Source: Bacteroidales bacterium
Lineage (GTDB): Bacteria; Bacteroidota; Bacteroidia; Bacteroidales; UBA12077
Length of the DNA: 64,000 bases
Assembly (NCBI GenBank): GCA_018334675.1
Contig: JAGXLL010000002.1
Location: 62,001-126,000, forward strand
Direction of reading: 5' to 3'
Below, piece by piece: positions 1-64,000 of the stretch (position 1 is the stretch's first letter; every line of letters begins with the position of its first letter). The notes beneath the pieces are model-generated. The model was given only the letters and a program-made list of their open reading frames with translations, did no database searches and was not told the DNA's origin. Both the position numbers and the translations under genes were made by a program.

Positions 1-46
1 TGTTCAGGAATTTTCGTCCTTGATGACAAAACCACTACATGATTGA

Positions 47-355
47 ATGATGAAGATAAAGATTTTAACAGGGATCGCCGCTCTGCTATTTTCATCTGTG
101 ATATGGACGCAGGCAGCAGATGATGCAACCTCCGGTGACAAGAAAGTGACTCGCGAAGTATCTTCTTTCACAGAAATTGAACTTTCCGTCGCAGCCAATC
201 TGTACCTGAAACAAGGTAGCGAACATCGTTTGGTACTGGAAGGGGATGAGGATGAGCTGGATGTGTCCATTTCAGGAAGCGGTAAAGTTCGCTATAAAGG
301 AGCACCCAGGGTCAATGCCAGCATATCGGGTTCGGGCAGGGCAGAGTCATATTAA
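47..355 (+). CDS. Short secreted head-GIN (DUF2807-like) protein, apparently lacking the middle of the domain
   Basis: Signal peptide, then SSFTEIELSVAANLYLKQG..LVLEGDEDELD and ..VSISGSGKVRYKGAPRVNASISGSGRAES, typical of the N and C ends of DUF2807; only 102 aa. Confidence 0.6.
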   Translation: MMKIKILTGIAALLFSSVIWTQAADDATSGDKKVTREVSSFTEIELSVAANLYLKQGSEHRLVLEGDEDELDVSISGSGKVRYKGAPRVNASISGSGRAESY

Positions 356-361
356 AGGTTC

Positions 362-928
362 TCACTCCCGGATCACTTTCACCTCCCCGCCGGGTCCTAC
401 CTTGATGATGGACGAAGGGGAGGCTTTTTTATTTTCATCCTGCCTCCATTGCACCACATAATCGACCGAGCGGATGATGGCCGGGTCAATTTGCTTGAAG
501 TTGGCAGGTGAAGGCTTGTTGCTCAGGTTGGCGGAGGTCGAAACAATGGGTTTTTTGAAGCGCTTGAGCACTTCCAGGCAAAAGGGATCGCTGGTAACGC
601 GGATGCCGATGCTGCCATCGGAAGCCACCAGTTTTTCGGGCAAATTGCGGGCCTGATGGTAGATAAGGGTAAGGGGTTTATCGGTCACTTCCATCAGATC
701 CCAGGCAATACCGGGCATATCCTCAACATAGCGCTCCACCCGGGCCTCCGAATCCAGCAGGATCAGCATGCTTTTCCCGGGATCCCGCTCTTTTATATTG
801 TAAAGCCGCTCTATGGCTTGTTCGTTGGTAGCATCGCAACCCAGGCCCCATATGGTATCGGTGGGGTAAAGGATCACCCCGCCGCTGTAAAGCACATCCA
901 GTGCCTTCTTAATATCTTCCTGCATCAT
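362..928 (-). CDS. L-threonylcarbamoyladenylate synthase (Sua5/YciO/YrdC family)
   Basis: GGVILYPTDTIWGLGCDATN..KERDPGKSMLILL, ..SIGIRVTSDPF..PIVSTSANLSNKPSP. Confidence 0.9.
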   Translation of the reverse strand: MMQEDIKKALDVLYSGGVILYPTDTIWGLGCDATNEQAIERLYNIKERDPGKSMLILLDSEARVERYVEDMPGIAWDLMEVTDKPLTLIYHQARNLPEKLVASDGSIGIRVTSDPFCLEVLKRFKKPIVSTSANLSNKPSPANFKQIDPAIIRSVDYVVQWRQDENKKASPSSIIKVGPGGEVKVIRE

Positions 929-2034
929 TGCAATAAAGCTTCCATTTGATCGATGGATTGTTCCACGTTGAATTGTTGCTCCAATCTTCTTCTGGCTTCC
1001 TTCCCCAGGCGCATACGAAGATCCCTGTTACGCAACAAATCCAGCTTTTCTTTCACACCCTGCACATCACCCTTGTTCAGCAAATAACCGGTTTCATTGT
1101 TGCGGATGATCTCCGGGTTGCTTCCTTCGTTGTAAGCAATAACAGGCTTATAACGGGCCATGGCATACATCAGGGGGTGGTTGAATCCGTTGCTGGTATT
1201 GCCGGTGACAAACACATCGATCGAATTCATGAATTCCACCAGGTTGCGGGAGCAGCTGTCCCACACCAGCATCTTCTGCAGCTCGGGGTTTCGCTTGAGC
1301 TTATGTTTGAGGGAACGGATCAACTGTCCGTTGCCATGGATCAGGAACCTGAAATGGGCAGCATCGTCCTTCCTTTCCCTCCTGATCAGCTCGAAAAGAG
1401 TCAAAAAACGCGAAGGATGAACATCCCCGGTCATGACACCCACCATGAGCTCGCCGTTGTTCCGGTAGTCGTGGTAATTGGATGAAGCAGCCCTTTGACC
1501 TGTAACACGCAATCCATTGTATATCACCCGGGTGGACTCCGGCCGGTACATATGGCTTTTGCTTCGAAGCATCCATATCCTGTTGGCATCGGAGTTGGTG
1601 ATCACTGTGGTGATATACCGGTTCAGGATCCAGCGGTTAATGATATTCTCCCGGACAGAAGAGACGGTGCCCCGGCGGTACACCACATTTTTTACCCCGG
1701 CAATACGGGCAGCCAGAGCTCCGGTTTTCACATCGGGAGGATAATTGACGAAAAGGGTGGTGATTTGATCCCGTTTGAGCCGGCGGGCGAGTTTAAGTAT
1801 GTCGGCAGGCATAAAGCCACGCTTTTTGAACTTCTTTACAATCATGCCGTATCGCTTGCCTTTGGCATAAAGCCGGCCGTGAGGATTGGCCAGTATCTCC
1901 ACGGTGTGCCCGCGATCAAACAGGGCCCGCCCCATTTCATAAGGCCAACGCTGATGGTTGGTCCATGAAGACGATGATGTGTAAAAGCATACCCTTATAT
2001 GTGGATCGCGTTCGCTCATAGATTGCCTGATCAT
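925..2034 (-). CDS. Glycosyltransferase (GT4-like)
   Basis: 369 aa; HTVEILANPHGR, VKNVVYRRGT, ..HPLMYAMARYKPVIAYNEGSNPEIIRNNETGYLL..; start overlaps the upstream gene by 4 nt. Confidence 0.75.
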   Translation of the reverse strand: MIRQSMSERDPHIRVCFYTSSSSWTNHQRWPYEMGRALFDRGHTVEILANPHGRLYAKGKRYGMIVKKFKKRGFMPADILKLARRLKRDQITTLFVNYPPDVKTGALAARIAGVKNVVYRRGTVSSVRENIINRWILNRYITTVITNSDANRIWMLRSKSHMYRPESTRVIYNGLRVTGQRAASSNYHDYRNNGELMVGVMTGDVHPSRFLTLFELIRRERKDDAAHFRFLIHGNGQLIRSLKHKLKRNPELQKMLVWDSCSRNLVEFMNSIDVFVTGNTSNGFNHPLMYAMARYKPVIAYNEGSNPEIIRNNETGYLLNKGDVQGVKEKLDLLRNRDLRMRLGKEARRRLEQQFNVEQSIDQMEALLQ

Positions 2035-2305
2035 ATAAAATTAATACAAAATTATTATGGTTCCATATTCATCCGGGAATAATTGCAAACAAATCCATTC
2101 CAATTGGGTTCAGTAAAATTTTGAATCCAAAAGGATTGTTCCGCAGTACCATTGAAAATCTTACTCTACGAGTTTGAGCGTTAAAAAGTTGTAACAAAAT
2201 GATTGATCGAATAAATGCGTAAATCATTGTTCCATATTCCTTACCATAAATTGCCGAAAGATTTATATTTTAGAGCGAATAAAACCACACAAAAAACCAT
2301 ACGTT

Positions 2306-3694
2306 ATGTTTAAAAAAGAGGTTTATATAGACCGCCGCAAGAGGTTAAAAGAAAAGGTAAACAACGGCTTGATCTTTATTCCCGGCAACGGGGAGACCCC
2401 GATGAATTATCCGGGCAATGCCTATCTTTTCCGTCAGGACAGTGCTTTCCTTTATTATTTCGGTCTGGACATGCCGGACCTGGTTGGCATCATTGACCTG
2501 GACAATGACAAGGAATACATCTTCGGAGATGATGTAAACCTGGACGACATCATCTGGATGGGACCGCAGCCCTCCATGAAGGAGCTGAGCAGCGAAGCAG
2601 GGGTGGAAAATTCCATGCCCGTAAAGGAATTGTCCGGTTTTCTGCGGAAAGCCAAAGACAAGGGTCAGAAGATCCACACGCTCCCTTTCTACCGGGCTGA
2701 GAACATCATTCGTTTCGCCGACTGGTTAGGCATTCATCACAACCAGGCGGGAGAGTATGTTTCAGAAGAACTGATCCATGCAGTTGTGGAAATGCGCAGC
2801 ATCAAGGACAGCCATGAAATCGGGGAGCTGGAGAAGGCTGCCGCCATCGGTTATGAGATGCACGTTACCGCCATGAAGATGTGCAATCCGGGGGTATATG
2901 AAAGGGAGATATCAGGTGTGCTGGAAGGTATTCCCCGCACCTACGACGGTATGATCTCTTTCCCGGTGATCCTTACACAGCATGGAGAAACGCTGCACAA
3001 CCATTATCATGGCAACAAGCTGGAAGAAGGCAAGATGATGCTCACCGATGCAGGGGCGGAAACCAATATGCACTATGCTTCCGACATAACCCGTACCATC
3101 CCTGTTGGCGGCAGGTTCAGCGACCGTCAGAAGAGCATTTACAACATCGTGCTGGAGGCCAACGACCGGGCCAGGGAGATGACCAAGCCGGGCGTACCTT
3201 ATCTGGATGTGCATACCGAAGCGGCCCGCACCATCATCAAAGGCCTGAAAGACCTTGGCATCATGAAGGGAGACGTGGAAGAGGCACTCAACAAGGGGGC
3301 CCATGCCATGTTTATGCCTCACGGGCTGGGTCATCCCATGGGCCTGGATGTGCACGATATGGAAGGCCTGGGTGAGAACCTGGTGGGCTACGACAATGAG
3401 ATCAAGCGCTCCAGTGTCTTTGGCTTCTCCGGCCTGCGATTTGGCAAGCGGGTTCAGCCCGGCCATGTCCTGACCAATGAACCGGGATGCTATTTCATTC
3501 CCGAGCTCATCGACAACTGGGAAGGTGAAAAGAAATTCAGCGAACACATCGACTACAAGAAAGTTCGTGAATTCCAGGGCTTCGGCGGAGTACGCCTGGA
3601 AGACGACATCCTGGTCACCAACGATGGCTGTCGCATCCTGGGCAAACGCATCCCCATCACCGTTGAGGAAGTGGAAAAAACCATGAACACCTAA
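2306..3694 (+). CDS. Xaa-Pro aminopeptidase family protein (M24B)
   Basis: 462 aa; aminopeptidase P N-terminal domain plus TDAGAETNMHYASDITRTIPVGG, HGLGHPMGLDVHD, TNEPGCYF, RLEDDILVT metal-site motifs. Confidence 0.92.
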   Translation: MFKKEVYIDRRKRLKEKVNNGLIFIPGNGETPMNYPGNAYLFRQDSAFLYYFGLDMPDLVGIIDLDNDKEYIFGDDVNLDDIIWMGPQPSMKELSSEAGVENSMPVKELSGFLRKAKDKGQKIHTLPFYRAENIIRFADWLGIHHNQAGEYVSEELIHAVVEMRSIKDSHEIGELEKAAAIGYEMHVTAMKMCNPGVYEREISGVLEGIPRTYDGMISFPVILTQHGETLHNHYHGNKLEEGKMMLTDAGAETNMHYASDITRTIPVGGRFSDRQKSIYNIVLEANDRAREMTKPGVPYLDVHTEAARTIIKGLKDLGIMKGDVEEALNKGAHAMFMPHGLGHPMGLDVHDMEGLGENLVGYDNEIKRSSVFGFSGLRFGKRVQPGHVLTNEPGCYFIPELIDNWEGEKKFSEHIDYKKVREFQGFGGVRLEDDILVTNDGCRILGKRIPITVEEVEKTMNT

Positions 3695-3751
3695 GGTTAC
3701 ACTTGAATGAAACCATCGCCTAATAGTCGCTGAGCGCCTGTTAGATGATAA

Positions 3752-3795
3752 GAAAAAAGGGATCTCCGGCAGTCGCCGGACAGATCCCTTTTTTG
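3752..3795. terminator. Bidirectional rho-independent terminator
   Basis: AAAAAAGGGATCTccggcagtcgccggacAGATCCCTTTTTT between convergent genes. Confidence 0.85.
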
Positions 3796-3905
3796 ATGGA
3801 TATCATTTATGGGGGATGATCTCTCTGGTCGTTTTTTCAGGCATCATTTGCGGAGAATGTTCCCCCTTATGCTCCTCCCCGAGATACATGGGTCCTGCCA
3901 GGTGC

Positions 3906-4658
3906 TCAGTCCTTTTCCTCAGAAAAAGAGGCCTTCAGATATTCGCGGTTCATGCGGGCTATGTGATCGAGGGAAATCGACTTGGGACATTCAACCTCGC
4001 ATGCTTCGGTGGAAGTACAGCTTCCGAATCCCAGCTCTTCCATCTTAGCCACCATATTGAGGGCCCGTCTTTTGGCCTCCGGTTTGCCCTGGGGAAGCAA
4101 GGCCAGTTGAGATATCTTGGCTGCCACAAAAAGCGTGGCAGAGGAATTTTTGCAGGCCGCCACACAGGCTCCACATCCAATGCATACTCCGGCATCAAAG
4201 GCCCTTTCCGCATGCTGCCTCTTGACAGGCGTAGAGTTGGCCTCCGGCGCCGACCCCGTATCGACCGATACGAACCCTCCCGCATCCATGATCTTCTCAA
4301 AAGCACTGCGGTCGACGATCAGATCTTTGATCACGGGAAAAGCTTGGGCCCGCCAGGGTTCCACTACGATGGTCTGACCGTCGCGGAAAGAACGCATGTG
4401 CAACTGGCAGGTGGCTACTTCCTTTTCCGGACCATGGGGCCGGCCATTGATAAACAGACCACACGACCCGCATATGCCTTCGCGGCAATCATGCTCGTAT
4501 GCCACCGGGTCCTCCCCCTTCTCTATGAGTTGTTTGTTCAGGGCATCCAACATCTCCAGAAAGGACATCTCCGGATTGATATCATTCAGCGAATAATCAA
4601 CGAACTGACCCTTCGTCTGGGCATTGGGCTGGCGCCATATTTTGAGTTGTACTTTCAT
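3906..4658 (-). CDS. sdhB: Succinate dehydrogenase/fumarate reductase iron-sulfur subunit
   Basis: [58 protein letters not shown]. Confidence 0.95.
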
Positions 4659-4694
4659 ATCAGCAGATTTTGAATATTATTGGATTGGGATATA

Positions 4695-6614
4695 CTATTT
4701 ATAGGTGCGCGCTTTTACTTCGACAAACTCAAAGTTCAGGGGTTCCTTGTGGAGCCTGGGCATCTGATCCTCCCCCTGATACTCCCAGGTCGCTACGTAC
4801 ATGTAGTTCTCATCATCCCGCAGGGCTTCGCCCGCTTCGGTCTGATATTCCTGCCGGAAATGGCCCCCGCACGATTCATTGCGGTTCAGGGCATCCTCGA
4901 TCAGCAGCTGACTCATCTCTAAGAAGTCGGCCACCCGAACGGCCTTTTCCATTTCCTGGTTGAGCTCGTTCAGGGTACCCGGGACCTGCAGATCCTTCCA
5001 AAACTCCTGTTTCAGCTCCCGAACCTCTGTGCGGGCTTTGTTCAAACCCTCTTCACTGCGGAGCATACCACAATGGTCCCACATGATCTTGCCCAGCCTT
5101 TTGTGGAAAGAAGAAGCCGTTTGTGTACCGTTGATGTTCAACAGCTTTTCAAGTCGCTCCCGTACCTTCTGCTCGGCCTCTTCAAATTCCTTTTCCTCAG
5201 TAGATAAGCGGGGCACCTTGATCTTGTCGGCCAGGTAATTGCCGATGGTGTTGGGCAGGATGAAATAGCCATCGCCGGCTCCTTGCATCAGGGAGCTGGC
5301 CCCCAGCCTGTTGGCTCCATGGTCGGAGAAGTTGGCCTCTCCTATGGCATAAAGTCCGGGAATGGTGGTCATCAGTTCATAATCGACCCATAACCCTCCC
5401 ATGGTGTAGTGCCCGGCGGGATAGATGCGCATGGGTGTTTCATAGGGGCTCTCGCCGGTGATCTTTTCATAGAGCTCAAAGAGGTTGCCATATTTACCGC
5501 CAATGGTTTTGGCGCCCTGTTCCCGGATGGCATGTCTGAATTCCAGGTATACGGCCTGGCCGGTGGGTCCAACGCCGTAGCCTGCATCACATCGCTCCTT
5601 AGCTGCCCGGGAAGCCACATCACGTGGCACCAGGTTGCCGAAGGCCGGATAGCGCCGCTCCAGGTAATAATCCCGCTCCTCTTCCGGTATCTCATTGGGA
5701 TCGCGTTTGTCGCCTTTTGCCTTGGGCACCCAGATGCGTCCGTCGTTGCGCAGGGATTCGGACATCAGGGTCAGCTTCGACTGGAAATCGCTTAGCTGTG
5801 GGATGCAGGTAGGATGGATCTGAATAAAGCTGGGATTGCTGAAAAAAGCCCCATTGCGGTAGGCGATCATGGCCGCCGAACCACTGGATGAGACACCCAG
5901 GGTGGAGAGATAGTAGACGGTGCCATACCCGCCGGTAGCCAACACCACGGCATGGGCAGTATGCCGCTCCAGCTCGCCGGTCACCAGGTTGCGGGCGATG
6001 ATGCCGCGGGCCTGTCCGTCCTTGATCACCAACTCCAGCATCTGGCGGCGCGAATACATCTGCACCTTACCCCGGGCGATCATCCTTTTCAGGGCAGAAT
6101 AGGATCCCAGCAGCACCTGCTGCCCGGTCTGTCCCTGGGCATAAAAGGTACGGGATACCTGTACCCCGCCAAAAGAGCGGGTGGTAATCTGGCCGCCGTA
6201 CTCCCGGGCAAAAGGTACACCCTGTGCCGTGAGCTGGTCTATGATCCCGTTGCTTACTTCCGCCGCCCGGTACACATTGGCCTCACGGGCCCGGTAATCA
6301 CCCCCTTTGATCATATCATAAAAATGCCGGTATACCCCGTCACCGTCATTGCGGTAGTTCTTCGAGGCATTGATGCCGCCCTGGGCCGCCACCGAGTGTG
6401 CCCGGCGCGGACTATCCTGGTAACAGAAAACCTTGACATTGTACCCCAGCTGAGCCAGCGTGGCAGCGGCCGGTGATCCGGCAATGCCCGTGCCGACTAC
6501 GATGATGTCCAGCTTCTTCTTGTTGGCCGGACTCACCAGCTTCATGGTATTCAAATAATTGGTCCACTTTTCTTTTAAGGGTCCTTCGGGTATTTTAGCA
6601 TCTAATGTAGCCAT
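4695..6614 (-). CDS. sdhA: Succinate dehydrogenase/fumarate reductase flavoprotein subunit
   Basis: 639 aa; FAD motif [53 protein letters not shown]. Confidence 0.95.
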
Positions 6615-6659
6615 AATATAGAATGTTACTTTTTACAATTTTGTGTGGTAAAGCAGGTA

Positions 6660-7331
6660 TTAGCCGGAAGTGATCAGGAAGTAGACAGGAATGCTTGCGA
6701 ACCCCACCCCCATGATCACAGCAAAGACATAGGCAATGCGCTTCAAACGGATCCGCCACAGGTCATTATCCCATCCCAGACTCTGAAAAGCAGCCCAGAA
6801 ACCATGAGATAGATGGAGGCCGAGGAACAAAGCACCCAGAATATAAATCACGTCATACCACCACCAATTGATGAACAATCCCGATACCAGGCCGTATAAG
6901 TTCTCCATCTCCGTGCCCTCGACCATTACCGTGTCGAGATGCCCAAACCTGACTTTCCAGTAAAAATTGGACAGGTGGATCACCAGGAAAATCAGGATCA
7001 GCACGCCCAAAATGAACATGTTCCTGGATGGCCATGTCGTGCTGCCCCACCTGTCGACCTTTTTATAGCGGACCGGACGGTAACGCTGGTTCTGCAGGGT
7101 GAGGTAGGCAGAATAGATGATGTGGATGATGAAGCCCAGGGCAAGTATTGGCTCCAAAATCCTGATAAACGGATTGGTCACCATGAAATGAGCAGCCGAG
7201 TTAAAGGCATCGGAACCGACCATCAAAAGGGAATTGACGGACAGGTGAACAATCAGAAACAACATCAGAAAGATCCCGGTGATGCTCATTATGAACTTCT
7301 TGCCGACAGGAGAGGTAAAAAAATGGCTCAT
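6660..7331 (-). CDS. sdhC: Succinate dehydrogenase cytochrome b subunit
   Basis: Start chosen at MSHFFTSPVGKKFIMSITG within the longer ORF 6660..7409; multi-TM, operonic with sdhA/sdhB. Confidence 0.88.
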   Translation of the reverse strand: MSHFFTSPVGKKFIMSITGIFLMLFLIVHLSVNSLLMVGSDAFNSAAHFMVTNPFIRILEPILALGFIIHIIYSAYLTLQNQRYRPVRYKKVDRWGSTTWPSRNMFILGVLILIFLVIHLSNFYWKVRFGHLDTVMVEGTEMENLYGLVSGLFINWWWYDVIYILGALFLGLHLSHGFWAAFQSLGWDNDLWRIRLKRIAYVFAVIMGVGFASIPVYFLITSG

Positions 7332-7465
7332 AGGTATGGTTTTTTGGTAAATTTTATAAACTTGCAGAAAGTGCTCAAGTGGGGTTATATACAAATATAT
7401 TGGCCGCAAAGGGTAAATGAAATGTTTCTCAGCAGAAAATTGACAATTTAAACTTATTCTAAGTT

Positions 7466-8731
7466 ATGGAGCCAACATCTCATCAGAATCTCTTTGAGCG
7501 AAACAGAACAAAACTGACCGTTGAAATGGGAAAGGAGGAACTGGTGGTGATGTTTTCCGGTCAAAGAATGCCACGCAACGGCGACCAGTACTTCCCTTTC
7601 CGGCAGGATTCCGATTTTTTCTACCTCACAGGCATTGAACAACCCGACAGCATACTTGTGCTCAACAAATCCGACGCCTTCCTCTTCATCACAGAACCAT
7701 CCGGGCAGGTGGCCCTCTGGGAAGGACAACAGCTGGATGCCGAAAAAGCCCGGGGCATCTCCGGTATTGAAAACATCAGGTGGCTTGGCGAGTTTGAAAA
7801 AATAACGGAAAAACTCCTGCAGACGCACCATACCATCTGTTTCAACCTCCCGGAGAAGATTCCCTCCGGAAAACCCCCCTCCCGGGATGCCTTGTACCTG
7901 GAAGAATTTACAAAGACCCATCCCTTTCACCGCATTCGTTCGCTCAGGCCCCGGATGAAAAAACTCCGGCTGAAAAAGGAACCCGAAGAACTGGAGCACA
8001 TACGCGGGGCCATTGGCATTACCCATCAAGCCTTCAACCGGGTACTGCAAATACTCAAACCCGGGATAAAGGAAAAGACCATCGAGGCTGAGATCACACA
8101 TCAACTCATCATCAGTGGGGCTCAGGGTTTTGCATTCGACCCGATCATGGCGTCGGGGAACAATGCAACTACGCTTCATTACACCGCCAACAGTGCCATC
8201 TGCAAAAACGAGGACTTATTGCTGATGGATTTTGGGGCGGAATACCGGAACTACGCCGCCGACATAACCCGAACCATACCGGTCAGCGGTAAGTACACCC
8301 CCCGACAGAAAGAATGCTACCAGGCCGTGCTGGAGGTGATGAATGAACTCATGGATGAGATCAAACCGGGCACCACCATCGCACAACTCCAACAACAGGT
8401 AGCCAGGGCGCTCTCCCAAAAACACCAGCAGCTGGGTCTCTACACTACCAGTGATGTCAAGGAGGAGGAAAATCGGTGGAAAAAATATTTCCCCCATGGA
8501 GTATCGCACTTCATGGGTCTGGACGTCCACGACTACGGCGATAAAAACACCGTGCTGGAAAAAGGAATGGTCATCAGCTGGGAACCCGGTCTGTATATCC
8601 CGGAAGAAGACATCGGCATACGCATTGAAGATGACATCCTGGTGGACGATAAACCGGTCAACCTCTCGGGGGACATCCCCAAAGACCCCGGACAAATAGA
8701 ATCACTGATGCAGGAAAAAGCAACGACATGA
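7466..8731 (+). CDS. Xaa-Pro aminopeptidase (M24B), second paralogue
   Basis: 421 aa; RQDSDFFYLTGIEQPDS, LLLMDFGAEYRNYAADITRTIPVSGKYT, HGVSHFMGLDVHD, SWEPGLYIPEEDIGIRIEDDILV. Confidence 0.92.
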   Translation: MEPTSHQNLFERNRTKLTVEMGKEELVVMFSGQRMPRNGDQYFPFRQDSDFFYLTGIEQPDSILVLNKSDAFLFITEPSGQVALWEGQQLDAEKARGISGIENIRWLGEFEKITEKLLQTHHTICFNLPEKIPSGKPPSRDALYLEEFTKTHPFHRIRSLRPRMKKLRLKKEPEELEHIRGAIGITHQAFNRVLQILKPGIKEKTIEAEITHQLIISGAQGFAFDPIMASGNNATTLHYTANSAICKNEDLLLMDFGAEYRNYAADITRTIPVSGKYTPRQKECYQAVLEVMNELMDEIKPGTTIAQLQQQVARALSQKHQQLGLYTTSDVKEEENRWKKYFPHGVSHFMGLDVHDYGDKNTVLEKGMVISWEPGLYIPEEDIGIRIEDDILVDDKPVNLSGDIPKDPGQIESLMQEKATT

Positions 8732-9453
8732 TCCATAAAACCCGGGCCCTGGTATTACATCACATCAAATACAGCGATACCAGCATCATCATGCATGCAT
8801 ACACCGAAGCATATGGCAGGCTCAGCTTTATGGTCCAGGGAGTAAGAAAAAGAAACAGCCGGATGAAGATCGGCCTTTTTCAACCCCTTTCTATCCTGGA
8901 CCTGGAAATACAATACAAGGAAAAAAGACAGCTGCAGAAAATCAGGGAAGCACGCAACGCCCACCCTTTCCAAAGTATCCCCCATGACTACCGCAAAACC
9001 AGCATGGCCCTCTTCATGGCCGAACTGCTCTACAAAACCCTTCGGGAAGAGCAGCCCGATCCGGATCTGTTCCATTTCCTCATGAACCATCTGCGGGTGT
9101 TTGATCTGAAAAAAAAGGGACTGGCCAACTTTCACCTCTTTTTCATGACCCAGCTTACCAAATACCTGGGCTTCTTCCCCCACAACAACTTCGATGAGTC
9201 CAACGTATATTTCGACAGCAACAAAGGCTGCTTTATCCCCTTCAAACCCCACCACAACCACTACCTGGAAAAGCCTGAGAGTGAGTTTTTTCATGCCCTC
9301 CTCCGGCATTCCCCCGACCAACATGAGGAACGGATCATTCCCAAATCAAGCCGCCTGAAATTGCTTCATGCCCTGGTTGACTTCTACTACCTCCATAATC
9401 CGGCAATGGGGCATATCCATTCCTTCGAAATACTCCGGGAAACATTTCGTTGA
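8728..9453 (+). CDS. recO: DNA repair protein RecO
   Basis: MIHKTRALVLHHIKYSDTSIIMHAYTEAYGRLSFMVQGVRK; 4-nt overlap with upstream gene. Confidence 0.9.
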   Translation: MIHKTRALVLHHIKYSDTSIIMHAYTEAYGRLSFMVQGVRKRNSRMKIGLFQPLSILDLEIQYKEKRQLQKIREARNAHPFQSIPHDYRKTSMALFMAELLYKTLREEQPDPDLFHFLMNHLRVFDLKKKGLANFHLFFMTQLTKYLGFFPHNNFDESNVYFDSNKGCFIPFKPHHNHYLEKPESEFFHALLRHSPDQHEERIIPKSSRLKLLHALVDFYYLHNPAMGHIHSFEILRETFR

Positions 9454-9562
9454 TTTGGTGAATGGATCGATTATTTTGATAAAACATGCTCACTTCTTCA
9501 TGGCAGAGATCTTCCATGAAAATTTAATTTGTAAATTTACGCTCATTTTTAAATCAGCGCTG

Positions 9563-10699
9563 ATGTTTGGCAACAAGCTTAAAGACACCACAAAGGATCT
9601 GTTTTCCATTATTACCGACAAGGCCAGTGAGATGGATGCCATCAACCTGGTACAGCCCCGCTATAGCGACTGTCCGAAGAAACTGGCTTCCCTGGCGAAT
9701 CAATACATTACAGGAGCTTACAACCACTATGCACCCCCCTATGGTGTATATGAGCTCAGAAAACAAATTGCCGCAAAAATTCAAACCGACTATCAACGCC
9801 AGGTGGACCCCATCAGCGAGATCACCATCACGGCAGGGGCTAACCAGGCCGTTTATACGGCCATCAGCACCCTCGTCTCAGAGGAAGATGAAGTAGTGGT
9901 TTTTGAGCCTGCTTACAAGAGCTATGTCCCCTCCATTCAAAATGCAGGAGGACGCCCCATATATGTACCCCTCAAAATGCCCGACTATCACATCGACTGG
10001 TCGGAGCTGCAGAAGGTGATCAACCCCCGGACTAAAATGATCGTCATCAACACGCCGCACAACCCTACCGGAACGCTGCTGTCTCAAAACGACCTGGTAC
10101 GGCTGAGAAAAATCGTCAACGGCACCAACATCACCATCCTGAGCGACGAGGTATTCGAACACTTTATTTTCGGGGATCATGAACACCAGAGCATCCTGCA
10201 GATCCCGGAGCTTTACCAAAGAAGCATTGTAGTATCTTCCTTTGGCAAATTATTTAATATACCCGGCTGGAAAATCGGTTACTGCATCGCCCCTGAAAAA
10301 CTCTCGCACGAAATACAAAAAACCCACACCTTCCAGATCAATTCGGTGAATACACCCCTGCAGCATGCCCTGGCCGATTATCTGCAGGAAGGTATGGATG
10401 TGCAGGCGATCAAAGACAAGTATGAGGCCAAAAAAGACCTGGTACAACAATACCTGCGGAACTCCAAATTCAAAATGATAGAATCCCGGGGCAGCTATTT
10501 CCAACTGCTGAAATTCGATGCCATCAGCCAAAAAAAGGATACCGAATTTGTTCCTGAACTGATCAAAGACCATAAGGTGGCACTATTCCCCCTTTCCTTT
10601 TATTACCATGATTTTGTTGACAATCATGTAGTGGGGCTCAGTTTTGCACAACCCGACGATCACCTGAAAAAAGGTCTTGAAATCCTGAAAGATATCTAA
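9563..10699 (+). CDS. Class I/II PLP-dependent aminotransferase (methionine aminotransferase-like)
   Basis: Start chosen at MFGNKLKDTTKDLFS within ORF 9368..10699; ITAGANQAVYTAISTLV, NTPHNPTG, SDEVFEHFIF, SSFGKLFNIPGWKIGY. Confidence 0.88.
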   Translation: MFGNKLKDTTKDLFSIITDKASEMDAINLVQPRYSDCPKKLASLANQYITGAYNHYAPPYGVYELRKQIAAKIQTDYQRQVDPISEITITAGANQAVYTAISTLVSEEDEVVVFEPAYKSYVPSIQNAGGRPIYVPLKMPDYHIDWSELQKVINPRTKMIVINTPHNPTGTLLSQNDLVRLRKIVNGTNITILSDEVFEHFIFGDHEHQSILQIPELYQRSIVVSSFGKLFNIPGWKIGYCIAPEKLSHEIQKTHTFQINSVNTPLQHALADYLQEGMDVQAIKDKYEAKKDLVQQYLRNSKFKMIESRGSYFQLLKFDAISQKKDTEFVPELIKDHKVALFPLSFYYHDFVDNHVVGLSFAQPDDHLKKGLEILKDI

Positions 10700-10818
10700 A
10701 AGAGAACGCACGTAGAACTTTTCCTGCAGGTTCTTTCCCACTATAGGCGGTTGAAGACAACAGGTTCATGCGGGAATGGACATACAATGGAAATCATTTA
10801 ACATTCAAATTTTATGTA

Positions 10819-10826
10819 TATATTTG
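10819..10826 (+). promoter_or_regulatory. Candidate Bacteroidota -7 box (TATATTTG) upstream of the GH3 gene
   Basis: Matches TAnnTTTG; no clear -33 box seen. Confidence 0.35.
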
Positions 10827-10849
10827 AATAATAAGTAAACGAAGCTATT

Positions 10850-12367
10850 ATGCAGATTATTAATTCATTGGTTAATTGGCTTAATATCAAGCGGATGTAT
10901 CAGATCGAGCTGTTCAAAAAACATCCGGTAGATGTTCAGCAGGAGCAGCTCTTCAAGATCGTGGGCAGGGCAGCTAACACGGAATGGGGGCAGAAATACG
11001 GATACCACTCCGTGAACAGCGTACGCGATTTCCAGGAAAGAGTACCCATCAACCGTTATGAAGAACTCAAACCCTATGTCGACCGGTTGCTGAAGGGAGA
11101 AACCAATGTGCTCTGGCCCGGCAGCATTCGCTGGTTTGCCAAATCCTCCGGCACCACAAGCGACAAGAGCAAATTCATACCGGTGAGCAAGGAAGCACTG
11201 GAAAACTGTCATTTCAGGGGCGGCAAAGATACCCTGGCCATCTATTTCTCCAATTATCCCGATTCAAAGCTATACTCGGGCAAGGGGCTTACCCTGGGCG
11301 GCAGTCAGCAGATCAACAAGATCAACAACAAATCTTTTTACGGGGATCTCTCAGCCATCCTGATCGACAACATGCCCTTCTGGACGTACTTTGTCAAGAC
11401 TCCCCGCCAGGACATTGCCCTGATGGCCGAATGGGAAGAAAAACTCGAGAAGCTCAGCGAGGCCACCATCAAGGAAAATATCACCAACATCAACGGCGTA
11501 CCCTCCTGGATGCTGGTGCTTTTGAAACACATCCTTAAGAAAACAGGCAAAGACAACATTCTGGAGGTATGGCCCAACCTGGAGCTTTTTGTGCATGGAG
11601 GGGTCAGCTTCGAGCCTTACAAAGACCATTTCAGAAAGATCATCCCTGCCGACAACATGCGTTATGTGGAAGCCTACAATGCTTCGGAAGGATTCTTCGC
11701 CATTCAGGATTCCCCTTACCGAAAAGATATGCTGCTGATGCTTGACTACGGGGTGTTCTATGAATTCATCCCTATGGACGAGCTGGGCAAAGACCATCCC
11801 CGCGCCCTGACACTCGGGGAAGTAGAGACCGGCACCAACTACGCCATCGTGATATCTACCAACGGAGGATTATGGCGTTATATGATCGGCGATACCATTC
11901 AATTCACCAGCACATTCCCCCATAAAATCAAGATATCAGGCCGAACCAAGCACTTCATCAATGCCTTTGGTGAGGAAGTGATCATCGATAACGCAAAAAA
12001 TGCGTTAAAAAAAGCGTGTGACAAAACGGGCGCGATGATCAAAGAGTATACGGCTGCTCCGGTATATATGGGTACGCAATCCAAAGGCAAGCACGAATGG
12101 ATCGTAGAATTTGAAAAGCAACCCAAAGATCTGGAGTATTTCAGGCATGTACTGGACAATGCCCTGCAATCGATCAATTCCGATTACGAGGCCAAACGCT
12201 ATAAAAACATCACCCTTGATCCCCCGTTGGTGCATCAGGCCCAACCCGGGTTGTTTTATCAATGGATGAAGAAGCGCGGCAAGCTAGGCGGCCAGAACAA
12301 AGTGCCCCGCCTGTCCAACGACCGCAAATACATCGACGACCTGCTTGAAATGAACAGTCAAATGTAA
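10850..12367 (+). CDS. GH3 auxin-responsive promoter family protein (acyl-acid amido synthetase-like)
   Basis: 505 aa; WFAKSSGTTSDKSKFIPVS, YNASEGFFAIQDS, GLWRYMIGDTIQFTS. Confidence 0.9.
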   Translation: MQIINSLVNWLNIKRMYQIELFKKHPVDVQQEQLFKIVGRAANTEWGQKYGYHSVNSVRDFQERVPINRYEELKPYVDRLLKGETNVLWPGSIRWFAKSSGTTSDKSKFIPVSKEALENCHFRGGKDTLAIYFSNYPDSKLYSGKGLTLGGSQQINKINNKSFYGDLSAILIDNMPFWTYFVKTPRQDIALMAEWEEKLEKLSEATIKENITNINGVPSWMLVLLKHILKKTGKDNILEVWPNLELFVHGGVSFEPYKDHFRKIIPADNMRYVEAYNASEGFFAIQDSPYRKDMLLMLDYGVFYEFIPMDELGKDHPRALTLGEVETGTNYAIVISTNGGLWRYMIGDTIQFTSTFPHKIKISGRTKHFINAFGEEVIIDNAKNALKKACDKTGAMIKEYTAAPVYMGTQSKGKHEWIVEFEKQPKDLEYFRHVLDNALQSINSDYEAKRYKNITLDPPLVHQAQPGLFYQWMKKRGKLGGQNKVPRLSNDRKYIDDLLEMNSQM

Positions 12368-12369
12368 AC

Positions 12370-13191
12370 ATGGCCATGGTGAGAACGGTCCTGCTTGGAA
12401 CGATCCTGCTGACGCTCTTCCCTCTGCGGGCAGAGCCTTTTGAACTGATCAAAAAAGTGCCCGTGCCGGCCAAACACTACTCGGTCGACATCATGGGCCA
12501 CATCTACTGGTCGCAAGACGCTACCCTGATCCGTCTCGACCCCGCCACCGGTGAAAAAACCGAGTACACCAACACCTTTCTGGGTGACATACACTCCTGG
12601 GATGCCTCCAATCCATTTAAAATAGGGGTTTTTCACAAAGATTTCAATACCCTGGTCTTTCTCGATCAATCCCTCTCCACCATACGCTCTCCGGTCAACC
12701 TCGATGAGCTTACCGCCAGCCAGGCTACTGCAACCTGCCTGTCCCAACAGGGAGGCTTCTGGTTGGTCAATGCCTCCACAGGCCAGATTCAACAGTATGA
12801 TCCCGGGCTGAATCAAATCAACCAGTCAACTGCCATACCCGAACTTTCGACACGCCATCAAAGCAACCCGCTCATCAGAGCACACAACCGGCAGCTCTAC
12901 TGCCTGATACCCCATTGCTGTGCCCTGGTTTTCGACCGTTTCGGCAACCTGCAACGACGCCGCCCTTTAAAAAATGTTGATAACATTCAAATCCTCAACC
13001 AAAATATTTATTATTTTTACAAAGGTGATTTATACAGGCTTGATAAGGACCTGCAAAGCACCGGCAAAATACACCTGCCCACAGGTAAAGGCAAGTGGGA
13101 TTTTGCAAGAATGGGACCCCGGAACAGGCTCTACCTGTTGAAGAAAGATCAATTGTACATTTACAAAATCGATAAAACACCGGTTACGTGA
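12370..13191 (+). CDS. Hypothetical secreted protein, propeller-like repeats
   Basis: 273 aa, N-terminal signal sequence; VDIMGHIYWSQDATLIRLDPATGEKTEY; co-directional. Confidence 0.6.
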   Translation: MAMVRTVLLGTILLTLFPLRAEPFELIKKVPVPAKHYSVDIMGHIYWSQDATLIRLDPATGEKTEYTNTFLGDIHSWDASNPFKIGVFHKDFNTLVFLDQSLSTIRSPVNLDELTASQATATCLSQQGGFWLVNASTGQIQQYDPGLNQINQSTAIPELSTRHQSNPLIRAHNRQLYCLIPHCCALVFDRFGNLQRRRPLKNVDNIQILNQNIYYFYKGDLYRLDKDLQSTGKIHLPTGKGKWDFARMGPRNRLYLLKKDQLYIYKIDKTPVT

Positions 13192-13430
13192 AAAGGAAGC
13201 AAAAAAAGAAAGAAGAAAACCTCAAACGCATCCATCGCAAATCCATCCTGTTTAACAAACGTGAGCTCAACGCCATCAACCATTATTGCCGCAAATACAA
13301 GATAAAAAACCGGTCAAAATTCATGCGTGAAACCATCATCAGTGCCATCCTCCAAAGATTCGACGAAGATCATCCCTCTCTTTTTGAGGATCAACCCAAC
13401 TTATTCGCCCCCTCTAAAAGAAATTATTAA
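13188..13430 (+). CDS. Small basic protein, ribbon-helix-helix-like
   Basis: 80 aa; KRIHRKSILFNKRELNAINHYCRKYKIKNRSKFMRETI; overlaps upstream stop. Confidence 0.55.
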   Translation: MKRKQKKKEENLKRIHRKSILFNKRELNAINHYCRKYKIKNRSKFMRETIISAILQRFDEDHPSLFEDQPNLFAPSKRNY

Positions 13431-13442
13431 AAACACGATTAT

Positions 13443-14057
13443 ATGCACATAGCCATAGCAGGAAACATAGGCTCCGGGAAAACAACACTCGCCGGTCTTC
13501 TGGCAAAACACTACGGTTGGGAAGCCCATTATGAAAAGGTGGATGACAATCCCTATCTCAATGACTTCTACGAAGACATGCAACGGTGGTCGTTCAATCT
13601 TCAGATATATTTCCTGAATTCCCGTTTCAGTCAGATCCTGAAGATCAAAAATTTAGATAAAACGGTTATACAAGACCGCACCATATACGAAGACGCACAT
13701 ATCTTTGCTCCCAACCTGCACTCCATGGGGCTGATGTCAACCCGGGACTTCGAGAATTATTTCTCCCTGTTCAGCCTGATGAGCTCCCTGATCGAGCCGC
13801 CCGATCTGATCCTCTATCTCAAGGGCAGTGTGCCCACCCTGGTCAAACAGATCCAGAAAAGGGGACGGGAATACGAAAACAATATCCGCCTCGACTACCT
13901 GAAGAAATTGAATGAACGTTACGAAACATGGGTAGACAGCTACAACCTGGGCAAACTGCTTGTGATCAACGTGGACAACCTGAATTTTTCCGAAAACAAG
14001 GAAGACCTGAGAAAGGTGATCGACCGGATTGATGCCGAAATCCACGGTTTATTCTAA
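13443..14057 (+). CDS. Deoxynucleoside kinase
   Basis: P-loop MHIAIAGNIGSGKTTLAGLLAKHYGW; QDRTIYEDAHIFA; 204 aa. Confidence 0.92.
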   Translation: MHIAIAGNIGSGKTTLAGLLAKHYGWEAHYEKVDDNPYLNDFYEDMQRWSFNLQIYFLNSRFSQILKIKNLDKTVIQDRTIYEDAHIFAPNLHSMGLMSTRDFENYFSLFSLMSSLIEPPDLILYLKGSVPTLVKQIQKRGREYENNIRLDYLKKLNERYETWVDSYNLGKLLVINVDNLNFSENKEDLRKVIDRIDAEIHGLF

Positions 14058-14127
14058 AGATTATTTTTTTCGGTTGGGTTACAACTAAATCACGGTTTGA
14101 TTCGTCTAACAGATAGATTACAATCAA

Positions 14128-14913
14128 ATGATAATCATGAAACGATATCTAATGCTGACTTTCATTGCATTTATCCTGGCAGGGTTATCTTCCTGCACCG
14201 AGGATGAATTCATTGAACCGGCAACCGTAGATCTAAAGATCACGATGACCCATACCGAGCCCTTCGACGATCCCGGAGGTGGCCCACCCTTTGACGATGA
14301 GCTGGAGTTTTCCACGGGAAAACTGCAGCTGAGCTCCCTGGAGTTTGAGGGGGAAAGGGAAAACAATGACAGCCACTACTTCTCCAGGGACTTCTCCGAA
14401 GTATTGGTGGCCGATCTGAGCGAAGGGGAGCTGAATCAGTCGGTGAGCTTCGACATACCCCAGGGCAGCTATAACCACATCCGGCTGAAACTGCATACTT
14501 GTGCGACCGACAGTTGTGCCGGCTTGGTTTTCCGGGGCAGATGGGAACAGGACGATGACGATGACGACGAGGATGATGGCACCAGCAAAAAACGGGGTCT
14601 TATCCCCGGTGATCCCGAAGAACTGCCCATTGAGCTTAATTTCTTTCAGCAGGCCGAGACCATCCCCCTGACACTTAAAACCCAGGACAACCAACAACAA
14701 ATACTGATCGAACAGGACAACTGGGATACCCTGGAGATCACCATCGACCTGGCCCATATGTTCCGTTATATCAACCCGGCTAAATTGGGGCAGGCCCAGG
14801 TTCATGGCATCGGTAATCAAAGAAGAATCATTATTTCAGCCAATCATAACACGGAAATATATTACAGCCTGATGGAAAGGGTGGAAAGATCCATCCAGGC
14901 TGTCATCAAATAA
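14128..14913 (+). CDS. Lipoprotein 'family X' with internal Asp/Glu-rich loop
   Basis: Lipobox LAGLSSC; QDDDDDDEDDG; homologous by eye to 18092..18814 (LSSLEF, FDIPQGSY, GRWEQ, IIISANHNTEIYYSLMERVERSIQAVIK). Confidence 0.65.
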   Translation: MIIMKRYLMLTFIAFILAGLSSCTEDEFIEPATVDLKITMTHTEPFDDPGGGPPFDDELEFSTGKLQLSSLEFEGERENNDSHYFSRDFSEVLVADLSEGELNQSVSFDIPQGSYNHIRLKLHTCATDSCAGLVFRGRWEQDDDDDDEDDGTSKKRGLIPGDPEELPIELNFFQQAETIPLTLKTQDNQQQILIEQDNWDTLEITIDLAHMFRYINPAKLGQAQVHGIGNQRRIIISANHNTEIYYSLMERVERSIQAVIK

Positions 14914-14924
14914 ACCAATCATTC

Positions 14925-15470
14925 ATGGGGGAACGGGAATTGTACAGCGACGCTGAACTGGTTCAGGGTTGTAAAAACAATAATCGCAAATACCAGGAAT
15001 TGCTGTACCGCAAATATGCCAAAAAGATGTACGGCATTTGCCTGAGTTACGCCACAGACCGGTCGATGGCCCAGGATATGCTGCAGGATGGTTTCATCAA
15101 GGTCTTCAAAAAGATCGATACCTTCCGCGAGCAGGGATCCCTGGAAGGATGGGTGCGGCGGATCATCACGAACACAGCCCTGGATTACATGAGACAGAAA
15201 TCAAGAACCTTCGACTTCATCGATCACAATCAGGAGGTGGAGGAGCAGCAACTGGACAACAGCATCATGGAAAAAATCAACAGCGACGGACTTTTCAGGA
15301 TCATTGAGCAACTGCCCCAGGGCGCACGAATGGTATTCAACCTTTATGCAGTGGAAGGATATACCCATAAAGAGATCGCAGATAAACTGGAGATCACCGA
15401 GGGTACTTCCAAATCGCAGTTTAAGCGGGCACGGGCTCTGTTAAAAAATTTGATCCAAGATCTGATATAA
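14925..15470 (+). CDS. RNA polymerase sigma factor, ECF family
   Basis: 181 aa; sigma2 YRKYAKKMYGICLSYATDRSMAQDMLQDGFIKVF; sigma4 QGARMVFNLYAVEGYTHKEIADKLEITEGTSKSQFKRAR. Confidence 0.92.
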   Translation: MGERELYSDAELVQGCKNNNRKYQELLYRKYAKKMYGICLSYATDRSMAQDMLQDGFIKVFKKIDTFREQGSLEGWVRRIITNTALDYMRQKSRTFDFIDHNQEVEEQQLDNSIMEKINSDGLFRIIEQLPQGARMVFNLYAVEGYTHKEIADKLEITEGTSKSQFKRARALLKNLIQDLI

Positions 15471-15474
15471 TACA

Positions 15475-16929
15475 ATGGACAACCAGGCATTTCATAGATG
15501 GTATAAGCGGCTGATCGAAGATCCGCCCCAGGCTCCTCCCGAGATCGTTTGGGAGCACATCAGCCTGGAGCTGGACCGGGAGTTCTATGACTGGTACCGC
15601 ACGACATTGGAAGAGGGTGCTCCTGTGCCGCCTGCAGCCGTCTGGGATAACATCGAGGACAACCTGGACAGCGGGCTGCATCAATGGTACCAAACCTCCA
15701 TCGAAGAACCCACCGAGGAACCGCCGCAGGAAGTTTGGAGCAACATACAGGACCAACTGGACATCGACGACACCTGGGTCGGTATCTCCCGGGAATTGGA
15801 CCGCAAATGGAAAAAACGCACCCGGCAGCTTGTATATGCCCTGGCAGCAGCTGTGCTGTTGCTCTTTGCGCTTCAGATCTTCCTGCCCACCAGCGAGCAT
15901 TCACCCTTCAGAGAATCCACCACCCCGGTGGCACAGGAAGAAAAGCCGCAGCCGGATAAGAAACAGGAAGAACAAGCCACGCAAGAACCCGGAGAGAAAC
16001 AGCAGGAACCCATCCCGCAAACTCCTTCAGCTGACCAGAGGGAGAGGAAAGAAAGGCTGGCCATGGGCAAAGATCAATCCGCCACAGCCGATAGCCGGGA
16101 ATCGGAAAAGGAAGAAAAAACACAGGAAAGAAAAGAAACGGACCGGAGCGAAGGATTAGAAAGGCTGGCCGACCGCTCATCTATGACATTGGCAAAAGCC
16201 GATCCCACACAAATACAACTGAATGTTCAAACGAATGAACAGTTGGCTTCCATGCCGGAAACCGGTATCTCGGTATCTCAAACACGGGAGGATAAGGAAC
16301 AGCCCGGCCAGGTGCGATACTATGCTGGAATAAGCGGGGAAGTAGGCAACTCCTGGTTGCTGAGCAACAAGACCATATACAGCATCCGGAAATCGCCTTA
16401 CAGCTCGGCCTCACCCGAGGTGGGCAAATCCTATGGCATCATGGGTGGCGCCTCGCTGAACGATCATTTTGATGTGCAGGCTGAGGCCCTGTTCACCAGC
16501 GAGACAGGCCAGAAATATCGTGAATACACCAACGGACAGGTTCTCCACAACCAGATCCTTCTGAATTATACCTCCCTGAAGATCACCGGACGCTACAAGA
16601 TCTTTGGCTCCAGCTTCCAGCTTCCCGTTTCCCATCACCTGGTGTTGGGCACCTATGGCAGCTATCTGAAAAATGCCCAACAACAAACCGACGGGCAAAC
16701 CAAAAACATCAAGGGCGCTTATAAAAACTACAACCTGGGAGTCGTTGTCGGTTACGAACTGGACACCCATATCGCCCCGAATTACAGCCTTTCGGCCGGC
16801 CTGCGCTTCAACCCGGGCTTTATAAATATCTACGAGGGTACTTCCATGCTCCCTGCACAGTTTAACAAGACCTACAGCTCCTCGGTGAACATCAACATCG
16901 CCCTGAAATACAACCTCTCCTCACAATAA
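15475..16929 (+). CDS. Putative dual-membrane-spanning anti-sigma factor (cytoplasmic repeats, TM helix, disordered linker, C-terminal outer-membrane beta-barrel)
   Basis: Three 31-aa N-terminal repeats, TM LVYALAAAVLLLFALQIFL, ~100 aa Lys/Glu/Gln-rich linker, C-terminal PorT/OMP-like beta-strand-rich domain; immediately downstream of ECF sigma. Confidence 0.72.
   Translation: MDNQAFHRWYKRLIEDPPQAPPEIVWEHISLELDREFYDWYRTTLEEGAPVPPAAVWDNIEDNLDSGLHQWYQTSIEEPTEEPPQEVWSNIQDQLDIDDTWVGISRELDRKWKKRTRQLVYALAAAVLLLFALQIFLPTSEHSPFRESTTPVAQEEKPQPDKKQEEQATQEPGEKQQEPIPQTPSADQRERKERLAMGKDQSATADSRESEKEEKTQERKETDRSEGLERLADRSSMTLAKADPTQIQLNVQTNEQLASMPETGISVSQTREDKEQPGQVRYYAGISGEVGNSWLLSNKTIYSIRKSPYSSASPEVGKSYGIMGGASLNDHFDVQAEALFTSETGQKYREYTNGQVLHNQILLNYTSLKITGRYKIFGSSFQLPVSHHLVLGTYGSYLKNAQQQTDGQTKNIKGAYKNYNLGVVVGYELDTHIAPNYSLSAGLRFNPGFINIYEGTSMLPAQFNKTYSSSVNINIALKYNLSSQ
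15490..15768 (+). repeat. Three tandem 31-aa (93-nt) coding repeats
   Basis: FHRWYKRLIEDPPQAPPEIVWEHISLELDRE / FYDWYRTTLEEGAPVPPAAVWDNIEDNLDSG / LHQWYQTSIEEPTEEPPQEVWSNIQDQLDID. Confidence 0.9.
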
Positions 16930-17010
16930 AAAAAATTTTCTCTCCCCCCTTTCCCACCTTCTGGTCCCTGGTTTCGTCTTAGAAGCAAACAAACCAAAAA
17001 ACCGATTATC

Positions 17011-17940
17011 ATGAAAACCAAAATCACCTTAATCATTGCTCTTCTCGTATCTCTTGGCGCCTTCATGGGATGCGAAGAAGACGATGCAGGGCAAACCGGA
17101 ACGCTGGCCCTTTCCCTTACCGATGCCCCCATCGACGACACCAGTGTAACCGGTGTATGGGTCACGATCACCGGCATTCAATACCATATGCAGGACAGTG
17201 CCTGGAAAACCTTTGAAGGCTTCCAGGGTCCGCAAAAATTCAACCTGCTGGCCCTGACCGACAGCATCAGCGAGGTGCTGGGTGCGGCTCAGATCGAAGC
17301 CGGACAATACAACCAGCTGCGTTTCATGCTCGACGCCCCTGAAAAAGGCCAGGGTCCGCCAACCAGCCCCGGCTGCTACATAGAATTTGATGGGGGAGAA
17401 ACCCAACCCATGTTTGTCCCCAGCGGCGGACAAACGGGTTACAAAGCCGTGGGCGCCTTCCGTGTTCCTTCCAATGGTACCGTTGAAGTGACGGCCGATT
17501 TCGATGCCCGCAAATCCGTTCGCGAGACAGGCGGCATGCGGGAACATTACATCCTTCAGCCTACCATACGCCTTGTTGTGAATAACCAGGCCGGCAGCAT
17601 AGCGGGTGAAGTAACCCCCTTACCCTCCGACGGCAGCAACATCGCCGTCTATGCCTATGAAGACAATGCTTATACTTCTGATGAAGCAGCCGACCCGGCC
17701 GAAGGAGAAACCCGCTTCCCCAATGCCGTAACTTCGGATGTGGTAGGGGATAATGACTGCAACCACTCACAGAAATGTTACCACCTGTACTATCTCGCTC
17801 CTATAACTTACGACCTGGTGGTGGTAAGAACCCTGGACGGGGAATTCCAGGAAGTACTGGGTATCTCTGAAGATGTTGCGGTAGAAAGCAAAAAAAATAC
17901 CGGTCACCCCATTGACCTGAATGATCTTTCCTCCCTGTAA
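17011..17940 (+). CDS. DUF4382 domain-containing lipoprotein
   Basis: Lipobox LGAFMGC; GTLALSLTDAPIDDTSVTGVWVTITGIQYH; 309 aa. Confidence 0.85.
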   Translation: MKTKITLIIALLVSLGAFMGCEEDDAGQTGTLALSLTDAPIDDTSVTGVWVTITGIQYHMQDSAWKTFEGFQGPQKFNLLALTDSISEVLGAAQIEAGQYNQLRFMLDAPEKGQGPPTSPGCYIEFDGGETQPMFVPSGGQTGYKAVGAFRVPSNGTVEVTADFDARKSVRETGGMREHYILQPTIRLVVNNQAGSIAGEVTPLPSDGSNIAVYAYEDNAYTSDEAADPAEGETRFPNAVTSDVVGDNDCNHSQKCYHLYYLAPITYDLVVVRTLDGEFQEVLGISEDVAVESKKNTGHPIDLNDLSSL

Positions 17941-17960
17941 GAACCCGTATCCTCGAAAAG

Positions 17961-17991
17961 CCCCGGTGCTTAATGGTGCCGGGGTTTTTTT
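17961..17991 (+). terminator. Rho-independent terminator
   Basis: CCCCGGTGCttaatgGTGCCGGGG (with G-T pairs) followed by T7. Confidence 0.8.
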
Positions 17992-18091
17992 ATATATCCT
18001 TTCCTATCCCCTGAAAAACAGGGAAAAAACTACAACTTATTGCCTCAAACCCCGTATAATATTCTAACAATGAATTCAACAGCATCATGCC

Positions 18092-18814
18092 ATGTCTCGT
18101 TTGATCATACTATCCCTGTTGCTGGCGGTGATTACTTACTTCAACCATGCCGGCACCGATAAAACGCCCCTCAGGGAACCTTCCCTGATCAAACTCAGCA
18201 TGCACCTCACCCAAACCCGGGCCAACCCAGCCGCATCATCTCAGGATCTCTCCCGCATCACATTTCAAAACGGCATCTTATCCCTTTCTTCAGTCGAATT
18301 TTTAGGATCGCCCCACAACACCACCGATTTTCATTTTACCTCCTCCCTCCACAGCCAATACCAATTGCAGCCTGAAAAAAGCCCGCTTCCCTTATTGGAA
18401 TTTGACGTACCTGCCGGCAGGTACCGATCGGCGAAGATCATCCTCCATGCCAACAGCCGGGACAGCCTTCCTGCCATGACAGTCCATGCCCGGTGGCAAA
18501 AAAAGGACGGGCCCAAACCGATCGACATCCATATCCGGCTGTTCGATCTGCCCCGGATCCTTTCCCTGGAAGTCAAACCGGAAGGAAAGGAGAGGTCCCT
18601 GATGTTTCCCCGGCAGGGTTTCTCCAATCTACAGATCCGGATCGACCCCATGCAACTCTTCGACCCAGCTGTGATGGATCAGCTGCAGGAGGCAAAAATG
18701 CAGGATACGCCCACCGGCCGTAAGGTGATCCTTTCACGACATCACAACCCCCACATACACGACCGCCTGACAGAAAATATGCACGAATCCATCCGGGCGG
18801 TCCTGCAGCGGTGA
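18092..18814 (+). CDS. Secreted 'family X' protein, paralogue of 14128..14913
   Basis: LSSVEFLGSPHNTTDFHF, FDVPAGRYRSAKIILHA, GRKVILSRHHNPHIHDRLTENMHESIRAVLQR. Confidence 0.65.
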   Translation: MSRLIILSLLLAVITYFNHAGTDKTPLREPSLIKLSMHLTQTRANPAASSQDLSRITFQNGILSLSSVEFLGSPHNTTDFHFTSSLHSQYQLQPEKSPLPLLEFDVPAGRYRSAKIILHANSRDSLPAMTVHARWQKKDGPKPIDIHIRLFDLPRILSLEVKPEGKERSLMFPRQGFSNLQIRIDPMQLFDPAVMDQLQEAKMQDTPTGRKVILSRHHNPHIHDRLTENMHESIRAVLQR

Positions 18815-18936
18815 ATCCATGCGGATTGAGCTCCCCGGCACCAGATTTTTCGGCAAAACTTTCCTTTTCATTCCCACCCTTTTTGTGAAACCTACGTCTT
18901 TATTACAAATACTTCAAACCCCAAAATCATTGGACC

Positions 18937-19833
18937 ATGAAAACACGAATTTTTATTTTAATCGTACTGATGATTCCCTTCGCCCTTTTTACCGGATGCG
19001 AGGAGGAAAAAAGCGAAACAGGCACCCTGGATCTTTCCCTGACCGATGCCCCCATTGATCAACAAGATGTGACAGGAGTATATATCACCATCAACGGCCT
19101 GGAATATCACAAGCAGAATAACGACTGGGCTACCTTCGAAGAATACGGGGAAGCCAAAAAGTTCAACCTGTTGGAATTGACCGATGGCATGAGCGAAATG
19201 CTGGGATCCTTCGAGATGGAAGCCGGACAGTATAACCAGTTGCGTTTTATGCTGGAGGCTCCGGTAAGAGGTGAATCTACCCCATCCAATGCAGGTTGTT
19301 ACCTTGAATTTGAAGGTGGAGAAACCGAGCCTCTTTTCGTACCCAGCGCAGGCAACACAGGCTACAAGGCGGTAGGTGCCTTTACCGTTCCCTCCAATGG
19401 AACTGTTGAGCTGACCGCAGATTTCGATGCCCGCAAGTCTGTCGTTGAAACAGGAACAGCCGGGATGTATATTCTTCAGCCCACCATCCGTCTGATCGTC
19501 AACAATGAGGCTGGCAGCATCGCCGGCAGCATCAGCAATTTCCCCACCGATGGCAGCAATATCATTGTCTATGCCTACGAAGATGGAGATTATTCCGATA
19601 CGGAAGCAGCCGATCCCGAGGCCGAAGAAAGCCGGTTCCCCAATGCCGTCACCAGCGATATAGCAGATGAGCAAAACAGTTATAAACTGCATTACCTGGC
19701 CCCGATGAACTATGACCTGGTCGTTGTAAGGTCTCTGGACGGGCAGTTCCAGGAAGTATTACAGGTAGTAGAAGATGTTGCGGTGGAAAGCAAAGAGACC
19801 ACACCGCAGCCCATCGATCTTTCCACCCAATAG
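18937..19833 (+). CDS. DUF4382 domain-containing lipoprotein, tandem paralogue
   Basis: Lipobox LFTGC; GTLDLSLTDAPIDQQDVTGVYITINGLEYH; co-linear similarity with 17011..17940 along its whole length. Confidence 0.85.
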   Translation: MKTRIFILIVLMIPFALFTGCEEEKSETGTLDLSLTDAPIDQQDVTGVYITINGLEYHKQNNDWATFEEYGEAKKFNLLELTDGMSEMLGSFEMEAGQYNQLRFMLEAPVRGESTPSNAGCYLEFEGGETEPLFVPSAGNTGYKAVGAFTVPSNGTVELTADFDARKSVVETGTAGMYILQPTIRLIVNNEAGSIAGSISNFPTDGSNIIVYAYEDGDYSDTEAADPEAEESRFPNAVTSDIADEQNSYKLHYLAPMNYDLVVVRSLDGQFQEVLQVVEDVAVESKETTPQPIDLSTQ

Positions 19834-19854
19834 TCCCCGTAACCTCGATGAATG

Positions 19855-19898
19855 AAAGGCTGACTCCCGCTCCGAAGCGGGGGAAAGCCTTTTTTTTT
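19855..19898 (+). terminator. Rho-independent terminator
   Basis: AAAGGC..CCCGCTccgaAGCGGG..GCCTTT followed by T-tract. Confidence 0.8.
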
Positions 19899-19956
19899 AT
19901 GGAACCTGTCCGCTCGAGGCAGGTAGATGAAGAAGGTGAAAAAATTTTATGCAGCT

Positions 19957-19988
19957 GTTGGAAAATTGACAAAAAGCTTTTACTTTTG
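19957..19988 (+). promoter_or_regulatory. Bacteroidota-type promoter for tRNA-Asn (GTTG-N20-TACTTTTG)
   Basis: -33 GTTG 19957-19960, 20-nt spacer, -7 TACTTTTG 19981-19988, ~50 nt upstream of the tRNA. Confidence 0.65.
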
Positions 19989-20037
19989 CTCCTCGTTCAC
20001 CGATAACGGATCTTTCAAATACCACGGGATAACATAT

Positions 20038-20111
20038 TCCTCAGTAGCTCAGTTGGTTAGAGCACCTGACTGTTAATCAGGGGGTCGTAGGTTCAAGTCC
20101 TACCTGGGGAG
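20038..20111 (+). tRNA. tRNA-Asn (anticodon GTT)
   Basis: TCCTCAG...CCTGA-CTGTTAA-TCAGG...GGTTCAAGTCC...CTGGGGA; cloverleaf stems pair; anticodon GTT. Confidence 0.97.
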
Positions 20112-20119
20112 CATCACAA

Positions 20120-20158
20120 AGAAGGAGTTGCAACAGCCGTGTGCAGCTCCTTTTTTTT
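20120..20158 (+). terminator. Rho-independent terminator downstream of tRNA-Asn
   Basis: AAGGAGTTGCA...TGTGCAGCTCC followed by T8. Confidence 0.75.
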
Positions 20159-20379
20159 GTAATTTTTTCCTACCTCCCTTTTTGTCCAATTTTTACAATA
20201 CAACCATCCGAATTATTCCTATTTTTATATAAATATTTAATATTCAACAAGATGATGTCTGTTAGTGGAATGGATCATTATTTATATCTTTCACAGCATG
20301 ACGGGCTAATATAAATCCTCTTTCCATGTCCAACCCCTATCTACCTGTATGAATACCATTTTTAACCATATCATCACTC

Positions 20380-20874
20380 ATGTTTTTCAAAACCCTTGCT
20401 GTCAGTGCCGTTCTCATGCTGGGATGGGCACTGACGGGTCTGCAAGCACAGGAAGCCTTACCTGCCAGTGGCGGAGAGGCTTCAGGCAACGGTGGCTCGG
20501 TGAGCTTTACTGTTGGACAGGTTGCATGCACCTTTCAAACGGGCAACGAATGCTCCGTATCCCAAGGTGTACAGCAACCTTATGAAATATACACTGTGGT
20601 AGAAACGACAATACCCAAAGGCCTTGACCTTTTCTACACTTGCTATCCCAATCCGGTGACCGACAATCTGATACTCAAAACAGAAACGGATCACCCCAGC
20701 CATTTTATCCGGTTTCAGCTCCACAACATGAACGGAAAACTGCTGAAAAACGGAAAAATCAAAGGCAGCACAACCTCTGTTCACATGGCTGATCTTTCTT
20801 CCGGGACCTATCTGCTGAAGGTGATCGATGGAAATACAGAGATCATCACGTTCAAAATCATCAAAAATCCGTAA
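20380..20874 (+). CDS. T9SS type A sorting domain-containing protein
   Basis: C-terminal CYPNPVTDNLILK...ADLSSGTYLLKVIDGNTEIITFKIIKNP. Confidence 0.85.
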   Translation: MFFKTLAVSAVLMLGWALTGLQAQEALPASGGEASGNGGSVSFTVGQVACTFQTGNECSVSQGVQQPYEIYTVVETTIPKGLDLFYTCYPNPVTDNLILKTETDHPSHFIRFQLHNMNGKLLKNGKIKGSTTSVHMADLSSGTYLLKVIDGNTEIITFKIIKNP

Positions 20875-20876
20875 TC

Positions 20877-22604
20877 ATGAAAAAAATCTACATCCTCTTC
20901 CTGTCCTTTCTTTTCACTGCAACCGCCTGGAGCCAGTCACCTGAAAAAATGAGCTATCAGGCTGTCATCAGGGATTCAGATGAAAACCTGGCTACCAATC
21001 AAACGGTAGGCATCCAGATCAGTATTTTACAAGGCTCTGCCAGCGGCACCGCCGTATATGTCGAAACACAACAGCCTGCTACCAATGACAACGGACTGGT
21101 AACGCTGGAAATCGGAACCGGCACAGTCGTCTCAGGAGATTTCGCATCCATTGACTGGGCTGACGGACCCTATTTCCTGAAAACCGAAACCGATCCTGCA
21201 GGGGGAAGCAGCTACAGCACCTCCGGAACCTGCGAGCTGGTGAGCGTGCCCTTTGCCCTGTATGCTCAAAATGCCGGAAATGTTTTTTCCGGCGAACACA
21301 ATGACCTGACTTTCAATGGAACGGGACAATCTGTGTTCATCGGTAAGGGAGCAGGGACCCATGACGACCTGTCGGACAACCAGAACGTGTTTACCGGCGA
21401 TTCCACAGGGTTCCAAAACACCGACGGACATAAGAATACTGCCCTCGGCTTCGCAGCATTTTTCTCCAATACAGGAGGGTATGGCAATACCGCCACCGGG
21501 TATAGATCACTATACTACAACAGCAACGGCAACTACAACATTGCCAGCGGTTACAACTCCATGTACAGCAATACTTCTGGCAATTACAACATCGCCATTG
21601 GTGGCGAGGCATTATTCTACAATACCGTCCGAAGTGGTCTGGTAGCCGTGGGACACGAAGCTTTGCATAAAAATGCGCAAACCATCTCCGATGCCAATGA
21701 CGGCGTCAACAATACTGCGGTAGGCTACCGGGCGCTGCACAATAACACGGTAGGATTCAGCAATACAGGCATCGGTAACCAGTCATTAATCAATAACACG
21801 GAAGGTGGAAGCAACACAGCTGTGGGAAATAAAACCTTATTCTCCAATACTACCGGCAGCATCAACACGGCCGTGGGAAATGATGCCATGTTGTACAATA
21901 CCTCTGGATATTCCAACGCGGCCATGGGGCACAATGCTTTATTTGCCAATACCACCGGTACTCATAACACAGCGATCGGTTGCCGGACTCTAAAGAACAA
22001 TACTACCGGAAGCAGAAACACCGCAGTGGGATACTATGCCGGCCCAACCAGCGGCAACGACAACCTGTTCAACACCGGTGCTTTTGGATATAATGCCACA
22101 GTAGCCACCAACAACACCATCCGCATTGGGGACAACAATATTACCTCGATATTCGGAGCCGTGGGATGGGGAAGCCCATCCGACGGCCGCTTCAAAACCA
22201 ATGTCACGCCAGATGTACCCGGACTGGAGTTCATAACGAAACTGAAGCCCGTGACCTTCAACTGGGATCTGGATGCACTAAACGAATTCCAGGGTAAGGA
22301 GGAGGGGAATAAAAAAGATCCCAGAATAAAAAAGGCCCGGCGGAAGAAAGAACAAAAGGACTACACCGGCTTTGTGGCCCAGGAAGTGGAAAAAGCTGCA
22401 GAGGCCTGCGGGTATGATTTCAGCGCGGTGAGCAAACCGCCCAACGACAAATCCACTTATCACCTCACTTATTCCGAGTTTGTAGTGCCTCTGGTGAAAG
22501 CGGTTCAGGAACAACAAAAAGAAATAGAAAACCTGGAGAATAAAATGGCGGAACAGGATGAGCGCATAGAATCCCTAATCCGTGAAATAGAAAAGCTTCA
22601 ATGA
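20877..22604 (+). CDS. YadA-head-like repeat protein with C-terminal peptidase S74 (intramolecular chaperone) domain
   Basis: Many NTAxGxxALxxNTTG repeats; SDGRFKTNVTPDVPGLEFITKLKPVTFNWD...GFVAQEVEKA; C-terminal coiled coil. Confidence 0.88.
   Translation: MKKIYILFLSFLFTATAWSQSPEKMSYQAVIRDSDENLATNQTVGIQISILQGSASGTAVYVETQQPATNDNGLVTLEIGTGTVVSGDFASIDWADGPYFLKTETDPAGGSSYSTSGTCELVSVPFALYAQNAGNVFSGEHNDLTFNGTGQSVFIGKGAGTHDDLSDNQNVFTGDSTGFQNTDGHKNTALGFAAFFSNTGGYGNTATGYRSLYYNSNGNYNIASGYNSMYSNTSGNYNIAIGGEALFYNTVRSGLVAVGHEALHKNAQTISDANDGVNNTAVGYRALHNNTVGFSNTGIGNQSLINNTEGGSNTAVGNKTLFSNTTGSINTAVGNDAMLYNTSGYSNAAMGHNALFANTTGTHNTAIGCRTLKNNTTGSRNTAVGYYAGPTSGNDNLFNTGAFGYNATVATNNTIRIGDNNITSIFGAVGWGSPSDGRFKTNVTPDVPGLEFITKLKPVTFNWDLDALNEFQGKEEGNKKDPRIKKARRKKEQKDYTGFVAQEVEKAAEACGYDFSAVSKPPNDKSTYHLTYSEFVVPLVKAVQEQQKEIENLENKMAEQDERIESLIREIEKLQ
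21435..22064 (+). repeat. 17-aa (51-nt) periodic coding repeats, left-handed beta-roll head type
   Basis: NTATGYRSLYYNSNGNY/NIASGYNSMYSNTSGNY/.../NTAVGNKTLFSNTTGSI/NTAVGNDAMLYNTSGYS/NAAMGHNALFANTTGTH. Confidence 0.85.
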
Positions 22605-23094
22605 CCGGCCCTGCAACACCCACATATTAGCACCATAAGGGTAACCGACCACACCAAAGCCGGGGGAAGGCAAATACACGACTCAGATCGTCAACGAAAA
22701 AAGCATCTCCCGGCTTTGTTCCTTCTCTCCAGTATGCTTTGGCTACCCTCAATATGAGCTGGCTGTCAACTTCCATGGTTCGACCTATCCCCGCGGATGG
22801 GCCCGCACCTATCACAAAAGCAACAGCCAATAAAGAAGGATTCATCCCATCGCCGCATTTCAAAAAAAATCACTACCTTTATGGGTTCATTTACTTATAT
22901 ACTCTTATGCCAAATCCCATAGGAGATGGATTGAAAAGGTTCAGATGCCATCTCCCCCATAGAATAGCAGCCAGGTTTGGGGTAAGGATCTTTTTATTGG
23001 TTTACCAGCAATAAACCGATTCCAATTACAGTTGAACTATTGACAGGGGCTGTTTGTATATACACATAGCTTCTTGTACCAAATGATCAGAAAA

Positions 23095-23364
23095 ATGAAC
23101 ATTTACATTGGAAACCTGAATTACACCGTCGACGAAGCAAAACTCAGAAAAGTATTTGAAAAGTACGGCGAAGTGACTTCCGCCCGGATCATCACCGACA
23201 AAGAAACAGGAGAAAGCAAAGGATACGGCTTTGTGGAAATGAAAGATGATGATGAAGCCAAAAAAGCGATCCAGCATCTCAGCAGTTCTGAGATTGACGG
23301 AAGGCACATTAAAGTAAACATTGCCAAGCCCAGGAAGAACTTCTACGGAGGAAAAAGATCCTAA
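23095..23364 (+). CDS. RRM-type RNA-binding protein
   Basis: MNIYIGNLNYTVDEAKLRKVFEKYGEV...ESKGYGFVEM; RNP1/RNP2 motifs. Confidence 0.93.
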   Translation: MNIYIGNLNYTVDEAKLRKVFEKYGEVTSARIITDKETGESKGYGFVEMKDDDEAKKAIQHLSSSEIDGRHIKVNIAKPRKNFYGGKRS

Positions 23365-23485
23365 TACCCCGCTCCACACAGGGGGTTTCTATATTGCTTC
23401 ACAGCAACCGGAAGGATTTTTTGCGCTGGCATTTTCCAATGGTGTGAATTGATTCAATGAGACAAACATTGTTATCTATGAGAAG

Positions 23486-24352
23486 ATGAGACAGTTAATC
23501 ATTTCCAAGCAGGTCACTGACCGGGGTCAGGATTCGATAGACAAATATTTTCATGACATCAGCAAATATGAACTGCTCTCCCCCCAGGAAGAGGTGGAGC
23601 TGACCCGCCTGATCAAAAAAGGCGACGAAAAAGCCCTGGAAAGACTTACTTTGTCCAACCTGCGGTTTGTCGTATCCGTGGCCAAACAATATCAGAACCG
23701 GGGTTTAAGCCTGCAGGATCTGATCAATGAAGGCAACCTGGGGCTGATCCGGGCAGCCAAACGCTTTGATGAAACAAGGGGATTTAAGTTCATCTCCTAC
23801 GCGGTTTGGTGGATCCGGCAAGCCATCATCCAGGCCATTGGCGAGCAGTGTCGCATTGTTCGCCTGCCCCTGAACAAGGTGGCCAACATCAATAAAGTCA
23901 ACCGGGCATCAGCCGAACTGGAACAAAAATATGAGCGGGAACCTACCGATCAGGAGATTGCACGCCAGACTGAACTGACCGAGGATATGGTATCTGTGGC
24001 ACAATCGACCAAGAACCGGCACCATTCCCTGGATGCCCCTCTACGAAACAACGATGATGAATCCGGCAACCTCATCGATTTCATCATTCCTGCCAACAAC
24101 CCATCCCCCGACCTGAATCTGTTGAATGAGTCGCTCAAAGAAGAGATCAACTCCGCTATGAAGTACCTCTCACCCAAAGAGATCCTAATACTCGAACATT
24201 TCTTCGGACTGAACGGTAAGATGAAGCTTTCCCTGGGAGAAATCGCAGGCAAACTCAGTTTATCCAAGGAACGGGTGCGGCAAATCAAGAATATTGCCCT
24301 GCGCAAATTGAAAAAAGCCCCCAACAAAGGATTGCTTCAAAAATTCATCTAG
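23486..24352 (+). CDS. rpoD: RNA polymerase primary sigma factor RpoD/SigA
   Basis: 288 aa; DLINEGNLGLIRAAKRFDETRGFKFISYAVWWIRQAI; LGEIAGKLSLSKERVRQIKNIALRKLK. Confidence 0.95.
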   Translation: MRQLIISKQVTDRGQDSIDKYFHDISKYELLSPQEEVELTRLIKKGDEKALERLTLSNLRFVVSVAKQYQNRGLSLQDLINEGNLGLIRAAKRFDETRGFKFISYAVWWIRQAIIQAIGEQCRIVRLPLNKVANINKVNRASAELEQKYEREPTDQEIARQTELTEDMVSVAQSTKNRHHSLDAPLRNNDDESGNLIDFIIPANNPSPDLNLLNESLKEEINSAMKYLSPKEILILEHFFGLNGKMKLSLGEIAGKLSLSKERVRQIKNIALRKLKKAPNKGLLQKFI

Positions 24353-24588
24353 GGATCCCCGACAGGCATCATCGTAAATACTCCCACTCATAAATCGATC
24401 TGCTGCAAAAGATTATAAGCCAGAAACAGCCTTTTCAAAGACGAATTCAGATTAGGCTGAACAAAAACACCCCCGTTTTTGTACCTATAAAGAAGCATGT
24501 AAACTGGAATTTGTACATACCTTACTTACCCATTGCGGTAGAAAGGGTTAATGAATATTCCGTTTTATGCTCATGCGGGTTTGGAGGT

Positions 24589-24640
24589 GAAGGCTGTATA
24601 GGGAAACAAACCATGTTTCCACTATATAGCCTTCTTTTTT
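24589..24640 (+). terminator. Strong rho-independent terminator in the rpoD-metE intergenic region
   Basis: GAAGGCTGTATAG-GGAAAC-aaaccat-GTTTCC-aCTATATAGCCTTC-TTTTTT. Confidence 0.85.
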
Positions 24641-24849
24641 GATTATTGTTCCGGAAAATCTCCCGTTATCCGCCTCCAAAACCAATTTTACAAAATAAAA
24701 TTCAACAAAATGGCCAGAGCGATGTATCTAACATAATGGCTGTTTGAAAAACCCGTCGCTCCGTACTTAAGGATAAGGCAGGGTCTGAGGGGCCTGCGCA
24801 TCCAGATCTTAATAATAATACCAAAGTGATATAAAAGCATGAGGAGGAA

Positions 24850-27159
24850 ATGATGAAAACGCATATCTTAGGTTATCCGAGAATAGGAGCAAAAAGGGAA
24901 ACCAAAAAGGCCTGTGAGCAATACTGGTCGGGTAAGATCACGCTGGAAGAACTGCTGGAGACAGGTAAACAACAAAGACAATACAACTGGCAGATTCAAA
25001 AGGACGCCGGCATTGATCTGATCCCCGTCAACGATTTTTCCTTTTACGATCATATTCTGGATATAACATTAACCGTTGGGGCCATACCAGAAAGATTTCA
25101 GGCATTGAAAGACCTGGACCCCAATGATCTCTATTTCGCCATGGCCAGGGGTTATCAGGAAGGCAACCATGATATCATACCCATGGAGATGACCAAATGG
25201 TTTGATACCAACTACCATTACATTGTTCCGGAATTCAAAAAGGATCAACAATTCCGGTATTTTTCCGATAAGATCATCAACGAGTTCAGGGAAGGGAAGG
25301 CCTATGGCATAGATGCCAAGCCCGTGATAACAGGTCCCGTTTCCTTTCTCCTGCTTGGTAAAGAAAAAGAAAAAGGATTCGACCGGTTGGACCTGTTAAA
25401 CAACCTTCTTCCCGTCTATAATAAGATCTTCTCCAAACTCCAGGAGGCCGGTGCTGAGTGGATCCAGTTGGATGAACCCTTCCTGGCCATGGACCTGAGC
25501 GATAAGCAAAAAGAACAATACAGGAGGGTTTATCAGCTGATCCGGGATAAATTTCCCTCCCTCAAGTTCATGCTGGCCACCTATTTCGAGGGTTTGCACG
25601 ACAACACAGACCTGGCGGTTTCTTTGCCGGCCGATGCCCTGCACCTGGACCTGATCAGGGACTCCGGACAGCTGGATGAAGTACTGGACAAAACAAGTGA
25701 ACATCAGCACCTATCCCTGGGTGTGGTGGATGGCAGAAACATATGGAAGAACGATTTCGATCATTCCCTCAAGATCATCAACCAGGCAAAGAAAAAGAAA
25801 GATGCCACCCGGCTGATGATTGCCCCATCCAGTTCATTGCTTCATACGCCCTATGACCTGGATCTGGAGGACGATGAAAAGAACCTGCCGGTGAGGATCA
25901 AGAACTGGCTGGCCTTTGCCAGACAAAAGCTGGATGAGGTAAAAACACTGGGCCTTTTGGCCAATGAGGAGCCGGACCCGGAGGCTCAACACAAGCTGGG
26001 GGAAAACCGGGAAGCCATCAGGAGCCGCCGTCAGTCGGAGCTGATCCATAAATCCTCCGTCCGGCAAAGACTGAATGGTGTGACCCCCGATATGACCAGT
26101 CGTCAAAGACCTTTCAGCGAACGGCACAAAGAACAGGTTAAAGAGCTGAACCTGCCGGAATATCCCACCACCACCATCGGATCTTTCCCCCAAACAAAGG
26201 ATGTACGGCAGCTGCGGCGCCAGTTCAAACGCGGAGAAATCGACCGGGAGGAATACGAAAGCAGCCTGAGGGATAAAATACGGGAAGCCATCCGCAAGCA
26301 GGAAGAAGCCGGGTTGGATGTGCTGGTTCATGGTGAATTTGAGCGAAACGACATGGTGGAATATTTCGGCGAGCAGCTGGAAGGATTCCTCTTTACCAAA
26401 AACGGATGGGTTCAGAGTTATGGCACCAGGGGTGTCAAACCCCCCATCATTTTTGGGGATGTGGAAAGAAAAGGACCCATGACCGTGAAATGGTCGGCCT
26501 ATGCCCAGTCACTCACCGATCGCCCGGTGAAGGGTATGCTCACCGGTCCGGTCACCATTCTGCAATGGTCCTTTGCCCGCGACGATCAGCCACGCAAAGA
26601 TACGGCCCATCAGATTGCCCTGGCCATACGCGATGAGGTGAATGACCTGGAGGAATCAGGCATTAAGCTGATACAGATCGATGAACCGGCTTTCCGCGAA
26701 GGACTGCCTCTGCGAAGAAAAGACTGGCAGGATTACCTGACCTGGGCCGTGCAGGCCTTCAGGATAGCATCATCCGGTGTGCGCGATGATACCCAGATCC
26801 ACACCCATATGTGCTACTCGGAGTTCAACGACATCATACAGGAGATCGCCAACCTCGATGCCGATGTCATCACCATCGAAACATCCAGAAGCCAGATGGA
26901 ACTGCTGGAGGCCTTCGGCGACTTTCAATACCCCAATGAGATCGGACCCGGAGTATACGACATCCACTCCCCCCGCATCCCCTCATCCGAAGAAATGCAG
27001 GATCTGCTCAGAAAGGCCGCCGGGGTGATACCCAAACAACAGATCTGGGTGAACCCCGATTGCGGCCTGAAGACCAGAAAATGGGAGGAAACCTGGCCTG
27101 CATTGGAAAACATGGTGAGAGCAGCCAGGAACCTGAGGCATCAGGAGAATGGGCAATAA
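24850..27159 (+). CDS. metE: 5-methyltetrahydropteroyltriglutamate-homocysteine S-methyltransferase (B12-independent)
   Basis: 769 aa; MKTHILGYPRIGAKRETKKACEQYW; QIDEPAFREGLPLR; HTHMCYSEFNDII; NPDCGLKTR. Confidence 0.97.
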   Translation: MMKTHILGYPRIGAKRETKKACEQYWSGKITLEELLETGKQQRQYNWQIQKDAGIDLIPVNDFSFYDHILDITLTVGAIPERFQALKDLDPNDLYFAMARGYQEGNHDIIPMEMTKWFDTNYHYIVPEFKKDQQFRYFSDKIINEFREGKAYGIDAKPVITGPVSFLLLGKEKEKGFDRLDLLNNLLPVYNKIFSKLQEAGAEWIQLDEPFLAMDLSDKQKEQYRRVYQLIRDKFPSLKFMLATYFEGLHDNTDLAVSLPADALHLDLIRDSGQLDEVLDKTSEHQHLSLGVVDGRNIWKNDFDHSLKIINQAKKKKDATRLMIAPSSSLLHTPYDLDLEDDEKNLPVRIKNWLAFARQKLDEVKTLGLLANEEPDPEAQHKLGENREAIRSRRQSELIHKSSVRQRLNGVTPDMTSRQRPFSERHKEQVKELNLPEYPTTTIGSFPQTKDVRQLRRQFKRGEIDREEYESSLRDKIREAIRKQEEAGLDVLVHGEFERNDMVEYFGEQLEGFLFTKNGWVQSYGTRGVKPPIIFGDVERKGPMTVKWSAYAQSLTDRPVKGMLTGPVTILQWSFARDDQPRKDTAHQIALAIRDEVNDLEESGIKLIQIDEPAFREGLPLRRKDWQDYLTWAVQAFRIASSGVRDDTQIHTHMCYSEFNDIIQEIANLDADVITIETSRSQMELLEAFGDFQYPNEIGPGVYDIHSPRIPSSEEMQDLLRKAAGVIPKQQIWVNPDCGLKTRKWEETWPALENMVRAARNLRHQENGQ

Positions 27160-27183
27160 GACCTGTTCCGGCCTCACTGCGGA

Positions 27184-28092
27184 TTATGGAACATCATGTC
27201 CCAGTGAGGCCGCGTATATTCCAAACCACTGCTCCCGGGTGAGGGGTATCTTCAGGGCATCCACAGCCCGGGCCAACCGCCCGGTCTTGCCCGTCCCAAC
27301 CACCGGAATAATGCCTGCCGGATGCCGAAGTACCCAGGCATAAATCACCTTGTCCATGTCATCCACACCAAGCTGCCCGGCCACCTCTTCCAGTTTTTGC
27401 TTTACCCGGAGCCCTCTGGCATCTGCAGGCTGATACAGGTTCCCTCCGGCAAGTGGCGACCAGCCCATGGGCCTGATCCGCTCCTTCATCAGGAAATCCA
27501 GGTTGCCATTCTCCAAATGCTCCAGCTGGTAAGGCGACACTTCAATCTGATTGGTCACCAGATCCCCGGAATAGTAACTGCTTAACATCTGATACTGCAG
27601 GGGGGTGAAGTTGGAAACACCAAAATGCAATACTTTGCCGTCTCTGAAAAGCCTCTCAAAAGCCTTGGCAGTGGAAGCAGGATCCATAAGGGGATCAGGA
27701 CGGTGAACCAGCAAAAGATCGATATAATCGGTTTGAAGGTTCTTCAAAGACTGTTCTACACTGGATATGATGTGATCGTATCCCGTATCATAATGCTTCA
27801 GCTTTCTTTGAGGATATTTCGGTGATAAAAGCTTGATACCGCATTTGGTGATCAGCTGCATGCGCTTTCTTAACCCGGGTTTCAGTGTGAAAATCCTGCC
27901 GAAAAGTTGTTCGCAGGTATAATCGCCATAGATGTCGGCATGATCGAATGTGGTCACCCCCATATCAAGGGCCTCTTCCACATACTTAAGCAGTTTCCGG
28001 TCCGACATATCCCATTGATCCAGACGCCATAATCCCTGGGCAATACCCGAGACAGTAAGATCTTCCGATAACTTTACATTTACCATAGACAT
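27184..28092 (-). CDS. Aldo/keto reductase family oxidoreductase
   Basis: 302 aa; DHADIYGDYTCEQLFG; LLVHRPDPLMDP; GVSNFTPLQ; AWVLRHPAGIIPVVGTGK. Confidence 0.93.
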   Translation of the reverse strand: MSMVNVKLSEDLTVSGIAQGLWRLDQWDMSDRKLLKYVEEALDMGVTTFDHADIYGDYTCEQLFGRIFTLKPGLRKRMQLITKCGIKLLSPKYPQRKLKHYDTGYDHIISSVEQSLKNLQTDYIDLLLVHRPDPLMDPASTAKAFERLFRDGKVLHFGVSNFTPLQYQMLSSYYSGDLVTNQIEVSPYQLEHLENGNLDFLMKERIRPMGWSPLAGGNLYQPADARGLRVKQKLEEVAGQLGVDDMDKVIYAWVLRHPAGIIPVVGTGKTGRLARAVDALKIPLTREQWFGIYAASLGHDVP

Positions 28093-28104
28093 AGGCTTTT
28101 TACT

Positions 28105-28567
28105 TTATTTATTCGAAACTGTATTGGGGGAATCAAAATCCTTTTCTTTTCTTCGTTTTTGAATCTCTTCCACAGCGCGCTGCAGCACTTCATCTGTACC
28201 CCCGGATATACCGGAACGGGTTCTTTTTACATGGATATCAGGAACCACTCGCTGATTGCCGGACGGGTCATTATCGCCAGGCTGAATCTTTTCTCCCGGG
28301 AACAGGACCTTGACGTCTCCGGGCAGACTGATGCGGGTCATTCCGGGGGGCAGAGATGAAGTCGGTTTACCAACCAGAAACACGCCCTCCAGCAGGCTCA
28401 ACTCATGGGCCTGCAGGCAGGTGTTATCCCTAAGGGGGAAGATCATTCATCTCATCCCATCCATAGTGGTAACGGCTCACCACCTCCAAATGCCGTATGG
28501 AATCCTGTGCAGAGAGGTTGGTCAAAAAAAGAAAAAACAGCAGGGTATGTACAGCAACGTGTTTCAT
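28105..28567 (-). pseudogene. S41-type (tail-specific protease-like) peptidase remnant: N-terminus and C-terminus present, middle missing
   Basis: Minus-strand ATG at 28567 gives MKHVAVHTLLFFLFLTNLSAQDSIRHLEVVSRYHYGWDEMNDLPP*; the other frame (28446..28105) gives an S41 C-terminus (LVGKPTSSLPPGMTRISLPGDVKVLFPGEKIQPGDNDPSGNQRVVPDIHV..GTDEVLQRAVEEI). Confidence 0.65.
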
Positions 28568-28802
28568 AATTCTCCAAATCCCGGCAAAATAAAAGGCATC
28601 CGGCGGCGCCGTCTTTTACTTACCAGCATTGGGGAAACAGCCGCAGAATGCGAGTCTTTCTTTCAATCAAATGTAATACAATTTTTTCGGATGAAGGGAA
28701 AATCAAAAGAAGAAGGGGATCAAAAGAAAAAGAGCGTCTGAAGAAGCCGGATGTTGATTCCATGCTTTTCAGACGCCCCGGTAACTTCATTGACCCCTGG
28801 CG

Positions 28803-29102
28803 CTACTTCTCCACAGTCACCGTCCTGGACACCACCGTAACATAGGTGGTGAAGATATTGATGATCACATCCAGGGGAGCCTGTTCGGTGGTAATGGTGT
28901 AATTCTGTGCATCACCTGCCATCTCGCGGCTATCCACATCATTGAGAGGAACAAGCCCCCATAAAACAAACCATTGTCGTTCTTCCATACTGGTGTTGCC
29001 CTGTGCACCAGAGCCAACAGTGTGTACATGGGTTGCGCATGAGGCGAAAAAGAACATAACGCCCAGCATAAGAGCGGTTAATTTAAGTGCTGTTTTTTTC
29101 AT
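28803..29102 (-). CDS. Small Bor-like lipoprotein
   Basis: Lipobox FFASC; 99 aa; HVHTVGSGAQGNTSMEERQWFVLWGLVPLNDVDSREMAGDAQNYTI. Confidence 0.55.
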   Translation of the reverse strand: MKKTALKLTALMLGVMFFFASCATHVHTVGSGAQGNTSMEERQWFVLWGLVPLNDVDSREMAGDAQNYTITTEQAPLDVIINIFTTYVTVVSRTVTVEK

Positions 29103-29124
29103 GATACAAGTTTTGGTTAAACAA

Positions 29125-29694
29125 TTAAAGGTGACCTATCGAGCCAATAGAAGACTCAATCTTTCTGATTTCATCCTGATAAATATTGCGGGAGATAAAA
29201 TAGTCGAAACGTACATTCGGATCGGCCTGACCTACAAAAAGCCTGAAAGAGACCCACCGGGAGCTCTGCAGCAGATACTGGGTAAATGACAAACCCTGAT
29301 GTTCAAAATGACCTTCTCTCACATCCTGCCATGGTTCGCTGCCAAAAGGGTCGGAGGACAGGGATTGGGGCCCGGCAAACGGAGCGAGGGTATCTGAAAG
29401 GACAGAAACAACCATAAAGGCGGTAGAAGCGGAATCTTTATACACCTCCAGAATTTTTTTGAATTGAGAAGAATATTTGTTATCGATGCGTTCCTGAAAA
29501 ACATCTTCCTCAACGGAATTCCATCCGGCCGGCGGACAATACTGCAATTCATAATCGGCGATGTGAACCGCCTCCGACAATTGTGCACTGTCCACTCGAA
29601 ATTGCATGCCTGAGCCGCCCGATCCCTGGTCCTTTGAATGGCAGGAAATACAGAAAACAAGATAGACCAAAACATACAGAGGTTTAAAATTCAA
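29125..29694 (-). CDS. Hypothetical lipoprotein
   Basis: 189 aa; lipobox-like LVFCISC. Confidence 0.55.
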   Translation of the reverse strand: MNFKPLYVLVYLVFCISCHSKDQGSGGSGMQFRVDSAQLSEAVHIADYELQYCPPAGWNSVEEDVFQERIDNKYSSQFKKILEVYKDSASTAFMVVSVLSDTLAPFAGPQSLSSDPFGSEPWQDVREGHFEHQGLSFTQYLLQSSRWVSFRLFVGQADPNVRFDYFISRNIYQDEIRKIESSIGSIGHL

Positions 29695-30011
29695 AACATT
29701 ATAAGCTTAAGGTTTCTCTTAACCAAAAATACAAAAAAAATCCCTGTTATGCCATGGCCCGCTGGACTACAGACAACTACATCATCACCAACCATCTTAT
29801 ACAGAAGCATCAGCGAAGAAAATCTCCTTTGAAAAAACTTTTCAACATTTCTTTTTCAACATATTTGTAGATAATCCGACCCCCAACCGCCACTCAGCAT
29901 AGTTCTTTTATTTTCAATTCAATATTTAACTTAAAATAAATTGCGAATCACTTGATTTTCTCATTCTAAATGCTATATTCGCAATAATTGCAAACAAGTT
30001 ATTAACAGCCT

Positions 30012-30752
30012 ATGCCTTACCGCAGACTTCCCAACACCGACAAAGCAAGAATGAGAGCCCTTAAAACAGCCCATGAACTAGGCAAAGAGATACCTCCCTT
30101 CAAACTGGCCTTTTCACAGCAAACCCTGCAACGGCTCAGCTCATTTCTGCCCAAATACGAGAAAGCCCTTCAGGAATACAACAATACCTATAAAATACAA
30201 ACTTCCAACCAGAAAGAATATCAGAACAGGCTGAAAAAAGCGAGGTTATACATCTCCCATTTCATTCAGGTGGTTAACATGTCGATTACCCGTGGGGAGA
30301 TGCCACCCAAAACCAGGACTTATTACGGCATGCAGGAAGACGAAAAAAAACTCCCCGCTCTCACCACTGAACAGGACCTCAAGAAATGGGGGTCGCGAAT
30401 CATCGAGGGGGAAGAGCAACGTAAAAAAACGGGACTGCCACCGGTCACCAATCCCACCATTGCCGTTGTGAAAGTCAATTATGACAATTTCATCGATGCT
30501 TACCAGTTTCAGAAACAATTGCAGGAGAACCATCATCGGGCTGCCGAAAAGATACACGAAATGCGTAAGGAAGCCGATCAGATCATATCCAGCACCTGGG
30601 ATGAAGTAGAAAGCACTTTTTCCGACCGGACCGATCAGCAAAGACGTTCCAAAGCAAAGGAATACGGAGTAGTTTATTTTTACCGGAAAAATGAACTGGG
30701 GAAACTCAACTTTCAATACCTGCAAAACAACAGCGGAGCCTCACTCCTTTAA
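30012..30752 (+). CDS. Hypothetical protein
   Basis: 246 aa, coding-like composition, starts just after a -7-like TATATTCG box (29972-29979). Confidence 0.6.
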   Translation: MPYRRLPNTDKARMRALKTAHELGKEIPPFKLAFSQQTLQRLSSFLPKYEKALQEYNNTYKIQTSNQKEYQNRLKKARLYISHFIQVVNMSITRGEMPPKTRTYYGMQEDEKKLPALTTEQDLKKWGSRIIEGEEQRKKTGLPPVTNPTIAVVKVNYDNFIDAYQFQKQLQENHHRAAEKIHEMRKEADQIISSTWDEVESTFSDRTDQQRRSKAKEYGVVYFYRKNELGKLNFQYLQNNSGASLL

Positions 30753-31655
30753 CCGCTGCCCATCCATATAGACGACCAGACAGCACAAAACGATCAACAC
30801 CCCGCTTATCACCACGGTGGAGGGCTCTATCCCCAATGAATCGTAGCGGGATGAATGGAGCGAAGCGTCCTCCTGACTCACATAATAGTATATCACCGCA
30901 CTGGCATTATTGATGAAATGCCCGAGGATGGGCAACCAGACAGAGCCGCTCCACAGAAACAAATACCCAAACAACACCCCCAAAAACATACGTGGTATCA
31001 GACCATAAAACTGTACATGCATGGCGCTGAACAGAAAAGCAGCAATCAAAATGCCCAGGTGGGCATTGCGGGTCCATTGGGTAAGCACCTTCTGGATAAT
31101 ACCCCGGAAAATAAGTTCCTCTCCAACAGACGGCAGTAAGGCTACCATGAAAAGATTCAATGCCAGCATGGAAAGTGTATCGGCCTGGAGAAACTTGCCG
31201 GTGATCTGCCGGGCACTTTCCTCCCGGTTCATCAACCATCTTTCCATGGACCCGAATATCTCAGGCAGCTGGATCTCCTGGTTCAACTCGGTCAGGAAGT
31301 TGATAAAGGGAACCGCCATCCAGATCAGCACGATCACGGCTACCCATGACCAGCTCCCAGGTCTTTTGTCAAATCCCAGGTACTGTAGCGGCCGGTCCGA
31401 GAAGTAACGAACCGCCAGAAATGGTGGCAAAACAAAAAGACCTATGGTTTGTATAATCTGAAAATATTTGATGATGGCAGTATGCTCAGCGGTAATCTCA
31501 CCGGAGAGAATGTTGGAAAGTTCTGCGAACGACAGTCCAAAAAGTGGAATGGCCAGGAGATAGCTCAGTATAAACAAAACAAAAAAACTGGTGACCATAA
31601 TAAAAACAAGGGTCAGCAGTTTTGTGAAAGGATGGCGAAAGAAATCCGGATGCAT
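30741..31655 (-). CDS. CPBP family intramembrane glutamic endopeptidase
   Basis: SVGEELIFRGIIQKVLTQWTRN; FLFSAMHVQFYGLIPRMFLGVLFGYLFLWSGS. Confidence 0.9.
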   Translation of the reverse strand: MHPDFFRHPFTKLLTLVFIMVTSFFVLFILSYLLAIPLFGLSFAELSNILSGEITAEHTAIIKYFQIIQTIGLFVLPPFLAVRYFSDRPLQYLGFDKRPGSWSWVAVIVLIWMAVPFINFLTELNQEIQLPEIFGSMERWLMNREESARQITGKFLQADTLSMLALNLFMVALLPSVGEELIFRGIIQKVLTQWTRNAHLGILIAAFLFSAMHVQFYGLIPRMFLGVLFGYLFLWSGSVWLPILGHFINNASAVIYYYVSQEDASLHSSRYDSLGIEPSTVVISGVLIVLCCLVVYMDGQRLKE

Positions 31656-31685
31656 GTTGAGATGAATTAAAACTTCCTATTTTTG
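31656..31685 (+). promoter_or_regulatory. Candidate Bacteroidota promoter for dusB (GTTG-N18-TATTTTTG)
   Basis: GTTG 31656-31659 and TATTTTTG 31678-31685. Confidence 0.5.
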
Positions 31686-31711
31686 CAGGATAAAAATAAT
31701 CAAATAAAGCA

Positions 31712-32734
31712 TTGATGAAAATAGGCCCCATAGTATTACCCGACCAACCGCTGTTTCTTGCTCCGATGGAGGATGTCACCGATCAGCCTTTCCGCCATAT
31801 ATGCAAGGAATACGGAAGTGATGTGATGATCTCTGAATTCATTGCTTCGGAGGGTTTGATCCGGGACTGTGAAAAAAGCATGAAAAAGATGCAGATTGAC
31901 GGTTTAGAGCGACCTTTCGGGGTTCAGCTCTATGGCACCCGCATTGAAGCCATGGTAGAGGCCACCAAAATGGCGGAGGCCGCCAGGCCTGACTTCATAG
32001 ACCTGAACTTTGGTTGTCCGGCAAAAAAGATCGCCCATAAAGGTGCCGGGGCGGGTATGCTTCAAAACATACCCCGGATGATCGAGATGACCCGGGCAGT
32101 GGTAGAAGCCACCAACCTGCCGGTAACCGTTAAGACCCGCCTGGGATGGGACCACCAAAGCATCCGCATTGTTGAGATAGCGCAAAAACTGCAGGATGCT
32201 GGTATCCAGGCACTCACCATTCACGGACGCACCAAAGCCCAAATGTATCAGGGTCGGGCAGACTGGGAAAAAATTGCCGAGGTAAAACATCACCCGGACA
32301 TCAGCATTCCTGTTGTTGGCAATGGAGACATCACCCGGCCGGAGGATGCAGGAAAAGCCTTCGACGACTACGGAGTCGACGGCATCATGATCGGCCGTGC
32401 CACGGTAGGCAAGCCCTGGCTCTTCAAGGCCATACGCACCTACCTGGATGAAGGAGTTCTCATGGAGGAACCCCGGGTCTGGGAAAAGGTTGAGGTAGCA
32501 AAAAAACACCTGGAAAAATCAATCGAATGGAAGGGCACACCAAGAGGCATATACGAGATGAGAAGGCACCTGTCTAACTATTTTAAGGGCCTGCCCCATT
32601 TCAAGCACCTGCGTACCAGGCTGGTCACTTCACTCGACCCCAACGAACTCTTCGATACCCTGGATTACATCGGTGAAAAATATGCCGATTTCGATGCTTC
32701 GAAGCTGAAGAGCGATTCGTTCTTTCATTATTGA
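31712..32734 (+). CDS. dusB: tRNA-dihydrouridine synthase (DusB type)
   Basis: APMEDVTDQPFRHICKEYG; DLNFGCPAKKI; TVKTRLGWD; IHGRTKAQMYQG. Confidence 0.92.
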   Translation: MMKIGPIVLPDQPLFLAPMEDVTDQPFRHICKEYGSDVMISEFIASEGLIRDCEKSMKKMQIDGLERPFGVQLYGTRIEAMVEATKMAEAARPDFIDLNFGCPAKKIAHKGAGAGMLQNIPRMIEMTRAVVEATNLPVTVKTRLGWDHQSIRIVEIAQKLQDAGIQALTIHGRTKAQMYQGRADWEKIAEVKHHPDISIPVVGNGDITRPEDAGKAFDDYGVDGIMIGRATVGKPWLFKAIRTYLDEGVLMEEPRVWEKVEVAKKHLEKSIEWKGTPRGIYEMRRHLSNYFKGLPHFKHLRTRLVTSLDPNELFDTLDYIGEKYADFDASKLKSDSFFHY

Positions 32735-32836
32735 GGCTGAGGAAGAAGAATGATCGGGTGATATAGTAAAAAATGCGATAATGCGTGAATAACTGAATGA
32801 TTGAATGATTGAATCAACAGCAAAAAAAACGTCACA

Positions 32837-33901
32837 TTAACCATTCAACTTCTTAACATTCAACCCTTCGGGCTGGCCGGCTGATCTTTGGATAAGGAGG
32901 CGGGCGGTATGGGCCGGGTCATCCAGGTAGACGGGAAAAGGATGGATCTTGGCGGGATCCCGTTTGCTTAATCCGTGCAGATAGGCTTTGTCGTAGTAAT
33001 CGAGGGTAAGCTCCACAGCGGTATAAAAATCTTCATGATCCACGGCTTCCATAGCCTTTTGGGTCTTCAGGCCTCCCAGCCTTTTGCTTATCTTTTGGAT
33101 GTTCTCCTGGATCTGTTGTTTGTCAAAACCCGTATATTCCTTCACCAGTCTTTCCACCCGCATATGCTTGCTCATCTCCAGCTTAAAAACCGGGGCTGCA
33201 CGCATGGAATGAAACAATTCGTCAGGAATGCCGTTTTTACCGATCATCTTACTCTCATCCTCGATCCAGACCGGACGATTCAAATCCAAACGCATCCATT
33301 GGTCAAAGACCTGGTTTTCAAATTGTTCGCCGGCAGGTTGCTCCTGGTGACCCATAGCACCAAAGGCCGAGCCCTTGTGATGAGCCAGGCCCTCCAGGTC
33401 CAGCACCTGCTCACCCTGATCCGCAAGAGCCTTCAGGATATCGGTTTTTCCGCTGCCGGTATAACCACCCAGGATGATCAGAGGGACGGGGTTTTTGAGT
33501 TGTTCACGCCCATATCTGCGGTACTGCTTATAGCCACCCTGCAACACGTAATTGGTGATGCCCAGCTTATCAAACAACCATGCCATGCTCTCGCTTCTCA
33601 TGCCGCCCCTCCAGCAATGCAAAATCAATTCCCTTTGGCTGCCGGCTTTTTCACGGGCCTGCTCAGCCAGTTTCTCCATCCTGGGCCCTGCGATTCGCAG
33701 GCCCTCCATCACTGCTTCCTGCCGACCGGCATGGTGGTAGGCAATGCCCACCCGGGCGCGCTGATCGTCATCAAACAACGGGATATTGTGGGCTCCGGGA
33801 ATATGACCTTTTTGGAACTCTCCGGGTGAGCGTACATCAACAAGGGGGATGCGGTCTCTCTTCCGGAAGAATTCCTCGATGTCAATCCTTCTCATAAGCA
33901 A
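32837..33901 (-). CDS. mnmH: tRNA 2-selenouridine synthase
   Basis: LVDVRSPGEFQKGHIPGAHNIPLFDD; LHCWRGGMRSESMAWLF; GGYTGSGKTDIL. Confidence 0.92.
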   Translation of the reverse strand: MLMRRIDIEEFFRKRDRIPLVDVRSPGEFQKGHIPGAHNIPLFDDDQRARVGIAYHHAGRQEAVMEGLRIAGPRMEKLAEQAREKAGSQRELILHCWRGGMRSESMAWLFDKLGITNYVLQGGYKQYRRYGREQLKNPVPLIILGGYTGSGKTDILKALADQGEQVLDLEGLAHHKGSAFGAMGHQEQPAGEQFENQVFDQWMRLDLNRPVWIEDESKMIGKNGIPDELFHSMRAAPVFKLEMSKHMRVERLVKEYTGFDKQQIQENIQKISKRLGGLKTQKAMEAVDHEDFYTAVELTLDYYDKAYLHGLSKRDPAKIHPFPVYLDDPAHTARLLIQRSAGQPEGLNVKKLNG

Positions 33902-33941
33902 AAACCTGTTTTTCAGCCCGTTTCATCCGAAGCATACCGTT

Positions 33942-35876
33942 TCATCCGGCATTGGAGAATACCTGAGGTTTAACAGCGGCGCGTATTGCCCGGGCAATTC
34001 CTTCGGCATCAAAGCCGCATAGCTTCTGAAGTTCCTCGGGCTTGCCATGTTCGATGAAACGGTCGGGGATACCCAGCTTCCTGATCCGGGCCTGATATTG
34101 ATGCCCGGCCATGAACTCCATCACAGCCGAACCCATACCCCCGAGAATGGTACCATCCTCCACGGTGATGATGTGATTGAATTTTTTGCCCACTTCGTGA
34201 AGCAGTTCTTCATCCAGGGGTTTGAGAAAACGCATATCATAGTGGGCAATGCTGATGTTTTGTGCCTCCAGTTCCTGAATGGCCTGCTTAGCAGAGTTTC
34301 CGGTGTGGCCGAGGGTCAGGATGGCCACATCATCCCCCGCCTGCAATTTTCTTCCTTTACCTATGGGTATCTCCTGCATGGGCTGGCGCCAGTCGATGGT
34401 CACACCCCTCCCACGCGGATAACGGATCGAGAAGGGTCCCTTATTGGGCAGCTGGGCGGTAAACATCATGTTGCGCATCTCCACCTCGTCCATGGGGGCC
34501 GCCACGGTCATATTGGGTACCGATCGCATGAACGACAGATCCAGAGCTCCGTGATGGGTGGCTCCGTCAGCTCCCACCAGTCCACCCCGGTCCAGGCAAA
34601 ACACCACGTTCAGGTTCTGCAGGGCCACATCGTGCACCAGCTGATCATAGGCCCGTTGCATGAAAGTGGAGTATATATTGCAGAAAGGCACCATCCCGTC
34701 AATGGCCAGCCCGGCAGAAAAAGTCACCGCATGCTGCTCGGCGATGCCCACATCAAAAGCCCGGTGGGGATACTTCTGCATCATGATGTTCATGGATGAG
34801 CCGGTGGGCATGGCCGGGGTAATACCTGCCACCCGTTCATTCCTGTCGGCCAGCTCCACCAGGGTATGGCCAAAAACATCCTGGTAACGCGGCGGCTCGG
34901 GTTGATCCGAACCTGCCTTATGCAGCTGGCCCGTCTCCTTGTCGAAAGTGCCGGGGGCCCTGTGCCAGGTAGTCTGATCATTTTCAGCTTGCTTGAAGCC
35001 CTTGCCTTTCTTGGTGATGCAATGGAGAAGCTTGGGACCCTCGATGTGCTTCAAATCGGAAAGCACCTTGGTGAGGTAGACCACATCATGCCCGTCAACC
35101 GGACCAAAATATCTGAAATTAAGCGCTTCGAAAAAGTTGCTTTGCTGAAAAACAGCCGTCTTGATGGCACTCTCCAGCTGGGAGGCAAGCCGCTGGTAAT
35201 TGGGCCCCAGCTTGCTGATCTTTCCCAGCACATTCCATACTTCATTCTTAAGCTTATTGTATGTCCTGGAGGTGGTGATGTCCAGCAAATATTCCTTCAA
35301 CGCCCCCACATTGGGGTCAATGGCCATATTGTTGTCGTTGAGGATCACCAGCAGATTGGAACGCTCCACGCCGGTATTGTTCAAACCCTCAAAAGCCAGG
35401 CCCCCGGTAAGCGAACCATCACCAATGACGGCCACAATGTTGCGGTCGGTTAAACCCTGCAACTCGGTGGACTTGGCCAGTCCCAGGGCAGCGGATATAG
35501 AGGTGGAGGCATGACCCACTCCAAAGGCATCGTATTTGCTTTCTGCCGGATTCGGAAAGCCACTGATGCCATGAAGCTTGCGATTGGAGTAAAAAAGCTC
35601 TTTCCGCCCGGTCAGGATCTTATGTCCATAAGCCTGATGACCTACATCCCATACGATCTTGTCATAGGGGGTGTTATAAACATAGTGTAAGGCCACCGTC
35701 AGTTCAACCACACCCAGGCTCGCTCCCAAATGACCCGGATTGACCGAAGCCTCATCAATAATGAACTTTCTCAGTTCCCTGCTCAGCGAAATCAAATCCA
35801 ATTCCCTTAATTGTTTAAGATCCGCGGGGAACTCTATTCGACTTAAGATAGAATCGTTCGATGACATCATCTCCAA
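33942..35876 (-). CDS. dxs: 1-deoxy-D-xylulose-5-phosphate synthase
   Basis: 644 aa; [60 protein letters not shown]. Confidence 0.96.
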
Positions 35877-36022
35877 ATTCGCTTAAAAATATTCTATTCA
35901 AAATTAAGAATTATTTTAATTCCATGGGCAATCCTATGGGTCAATTACATATTTATTATCTTTGTTCGGGTCGGAAAGGCTATCCCTTACCAAACAAAAA
36001 CGATCATTTAATTCCATTTCAT

Positions 36023-37018
36023 ATGAAGATACAGTATTTATTCATCATCTTGATCCTCATCACTTCCTGCGTCCCCCAAAAGGAATTTAAAAAGATGCGC
36101 GACCAGAAGGAAGCCTGCCTGGAGGAGCAGGATTCCCTGAAACAAAGCAATCGGAGGCTGAAGGTAAAAAATAAAGAGCTGCAATCCAGAAATCGGGTGC
36201 TTTCGGACAAAGCCGACCGGCTGATCAAAGACAGCATGAGCCGGGCCAGACGCCTGATCTCCTACCGCAAGGAAAAGGAGCGGTTGCAGGACAAATACGA
36301 ATCGCTGAAAGCTACCCAGGAGAAACTGCTGAAAGGAACTACCCAGGAAACCAGGGAGTTGCTCAGAGAAATCCAGAGCACCCAGGAGAAGCTGCAAAAC
36401 AAAGAAGACCGGTTACAGGAACTGGAAAAGAATCTCAACACGGAAAGGGAGCAACTCAAAGATCTTCGTAACCAGCTGGAAAGCAAACAGAAAAGACTGG
36501 TGGAACTGGAGCGGATCCTGCATCAAAAGGACTCCCTGGTAGAGGTGCTTAAGCAGAAAGTGAGCGATGCACTCTATGGTTTCAGGAGCGAGGGACTGGA
36601 TGTAAAGATCAAAAACGGCAAGGTATATGTTTCGATGGAGGAAAAGCTGCTCTTCCCTTCGGGCAGCACACAAATCGACCCCAGGGGAAAGGAAGCCCTG
36701 AAGAAGCTGGCCAATGTCCTGGAAAAAAACCGCGACATCAATATCATGGTTGAAGGTCACACCGATGATGTGCCGGTAATATCAAGCCAAGCCATCCGGG
36801 ACAACTGGGACCTGAGTGTGAAAAGAGCTACCGCCGTGATCCGGATCCTGATGAACAACTCAAATATCAAGGGAGAAAGGATCATCGCCGCCGGCCGAAG
36901 CAAATATATGCCCATTGAGCCCAACGACACCGAAGCAGCACGAAGAAAAAACCGAAGGACAGAGATCATCCTGACGCCAAAATTTGATGAGCTGCTGCAG
37001 ATCCTTAATATGGAATGA
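36023..37018 (+). CDS. OmpA family lipoprotein with long coiled coil
   Basis: Start chosen at MKIQYLFIILILITSC; OmpA peptidoglycan-binding NIMVEGHTDDVPV..NWDLSVKRATAVIRIL..; -7 TATCTTTG at 35957-35964. Confidence 0.88.
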   Translation: MKIQYLFIILILITSCVPQKEFKKMRDQKEACLEEQDSLKQSNRRLKVKNKELQSRNRVLSDKADRLIKDSMSRARRLISYRKEKERLQDKYESLKATQEKLLKGTTQETRELLREIQSTQEKLQNKEDRLQELEKNLNTEREQLKDLRNQLESKQKRLVELERILHQKDSLVEVLKQKVSDALYGFRSEGLDVKIKNGKVYVSMEEKLLFPSGSTQIDPRGKEALKKLANVLEKNRDINIMVEGHTDDVPVISSQAIRDNWDLSVKRATAVIRILMNNSNIKGERIIAAGRSKYMPIEPNDTEAARRKNRRTEIILTPKFDELLQILNME

Positions 37019-37130
37019 CCATCGGGGTTGACACAGGTGCCATGCCAGCCCGAAAAAACCCAAACCGTTTCAGTGCCGGAAACATAAACCCCCAAGCCCC
37101 GGTGGTAAGAACGCCGGGGCTTTGTATTGC

Positions 37131-38213
37131 TCAAAATTGATAGTTGAGCAATACATTAAAGTTGTGGGCTGTTTCGGCATGGGCCTTTAGGGTGACACCC
37201 CCATGCAGATGCCCGGTCAGTTGATAGGTTAGTGTATAACGCTGAAAAAAATGCCGGTTATAATAAGGAGCATACAGGTAGGTACCCCAATACTGGGAAA
37301 AAACAAACTTACCGAAGGTCAGGTCGTGGCCGGCCAGAAAAGAAATCTGCTGGTGCTCCTGCTCACCCCCTGACGCTTCCAGTATCTCACCGTCCCACAG
37401 ATATTCAACCCCCAGGCTCAACGCATTGAGCCGGGAGACGCTTTTTCTGGCTCTGCCTATCACCCCAAACCCAAAGGTCCGCTTCCCGACCTCATCCTGG
37501 TCTACCACCACCTTCTTCATGGTTGCAAAAACCCCCAGAGAAGGTACGATACTCCGATCCTTCAAAGGTATGGGCTCACGGGTTCTCATCTGGACCGGAT
37601 CCAGCATATAATCCATACCCACCCCAAAAGTGGGAAAATTCATACCCTTATTGGGTTCATCAATACCCCCGTTTGAGATGTGGTTATATTTGCCGAAAAT
37701 ATTCACATACCACTGATCATTTAACCGGTAATGGATCATCAGATCCAGATGGATGATGAAACTTAAATGGTTGCTGAAAAAAAGATTCTCCGGATTGTCT
37801 TGCCGGTCATAAACCTTGCTCAGATAACTCGGACCAACGCCCATTCTTAGAGATGTCAACAGATCTCCACGGTAGTTGAGCCAGGGCTCGGCAAACATGA
37901 TCACACTGGTGGAGCTGCCCAGTGTCGCCGGGTTATTAAAATCGACATGCAGCACGGAAAATCCCGCTTTTGAGTAACAGTTGCACCGACGCCAATCTTT
38001 ATCCTTCGACAACACCCAGCCATAATCCACTTCCAGCCCATATGGTCTGGACTGGCTTATATCCCTTATCTTATTGCTGTGAGGTATAATGAAACCATAC
38101 TGAGGCTTGAACCCCCAAAAAACCGTATTCTGTTTGGCATCCTGGGCCTTCAGGGAGCCAATGGATAAGGCGAGGGCAAAAAACAACAACAACCGCATGG
38201 GCAACCAATTCAT
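37131..38213 (-). CDS. Acyloxyacyl hydrolase / lipid A deacylase (PagL-like)
   Basis: 360 aa; signal peptide; HISNGGIDEPNKGMNFPTFGVGMDY motif. Confidence 0.75.
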   Translation of the reverse strand: MNWLPMRLLLFFALALSIGSLKAQDAKQNTVFWGFKPQYGFIIPHSNKIRDISQSRPYGLEVDYGWVLSKDKDWRRCNCYSKAGFSVLHVDFNNPATLGSSTSVIMFAEPWLNYRGDLLTSLRMGVGPSYLSKVYDRQDNPENLFFSNHLSFIIHLDLMIHYRLNDQWYVNIFGKYNHISNGGIDEPNKGMNFPTFGVGMDYMLDPVQMRTREPIPLKDRSIVPSLGVFATMKKVVVDQDEVGKRTFGFGVIGRARKSVSRLNALSLGVEYLWDGEILEASGGEQEHQQISFLAGHDLTFGKFVFSQYWGTYLYAPYYNRHFFQRYTLTYQLTGHLHGGVTLKAHAETAHNFNVLLNYQF

Positions 38214-38216
38214 CGT

Positions 38217-39371
38217 TTACCGGAGTCTCTTGCCTATATCATCAGGCAAAGATTCCTGATGGATCATGATGGAGGTGGTCTTCAACCTGAAATAGGGTAC
38301 CGATACATAGAGGTAACCCCCGTAAGGATTGAGCGTTCCGTGGGAATTCTTCACGATAAAATACAGGGCACCTTCTTCATCTTCCGCCATACCGGTGATG
38401 TGCATCAGATGATCATCGGTGGTGGAATAATTATCAAAATCCCTTTGGCGCATCTCCGCAGAAACAGCTCCTTCCATTGTCTTGCGTCTATCCCGGGGAA
38501 GGAGGGCCATGCCGCTTCGGGAATCGAACCCCGGATTGCTCACATCAGCAGCCCAGGCAACCGTGTAACCCTCCTCGAGCGATTGCTTCACGATGCGTAC
38601 CAGCTCATCCAGCGGGACATTGTAGATCTGCTCCATCGACCAGTTATCCGGAGATTCAAAAACATACCAGCTGAAATAATCATGGTTCATGAAGGATGTT
38701 GCAGGCATATAATCGGAGGGTGCCAGGCCCAGATCCCGGACAAAAGAGGTGGGATCATAACTTTCCCCTTCATAGGAAAACCGCCGGGGGGTATCTCCCA
38801 GATAAGCATCCAGTATGCCCCGAAAACCTTCCTGCCATGAGGAAGAAAGAGTTCCATTGGGGTTGTCTGTCACCTTTTGCATATAGCCCTTCAGTACCGC
38901 ATCCATTTCCCCGTGCCGGTGAATGCCTTCATATCGCTGCCGGCCGGGATAAACATCCTGTGGTACCAGCCCGTCATCCTGCATCACCTGTATGACATCC
39001 CAGGCCTGGGCTCCCGGTCCGAAATTCAGATGCCCGTGGAAACGTACATAAAGTTCTGCCCGGTCGATGTATGAGTTCCTTACCACAAACATCTCCGAGA
39101 GATCATGTTCTCCCTGGTCCATCCTCAGCAGTTCCGACTCCAGGAAGGATAGGGTGGCAAAACTCCAGCAGGTGCCGGTATGGCCCTGGTCTTTTACCGG
39201 CGTGGCAGGTAACCTGACAATCTCCTTAAAAGATCGGGTATCCTGCGCAAAGGACGTCAGAGAAAAAGCCGCTAGTATAACAGGGATCAGCGTCGGTCGT
39301 AAAATGCGGGTGTATCGGTTCATAAAGGAAAATTTTTGCCCAATAAACGAAGGTTCCTTAATAGCAAACAT
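38217..39371 (-). CDS. C1 family cysteine peptidase (bleomycin hydrolase/aminopeptidase C-like), secreted
   Basis: PVKDQGHTGTCWSFATLSFLESELLR; DDHLMHITGMAEDEEG; FIVKNSHG. Confidence 0.9.
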   Translation of the reverse strand: MFAIKEPSFIGQKFSFMNRYTRILRPTLIPVILAAFSLTSFAQDTRSFKEIVRLPATPVKDQGHTGTCWSFATLSFLESELLRMDQGEHDLSEMFVVRNSYIDRAELYVRFHGHLNFGPGAQAWDVIQVMQDDGLVPQDVYPGRQRYEGIHRHGEMDAVLKGYMQKVTDNPNGTLSSSWQEGFRGILDAYLGDTPRRFSYEGESYDPTSFVRDLGLAPSDYMPATSFMNHDYFSWYVFESPDNWSMEQIYNVPLDELVRIVKQSLEEGYTVAWAADVSNPGFDSRSGMALLPRDRRKTMEGAVSAEMRQRDFDNYSTTDDHLMHITGMAEDEEGALYFIVKNSHGTLNPYGGYLYVSVPYFRLKTTSIMIHQESLPDDIGKRLR

Positions 39372-39464
39372 ATAAAATAATCCGTTTAACTAAATAAATG
39401 TATTTTAATTTAATACGATTTTTTGTTATCTTTGATAGGTAACTAATCCCAAATAACATACGTT

Positions 39465-40661
39465 ATGCTTGATGATTATATAAAGGAACTGATTGCTAGC
39501 AACAATCGGGTCATCATTCCCAATTTCGGCGCCTTTCTTTTGAGGGCCACCTCCAAGAACAAAAACAAAAAAGAGCTTTCCGAAAAGATTGAAGATATAT
39601 ACTTCAGCCCCTTCTTAAAATTCAACGATGAACTGTTGGTCAACCACATCGTACAGAAGGAAGGGGATGATCAGTCCGGTGCCATGGACAAGATCAACCA
39701 GTACATCAAGACCATTGAGCAGCAGGTGAAAGAGGAAGGATCCTATACCATTGAGAAACTGGGTGACTTCTACATGGACGATCAGGGTAAGGTCCAGTTC
39801 AAGGTCCATGGCAATGCCCGCCGGGAAACACCTGCCGGCAAAAAGGAACCCGGGGAAAGTGAGGAGTCCCCTTCCGCCAAAACCATCAACGAGAAGGCTG
39901 CCGAAGGCAAAAAGACCTCTTCCGGGGATCAGGGTGAAAAGAAAGAACCTGCCGGAAAGCCTGAACCCGCAACTCCCAAGGCTGACTCAGCCAAAAGCGG
40001 GAAATCCACGACTCAGCCCGGTACAGGCGCGTCCAAAGGCAAAAAATCCCATACCCCACCCCCGCCACCAAAGGACAAAAGCAAAAAGACAAAAGAGAGA
40101 TCGGATTCTGGAACCAACCGGGGACTGATCCTGTCGGTTGCCATTGGGGTGCCCATTGCCGTGATCTTCATCTGGGCAATGCTGAATTTCGATACGGTTC
40201 AGGACCTCTTCAGGAAAGACAGCCAGCAGATCGACACTCCCCAGCAAACCGAGGCCCCTTCTGAGAACAGTTCTATGGACAAGGCCGGGAGCGAATCACC
40301 ATCCGAGACCCAATCCGAAACCTCTACGGGCAGCTCCAAGCGTTCCTCCGGGGAACCTTCGGAAAGCCCGAAGGCCGCTGACCGGCAGTCGGGTTCGCAG
40401 CAGCAAACAGCCGGACAGCAGCAAACCCTCACCGCTGGCAAGAAATATTATCTGGTTGCCGGCAGCTTTCAGAAAAAGGAAAACGCGGTGAATTTCCGTG
40501 AGAAGCTGATGGATCAGGGCTATAATGCTGAAATGGTAGGAGAAAGGAATGGCATGCATGCGGTCAGCTACGCCTCTTTCCAAAACAAGAGCAAAGCACA
40601 GAGTGAACTACGCCGGCTTCGTGAAGAAGAGGGACTCACGGCCTGGCTGCTTTACCATTAG
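39465..40661 (+). CDS. HU-like (CCDC81-type) plus SPOR domain protein
   Basis: N-term MLDDYIKELIASNNRVIIPNFGAFL; TM; C-term SPOR KKYYLVAGSFQKKENAVNFREKLMDQGYNAEMV; -7 TATCTTTG at 39427-39434. Confidence 0.85.
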   Translation: MLDDYIKELIASNNRVIIPNFGAFLLRATSKNKNKKELSEKIEDIYFSPFLKFNDELLVNHIVQKEGDDQSGAMDKINQYIKTIEQQVKEEGSYTIEKLGDFYMDDQGKVQFKVHGNARRETPAGKKEPGESEESPSAKTINEKAAEGKKTSSGDQGEKKEPAGKPEPATPKADSAKSGKSTTQPGTGASKGKKSHTPPPPPKDKSKKTKERSDSGTNRGLILSVAIGVPIAVIFIWAMLNFDTVQDLFRKDSQQIDTPQQTEAPSENSSMDKAGSESPSETQSETSTGSSKRSSGEPSESPKAADRQSGSQQQTAGQQQTLTAGKKYYLVAGSFQKKENAVNFREKLMDQGYNAEMVGERNGMHAVSYASFQNKSKAQSELRRLREEEGLTAWLLYH

Positions 40662-41164
40662 CCGCCACGGATCATCCCTCGTAGCAGTTCACGCGAAAGC
40701 TTGTCCACTTCCCGGTTATAATCGGTTATCTCACTTCTGCCCGCTTTGCTGTGGCTGGCAACGCGCGTGAAGACCACCGGAAGCCGATCCATCAACTCAA
40801 ATAACTTGCGGATCCTGTCCCGGTTCTGAACAGGCTTGCCTTTTTGGGTCAGATAACCAGCGGCCTCCAGGCGCGCTCTTCGATCCGGCAAATCAACAAC
40901 ATACTGGCTGTCGCTGTATACCTCCACCTGGCAAACATTTTTCTCGTGCGTTTGTATATAAAGCAAACCCTCAATTACTGCCTGAAGCTCCATGGCATGA
41001 TGTGTTACCGACCAGGCCGTTCCACTAAGCATACGTTTACCACCCGCGCTTATCACGCAGGCAGCCCAGGCCCCTGCTCCATATTGGGAGTTGGCACTCC
41101 CATCTGTAAATAAGCGTAACCGATGCAACAAGATTGAATAAATATTTCTTATTTTTAGTTGCAA
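40658..41164 (-). CDS. Ribonuclease HI family protein
   Basis: LFTDGSANSQYGAGAWA; AMELQAVIEGL; VYSDSQYVV; YNREVDKLSRE. Confidence 0.85.
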   Translation of the reverse strand: MQLKIRNIYSILLHRLRLFTDGSANSQYGAGAWAACVISAGGKRMLSGTAWSVTHHAMELQAVIEGLLYIQTHEKNVCQVEVYSDSQYVVDLPDRRARLEAAGYLTQKGKPVQNRDRIRKLFELMDRLPVVFTRVASHSKAGRSEITDYNREVDKLSRELLRGMIRGG

Positions 41165-41196
41165 ATAAAAAGAAATTTAGTCAATAATCAGGCATC

Positions 41197-43113
41197 ATGC
41201 AACCCACAGTCCTACTGAACATATCATTCAACTTTGAATTCTACCCCTTGCTGATAGTAGCCCTGGTGGCATGGCTCATTCCCATGCTGCTCTCTTTGCT
41301 TAAGCTTCAAAAGTTGCCGACTGTAATTGCCGAAATCCTTGCCGGTTATTTGATCGGTAAATTCATCATCGCACAGATTCCCGATCCCCATATTCAATCC
41401 CTGGATTTTCTGGCGCTTTCAGGATTTATGTTTCTGATGTTCCTGAGCGGGGTGGAAATAGATGTAAATCAAATCCTGATCTCTTTCCCCAAAAAGAAGC
41501 TGAACATGGGGCGTTTTCTGAGCAACCCCCTGCTGGTAGGTTTCGCCTTTTTCGTGCTTTCGCTTTTCCTTTCCTATGGTAGTGCCCATCTGCTGGATAT
41601 GATCATACCCATTAATAACAAATGGTATTTTGCCCTGATCATGGTGACCACCTCAGTGGGTATCATCTTACCGGTGCTGAAAAACCGCAATGAACTCAAT
41701 TCAAGATATGGGCAGATGATCATCACGGCTGCCGCGATTGCCGACATACTCAGCATCATCCTGTTCTCCTTCACCGCCTTCATCATCAAACATGGGTTCC
41801 AGCCGCAGCTGTTTCTGATCCTCGGGCTTTTCTTTCTTTTTTATCTGTTCTACCGAATCGGGGAAAGGCTTACTCAAAAAACCCTTTTTAAACGGCTCAC
41901 TTATCAGCTTTCCCATGCTGCCTCACAGATACAGATCAGGGGCACCCTGCTGCTGATCATCCTTTTTGTGGTGCTGGCCCAGTTCATTGGTAAGGAGATC
42001 ATGCTGCTGGGTGCTTTCCTGGCGGGACTGCTGTTGTCGACCTTTATGAACAAATCCCGCTCCATCCTTCTGCTCAAGCTCGATGGTATGGGATACGGCT
42101 TTTTCATCCCCATATTTTTTATCATGGTCGGGGTCCATTTCGATGACAGCGCCCTGTCGCAAATGGACAGCTCCCCGTGGCTTTTCTTGCTGGGCCTGCT
42201 GGTGGTGCTCTATGCTATCAAACTGGTGCCGGGCTTCCTGTGGCAGCGGATCTTCGGCTTTCGCAAGGCTTTTGCCGGGGGTATCCTGATGGCCTCCAGA
42301 CTCAGCCTGATCATTGCCGCCTCGAAGATCGGCCTGGACTTCGGCATCATATCCCCCGGCATCAATGCTTCATTTGTACTGATGGCCGTGATCACATGCA
42401 TCCTCTCTCCCCTGCTCTATAACCTGATCTCACCCATGGAAATGCTCAAGACCGACAAGGTGATCATCGTAGGTGGCAGCAGCTCCGGTGTATTGCTGGC
42501 CCGAAGGCTGAAGATGCACGGGAAAAATGCCATCATCGTTGAAAACAATAAAAACCGGTATCTGGAGATACTCTCCAAAGGCCTCCATGCACACTACGGA
42601 AGCGGCTTCGACCGGCAAACCTTCTATAAGCTGAATCTCCAACCCCATAATTATGTGGTGCTGATCACCGAATCTGAGCTGAAAAATACCCGCATCAGCA
42701 TGATGCTGAAGGATGAGTTCCAGCACCCCAAGATCATCAGCAAGAGCAGCAGTTCGATCATTGAGAAGCACTTGCAGCGCATGCAGGTAGAGTACCTGGA
42801 TGTGACCCGGCTGATGGCTACCACCATCGAAAGCTTGATCCTCCGCCCAAGTACTTACCATACCCTGGTGGAATCCTTTGAAAACTATCATGTGGAAGAG
42901 ATCACCATTACCAACGAACGGATGGGAGGACGACAGATCAAAGAGATACCCTTCCATAAGGATGGGGAACTCATACTGGTGAGAAGAGGGCCAAAAGCAA
43001 ACATCCCCCATGGTGATACCTACTTGCATATCCATGACATTGTCACGGTGATGGGCACGGAAGCCGCATTGCAGGATTTCAGGGAGAAGTTCAAATCCAG
43101 CCTGGCAAGGTAA
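41197..43113 (+). CDS. Cation:proton antiporter with C-terminal TrkA-N/TrkA-C domains (Kef-type)
   Basis: 638 aa; multi-TM; KVIIVGGSSSGVLLARRLKMHGKNAIIVENN. Confidence 0.9.
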   Translation: MQPTVLLNISFNFEFYPLLIVALVAWLIPMLLSLLKLQKLPTVIAEILAGYLIGKFIIAQIPDPHIQSLDFLALSGFMFLMFLSGVEIDVNQILISFPKKKLNMGRFLSNPLLVGFAFFVLSLFLSYGSAHLLDMIIPINNKWYFALIMVTTSVGIILPVLKNRNELNSRYGQMIITAAAIADILSIILFSFTAFIIKHGFQPQLFLILGLFFLFYLFYRIGERLTQKTLFKRLTYQLSHAASQIQIRGTLLLIILFVVLAQFIGKEIMLLGAFLAGLLLSTFMNKSRSILLLKLDGMGYGFFIPIFFIMVGVHFDDSALSQMDSSPWLFLLGLLVVLYAIKLVPGFLWQRIFGFRKAFAGGILMASRLSLIIAASKIGLDFGIISPGINASFVLMAVITCILSPLLYNLISPMEMLKTDKVIIVGGSSSGVLLARRLKMHGKNAIIVENNKNRYLEILSKGLHAHYGSGFDRQTFYKLNLQPHNYVVLITESELKNTRISMMLKDEFQHPKIISKSSSSIIEKHLQRMQVEYLDVTRLMATTIESLILRPSTYHTLVESFENYHVEEITITNERMGGRQIKEIPFHKDGELILVRRGPKANIPHGDTYLHIHDIVTVMGTEAALQDFREKFKSSLAR

Positions 43114-43225
43114 AACCGAAAAATAAGAATCCATTCTTTTCGATCTTTGATATTCCGATAGCTTATTCATAAATTAGTAAATTTCTGATCCATGGAGATA
43201 AGGAATCATCCAAAAACCTCATACC

Positions 43226-44365
43226 ATGACCCAATATAACAAGCAAACCCTTTGCGTGCACAGCGGCACCATCATTGACCCGCAGGACCAGGGCGCCAAC
43301 TCTCCCATCTTCACTTCCACCTCTTTTGGTTACCTGGATAAGGAAACGCCCATGTATCCCAGGTATTTCAATACCAAAAATCAGCAGGCGCTGGCTGAGA
43401 AGATCAGCGACCTGGAGAACGGAGAAAGCGCACTGGTCTTCAGCTCCGGCATGGCAGCGATCACCAGCACCCTGTATTCCTTCCTGAGCCAGGGAGACCA
43501 CATCATCTTTCAGAGTGCCTTATACGGGGGGACCCTCAATTTCATCCTGAAAGACCTGAACCGTTTCGGCATCGAATACACGCTGGTCAACAGCACCTAT
43601 ACCGAAGATTTTGAGCAAGCCATCCGCGAGAACACCCGGGCGATCTATATAGAAACACCCTCCAATCCGCTGCTGAAGATCACCAACCTGGAAGAGCTGG
43701 CCCGTATGGCCAAATCCAATAACATATTCTCCATCATCGACAACACCTTTGCCTCGCCTGTAAACCAAAATCCCATCGACTGGTGGATGGATATTGTGAT
43801 ACACAGTGCCACCAAGTACCTGAACGGCCACAGCGATGTCACCGCAGGCGCCGTAATCTCCACACGCCATGAGATAGAAAGGATATGGGAAACGGCCCGC
43901 AACCTGGGAGGCAGCCTCAATGCCCAAATATGCTACCTGCTGGAGAGAAGCCTGAAAACCCTGCATATCCGTGTAAAGGCCCAAAATGAAAATGCCATTC
44001 AGCTGGCCCATTTCCTGGAGGCGCATAATAAAGTACAAAAAGTATGGTATCCCGGATTAAAAAGTCACATAGGCCATGAGACAGCCAAAAAACAAATGAA
44101 CGGATTCGGCGGGATGCTCTCTTTTGAACCGAAAAACAAAAGCATCATTGAACTGCAGAGAAAGCTGAAGTTGATCCGTCCTGCCGTAAGCCTGGGAGGC
44201 ATCGACTCGACCATCTGCTCACCGGCCATGACATCACATAAAGGCCTTACCCAGGAAGAGAGAGAAAAACAGGGCATCAGCGATACCATGCTCCGGCTAT
44301 CCGTGGGAATAGAAGATCCCGACGATCTGATGCAGGACCTCGATCAGGCATTGGAGAGCTTATGA
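43226..44365 (+). CDS. Cys/Met metabolism PLP-dependent enzyme (trans-sulfuration family)
   Basis: TQYNKQTLCVHSGTIIDPQDQGANSPIFTSTSFGY; SATKYLNGHSDVTAGAVI. Confidence 0.92.
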   Translation: MTQYNKQTLCVHSGTIIDPQDQGANSPIFTSTSFGYLDKETPMYPRYFNTKNQQALAEKISDLENGESALVFSSGMAAITSTLYSFLSQGDHIIFQSALYGGTLNFILKDLNRFGIEYTLVNSTYTEDFEQAIRENTRAIYIETPSNPLLKITNLEELARMAKSNNIFSIIDNTFASPVNQNPIDWWMDIVIHSATKYLNGHSDVTAGAVISTRHEIERIWETARNLGGSLNAQICYLLERSLKTLHIRVKAQNENAIQLAHFLEAHNKVQKVWYPGLKSHIGHETAKKQMNGFGGMLSFEPKNKSIIELQRKLKLIRPAVSLGGIDSTICSPAMTSHKGLTQEEREKQGISDTMLRLSVGIEDPDDLMQDLDQALESL

Positions 44366-44370
44366 AAACC

Positions 44371-45120
44371 CTAAAAATCCACTTTGCCCCTGAAAGAAGG
44401 TTTGCCGGTGGTGGCATGGATCCCTTCAAACTGATAGGTTGTCTCATCTTCCTGATCCCGGTACATGCGAAGGGTTTCGCGAGGCCGGGTCTCTTTCATA
44501 TAATTCACGCTCAAATGCCTGGGATAATGCTTTCCATGGAAATCAAAGGAAAAGGTATCCATCATCCAGTCGATGTAACGGGTAGAGGTGACGTGCCTGT
44601 TCAAATCAAAATCGTAGTAGGTGGGTTGAATCTCATATAGCTGCCCATCCCGAGCACGGGCAAGCTTTAAAGGCGACCGCTCCAGCCCGTGCCGCTCACG
44701 CAGCTGCTCGAATATCTCAGCTTCCACTCCCTCCAGCCTCTTGGGTCGTTTGGTTTGCTGGTCAATGGCCAGCCAGCCCGATGTACCCCGGGCAACCTCC
44801 TGCTTTTCTCCATCCCGAACGATATAGTCGCGGAGATAGATCAGCTTCTCCACATCCTTGGCCCAGGTCTCCACTTCAAGCGATTCATACCATTGGAGCG
44901 GACGATAGATGTCCAGGGTCAAACGACTGAGTACCCAAAACAAGTGCTGTTTCCGCAATCCGCCGAAGCCAAAGCCCAAACTGTCAGCAGACTGAATGGA
45001 AGCCTGGATCAGGTAGTTCATAAGCCCCCCGGGCCGCAACCGGTTGTACATGTCGGTATCAGCTGATGTTACAGAAAATGCTGTGGTCAGGATCAGATCT
45101 TCTTTTGCAGGTGAACTCAT
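44371..45120 (-). CDS. Acyl-ACP thioesterase
   Basis: TSADTDMYNRLRPGGLMNYLIQASIQSADSLGFG; YDFDLNRHVTSTRYIDWMMD. Confidence 0.88.
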   Translation of the reverse strand: MSSPAKEDLILTTAFSVTSADTDMYNRLRPGGLMNYLIQASIQSADSLGFGFGGLRKQHLFWVLSRLTLDIYRPLQWYESLEVETWAKDVEKLIYLRDYIVRDGEKQEVARGTSGWLAIDQQTKRPKRLEGVEAEIFEQLRERHGLERSPLKLARARDGQLYEIQPTYYDFDLNRHVTSTRYIDWMMDTFSFDFHGKHYPRHLSVNYMKETRPRETLRMYRDQEDETTYQFEGIHATTGKPSFRGKVDF

Positions 45121-45308
45121 GGGATGATGCTTTTGCCGGTTTATACAAAGGACTCAGCCGACAGATTGGCATTGCGGCTGGCATAAATTTAGCAAAATTA
45201 TTTCTCTTCAGCTATCCCCCAAAACACCTTTCGGGTGCATAACCGGCTCTTCTTAGCCAAATGCATCATTTTTGTATTCTCTTGCAAATAATTAATTTTA
45301 GGAACTAA

Positions 45309-46331
45309 ATGGATGGTATGGAGTTGTCACTGGCCATTGTTTTATTTCTTGCTGCCACTCTGGTCATAGCTGTTGCCGGCACCAAACTTACCCGAACGGC
45401 TGATCAGATGGCCGATCTTACCGGATGGGGAGAAGCCCTTTTTGGTGCCATCTTTTTGGGGGGCACCACCTCCCTGCCAGGTATCGTCACTTCTGTTGTC
45501 GCTGCATACAACGGCCATCCCCAGCTCGCCATCTCCAACGCCATAGGGGGCATAGCAGCCCAAACCCTGTTCCTGTCCATAGCAGATATTTCCTACCGCA
45601 AAACCAACCTGGAACATGCAGCTGCCTCCTTTGCCAACCTGATGCAGGGGCTGTTGCTGATCGGTCTGTTGTCGTTTGTGCTGATCGGTGTGTCGGGTCC
45701 CGAGCTGACCGTCTGGAACGTACATCCCCTTTCCATTGCCATGATCATATTATATTTAGCTGCTTCCAGGCTGATATCCAAAGCTAAGGACCGGCCTATG
45801 TGGAGCCCGCGCATCACCCTGGCAACGGTTCAGGACATACCCGATAGAAAAAACATTGAAAACCTGAGCCTGCGGCGGGTAACCTTTAAGTTCATCATGC
45901 TGGCCGTTGTTGTGGGCGCGGCCGGTTATGTGGTAGCCAAATCGGGTATCGCCATAGCCAATCAAACCGGTCTGTCCGAAACCATGATCGGGGTTCTGTT
46001 TACAGCCATCTCAACCTCTCTCCCGGAATTAATCGTCTCTCTGGCGGCTGTGCGCCAGAAAGCCCTCACCCTCTCGGTGGGCAACATCATCGGGGGCAAT
46101 ACCTTCGACGTGCTGTTTGTAGCCTTTGCCGATATCGCTTACAACAAAGGCAGCATCCTTCATGCCATCGCCAGCGATCAGATATACGTGGTGGCCCTGA
46201 CCATGATGATGACCAGCATCCTGATCCTGGGCCTCTTGCATAGAGAAAGAGAAGGCATCGGTAAGATAGGATGGGAAAGCCTGATGATCATCCTGGTCTA
46301 TCTGGCAGGCAATGCCTATCTTTTTCTCTAG
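45309..46331 (+). CDS. Sodium:calcium antiporter family protein (CaCA)
   Basis: alpha repeats LGGTTSLPGIVTSVVAAYNGHPQLAISNAIGG and TAISTSLPELIVSLAAVRQKALTLSVGNIIGGNTFDVLFV. Confidence 0.92.
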   Translation: MDGMELSLAIVLFLAATLVIAVAGTKLTRTADQMADLTGWGEALFGAIFLGGTTSLPGIVTSVVAAYNGHPQLAISNAIGGIAAQTLFLSIADISYRKTNLEHAAASFANLMQGLLLIGLLSFVLIGVSGPELTVWNVHPLSIAMIILYLAASRLISKAKDRPMWSPRITLATVQDIPDRKNIENLSLRRVTFKFIMLAVVVGAAGYVVAKSGIAIANQTGLSETMIGVLFTAISTSLPELIVSLAAVRQKALTLSVGNIIGGNTFDVLFVAFADIAYNKGSILHAIASDQIYVVALTMMMTSILILGLLHREREGIGKIGWESLMIILVYLAGNAYLFL

Positions 46332-46587
46332 CCCCGGGTCTGTAGATCGACTCCCCTTATACAAAAAACTACCGAACGCCTAAAATTTGCGTGCAGAAAA
46401 TTTACGTGCAGAAGAACATCATAATTAAGCTCAAACATCACGGCCCTTGTACATGTCTAATCACCAGTTTTTTGAACCAAACACCTTCGGAATCATTCTA
46501 AATAAGCCATTGATTCCAACTAAATCATACTGCTTCATCGTCTTCAAATCGAATAAGAAAAAACAGGAACCAACAAAATCCAAAACT

Positions 46588-47325
46588 ATGAAAATGAGAA
46601 TTCTCTTAACCATGCTCCTCGGTGTGATGATCGCTTTGACCGCATGCGAGGATGACGGGCAGATGAACAGCGACTCTAAAGTCACCCTGGGCTTCCAGGC
46701 CATGGAAAGCTCAAGTCTGCTCAAAGCTACCGACACCCTTGTCTTTGACTCGGCCATGGTAGGCATCAAAGACATTGAAATTGAAAGAGAAGAAGAAGCA
46801 GATGATGATGCAGTGGAATCAGACGACGGGGACGAGCTCGAATATGAATTCGAAGGACCCTATCAGGTCAATCTGCTGGCAGGTACGAAAATCCCGGAAC
46901 TTGCCGATGTTGAGCCCGGCTTCTATACCGAACTGGAAGCTGAACTGGCACCCGTATTGGAGAATAACCATTCGGTTTATATCGAAGCACGTTATACCAA
47001 TACCGCCGGAGAAACCTATCCGGTTATCTTTCACACCGATGAAGACATCGATTTTGAGATCGAAAGCGATGCGGGCATTCAGGTAGGTGATCAGGATATC
47101 AAAGATCTGATCGTTCGAATCGACCTGACAACCCTGTTTAACCACATTGATCTGGATGCTGCCGTCATCGACGATTCCGGGCGGATCCTCCTGGACGATG
47201 AGAACAATTCCTCCCTGGCGGATAAGCTGGAGGACTACCTGGAAGAGGTGGCCGAAATGGAAGAAGAGGACGACGACGACGATGACGATGAGGATGATGA
47301 CGACGACGATGGCGATGATGATTAA
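46588..47325 (+). CDS. DUF4382/family-X-like lipoprotein with poly-Asp C-terminal tail
   Basis: Start chosen at MKMRILLTMLLGVMIALTAC; tail EEEDDDDDDDEDDDDDDGDDD. Confidence 0.75.
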   Translation: MKMRILLTMLLGVMIALTACEDDGQMNSDSKVTLGFQAMESSSLLKATDTLVFDSAMVGIKDIEIEREEEADDDAVESDDGDELEYEFEGPYQVNLLAGTKIPELADVEPGFYTELEAELAPVLENNHSVYIEARYTNTAGETYPVIFHTDEDIDFEIESDAGIQVGDQDIKDLIVRIDLTTLFNHIDLDAAVIDDSGRILLDDENNSSLADKLEDYLEEVAEMEEEDDDDDDDEDDDDDDGDDD

Positions 47326-47345
47326 AACGGGGTCAACCGTTTTAT
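47324..47345 (+). terminator. Short rho-independent terminator
   Basis: AAAACGGggtcaaCCGTTTTatt. Confidence 0.5.
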
Positions 47346-47356
47346 TGCGCGCCGGA

Positions 47357-47601
47357 TGAGAAAATCATCCCGGAAAAACCTTCAATCCCCACATTTGAAA
47401 AAGACTTCAGTCTCATTCAGATGTGGGGTTTGTGATTGCAAAAATGTGATGGCCTTCCTTGTATTCATAGGATATTTCCAGACCACTCACCTGACATATC
47501 TTTTTAACAATAGACAGGCCCAGGCCAAGGGTCTTTTGTCCATTTCCCCTGCGGAAACGGTCGAATATCTGTTGCGGCTCAAAATCCGGGGCCTCCCCCT
47601 G
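47357..47601. repeat. Direct repeat DR-A (partner 62378..62622)
   Basis: 245 bp aligned by eye at offset 15021 with 3 mismatches. Confidence 0.93.
47413..47600 (-). pseudogene. Histidine kinase C-terminal remnant (copy A)
   Basis: GEAPDFEPQQIFDRFRRGNGQKTLGLGLSIVKKICQVSGLEISYEYKEGHHIFAITNPTSE, identical to the C-terminus of the kinase at 62434..63708. Confidence 0.92.
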
Positions 47602-47950
47602 AAGGATCAAAGTGTGAACAGCAACAGGTCATACTCCTTGCGGGTGAGATTCAGTACTTTGTTGTGAATGGTGGCCTTTCTTGCACTCAAATCCACGGTG
47701 AGCTCATTGAATTGGATTTGACGGGAACCTCCCGATATACGCCCCCGGAGGATCGAATGGACCCGGGCCTTGAGTTCTGCCTTGTGGAAAGGCTTGATCA
47801 GGTAATCATCGCCACCCTGCTCCAAACCCTGTACTTTTGTATCAATAGCATCCCCTGCCCTAAGCACAAGAATGGCTGTCCCTTCATGGTGCTGCCGGAT
47901 CTCACCGATCAGATTCAGACCGTTGCCTTGGGCGAAGGTGCTGGTATTAC
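47601..47950 (-). pseudogene. Response regulator remnant, truncated at both ends (copy A)
   Basis: GNGLNLIGEIRQHHEGTAILVLRAGDAIDTKVQGLEQGGDDYLIKPFHKAELKARVHSILRG...VDLSARKATIHNKVLNLTRKEYDLLLF; receiver N-terminus absent, in-frame stop upstream. Confidence 0.85.
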
Positions 47951-48154
47951 TTACTTCTTTTCATTATAATTCTTGAGTCTCCTCCGAAAAGTAATTTTTA
48001 AGAGAATAAGGCCTTTTATGGTTTTGTAATATGCTGATTGATAGGTTTTTAACAGATCAAAAATTCATGCTTTTTATCAGGCAGACTTTTTGTAGTGGAC
48101 TCATTCTTTAATGTTTGAAACAAAACGAAACAGGAGCAAGAAATCTCATTATTC

Positions 48155-49300
48155 CTACTTCTTTGCTGCATTCTTTAAACTATTGAAGTATATTGAAAAT
48201 GGACGGTAAGCAAGATGCGACCATTTTGAAAAAGGTACTTCAATCATAAGCATTGGAAACAATACCATCAAATGAAAAACATACATATAATAAGTGGGAT
48301 TTGGCATGCCGTTTATCCTGAAAATATGTACAAGAATTCCGCTAATGGTTGTTAAGAATAACAAAATAAGAAACGTCCAGTCTGTATAGTGCGAAAATTT
48401 GCTCTTCTCGTTATTCTTCTTCAATCGAATTGCTGTAAAATAGATAATCCCAGCAGTTAACCCGAAGGTTGCATAATATCCCAGTAATCTCTGAGGATGC
48501 CACCAGTTATGGATTTCATCCGTCTGAAACCATTCAAGAAATCCGACAATCAGCACAAAGAGTGTCACATAACCCGACATCAGCAACCAGTGCATGATCC
48601 AATAGGTGACTGATTTTTTCTTATTATCCGGATTTTCTTCTTCTGTACTACATTTTTTAAACTGCCATTGGGTAGCAAAATGAAATATGAGTTTCCATAA
48701 TTCGGTAAAATAAAGTTTAAGGGGTACTTTAACCGACTTATCTTTGAGTATTACTTTTCTGTACATATTAAATACATTGGAAAGTAAGAAAAAAGATAAA
48801 AATCCGGCCATAATCCAGTCGCCTATTTCAATTGTCTTCCAGGGAGCAAAAGTATTCAGTTTTACACCCCCTTGTTCAGTAAGTGTAGTTTCCATGGGTC
48901 CGTGATAAAGCAGGAACAGGACTAAAACAACCGTAGCAAGAAGGACAATGGCTACCAACTCCCATATCTTGGAAGTATAAAACTTCTTTGACAGGCCGGT
49001 CCAGTCATATGCAGCTGTCAGATACCGACGCAACGACATCATCAACTCTCCCGGATTGGCTTCACGCGGACAGGTACTGCTGCATTCACCACAATAATAG
49101 CAGTTCCATGGATCCAGCGAACGCTGAATCTTGTCTTCCAGTCCTAAAACACTGGCGCGAATCATATTTCTTGGGAATGAGTTATCCGTATCAGACAAAG
49201 AGCATATGGCCGTGCAATTCCCACAGTTATAGCACATGCTTGTATCGAATGCCCCAAACTTCTTTAGAGTAACTGAAAAATCAGGGTTTAATATAGACAT
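48155..49300 (-). CDS. QmoC/HdrC-HdrE-like: 4Fe-4S dicluster domain fused to cytochrome-b-like membrane domain
   Basis: CYNCGNCTAICSL, CYYCGECSSTCPREANPGELM, then multiple TM helices with His residues. Confidence 0.85.
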   Translation of the reverse strand: MSILNPDFSVTLKKFGAFDTSMCYNCGNCTAICSLSDTDNSFPRNMIRASVLGLEDKIQRSLDPWNCYYCGECSSTCPREANPGELMMSLRRYLTAAYDWTGLSKKFYTSKIWELVAIVLLATVVLVLFLLYHGPMETTLTEQGGVKLNTFAPWKTIEIGDWIMAGFLSFFLLSNVFNMYRKVILKDKSVKVPLKLYFTELWKLIFHFATQWQFKKCSTEEENPDNKKKSVTYWIMHWLLMSGYVTLFVLIVGFLEWFQTDEIHNWWHPQRLLGYYATFGLTAGIIYFTAIRLKKNNEKSKFSHYTDWTFLILLFLTTISGILVHIFRINGMPNPTYYMYVFHLMVLFPMLMIEVPFSKWSHLAYRPFSIYFNSLKNAAKK

Positions 49301-49307
49301 CTTTCCA

Positions 49308-51530
49308 TTATTTTTTTAGTTCATATAAATAATACTCATCTTCGTTGATCTCTTCCGTATCCTTCACGAAGCCATATTTTCTCAACGACATTAAGTAATA
49401 CATTACATCTTCACTCGGGTGCTTCAACTCTGCAGCTATTTCAGGAATTGCTTTAGAACCTGATTCAAGTGATTGAAGTATTCTCTTGCTCATTTCAGGT
49501 AATGCATTTGCCAGTTTGTCTGCGTTATTGGTCACACCTTCAGCTGATTCGGCTTCTTTTGCCTGATGGTCTTCAATTAACCGGACATCTTTAACAAAAG
49601 CATCAATCATCCCTTCTATTTCCTCATTGGAGTAACCAACAATACTTATTGCATCAGAAGGACAAACGGGAGTACATGCTCCGCAACCTTTACACAAGGC
49701 TTTGTTTACTTTAGCTACAGTTTTCCCGTCCGCTTCCACTTTTTCAAATGCATTGTAACTGCAAAGTTCATCACACTTTCCGCACCATTCACAAAGATCA
49801 GTATCAACAGTTGCAATAATTGGCTCAAGCTCTATCTTTCCCGAGTTAATCAATGAATTGGCTTTTGCTGAAGCGGCTAAAGTTGAAGCCATGGTGCCCC
49901 TCACATTTTTAGGACTCTGGCAAGCACCGGCAATAAAAACACCATCAATTACAGTCTCTACAGGTCGGAGTTTTGTATGCACCTCATTATAAAATTTATC
50001 GCTTCCAATAGGAACTTTCAAAATTTCAGCAACACTTTGATCCTTTCTTTGAACCATTCCGGTAACCAATACAACCAGGTCGGCAGAGACTTCAATGTTT
50101 TCATTTTGTGTCAGTGCATCCTGAACGGTTATTTTAGTTTGTTCACCTCTCTTTTCTACTTCAGGAAATGCTCCTTCAAAAAACTGGAGGTAAATATCCC
50201 CTTGTCTCGAAGAGTCGGTAAAGCATGTTTCCTGTTTTCCATAGGTTCTGATGCCCCTTGTAATATGGAAATTTCTGACTTCAGGATATTTGTTCTTTAC
50301 ATTCAATGCCGACTGAATAGCAGAGGTACAACAATAACGCGAACAATGTTTGTTGTCCCCATCAGGCTGGCGACTACCAACACAATATATGTAGGCAATA
50401 TCCCGGATCTTCTTTCCTTTGTATTCAAGCGTTCCATTGCTCATATCAAGTAAGCGGCGGAATTGCTGAAGAGTAATCACATTGTCTACAGTTTTATATC
50501 CAAACTCACCCTCCTCAGGTTCATACGGGTCAAACCCGGTATTAAGAAGGATAGCACCCGCATTGAAAGTAATATGCTCCACTTCCTGATCAAGATCGAT
50601 TTTTCCGTCACAGATTTTTTGGCACGCTCCACACTTATTACACAATTCCATATCAATTACAGGACTTTCCGGATAGGCTTCCCTGTAATTTTTATAGATC
50701 GCTTTGCGTTTGGTGAGCCCAAAATTGAATTCATCCTCCACTTCAAGCGGGCAGGCTTTCAATACCTGATCGAGAAAATCGTCGTCGCATTTTCCAAAGA
50801 CATACCGGGGTGTTATCTTAACACCTAACTCGAAATTACCAATGTTCCCATTTAAAGATTCAACCTCTGCTCCTGTAAAGAGTGTAATGTCATCGCGTTC
50901 TTTAATTTGTTTATAAAGTCGCTCAACAAGATTTTTCCCTTCCTCGTTTGTTGGAAATAAATGACCCCACTGAGCTGTTCTTCCTCCTACAAAGTGATCT
51001 TTCTCGATCAGATACACCTGACTTCCCTGGTCAGCCAGTTCAATGGCTGAACGCATTCCGGAAATCCCTGCACCAATAACAGCGGCAACGTTTTTTGCTT
51101 CAATTTCAATAGGTTGTAAACTTTGAGACATTCTGACCTTTGAGATAGCCGCTCTTATAATACGTACCGCCTTATCCGTTGCATCATCGGTACGGTCGGA
51201 ATGAGCCCATGAGCATTGCTCCCGGATGTTTGCATGGACATAGTTGTATTGGTTTAGCCCGGCCCTCTTTGCCACATCCCTGAAAGTGAGCAAGTGCAGC
51301 TTAGGAGAACAGGATGCTACCACCATACCATCCAGATCGTTTTCAATGATCTTTTCAATGATTTCAACCTGGGCTGAATCGGAACAAGTAAACATGGTTG
51401 TTTTCACTAACTGAACACCAGGTTCATTTTCAACAACTTTTGCTACTTTTTCCACCTCTACATAATCGGAAATATTTCCGCCGCAATAGCAGATGAATAC
51501 GCCTATTTTTTCTTTATGATCTTTTTTCAT
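49308..51530 (-). CDS. HdrA/QmoB-like FAD and iron-sulfur oxidoreductase with C-terminal winged-helix-like extension
   Basis: GVFICYCGGNISDYVEVEKVAK, VVASCSPKLHLLTFRD, GAGISGMRSAIELADQGSQVYLIEK, CNKCGACQKICDG, CEWCGKCDELCSYNAFEKV, CKGCGACTPVCPSDAI. Confidence 0.88.
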   Translation of the reverse strand: MKKDHKEKIGVFICYCGGNISDYVEVEKVAKVVENEPGVQLVKTTMFTCSDSAQVEIIEKIIENDLDGMVVASCSPKLHLLTFRDVAKRAGLNQYNYVHANIREQCSWAHSDRTDDATDKAVRIIRAAISKVRMSQSLQPIEIEAKNVAAVIGAGISGMRSAIELADQGSQVYLIEKDHFVGGRTAQWGHLFPTNEEGKNLVERLYKQIKERDDITLFTGAEVESLNGNIGNFELGVKITPRYVFGKCDDDFLDQVLKACPLEVEDEFNFGLTKRKAIYKNYREAYPESPVIDMELCNKCGACQKICDGKIDLDQEVEHITFNAGAILLNTGFDPYEPEEGEFGYKTVDNVITLQQFRRLLDMSNGTLEYKGKKIRDIAYIYCVGSRQPDGDNKHCSRYCCTSAIQSALNVKNKYPEVRNFHITRGIRTYGKQETCFTDSSRQGDIYLQFFEGAFPEVEKRGEQTKITVQDALTQNENIEVSADLVVLVTGMVQRKDQSVAEILKVPIGSDKFYNEVHTKLRPVETVIDGVFIAGACQSPKNVRGTMASTLAASAKANSLINSGKIELEPIIATVDTDLCEWCGKCDELCSYNAFEKVEADGKTVAKVNKALCKGCGACTPVCPSDAISIVGYSNEEIEGMIDAFVKDVRLIEDHQAKEAESAEGVTNNADKLANALPEMSKRILQSLESGSKAIPEIAAELKHPSEDVMYYLMSLRKYGFVKDTEEINEDEYYLYELKK

Positions 51531-54268
51531 TTCAACCTCCTTAAATAACTTGCTGCTTCAGAAGCCGCACCGCCTGCAGAAAGAATGGTATCCGGAATAT
51601 CTTTGGGACCGGAGGCTGTTCCTGCGACAAATACTCCATCTATATTTGTTGAAGCGGGACTGGCTAATTCATCAACTTGTTTGACATAATTGAATCTATC
51701 CAGCTCAATGGATTTTTCTGAAAACATGCCGGAGACATCCATATTCGGAAGAGCCCCAACAGACAGCACAGTTAAATCATGTTTGGCTTCCTTTACTTTA
51801 CCTTCCAGGACATCTTCATATCTCAATATCATATCTCCATTTTCGCTTTCCTTCACTTTCGCAACTTTTCCTTTGACAAAGTTGACCCCCATCCCTTTGG
51901 CTCGTTGATAGAATTCTTCGAAACCTTTTCCGAATGATCTGATATTCATGTAATAAATTGTAATATCGGCAAGAGGCAATGCGCCCATCAATAATTGAGC
52001 TTGTTTGATGGAATACATACAACAGATTTGTGAGCAAATCGGGTTTCCAACGGTTTCATCCCTTGATCCGGCACATAGTATGTAAGCAATGTTATCAGGA
52101 ATCCTTCCGTCCGATGGTCTTAGAACTGTGTTGTAAGGACGGGTGGGAACCAAATGTCGTTCCATATCCATTGCTGTTATCACATTGGATATTTTTCCTC
52201 CACCGTAGTTGGGGAGATTTTCCTTGGGGAAGAGCTTAAATCCGGTGGAAACAATAACAGATTTTGCATCAACAGAAAGCTCTTCTTCCTTTTGAGAAAA
52301 ATCAATGGCATCGGCAGGGCATGCAGAAACGCATTGATGACATTCCCTGCAAATATTACAATCCAGACACCTGCTGGCATTCAGGAAAGCTTCTTCCTCT
52401 GAATAGGTGGCTTCAATCTCTTCAAAATCTTTAATCCTTTCTTCGGCGGATCTTTCATATGCCATTACAGGCATTACCGATGGCTGATTTTCCATCCGGG
52501 CCAGCACTTCTTCCTTACTGGCAGGGGGTAATCTGTGATCAAATTCATGATCCGCCAGGTTTTCCCCCTGCAAATATTTATCAATAAAGAAGGCGGCTCG
52601 TTTCCCTTGCCCGGCTGCTTCAATAATTGATGAAGCACCTGTAACCACGTCACCACCGGCAAAAATATGTGCCTGGGAAGTTTGCAGGGTTTCAGAATTC
52701 ACATTGATGGTACCGTTCTTATTCAATTCCAGTTCATTGGTGAAAGTAGAGGTTGTGGCAAGCAAACCGATTGAGGTAATTGCCAGCTCTGCTTTTATAA
52801 CGTGTTCCGAACCTTTTATCTCTTCAGGCCTTCTTCTTCCACTTGCATCAGGTTCACCCAGTTTCATCCTGACACACTTCACTGCATTTAATTTTCCGTT
52901 TTCTCCTATGAATTCGACAGGATTCTTTAGAAACTGGAATTCAATACCTTCATCTTCTGCTTCTTTTACTTCCACATCAGCAGCCGGCATTTGATAACGG
53001 TCACGGCGGTATACAACTATTACTTTCTCCGCTCCCAATCTTTTTATTGTTCTGGCTGAGTCCATAGCAACATTTCCTCCACCAAAAACCAATACCGTTT
53101 TACCTGAAACATCCATCTTATCTCCCTTGTTTACACTTTTCAGGAAAGATAAACAGCACAATATACCCTCAAGGTCCTTTCCTTTGAGGTCAAATTTCAC
53201 GGTTTCATGCGTACCGACAGAAACATAAATTGCATCAAACCCCTGGCTTTTAAGCTCTTCAAAATTTTCCACAACATGATTCACTTCATATTCAACACCA
53301 AGAGCCGTAATGTTCTTTATATCTCTTTCTACAATATTATTGGGAAGGCGAAAAGAAGGAATGGATGATTTTAACATACCACCCAATTCGCTGTCGCCCT
53401 CGAATATTTTAACGCTATGTCCGGATTTTGCCAGATGATAAGCAGCTGTCAAACCTGAAGGTCCTGACCCGATAACAGCCACCTTTTTACCAGACTGAGC
53501 TTCAATATCTTCAAATTTGGGTTCTGAATATTTATTGTAATAATAATCAGAAAAAAATCTTTTGATGCGACGAATAGTTACGGGTTCGTCTTTATCTTTT
53601 CTTGTACATTCTCCTTCACAGGGTGCATAACAAGCCCTTCCGAGTGAACCGGGCAGTGGAATATCCTCCAGGTGAAGATTCATAGCTTCTTCATACAATC
53701 CATTCCGGACAAGAGAAACATAGCCATGTGCTTTTACTCCACCCGGGCAGGTGGTAATACAGGGAGAAGAGGTTCCGTTTCTTTGTATAGTGGCTACCTT
53801 AGGACTTGCAGTTGTAAATGGGATAAATGCTGTTTTCTTGGCAACAAATCCATAATTATAAGGATCTTCGTTATATTCAGGGCAACTCACTTCACATTCG
53901 CTACACCCTGTACAGATAGATTCATTGACGTATCTTGGATTCTTAATGATGTTTGCATTAAATCCATTTCCGTTTTTGGCTATACCTTGAACTTCGCTGT
54001 AAGTTAAAAGAGTTATATTGGGATGGCGGCTTGTTTCAGACATTTTGGGTGTCGTAATGCAAGCAGAGCAGTCAAGTGTAGGAAATACTTTGCTCAGGTG
54101 GATCATTTTACCACCAATAGACAGGTCTTTTTCAACCAACAGCACTTTAAATCCCATTTTAGCGAGATTAAGAGAAGCTTCCTGACCTGCTACACCGCCT
54201 CCAATAATTAGCGAATCGTATTTGTTATTATCCATCTTTTTGTCCGGTTTCGTTTTTAATACTTCCAA
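51527..54268 (-). CDS. HdrA/QmoA-like protein with inserted GltD/NfnB-like NAD(P)H-FAD module
   Basis: 913 aa; HdrA N-term DSLIIGGGVAGQEASLNLAKMGFKVLLVEKD; CTGCSECEVSCP; GltD-like PCITTCPGGVKAHGYV, GRACYAPCEGECTRK, VAVIGSGPSGLTAAYHLAKSGHSVKIFE, VFGGGNVAMDSARTIKRLGAEKVIVVYRRDR; then CLDCNICRECHQCVSACPADAI and HdrA C-terminal half. Confidence 0.88.
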   Translation of the reverse strand: MEVLKTKPDKKMDNNKYDSLIIGGGVAGQEASLNLAKMGFKVLLVEKDLSIGGKMIHLSKVFPTLDCSACITTPKMSETSRHPNITLLTYSEVQGIAKNGNGFNANIIKNPRYVNESICTGCSECEVSCPEYNEDPYNYGFVAKKTAFIPFTTASPKVATIQRNGTSSPCITTCPGGVKAHGYVSLVRNGLYEEAMNLHLEDIPLPGSLGRACYAPCEGECTRKDKDEPVTIRRIKRFFSDYYYNKYSEPKFEDIEAQSGKKVAVIGSGPSGLTAAYHLAKSGHSVKIFEGDSELGGMLKSSIPSFRLPNNIVERDIKNITALGVEYEVNHVVENFEELKSQGFDAIYVSVGTHETVKFDLKGKDLEGILCCLSFLKSVNKGDKMDVSGKTVLVFGGGNVAMDSARTIKRLGAEKVIVVYRRDRYQMPAADVEVKEAEDEGIEFQFLKNPVEFIGENGKLNAVKCVRMKLGEPDASGRRRPEEIKGSEHVIKAELAITSIGLLATTSTFTNELELNKNGTINVNSETLQTSQAHIFAGGDVVTGASSIIEAAGQGKRAAFFIDKYLQGENLADHEFDHRLPPASKEEVLARMENQPSVMPVMAYERSAEERIKDFEEIEATYSEEEAFLNASRCLDCNICRECHQCVSACPADAIDFSQKEEELSVDAKSVIVSTGFKLFPKENLPNYGGGKISNVITAMDMERHLVPTRPYNTVLRPSDGRIPDNIAYILCAGSRDETVGNPICSQICCMYSIKQAQLLMGALPLADITIYYMNIRSFGKGFEEFYQRAKGMGVNFVKGKVAKVKESENGDMILRYEDVLEGKVKEAKHDLTVLSVGALPNMDVSGMFSEKSIELDRFNYVKQVDELASPASTNIDGVFVAGTASGPKDIPDTILSAGGAASEAASYLRRLK

Positions 54269-54653
54269 GACCTGATAGGGTCTCAGAAAAACTTTTCATG
54301 TGGCCCACAAACGGATCAGCACAAACTGAACACAATGCAGCCATTTTAACTCTCGCCAGGTCAATTCCCTCCTCTTTCATTACTTGCTGTGCCTTCGATA
54401 TTGAATTGTTGGTTAACGCAGAGCAATCGGAACGGAATGCACAATCCGTTCCGTCGCTTGCGATAAAGACTCCGTCCATACCTTTGTGCAATGCTTTTAA
54501 AATCCAATTGGGTTTTACCGCACTTGTACAAGGTAAAGTAATGTTGTAAACACGAGGTGAATAATGCTTTTTGAGCAGACCGGCAAGATCAATAGCGGGA
54601 TCCGATATCTTTTCAGATGAAAATACAAGAATCCGTGGTTGATAGTCGCTCAT
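54228..54653 (-). CDS. Hydrogenase iron-sulfur subunit-like (MvhD/FrhD family)
   Basis: 141 aa; LPCTSAVKPNWILKALHKGMDGVFIASDGTDCAFRSDC; MAALCSVCADPFV. Confidence 0.78.
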   Translation of the reverse strand: MSDYQPRILVFSSEKISDPAIDLAGLLKKHYSPRVYNITLPCTSAVKPNWILKALHKGMDGVFIASDGTDCAFRSDCSALTNNSISKAQQVMKEEGIDLARVKMAALCSVCADPFVGHMKSFSETLSGLGSIKNETGQKDG

Positions 54654-54671
54654 AAGTTCAGAGTTTACTTG

Positions 54672-54923
54672 TTAATTTTTCTTTAAATACAATGTGAAAT
54701 ATCCGGCCTCTTCAAAGTCACCTAAATATTCGTGTCCTTGTTTCTTTGCCCATCGGGGAACATCTCTTTTTGTTCCTGCATCGGAAGAGAGGATTTCCAT
54801 GATTCCCCCGCTTGGTACATCGGCAATTGCCTGTTTTACTGCTAAAAGTGGGCCAGGGCATGCAGTTCCTCTTGAATCGACTACTTTGTGAGATTCTAAT
54901 GCTTTTAATTCTTCAGTTGTCAT
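54672..54923 (-). CDS. TusA family sulfur carrier
   Basis: VDSRGTACPGPLLAVKQAIADVPSGGIMEILSSDAGTKRDVPRWAKKQGHE (CPxP motif). Confidence 0.9.
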   Translation of the reverse strand: MTTEELKALESHKVVDSRGTACPGPLLAVKQAIADVPSGGIMEILSSDAGTKRDVPRWAKKQGHEYLGDFEEAGYFTLYLKKN

Positions 54924-54953
54924 AATTGAAAGGTTTTAAAGTTAAATACTTTT

Positions 54954-55367
54954 TTATAGCGTAATATTGAGATCTGCACCAGATGCTCCTTCCAGGTATT
55001 CGCCGATACCTACGATTTCATCCACCAGATCGATAAAGTCTTCTTTATTTTCTCCACCTGCCACTTTTCCAGCCAGACTACATACATAAACATTTACTGA
55101 AGTCATATCCTTAGCCATTTCAAAAAATTCCGTCCATTTTGGCGTGGAAAACTGGTCGAGTGCCTGCTGAAATTTTTCCGCACTCTGGGCTGTATCCGCC
55201 ATACCGCTGACATTTCCATTCTGGCTTTTTACAAAAGCCTGACCGGCATTGACAAGGACATATACATCAACTTCCATATCCTCGGCAGCAGCCCCACTCA
55301 ATATAACTCCTGCATTGGTTAATTTATCTAATGAAGAAGTTGTTAATGCTAAAACTAATTTTGACAT
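54954..55367 (-). CDS. DsrE family (DsrE2-like) protein
   Basis: Start chosen at MSKLVLALTTSSLDKLTNAGVILSGAAAEDMEVDVYVL; Cys in VYVCSLAGKVAGG. Confidence 0.7.
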   Translation of the reverse strand: MSKLVLALTTSSLDKLTNAGVILSGAAAEDMEVDVYVLVNAGQAFVKSQNGNVSGMADTAQSAEKFQQALDQFSTPKWTEFFEMAKDMTSVNVYVCSLAGKVAGGENKEDFIDLVDEIVGIGEYLEGASGADLNITL

Positions 55368-55386
55368 ATTTCTCTGTTTTAATGAT

Positions 55387-55896
55387 TCAACCACCACATC
55401 CTCCTCCGGATGATTCTTCATTTTCAGGCGCAGCAGGTTGGGATTCATCCATTCCCTGTTCTACCCATTCCGGGTAAGCTTCTTGCCAATCAAACCAACT
55501 AAAATCCAGGAGATGACAGTCGGAATATTTGAGCAACTCCAGATTCTTGACAGCTAATGCTCCGCTTGCCATTTCATTACCAAATACCAGGGTTTTTAGC
55601 CTTCGATTTGAAAGTTTACCGGAAAACTCAAGCAACCCCCTGGGAATATGCATTGCAGAAGGAAAATGCCCAAGAATGTAATCGTATTCTGTCCGGCAGT
55701 CCACAATCTGGATGTTAACATTACTATCCAGCAATGCCCTGAATTGATCCATACCCATAAGAGAAATATCTTTCTTCGCTGTTTTTATCATTGCTTCAGG
55801 ACTTTCATATACCTTCTCCGTATCGAGCGGATTGCTGCAATTCCAAAAAAGGAACAGAAAAAGGAAGGCGGATATAAATAATTTTAAATTTTTCAT
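55387..55896 (-). CDS. Rhodanese-fold lipoprotein, active-site Cys missing, C-terminal GGGCGG tail
   Basis: IQIVDCRTEYDYILGHFPSAMHIPRG; active-site loop reads VFGNEMASGALA (no Cys); ends SSGGGCGG. Confidence 0.75.
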   Translation of the reverse strand: MKNLKLFISAFLFLFLFWNCSNPLDTEKVYESPEAMIKTAKKDISLMGMDQFRALLDSNVNIQIVDCRTEYDYILGHFPSAMHIPRGLLEFSGKLSNRRLKTLVFGNEMASGALAVKNLELLKYSDCHLLDFSWFDWQEAYPEWVEQGMDESQPAAPENEESSGGGCGG

Positions 55897-55903
55897 GCTT
55901 CTG

Positions 55904-56713
55904 TTAATTTAATTTCCACTCATTGTAAGCTCCATCGTAAACGGTTACATTGGAATACCCCAGCACTGAATTAAGGGCAAGAAATACGATACCGGCACGT
56001 GCACTTGTAGCGCAATAGAGAATCACTTCCTTATCCTTTGTGATCCCTGCACCCTTGAAAAGTTTGGCAAGTTCTTCCTTTGATTTCAATTTATCGCTAT
56101 CAGTAAGGACATTTTTATACTCCAGGTTTCTTGCGCCATTGATATGCCCTTCGTTAAATTCCTTATCGCTTCGCACGTCCAAAAGAGCCGCGCTGCTGAG
56201 CTTTGATTTTACATAACCCATGTCAGCAAAAATTGCCTTATTTACCTTAGGAGTAAAAGAAGTGGCTTGAACTTTGGTACCGCCATTGGTAACCGGCCCT
56301 CTTGCAGACCTCCAGGCTCTCATGTGCCCATCCATAATATTCACATCGGAAAAACCAAGATATTTGAGAACCCAATAAAGTCTTCCGGAACCAATGCCTG
56401 AACCACTATCATAAATAATGATTTTCTTGTCAGGAGAAATCCCTTTTCCTCCCAGAAGAGTGGCAAGTTCAGAAGAACCTTTCAATATGCCTTTAGGTTC
56501 ACCATCTTTTTCAAGTGTACCCATTGGTACATTTACTGCACCCCTGATATGCACCTTTGCATAATCACTTGCACCGCGAGCGGATACTACAATAGTATTG
56601 CTGCTTTTGAGCGCTTTCTTTGTATCGGCAGCAGAAATTAAATCCTGCGCCATGGAAGCCTGAGAGAATATAAGCATGAAAACCAGGCTGAATAAAATAC
56701 GTTGTGTCTTCAT
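55904..56713 (-). CDS. Secreted tandem-rhodanese sulfurtransferase
   Basis: 269 aa; signal peptide; VVSARGASDYAKVHIRGAVNVP; YDSGSGIGSGRLYWVLKYLG; VILYCATSARAGIVFLAL. Confidence 0.88.
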   Translation of the reverse strand: MKTQRILFSLVFMLIFSQASMAQDLISAADTKKALKSSNTIVVSARGASDYAKVHIRGAVNVPMGTLEKDGEPKGILKGSSELATLLGGKGISPDKKIIIYDSGSGIGSGRLYWVLKYLGFSDVNIMDGHMRAWRSARGPVTNGGTKVQATSFTPKVNKAIFADMGYVKSKLSSAALLDVRSDKEFNEGHINGARNLEYKNVLTDSDKLKSKEELAKLFKGAGITKDKEVILYCATSARAGIVFLALNSVLGYSNVTVYDGAYNEWKLN

Positions 56714-56761
56714 AATCTTCTTTCTTTTTATTTATTAATAATGCAGGCAAACAGCCTATTG

Positions 56762-57793
56762 CTAAAAAATAACCTGGGCCTGAATAACGAACTGATCGTT
56801 GGGCACCTCATCATCTCCCTCAGCCCTGTAGCGATAGTTCAACTGCAAGCGGGTCCAGTCGTTCATAAAGTAGTTCATCCCATATGTTAACACGGTTTCC
56901 GTATTGTTATCAATCGAAACATCCGAGTCATAAGCCTCATACTTCAGAACAGGCTGAATACTCCATTCAGTCATATACATAGCCTGCACAAAGTAGCCAT
57001 TCCGGGTAACGCCACCGGTATGGTATTCAATAGGCGTTCCGTCACAACCTCCACCGGTGGTATAATCTCCGGTATCGTCCCCCCAGAGGTACTCACCCTG
57101 GAGAAGAAAATTACCCAGTGTGAGTTGCAGCTCACCGCCCAAGCGGGTTTTTGTATTGTCGGATTCAGGACCTGTCATACCATAAGCAAAACTTCCTCCC
57201 ACCTGAAGTTGCTCAATGGGAGAAAACGTGAGGCGGCTCTTGAGACTCTTTTCTTTATTCTCATCCTTAAACCCCATTTTATAATCGTTCATGAAAGCGA
57301 TGTAATAATTTATCCTGGCGTCCATCAGTTTTCCGGAGAGCATCACTCCCAGGTCCCGTTGGGGTGCTGCCAGCTCATTAACCACCTTTGAACGATATAC
57401 GGTGTGTAAGCTTTGACAAGCCGTGTTTTGTTCCAGACTGAGGGGAGATTTGAACTGTCCGACGGAGGCATTTAACCAATCAAACCTATTGTAGGTGATG
57501 AATGCATCGAGAACATAGGGAGAACCAGGTTTAAACCTGGAAAAATCAACCATTAAATAATAACTAATGTCATAAGGGATATTCCCAAGTACACCCAACC
57601 TGGCACGATTGAAAGTAAAACTGTTGCTATTGCCTCCATCCGTTGTTTGTGCGTATTCCCACTGAGGTTGGAGATAACCTGCAATGTTCACACCTTCGGA
57701 AGAAGCTTCCATACATCCTTGCCCATTGGCCACCTGTAATGCAAACAGAGACGCTACAAACAGCAGGGCAACTCTTATTTTGTTTTTACGCAT
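56762..57793 (-). CDS. OprP/OprO-type outer-membrane porin
   Basis: 343 aa; signal peptide; FTFNRARLGVLGNIPYDISYYLMVDFSRF; QLNYRYRAEGDDEVPNDQFVIQAQVIF. Confidence 0.82.
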   Translation of the reverse strand: MRKNKIRVALLFVASLFALQVANGQGCMEASSEGVNIAGYLQPQWEYAQTTDGGNSNSFTFNRARLGVLGNIPYDISYYLMVDFSRFKPGSPYVLDAFITYNRFDWLNASVGQFKSPLSLEQNTACQSLHTVYRSKVVNELAAPQRDLGVMLSGKLMDARINYYIAFMNDYKMGFKDENKEKSLKSRLTFSPIEQLQVGGSFAYGMTGPESDNTKTRLGGELQLTLGNFLLQGEYLWGDDTGDYTTGGGCDGTPIEYHTGGVTRNGYFVQAMYMTEWSIQPVLKYEAYDSDVSIDNNTETVLTYGMNYFMNDWTRLQLNYRYRAEGDDEVPNDQFVIQAQVIF

Positions 57794-57856
57794 ATCTTAA
57801 TCGATTAGTCTGTAAAAGAAAAGCTGAGCAGGACATTCCTGCCCAGCTTAAAATAT

Positions 57857-58822
57857 TTATTCCAAAGGAAGATCAGTTGATGGCGTGGCCCATTTATGAC
57901 TTTCCAGGTTGTCATAAATCATTCCGTTCGCACCGAATTTTAAACTAAGCGCATCATACCCCAATACATACAAGTATGCTGAAATAACAGAGGATGTCTG
58001 GCCGGTCCAGCAATACGTAACAATGCTTTTTTCAGGGTCGAGTTTTTTGTATTCTCCACCAGCAAGGGTTAAAGGTTTAATTCGGTATGCACCGGAAATG
58101 TTACCATAATGCTCTACATCTTCAGCACCCCAATAGTTATTTATAAAATACGATCCGGGATCGCCTAATACATCACCGTTACCCACACCATTAAATCCGT
58201 TTGATAATAAAGCATTTACTCTTGCTTCAAGAATTTCTGCGCCGGTTCCGGTTTCTGTGATATCCGGGTCATCATATTCATCAGTAGCTTCGACAGTTGA
58301 GCCGGGTGAATCAATCCATCCATCATTTGCTGTATTGCCAACATTAGACTCCCAGGGAGCCGAAAGTGAGCTGTTCCAGCCACTCATACCCCACTTGAGC
58401 ACTTTGGCATCCGGATATCCACTGAGTCGCAAAGCAGCAACTGCATGCCCGGCAGTTTGTCCTGTGTAACACACTACAACAGGTGTTTTATCACCTGCAT
58501 CCTCAGCAGTGGCAAGTATATTTCCTAATGTCGAATTCACAGCTCCGGAAATGCTGCCGCCATTATAAGACTCACTGCTTCTGATATCAATGACATAATA
58601 ATTGCTCAGGTTTGCATTTACATCCTGGGCTGTTGTTATCCAACCATCCAATAGATTGTTTAAATCCAGGTTTTCTGACTGCAGATGGGATACCAATGTC
58701 TGGAATTCTTCATCCGTTTGACGATTTGGTTGTAAGTCATCATCAGAATCCTCCTTACAGGAAGTGAGGATGACTGCTGAAAACAAAATGGCTAAGACTG
58801 AAATTTTCATTAAATTTTTCAT
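57857..58822 (-). CDS. Tandem rhodanese-domain lipoprotein
   Basis: Lipobox AVILTSC; active-site loops VVCYTGQTAGHA and VTYCWTGQTSSVI. Confidence 0.85.
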   Translation of the reverse strand: MKNLMKISVLAILFSAVILTSCKEDSDDDLQPNRQTDEEFQTLVSHLQSENLDLNNLLDGWITTAQDVNANLSNYYVIDIRSSESYNGGSISGAVNSTLGNILATAEDAGDKTPVVVCYTGQTAGHAVAALRLSGYPDAKVLKWGMSGWNSSLSAPWESNVGNTANDGWIDSPGSTVEATDEYDDPDITETGTGAEILEARVNALLSNGFNGVGNGDVLGDPGSYFINNYWGAEDVEHYGNISGAYRIKPLTLAGGEYKKLDPEKSIVTYCWTGQTSSVISAYLYVLGYDALSLKFGANGMIYDNLESHKWATPSTDLPLE

Positions 58823-58862
58823 AATACTTGGTTTAATCTATTAATAATCATTTCTTTAATAA

Positions 58863-59348
58863 TTAACCGCCACAACCTCCCGAATCCGCTTCTTTCTCAA
58901 TGGCGGGTTCACCACCCGAGAAAGCGATCCAGCCACCTTTCAGGTTAGCGACGTTTTTAAATCCCAGTTGCTTTAGAGTATGAGCAGCAAGAACTCCTCT
59001 TACACCGGATTGGCAATAGACGATAATCTGATCTTCCTTCTCCGGGGTATACATGAATTGTTCTTCCCAGAAAGAGTCATCAAATATCTGGAATTCCAGA
59101 ACACCGCGGGGAATAGAAACAGACCCGGGTATGTTTCCTGCTTCCTTCTCATCCGGTTGCCTCACATCCAATAAGAGGAACTCAGCTCCATTATCGATCA
59201 TCGACTTTAAGGAATCGACTCCTATTTCATGTATTTCTGAGCGAAGACCATCGGCTAACTCATTCCCATCTTCATAAATACCTGTACAACCGACAGATAA
59301 AAAGAATAGGAGTGCTATTAGTGATACATTAAGTTGCATATATTTCAT
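58863..59348 (-). CDS. Rhodanese lipoprotein with C-terminal GGCGG tail
   Basis: Lipobox FFLSVGC; LLLDVRQPDEKEAGNIPGSVSIPRG; YCQSGVRGVLAAHTLKQLGF; ends EADSGGCGG. Confidence 0.87.
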   Translation of the reverse strand: MKYMQLNVSLIALLFFLSVGCTGIYEDGNELADGLRSEIHEIGVDSLKSMIDNGAEFLLLDVRQPDEKEAGNIPGSVSIPRGVLEFQIFDDSFWEEQFMYTPEKEDQIIVYCQSGVRGVLAAHTLKQLGFKNVANLKGGWIAFSGGEPAIEKEADSGGCGG

Positions 59349-59396
59349 TTCTTTTGTGGTTTTGTTTGTAATAACCTTTAACCCCTAGATTGCAAA

Positions 59397-60611
59397 TTAA
59401 AAAGCGCTGAATTTCCCTGTCCGTTCATTCCATTTGACAAAAAGGTACCAGCTGAATATGACGAGAAGTACAATCAGCACCGCACCAGTGTAGCCAACAT
59501 AGTCCGGCAAATAACTCCTAAACTTCATGGTATGTGGCAGCAGGCCATCTACGCCGTCCACGATGAATGATTTGGAAAGGGGGGAAATTAAAAGAAAACC
59601 AATGGCAGACATCCACAGCTTCACCTGTCCTTCACCTACCCGCCATAGTGTACCGACAGCGCAACCACCGGCAACTGTCATTCCCAGTCCGAATATAAAC
59701 CCTCCGAAAAGACCTCTTAACCAGAAATGCCCAAAGACCCATGCCATCTCTCTTGCGCGCAAAGCGTTTTCGCCGGCGCCTATTCCAAAGTATTTAATGG
59801 CTGTAAACCCCACTAAGGTGATAAGCAATCCGGCCATCACACCCACGGAACCATCCGATTCCCCGGTCATAAATGGATCTCTGAAAGCTTTAACAATACA
59901 AAAACGTGACCTTTGGCATATCAGTCCCATCAGCAAGCCTGAAATGATGAACCAGGCCAGTACACCGTTGGTTCCAGCTACCTGGTACGCCAAACCAAAA
60001 ACACCAATGAAAATGATCCAGCCAAGATAAACCTGCCAGTTTCCCTTCTTCTCCGTAGCAGAAAGAAAGGTATAACTCTTGCCGGTACTTATTTTGGGAT
60101 ATTTCTCCATTTCCCACATAAGATACCTCAAGGCAACAATGGTCCCGGCAAATAAACCCATGGTGAAAATTATGGCACCTCCAGATAGAGCGGGTACACC
60201 ACTGAAGAATGAGCCAATTGTGCAACCCAAACCAATAGTTGCACCAACAGCCATTAAACCGCCACCAATAAATCCTTTCACCAATTCACCTTTGGGAGGG
60301 ATACGAAGAGCAAATTCCTTTGAAAATAAGGCTCCAACTAATGAACCAACTATAATGATTAAACATAATATACCATATAAACTGGCACTTGTTGGGGTGG
60401 CATTTTCAAAACCGGCAATTCCAACGCTTTTAAAAACATTCTCACCCCAGTTGTTTATGCCACCGCTCGCTCCCCATGGACTTTTAACAGCAAACAACAG
60501 GATATTTAACAAACCAAGCGTCACTCCACCGACCCATACAGGCCAGTGTTTTGAGAAAAAGGTGTTGTATAGTTCTCGCAATATACCCGGTTCTTTATTT
60601 TGTTGTTCCAT
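59397..60611 (-). CDS. YeeE/YedE (TsuA-like) thiosulfate/sulfane-sulfur transporter
   Basis: 404 aa multi-TM; Cys motifs IGLGCTIGSFFSG, ICQRSRFCIVKAFRDPF, VAGGCAVGTLWRVGEG. Confidence 0.88.
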   Translation of the reverse strand: MEQQNKEPGILRELYNTFFSKHWPVWVGGVTLGLLNILLFAVKSPWGASGGINNWGENVFKSVGIAGFENATPTSASLYGILCLIIIVGSLVGALFSKEFALRIPPKGELVKGFIGGGLMAVGATIGLGCTIGSFFSGVPALSGGAIIFTMGLFAGTIVALRYLMWEMEKYPKISTGKSYTFLSATEKKGNWQVYLGWIIFIGVFGLAYQVAGTNGVLAWFIISGLLMGLICQRSRFCIVKAFRDPFMTGESDGSVGVMAGLLITLVGFTAIKYFGIGAGENALRAREMAWVFGHFWLRGLFGGFIFGLGMTVAGGCAVGTLWRVGEGQVKLWMSAIGFLLISPLSKSFIVDGVDGLLPHTMKFRSYLPDYVGYTGAVLIVLLVIFSWYLFVKWNERTGKFSAF

Positions 60612-60620
60612 TTTAACCTC

Positions 60621-60851
60621 CTACTTCTTTTGGATTAAAAACCTGAAGGCACCACCTTCCATCTCTCCTTCTTCAACCAATACATTGCCAGTTTTTGTAC
60701 ACCATTTGGGTAAATCAGATTTTGTTCCAGGATCGGTACCCAACATTTCCAGCACTTCACCAGAACTTAATTTCTTAATTGCCTTTGCCAGTTTCATCAT
60801 TGGCATTGGGCAAGAAAGACCTTTACAATCTAATGTTTCTTTTATTTCCAT
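60621..60851 (-). CDS. TusA family sulfur carrier (TsuB-like), first gene of the operon
   Basis: LDCKGLSCPMPMMKLAKAIKKLSSGEVLEMLGTDPGTKSDLPKWCTKTGN. Confidence 0.92.
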   Translation of the reverse strand: MEIKETLDCKGLSCPMPMMKLAKAIKKLSSGEVLEMLGTDPGTKSDLPKWCTKTGNVLVEEGEMEGGAFRFLIQKK

Positions 60852-60956
60852 AATGACTCGATTTAAGTGTTAATTCAATAACACAAATATTGTTAACAAT
60901 TTCACAGTAAAAAAGAAAACCCTGCTGAGATACATCCAGTATAAAAGGACAAAGAG

Positions 60957-60996
60957 ATCAGTGAAAAAACTGATCTAGATCAGTTTTTTCACTGAT
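60957..60996. promoter_or_regulatory. Perfect 40-bp palindrome, candidate Crp/Fnr operator
   Basis: ATCAGTGAAAAAACTGATCTAGATCAGTTTTTTCACTGAT equals its own reverse complement; centre TGATCTAGATCA resembles FNR half-sites. Confidence 0.8.
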
Positions 60997-61040
60997 TTAT
61001 TCATTATATTTATAACCTGATTAATTTTAAATCTTTGTAT

Positions 61041-61736
61041 ATGAAGTATTTGAACGCACTAAACAGTTGCACTGTCAGTAATGCCAAATGCATCTGTTTT
61101 GATTTTCTGACTCCGGAGCAACAAGAATTAATCAATCAAAATTCAACAGATGTTCGATTTAAAAAGGGTGAAAATATATGCAAACATGGAACCTTATCTC
61201 CCCATATTATCTATTTAAAGTCAGGATTGGCCAAAATTTTCATGGAAGGTCTGAATGAGTCGTTAATATTAAAAATCATTCCCCCGGGGAATCTTATCGG
61301 GTTAACATCGCTGCGTGATGGCAATAATCGGTTTCATTATTCATCAATGGCTTACATGGATTCTGAGGCTACATTAATCGATATCGATGTATTCAGAAAA
61401 ATAATAAATGAAAACGCAAAATTTGCCTCTTCAATCATCGATATATTGTGTGAAAATTCCTTGCAAACGTTTGGCAGATTCTTTTGTTTTACCCACAAAC
61501 AACTCTATGGTCGCCTTGCAGATATTCTCTTATGTCTGTCTGAAAGAATATTTAAAGAGGATGAATTTGAACTCAATCTTTCCAGAAAGGAATTAGCAGA
61601 ACTAACAGGAATGTCCACAGAAAGTGTTATCCGGATGCTCAAAAAATTTAAAGACGACCAGATTATTCAGATGGAGGGTAAAAAAATCAGGATAACCGAT
61701 GCCCAATTACTGAAAAAAATCAGCGAATACGGTTAA
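61041..61736 (+). CDS. Crp/Fnr family transcriptional regulator
   Basis: Cyclic-nucleotide-binding-like fold GENICKHGTLSPHIIYLKSGLAKIF; HTH LSRKELAELTGMSTESVIRMLKKFKDDQII; N-terminal Cys cluster SCTVSNAKCICF. Confidence 0.9.
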   Translation: MKYLNALNSCTVSNAKCICFDFLTPEQQELINQNSTDVRFKKGENICKHGTLSPHIIYLKSGLAKIFMEGLNESLILKIIPPGNLIGLTSLRDGNNRFHYSSMAYMDSEATLIDIDVFRKIINENAKFASSIIDILCENSLQTFGRFFCFTHKQLYGRLADILLCLSERIFKEDEFELNLSRKELAELTGMSTESVIRMLKKFKDDQIIQMEGKKIRITDAQLLKKISEYG

Positions 61737-62122
61737 ACCTGCACATCCATGGCATCCTCATATTTGATCTCCTGTTCCGGATAGACGACCTCAATATTGG
61801 TATCTGTAAAAAGCCGATCCAATTTCTCAGGGATCTGGCCTGTTTCTTTATAATAAGAGACCGTATGTTTCCTGGTTTTAACAATTGCAAGCAGGTCTTC
61901 ATTCTTCAGTTTCTTTAACATGACCTTTAACACGTCAATACTTTTCGCCAGTCTGTAAACTACATCAAATGTTTTGGTGCTTTTGGCAAAATATTGCTTC
62001 AGCTTTTCATGGGTATGCTCATATCCCCATAATACCATCTGGTTGTCTGTATAACCATAAATATCGCAGATCTCAGAAACCCATTCATAAAATCCTTCCT
62101 CATATTCTGTATTAGTTGGCAT
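61733..62122 (-). CDS. Hypothetical protein
   Basis: 129 aa, convergent with the regulator and overlapping it by 4 nt. Confidence 0.5.
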   Translation of the reverse strand: MPTNTEYEEGFYEWVSEICDIYGYTDNQMVLWGYEHTHEKLKQYFAKSTKTFDVVYRLAKSIDVLKVMLKKLKNEDLLAIVKTRKHTVSYYKETGQIPEKLDRLFTDTNIEVVYPEQEIKYEDAMDVQV

Positions 62123-62377
62123 AAGGGCAGAAGAAACCAGTTTCCCGATTGTCTTTGGATTGGAAATGGGAATGAGTATGCGCTCCCCACTTCTTTACGG
62201 TATCTCTTCTCCCTGCTCTCTTTCAAAGGCTATAGCCATACCGGATCGTTCAGTGAAAAAACTACTTATCAGGCAAGTGAAACATCCATGTGGCCAATAG
62301 ATTAAATAAAAAATATCCCATAAAACTGAAATAATAGAATTCTCGCAATGGACGCAGCCGCTCTGTTCCGTTCTGGT

Positions 62378-62622
62378 TGAGAAAATCATCCCGGAAAAAC
62401 CTTCAGGCCCCACATTTGAAAAAGACTTCAGGCTCATTCAGATGTGGGGTTTGTGATTGCAAAAATGTGATGGCCTTCCTTGTATTCATAGGATATTTCC
62501 AGACCACTCACCTGACATATCTTTTTAACAATAGACAGGCCCAGGCCAAGGGTCTTTTGTCCATTTCCCCTGCGGAAACGGTCGAATATCTGTTGCGGCT
62601 CAAAATCCGGGGCCTCCCCCTG
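62378..62622. repeat. Direct repeat DR-B (partner 47357..47601)
   Basis: 245 bp aligned by eye, 3 mismatches, same orientation. Confidence 0.93.
62396..62449 (-). terminator. Rho-independent terminator of the kinase gene (also preserved in copy A)
   Basis: Minus strand: CCCCACAT ... ATGTGGGG followed by a T-run after CCTGAAGG. Confidence 0.55.
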
Positions 62623-63708
62623 GTTGACAAAGCGCATGCCTGCATCGCCGGTTTCGACATGGATGGTGGATCCATGTGAAGCATATCGTATGGCATTCTT
62701 CAGAAGATTCCGCAACATAACATCCAGCAATCCCGGATCGATGGTAAAGGCATGTTTGGGATCCAGAGCTTTCTTAATTTGCAGTTCCTTCATATCGGTC
62801 ATTTCGCGAACCTTTTCCAGGTGACCCTCAATGACAGGCGCCGTTTTGATGGTTCGTATATTCTGAAACTCCTGATTCTCGATCTGGGTGATCAAATTCA
62901 AAGCTTTGCCCAGCCTGGATAGTTGTTGGGTCTCCTCGTAAATCGCCTTCACCTGTTTGGCTTGTATGGTGCTCAGGTTGTTCTGTGAGAGCATCGCCTC
63001 CGTCTTGTTCTGAATGATGCTCAAGGGTGTCTGCAATTCATGCGACATGTTTTCTGTATATTCCTTTAACTGGAAATAATCATTCTCAATGCGCTGCTGC
63101 ATCCGTTGATAAAGCTGTTTAAGACGATCGAATTCGTAGGTGGTGGTTTTGATGGAGGGAAGCGATCCGGCTTGTCCGATCTTATAGGATGCCATCTGGC
63201 CCAGGATACGCCGGAAAGGCTCGAAAAGGTGACCCGAAAGGATATAGTTGGCCAGTAAGATGGCCAGGGCCAATATCAAAAAGACCGGCAGCACAATATG
63301 GAAGACATCATCTTTAAACCGATAGAGCTCATCGGCTTCTTTGGTCATCTCTACCTTGTAATGGGTCCCTTCCACCGTCATGTAGGTGGTTTTCTTCCGG
63401 TAGATATTTTCCCGCCGGGTATGCTCATTGAGCATGAGCGTATCGGTATAAAAAGGTTCGAAGCCTTCAGGAACATGATCTACCTGCCGAACATGGGCAT
63501 AGGATGAATTTTGGAGCTTATCCGGCTCATGCTTCAGAATATATTCAATGCGGTGTTCCCTATGATGAAACCTGTTCTCCAGAATGTTGTGCATGTGATC
63601 ATTGGCCTCCCGCTGAAGGATCAAAGCACTTATAATAAAGGAAACAAGTGTGAACAGCAGATAGAAGAAGACGGCTTTGGAAAGCAGCCTGAATTTTCGT
63701 TTGCTCAT
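62434..63708 (-). CDS. Sensor histidine kinase (intact copy B)
   Basis: Two TM, HAMP-like region, H-box ENMSHELQTPLSIIQNKTEAML, N/G boxes LLKNAIRYAS, GLGLSIVKKICQ. Confidence 0.93.
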   Translation of the reverse strand: MSKRKFRLLSKAVFFYLLFTLVSFIISALILQREANDHMHNILENRFHHREHRIEYILKHEPDKLQNSSYAHVRQVDHVPEGFEPFYTDTLMLNEHTRRENIYRKKTTYMTVEGTHYKVEMTKEADELYRFKDDVFHIVLPVFLILALAILLANYILSGHLFEPFRRILGQMASYKIGQAGSLPSIKTTTYEFDRLKQLYQRMQQRIENDYFQLKEYTENMSHELQTPLSIIQNKTEAMLSQNNLSTIQAKQVKAIYEETQQLSRLGKALNLITQIENQEFQNIRTIKTAPVIEGHLEKVREMTDMKELQIKKALDPKHAFTIDPGLLDVMLRNLLKNAIRYASHGSTIHVETGDAGMRFVNQGEAPDFEPQQIFDRFRRGNGQKTLGLGLSIVKKICQVSGLEISYEYKEGHHIFAITNPTSE

Positions 63709-64000
63709 GACGGGTCGCTTACAAATTTATATCCCATGCCGTACATCGAACGGATGTAGTTTTTCCCTCCGGCCTGACTGATCTTACGACGCAGGTTCTT
63801 GATGTGGTTGTATATAAAATCAAAATTGTCAGCCTGATCAAAATGATCGCCCCACAGGTGTTCGGCAATGCTTTCTTTGGTCAGCAGCAGATTCTTGTTA
63901 TAAACCAGGAACAGCAGAAGATCATACTCCTTGCGGGTGAGGTTCAGTACATTGTTGTGAATGGTGGCCTTTCTTGCACTCAAATCCACGGTCAGCTCAT
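63705..64000 (-). CDS. Response regulator, OmpR/PhoB type, C-terminal part (gene continues beyond window)
   Basis: VDLSARKATIHNNVLNLTRKEYDLLLFLVYNKNLLLTKESIAEHLWGDHFDQADNFDFIYNHIKNLRRKI..YIRSMYGMGYKFV. Confidence 0.93.
   Translation of the reverse strand, partial: ELTVDLSARKATIHNNVLNLTRKEYDLLLFLVYNKNLLLTKESIAEHLWGDHFDQADNFDFIYNHIKNLRRKISQAGGKNYIRSMYGMGYKFVSDPS

Follow-up and report, generated by a model that had tools for sequence, protein, structure and literature searches.

The window analysed here, a stretch of 64,000 nucleotides from a draft assembly of a Bacteroidales genome, contains a gene for a Crp/Fnr regulator of 231 amino acids (61041..61733, + strand; Pfam HTH_Crp_2 7.4e-17, cNMP_binding 1.2e-9) that is divergent from a group of sulfur-transfer genes. 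The first gene of the divergent operon encodes a TusA sulfurtransferase (60621..60851, - strand; Pfam TusA 2e-25) and lies beside a gene for a YeeE/YedE (SoxT/TsuA-like) sulfur transport membrane protein (59397..60611, - strand; Pfam Sulf_transp 2.4e-49), whose matches to the NCBIfam YedE and TsuA models fall below the cut-offs of those models. The remaining sulfur genes (54954..59348, - strand) were found by domain search to encode four rhodanese-domain proteins, a porin and a DsrE-like protein. Near these DsrE, TusA and rhodanese genes there is also a gene for an HdrA-like/NAD(P)-binding flavoprotein (51527-54268), and together they may form a cytoplasmic sulfur oxidation module.

Direct checking of the sequence between tusA and the regulator gene verified the exact 40-bp self-complement that an earlier note on this DNA had reported, ATCAGTGAAAAAACTGATCTAGATCAGTTTTTTCACTGAT (60957-60996; no strand is assigned to it or to the boxes described below), which is separated by 105 nt from tusA, whose start is at 60851, and by 44 nt from the regulator ATG (61041). 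This palindrome is not due to chance: a base-composition model predicts 5.6e-8 such palindromes for the window and 2.7e-6 for the genome, and the runner-up in the window has only 18 bp. It is present as one copy in the 3.09-Mb draft genome, which rules out a dispersed palindromic repeat (REP/MITE), as these require many copies per genome.

The most convincing reading of the palindrome is that it forms one segment of an array of FNR-like half-sites, phased at 22 bp, that precedes the Crp/Fnr regulator gene. At its centre is a complete FNR-type operator dyad, TGAT-N4-ATCA, referred to here as box 0 (TGATCTAGATCA, 60971..60982, centre 60976.5), and its outer TGAT and ATCA are the inner half-sites of boxes 22 bp off on either side; from the box coordinates, the palindrome therefore comprises the right half-site of box -22, a linker, the full box 0, a further linker and the left half-site of box +22. 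Box +22 (TGATTTATTCAT, 60993..61004) has a perfect left half-site and a right half that is not conserved. Towards tusA, the fit of box -22 (ACAAAGAGATCA, 60949..60960) is limited to its right half, ATCA, so that both flanking boxes are degenerate in this genome on the side facing away from box 0, box +22 in its right half and box -22 in its left. A degenerate fourth box, box -45 (TGAGATACATCC, 60926..60937), is the closest to the tusA promoter and reads TGATGTGCATCC in the alignment of the closest relative. The nested symmetry described previously is thus real, but the outer arms fit 22-bp-phased half-sites better than they fit the outer operator ATCAGTGA/TCACTGAT that had been proposed. When the 18-bp dyad ATCAGT-N6-ACTGAT was taken as the unit instead, a genome-wide search returned mostly scattered matches with one or two mismatches, and this dyad was discarded as the repeating unit.

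The primary sigma factor of Bacteroidota has TAnnTTTG as its -7 consensus (PMC7366714), and a box of this type, TATATTTA (61005..61012, + strand), precedes the regulator gene. Because this -7 box sits at a fixed distance from the central box, the operator centre is placed at approximately -40 relative to a start site that is itself predicted (the FNR-type reference being -41.5), and box +22 falls between the -33 and -7 regions, within the regulator core promoter. On the other side, a putative tusA -7 box (AATATTTG, 60884..60891, - strand) has one mismatch to TAnnTTTG, is conserved in a AATCTTTG/A-like form and lies in a strongly conserved stretch.

By scanning genome contigs we identified 80 loci with homologous regulators (49-77% identity), mostly in sequences titled as metagenome-assembled genomes of Bacteroidales and other Bacteroidota, giving 81 with the window; the term orthologs is used for those assigned by identity and shared neighbourhood rather than by a tree. 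The exact box TGATNNNNATCA was present within 220 nt upstream of the regulator in 52 of the 81 loci, compared to 0.63 expected from mononucleotide shuffles, which ignore shared ancestry. When 50 loci were aligned on the box, half-sites recurred with a period of 22 bp: T at -22 and G at -21 were each seen in 40 loci and TGAT at +22 in 30, with a weaker site at -45/-44 (TGAT at -45 in 9/50) and TAnnTTTR beginning at offset +33 in 27. Among 24 representatives whose proteins share less than 70% identity, TGA was found at +22 in 13, at -22 in 9 and at -44/-45 in 7, relative to a mean of 0.44 at other offsets (binomial tails of 6e-17 for +22 and 3e-10 for -22, ignoring shared ancestry). Similarly, TGAT was positioned 11 nt ahead of TAnnTTTG in 17 of 34 array promoters and in 0 of 65 generic TAnnTTTG promoters.

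Scoring of the 29 loci lacking the exact box, with a profile built from the other loci, placed 22 of them level with or higher than 99% of the 327 upstream regions used as controls; the other 7 showed no array above this control level. The regulator itself, at two loci (L124 and L072), is among the top-scoring controls, as are several genes on the minus strand, for which the upstream region is apparently the same intergenic stretch approached from the divergent side. As judged from these alignments, a row of evenly spaced putative sites is common to a group of uncultured Bacteroidales. The core box and the flanking half-sites are therefore conserved upstream of orthologous loci, as the earlier note had expected of an operator, and this conservation supports its suggestion of an FNR-like operator at the regulator/tusA divergon. 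Its further suggestion, that two dimers may bind, is in keeping with the conserved phased half-sites, which are consistent with occupancy by more than one dimer.

Conservation of the perfect 40-bp palindrome was not borne out. Most close relatives (72-77% protein identity) aligned with an imperfect left arm and with a box -22 reading TGAGATTGCATA, in which the left half is retained; all 14 of the 14 arm pairs are complementary in this genome and several are mismatched in the relatives. Of the genomes seen, only this one has the perfect symmetry, whose acquisition would therefore be recent, so that the exact 40-bp symmetry is, on the alignment, a recent and lineage-specific sharpening of an imperfect ancestral arrangement. 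A second near-perfect operator symmetry was found upstream of the regulator at a distant locus (L103), with fully complementary 14-nt arms around the non-palindromic core TGATTTGAATCA. Across the 24 representatives, arm self-complementarity exceeded that of permuted arms in the correct register only (7.08 versus 5.70 of 14, P 0.0005), and the excess persisted after removal of the two perfect cases (P 0.003), but the run-length form of the signal vanished without them (P 0.29). Template switching is a known route to perfect inverted repeats (PMC8794818), and switching between the arms is a plausible but unproven cause of the perfect symmetry here, the alternative being that both half-sites coevolved with the protein. 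The locus is a natural setting in which to distinguish selection from arm-to-arm template switching as the origin of perfect operator palindromes.

The neighbourhood of the regulator was also recurrent. At many loci the regulator gene is divergent from tusA-yeeE-rhodanese, and at many others a rhodanese lipoprotein gene lies farther upstream on the opposite strand, with an intervening gene that encodes a multihaem cytochrome in both of the loci read (L104 and L105); the link to sulfur transfer is thus a repeated one. These two multihaem cytochrome c genes are divergent from the regulator (L104:1464-2819 and L105:1374-2750), and the L104 protein had no NCBIfam match. Searching this genome with exact patterns only, we found the box with its -7 pattern once, and the regulator therefore looks, from its candidate sites, dedicated and local. 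In a search of six genomes from this family, regulator-upstream sequence accounted for six of the eight matches. The wider search for the motif that the earlier note had proposed thus located the array in related genomes, and the box plus -7 pattern was absent elsewhere in this one. The genome has one further exact match to TGATNNNNATCA-N10-TGAT, located inside a reading frame (L133). Other box matches with TAnnTTT downstream include one (L131) before a gene whose product we take, from its sequence, to be a phosphoserine aminotransferase, and its spacer carries no TGAT at +22. A dispersed inverted-repeat element, approximately GAAACGTCCATGACAAAATAATCATTAATATCACAAAAGGAGATGATTATTTTGTCATGGTAAGTTACACAAGGCC, has about 20 core matches in the genome (e.g. 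L140, L143 and L146 on contigs C24, C31 and C49) and none in the window.

The regulator protein carries the cNMP-binding-like beta roll and Crp-type helix-turn-helix of the Crp/Fnr superfamily, with both Pfam models above their cut-offs and a predicted secondary structure that fits the superfamily. Recognition-helix residues Glu194 and Arg198 are invariant in the 81 orthologs and correspond to the residues with which the recognition helix of FNR and CRP reads TGA. Cys10 and Cys165 are also invariant, with Cys19 present in 75 and Cys17 in 59 of the 81. FNR, a [4Fe-4S] oxygen sensor, has four cluster cysteines, three of them N-terminal and the fourth, Cys122, in the beta roll. The only cysteines of the regulator are at positions 10, 17, 19, 47, 137, 149 and 165, with none from 48 to 136, so that there is no equivalent of FNR Cys122, the four cluster cysteines of FNR proper are not all represented and the protein is not to be filed as FNR; its score against the NCBIfam Fnr model was 44 bits, relative to a cut-off of 228. 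Sensing of sulfane sulfur or redox state by the invariant Cys10 and nearly invariant Cys19 is a reasonable guess, made by analogy with the ArsR-type regulators that adjoin SoxT/TusA genes elsewhere.

On the evidence as a whole, the palindrome is probably the middle portion of an operator with several sites that serves the adjacent Crp/Fnr regulator. A position near -40 is the classical activating (class II) position for FNR and CRP, and a regulator dimer at the complete box 0 would be placed to activate the regulator's own gene, while the +22 half-site inside the core promoter may cap this autoactivation when the regulator is abundant. Box -22 and the degenerate box -45, towards the tusA operon, could recruit more dimers for the divergent promoter, so that the targets would be the regulator's own promoter and the tusA-yeeE-rhodanese operon. 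With FNR-like dyads (TGAT-N4-ATCA) every 22 bp, or approximately two helical turns, the dimers would share one face of the DNA. Tandem dimers with a centre spacing of 22 bp may clash sterically, and the outer half-sites may therefore not hold full dimers. From this arrangement we infer that the adjacent regulator binds the element and activates from box 0, that box +22 provides feedback and that tusA is affected. The proposal that the element serves as operator for both divergent promoters is favoured on the regulator side by the fixed -7 box; on the tusA side it is weakened, as the putative tusA -7 box lies about 80 nt beyond the central box and the nearest site to it is the degenerate -45 box. 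Across the orthologs the divergent side showed no -7 box at a fixed position, and control of the divergent operon is therefore less certain than autoregulation.

The evidence for phasing bears directly on a simpler, and in our view unlikely, explanation in which the FNR-like box 0 is the sole protein site, the flanking TGAT half-sites serve as core promoter or RNA polymerase contacts and the outer arms have no role. Box 0 is indeed the only fully symmetric conserved dyad, the outer boxes being half-sites, but TGA occurs at the 22-bp phase on both sides, including positions -22 and -44/-45 that lie outside the core promoter, and TGAT at +22 is lacking in all 65 generic promoters. Less probable again is that the array is the operator of another Crp/Fnr paralogue with a shared half-site, the adjacent regulator being cross-regulated. 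The genome encodes four other Crp/Fnr homologues at E <= 1e-20, any one of which could bind instead, and a similar box, TGATATATATCA, is found in the space separating another Crp/Fnr gene from one for a sulfide:quinone reductase; against this, across Bacteroidales the array goes with orthologs of the adjacent regulator, and this locus is the only one in the genome at which the box occurs together with the -7 pattern.

A role as RNA, whether as a hairpin in a leader or as a terminator acting in both directions between the divergent genes, is the least credible of these explanations and highly improbable. The predicted hairpin is strong (z -4.8) and there are terminator-like matches on both strands, but such a fold is to be expected from any palindrome, a terminator is unneeded between divergent genes, and at two loci (L054 and L056) the hairpin is weak or absent where the array is retained. 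In addition, both genes are predicted to start transcription downstream of the element, and the fold lacks conservation; the earlier idea of a hairpin in the regulator mRNA leader thus found no support. Returning to the phased operator, a bolder extension of it, which we regard as speculative, is that an undescribed Bacteroidales clade of Crp/Fnr proteins might oligomerise along the 22-bp half-site array and so form a graded, autoregulated switch that governs the import and oxidation of sulfane sulfur, with arms repeatedly re-symmetrised by template switching.

In E. coli FNR class II promoters, the FNR box TTGAT-N4-ATCAA is at -41.5. The present locus resembles these in its TGAT-N4-ATCA dyad, which is predicted to lie near -40, and in the conserved recognition-helix Glu and Arg, but differs in its half-sites phased every 22 bp, in lacking a Cys122 equivalent, in its Bacteroidota promoter type and in the base 5' of TGAT, which is mostly C (30/50) and not T. 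Promoters with two FNR/CRP sites are exemplified by yfiD, where activation can be tuned by the second site. The present locus likewise seems to offer its regulator more than one site, although as a contiguous array at 22-bp spacing with one half-site in the core promoter. A complete box at a predicted position near -40, with half-sites every 22 bp, would constitute an operator grammar by which a dedicated regulator controls sulfur-transfer genes in uncultured Bacteroidales, and a narrow search of the open-access literature returned no description of such a grammar or regulator, or of FNR arrays at 22-bp spacing.

Among regulators of sulfur genes, SoxR and sHdrR of Hyphomicrobium are sulfane-sulfur-responsive ArsR-type repressors encoded beside SoxT/TusA genes (PMC10451225, PMC11582611). 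The locus described here shares with them a dedicated regulator that has conserved cysteines and adjoins genes for sulfur import and for TusA, rhodanese and DsrE proteins, but the regulator is a Crp/Fnr protein. HcpR of Bacteroides and Porphyromonas is likewise a Crp/Fnr protein of Bacteroidota and controls a stress or redox locus; it is described as haem-binding and related to nitrosative stress, and differs in that no sulfur neighbourhood is seen for it in the accessible part of that source (PMC13370916). Elsewhere in the present genome (L152, contig C52), the second Crp/Fnr gene with a similar box is divergent from a gene for a type III sulfide:quinone reductase, which matches the NCBIfam selenoprotein subtype model at 648 bits, and the box lies just upstream of the regulator gene.
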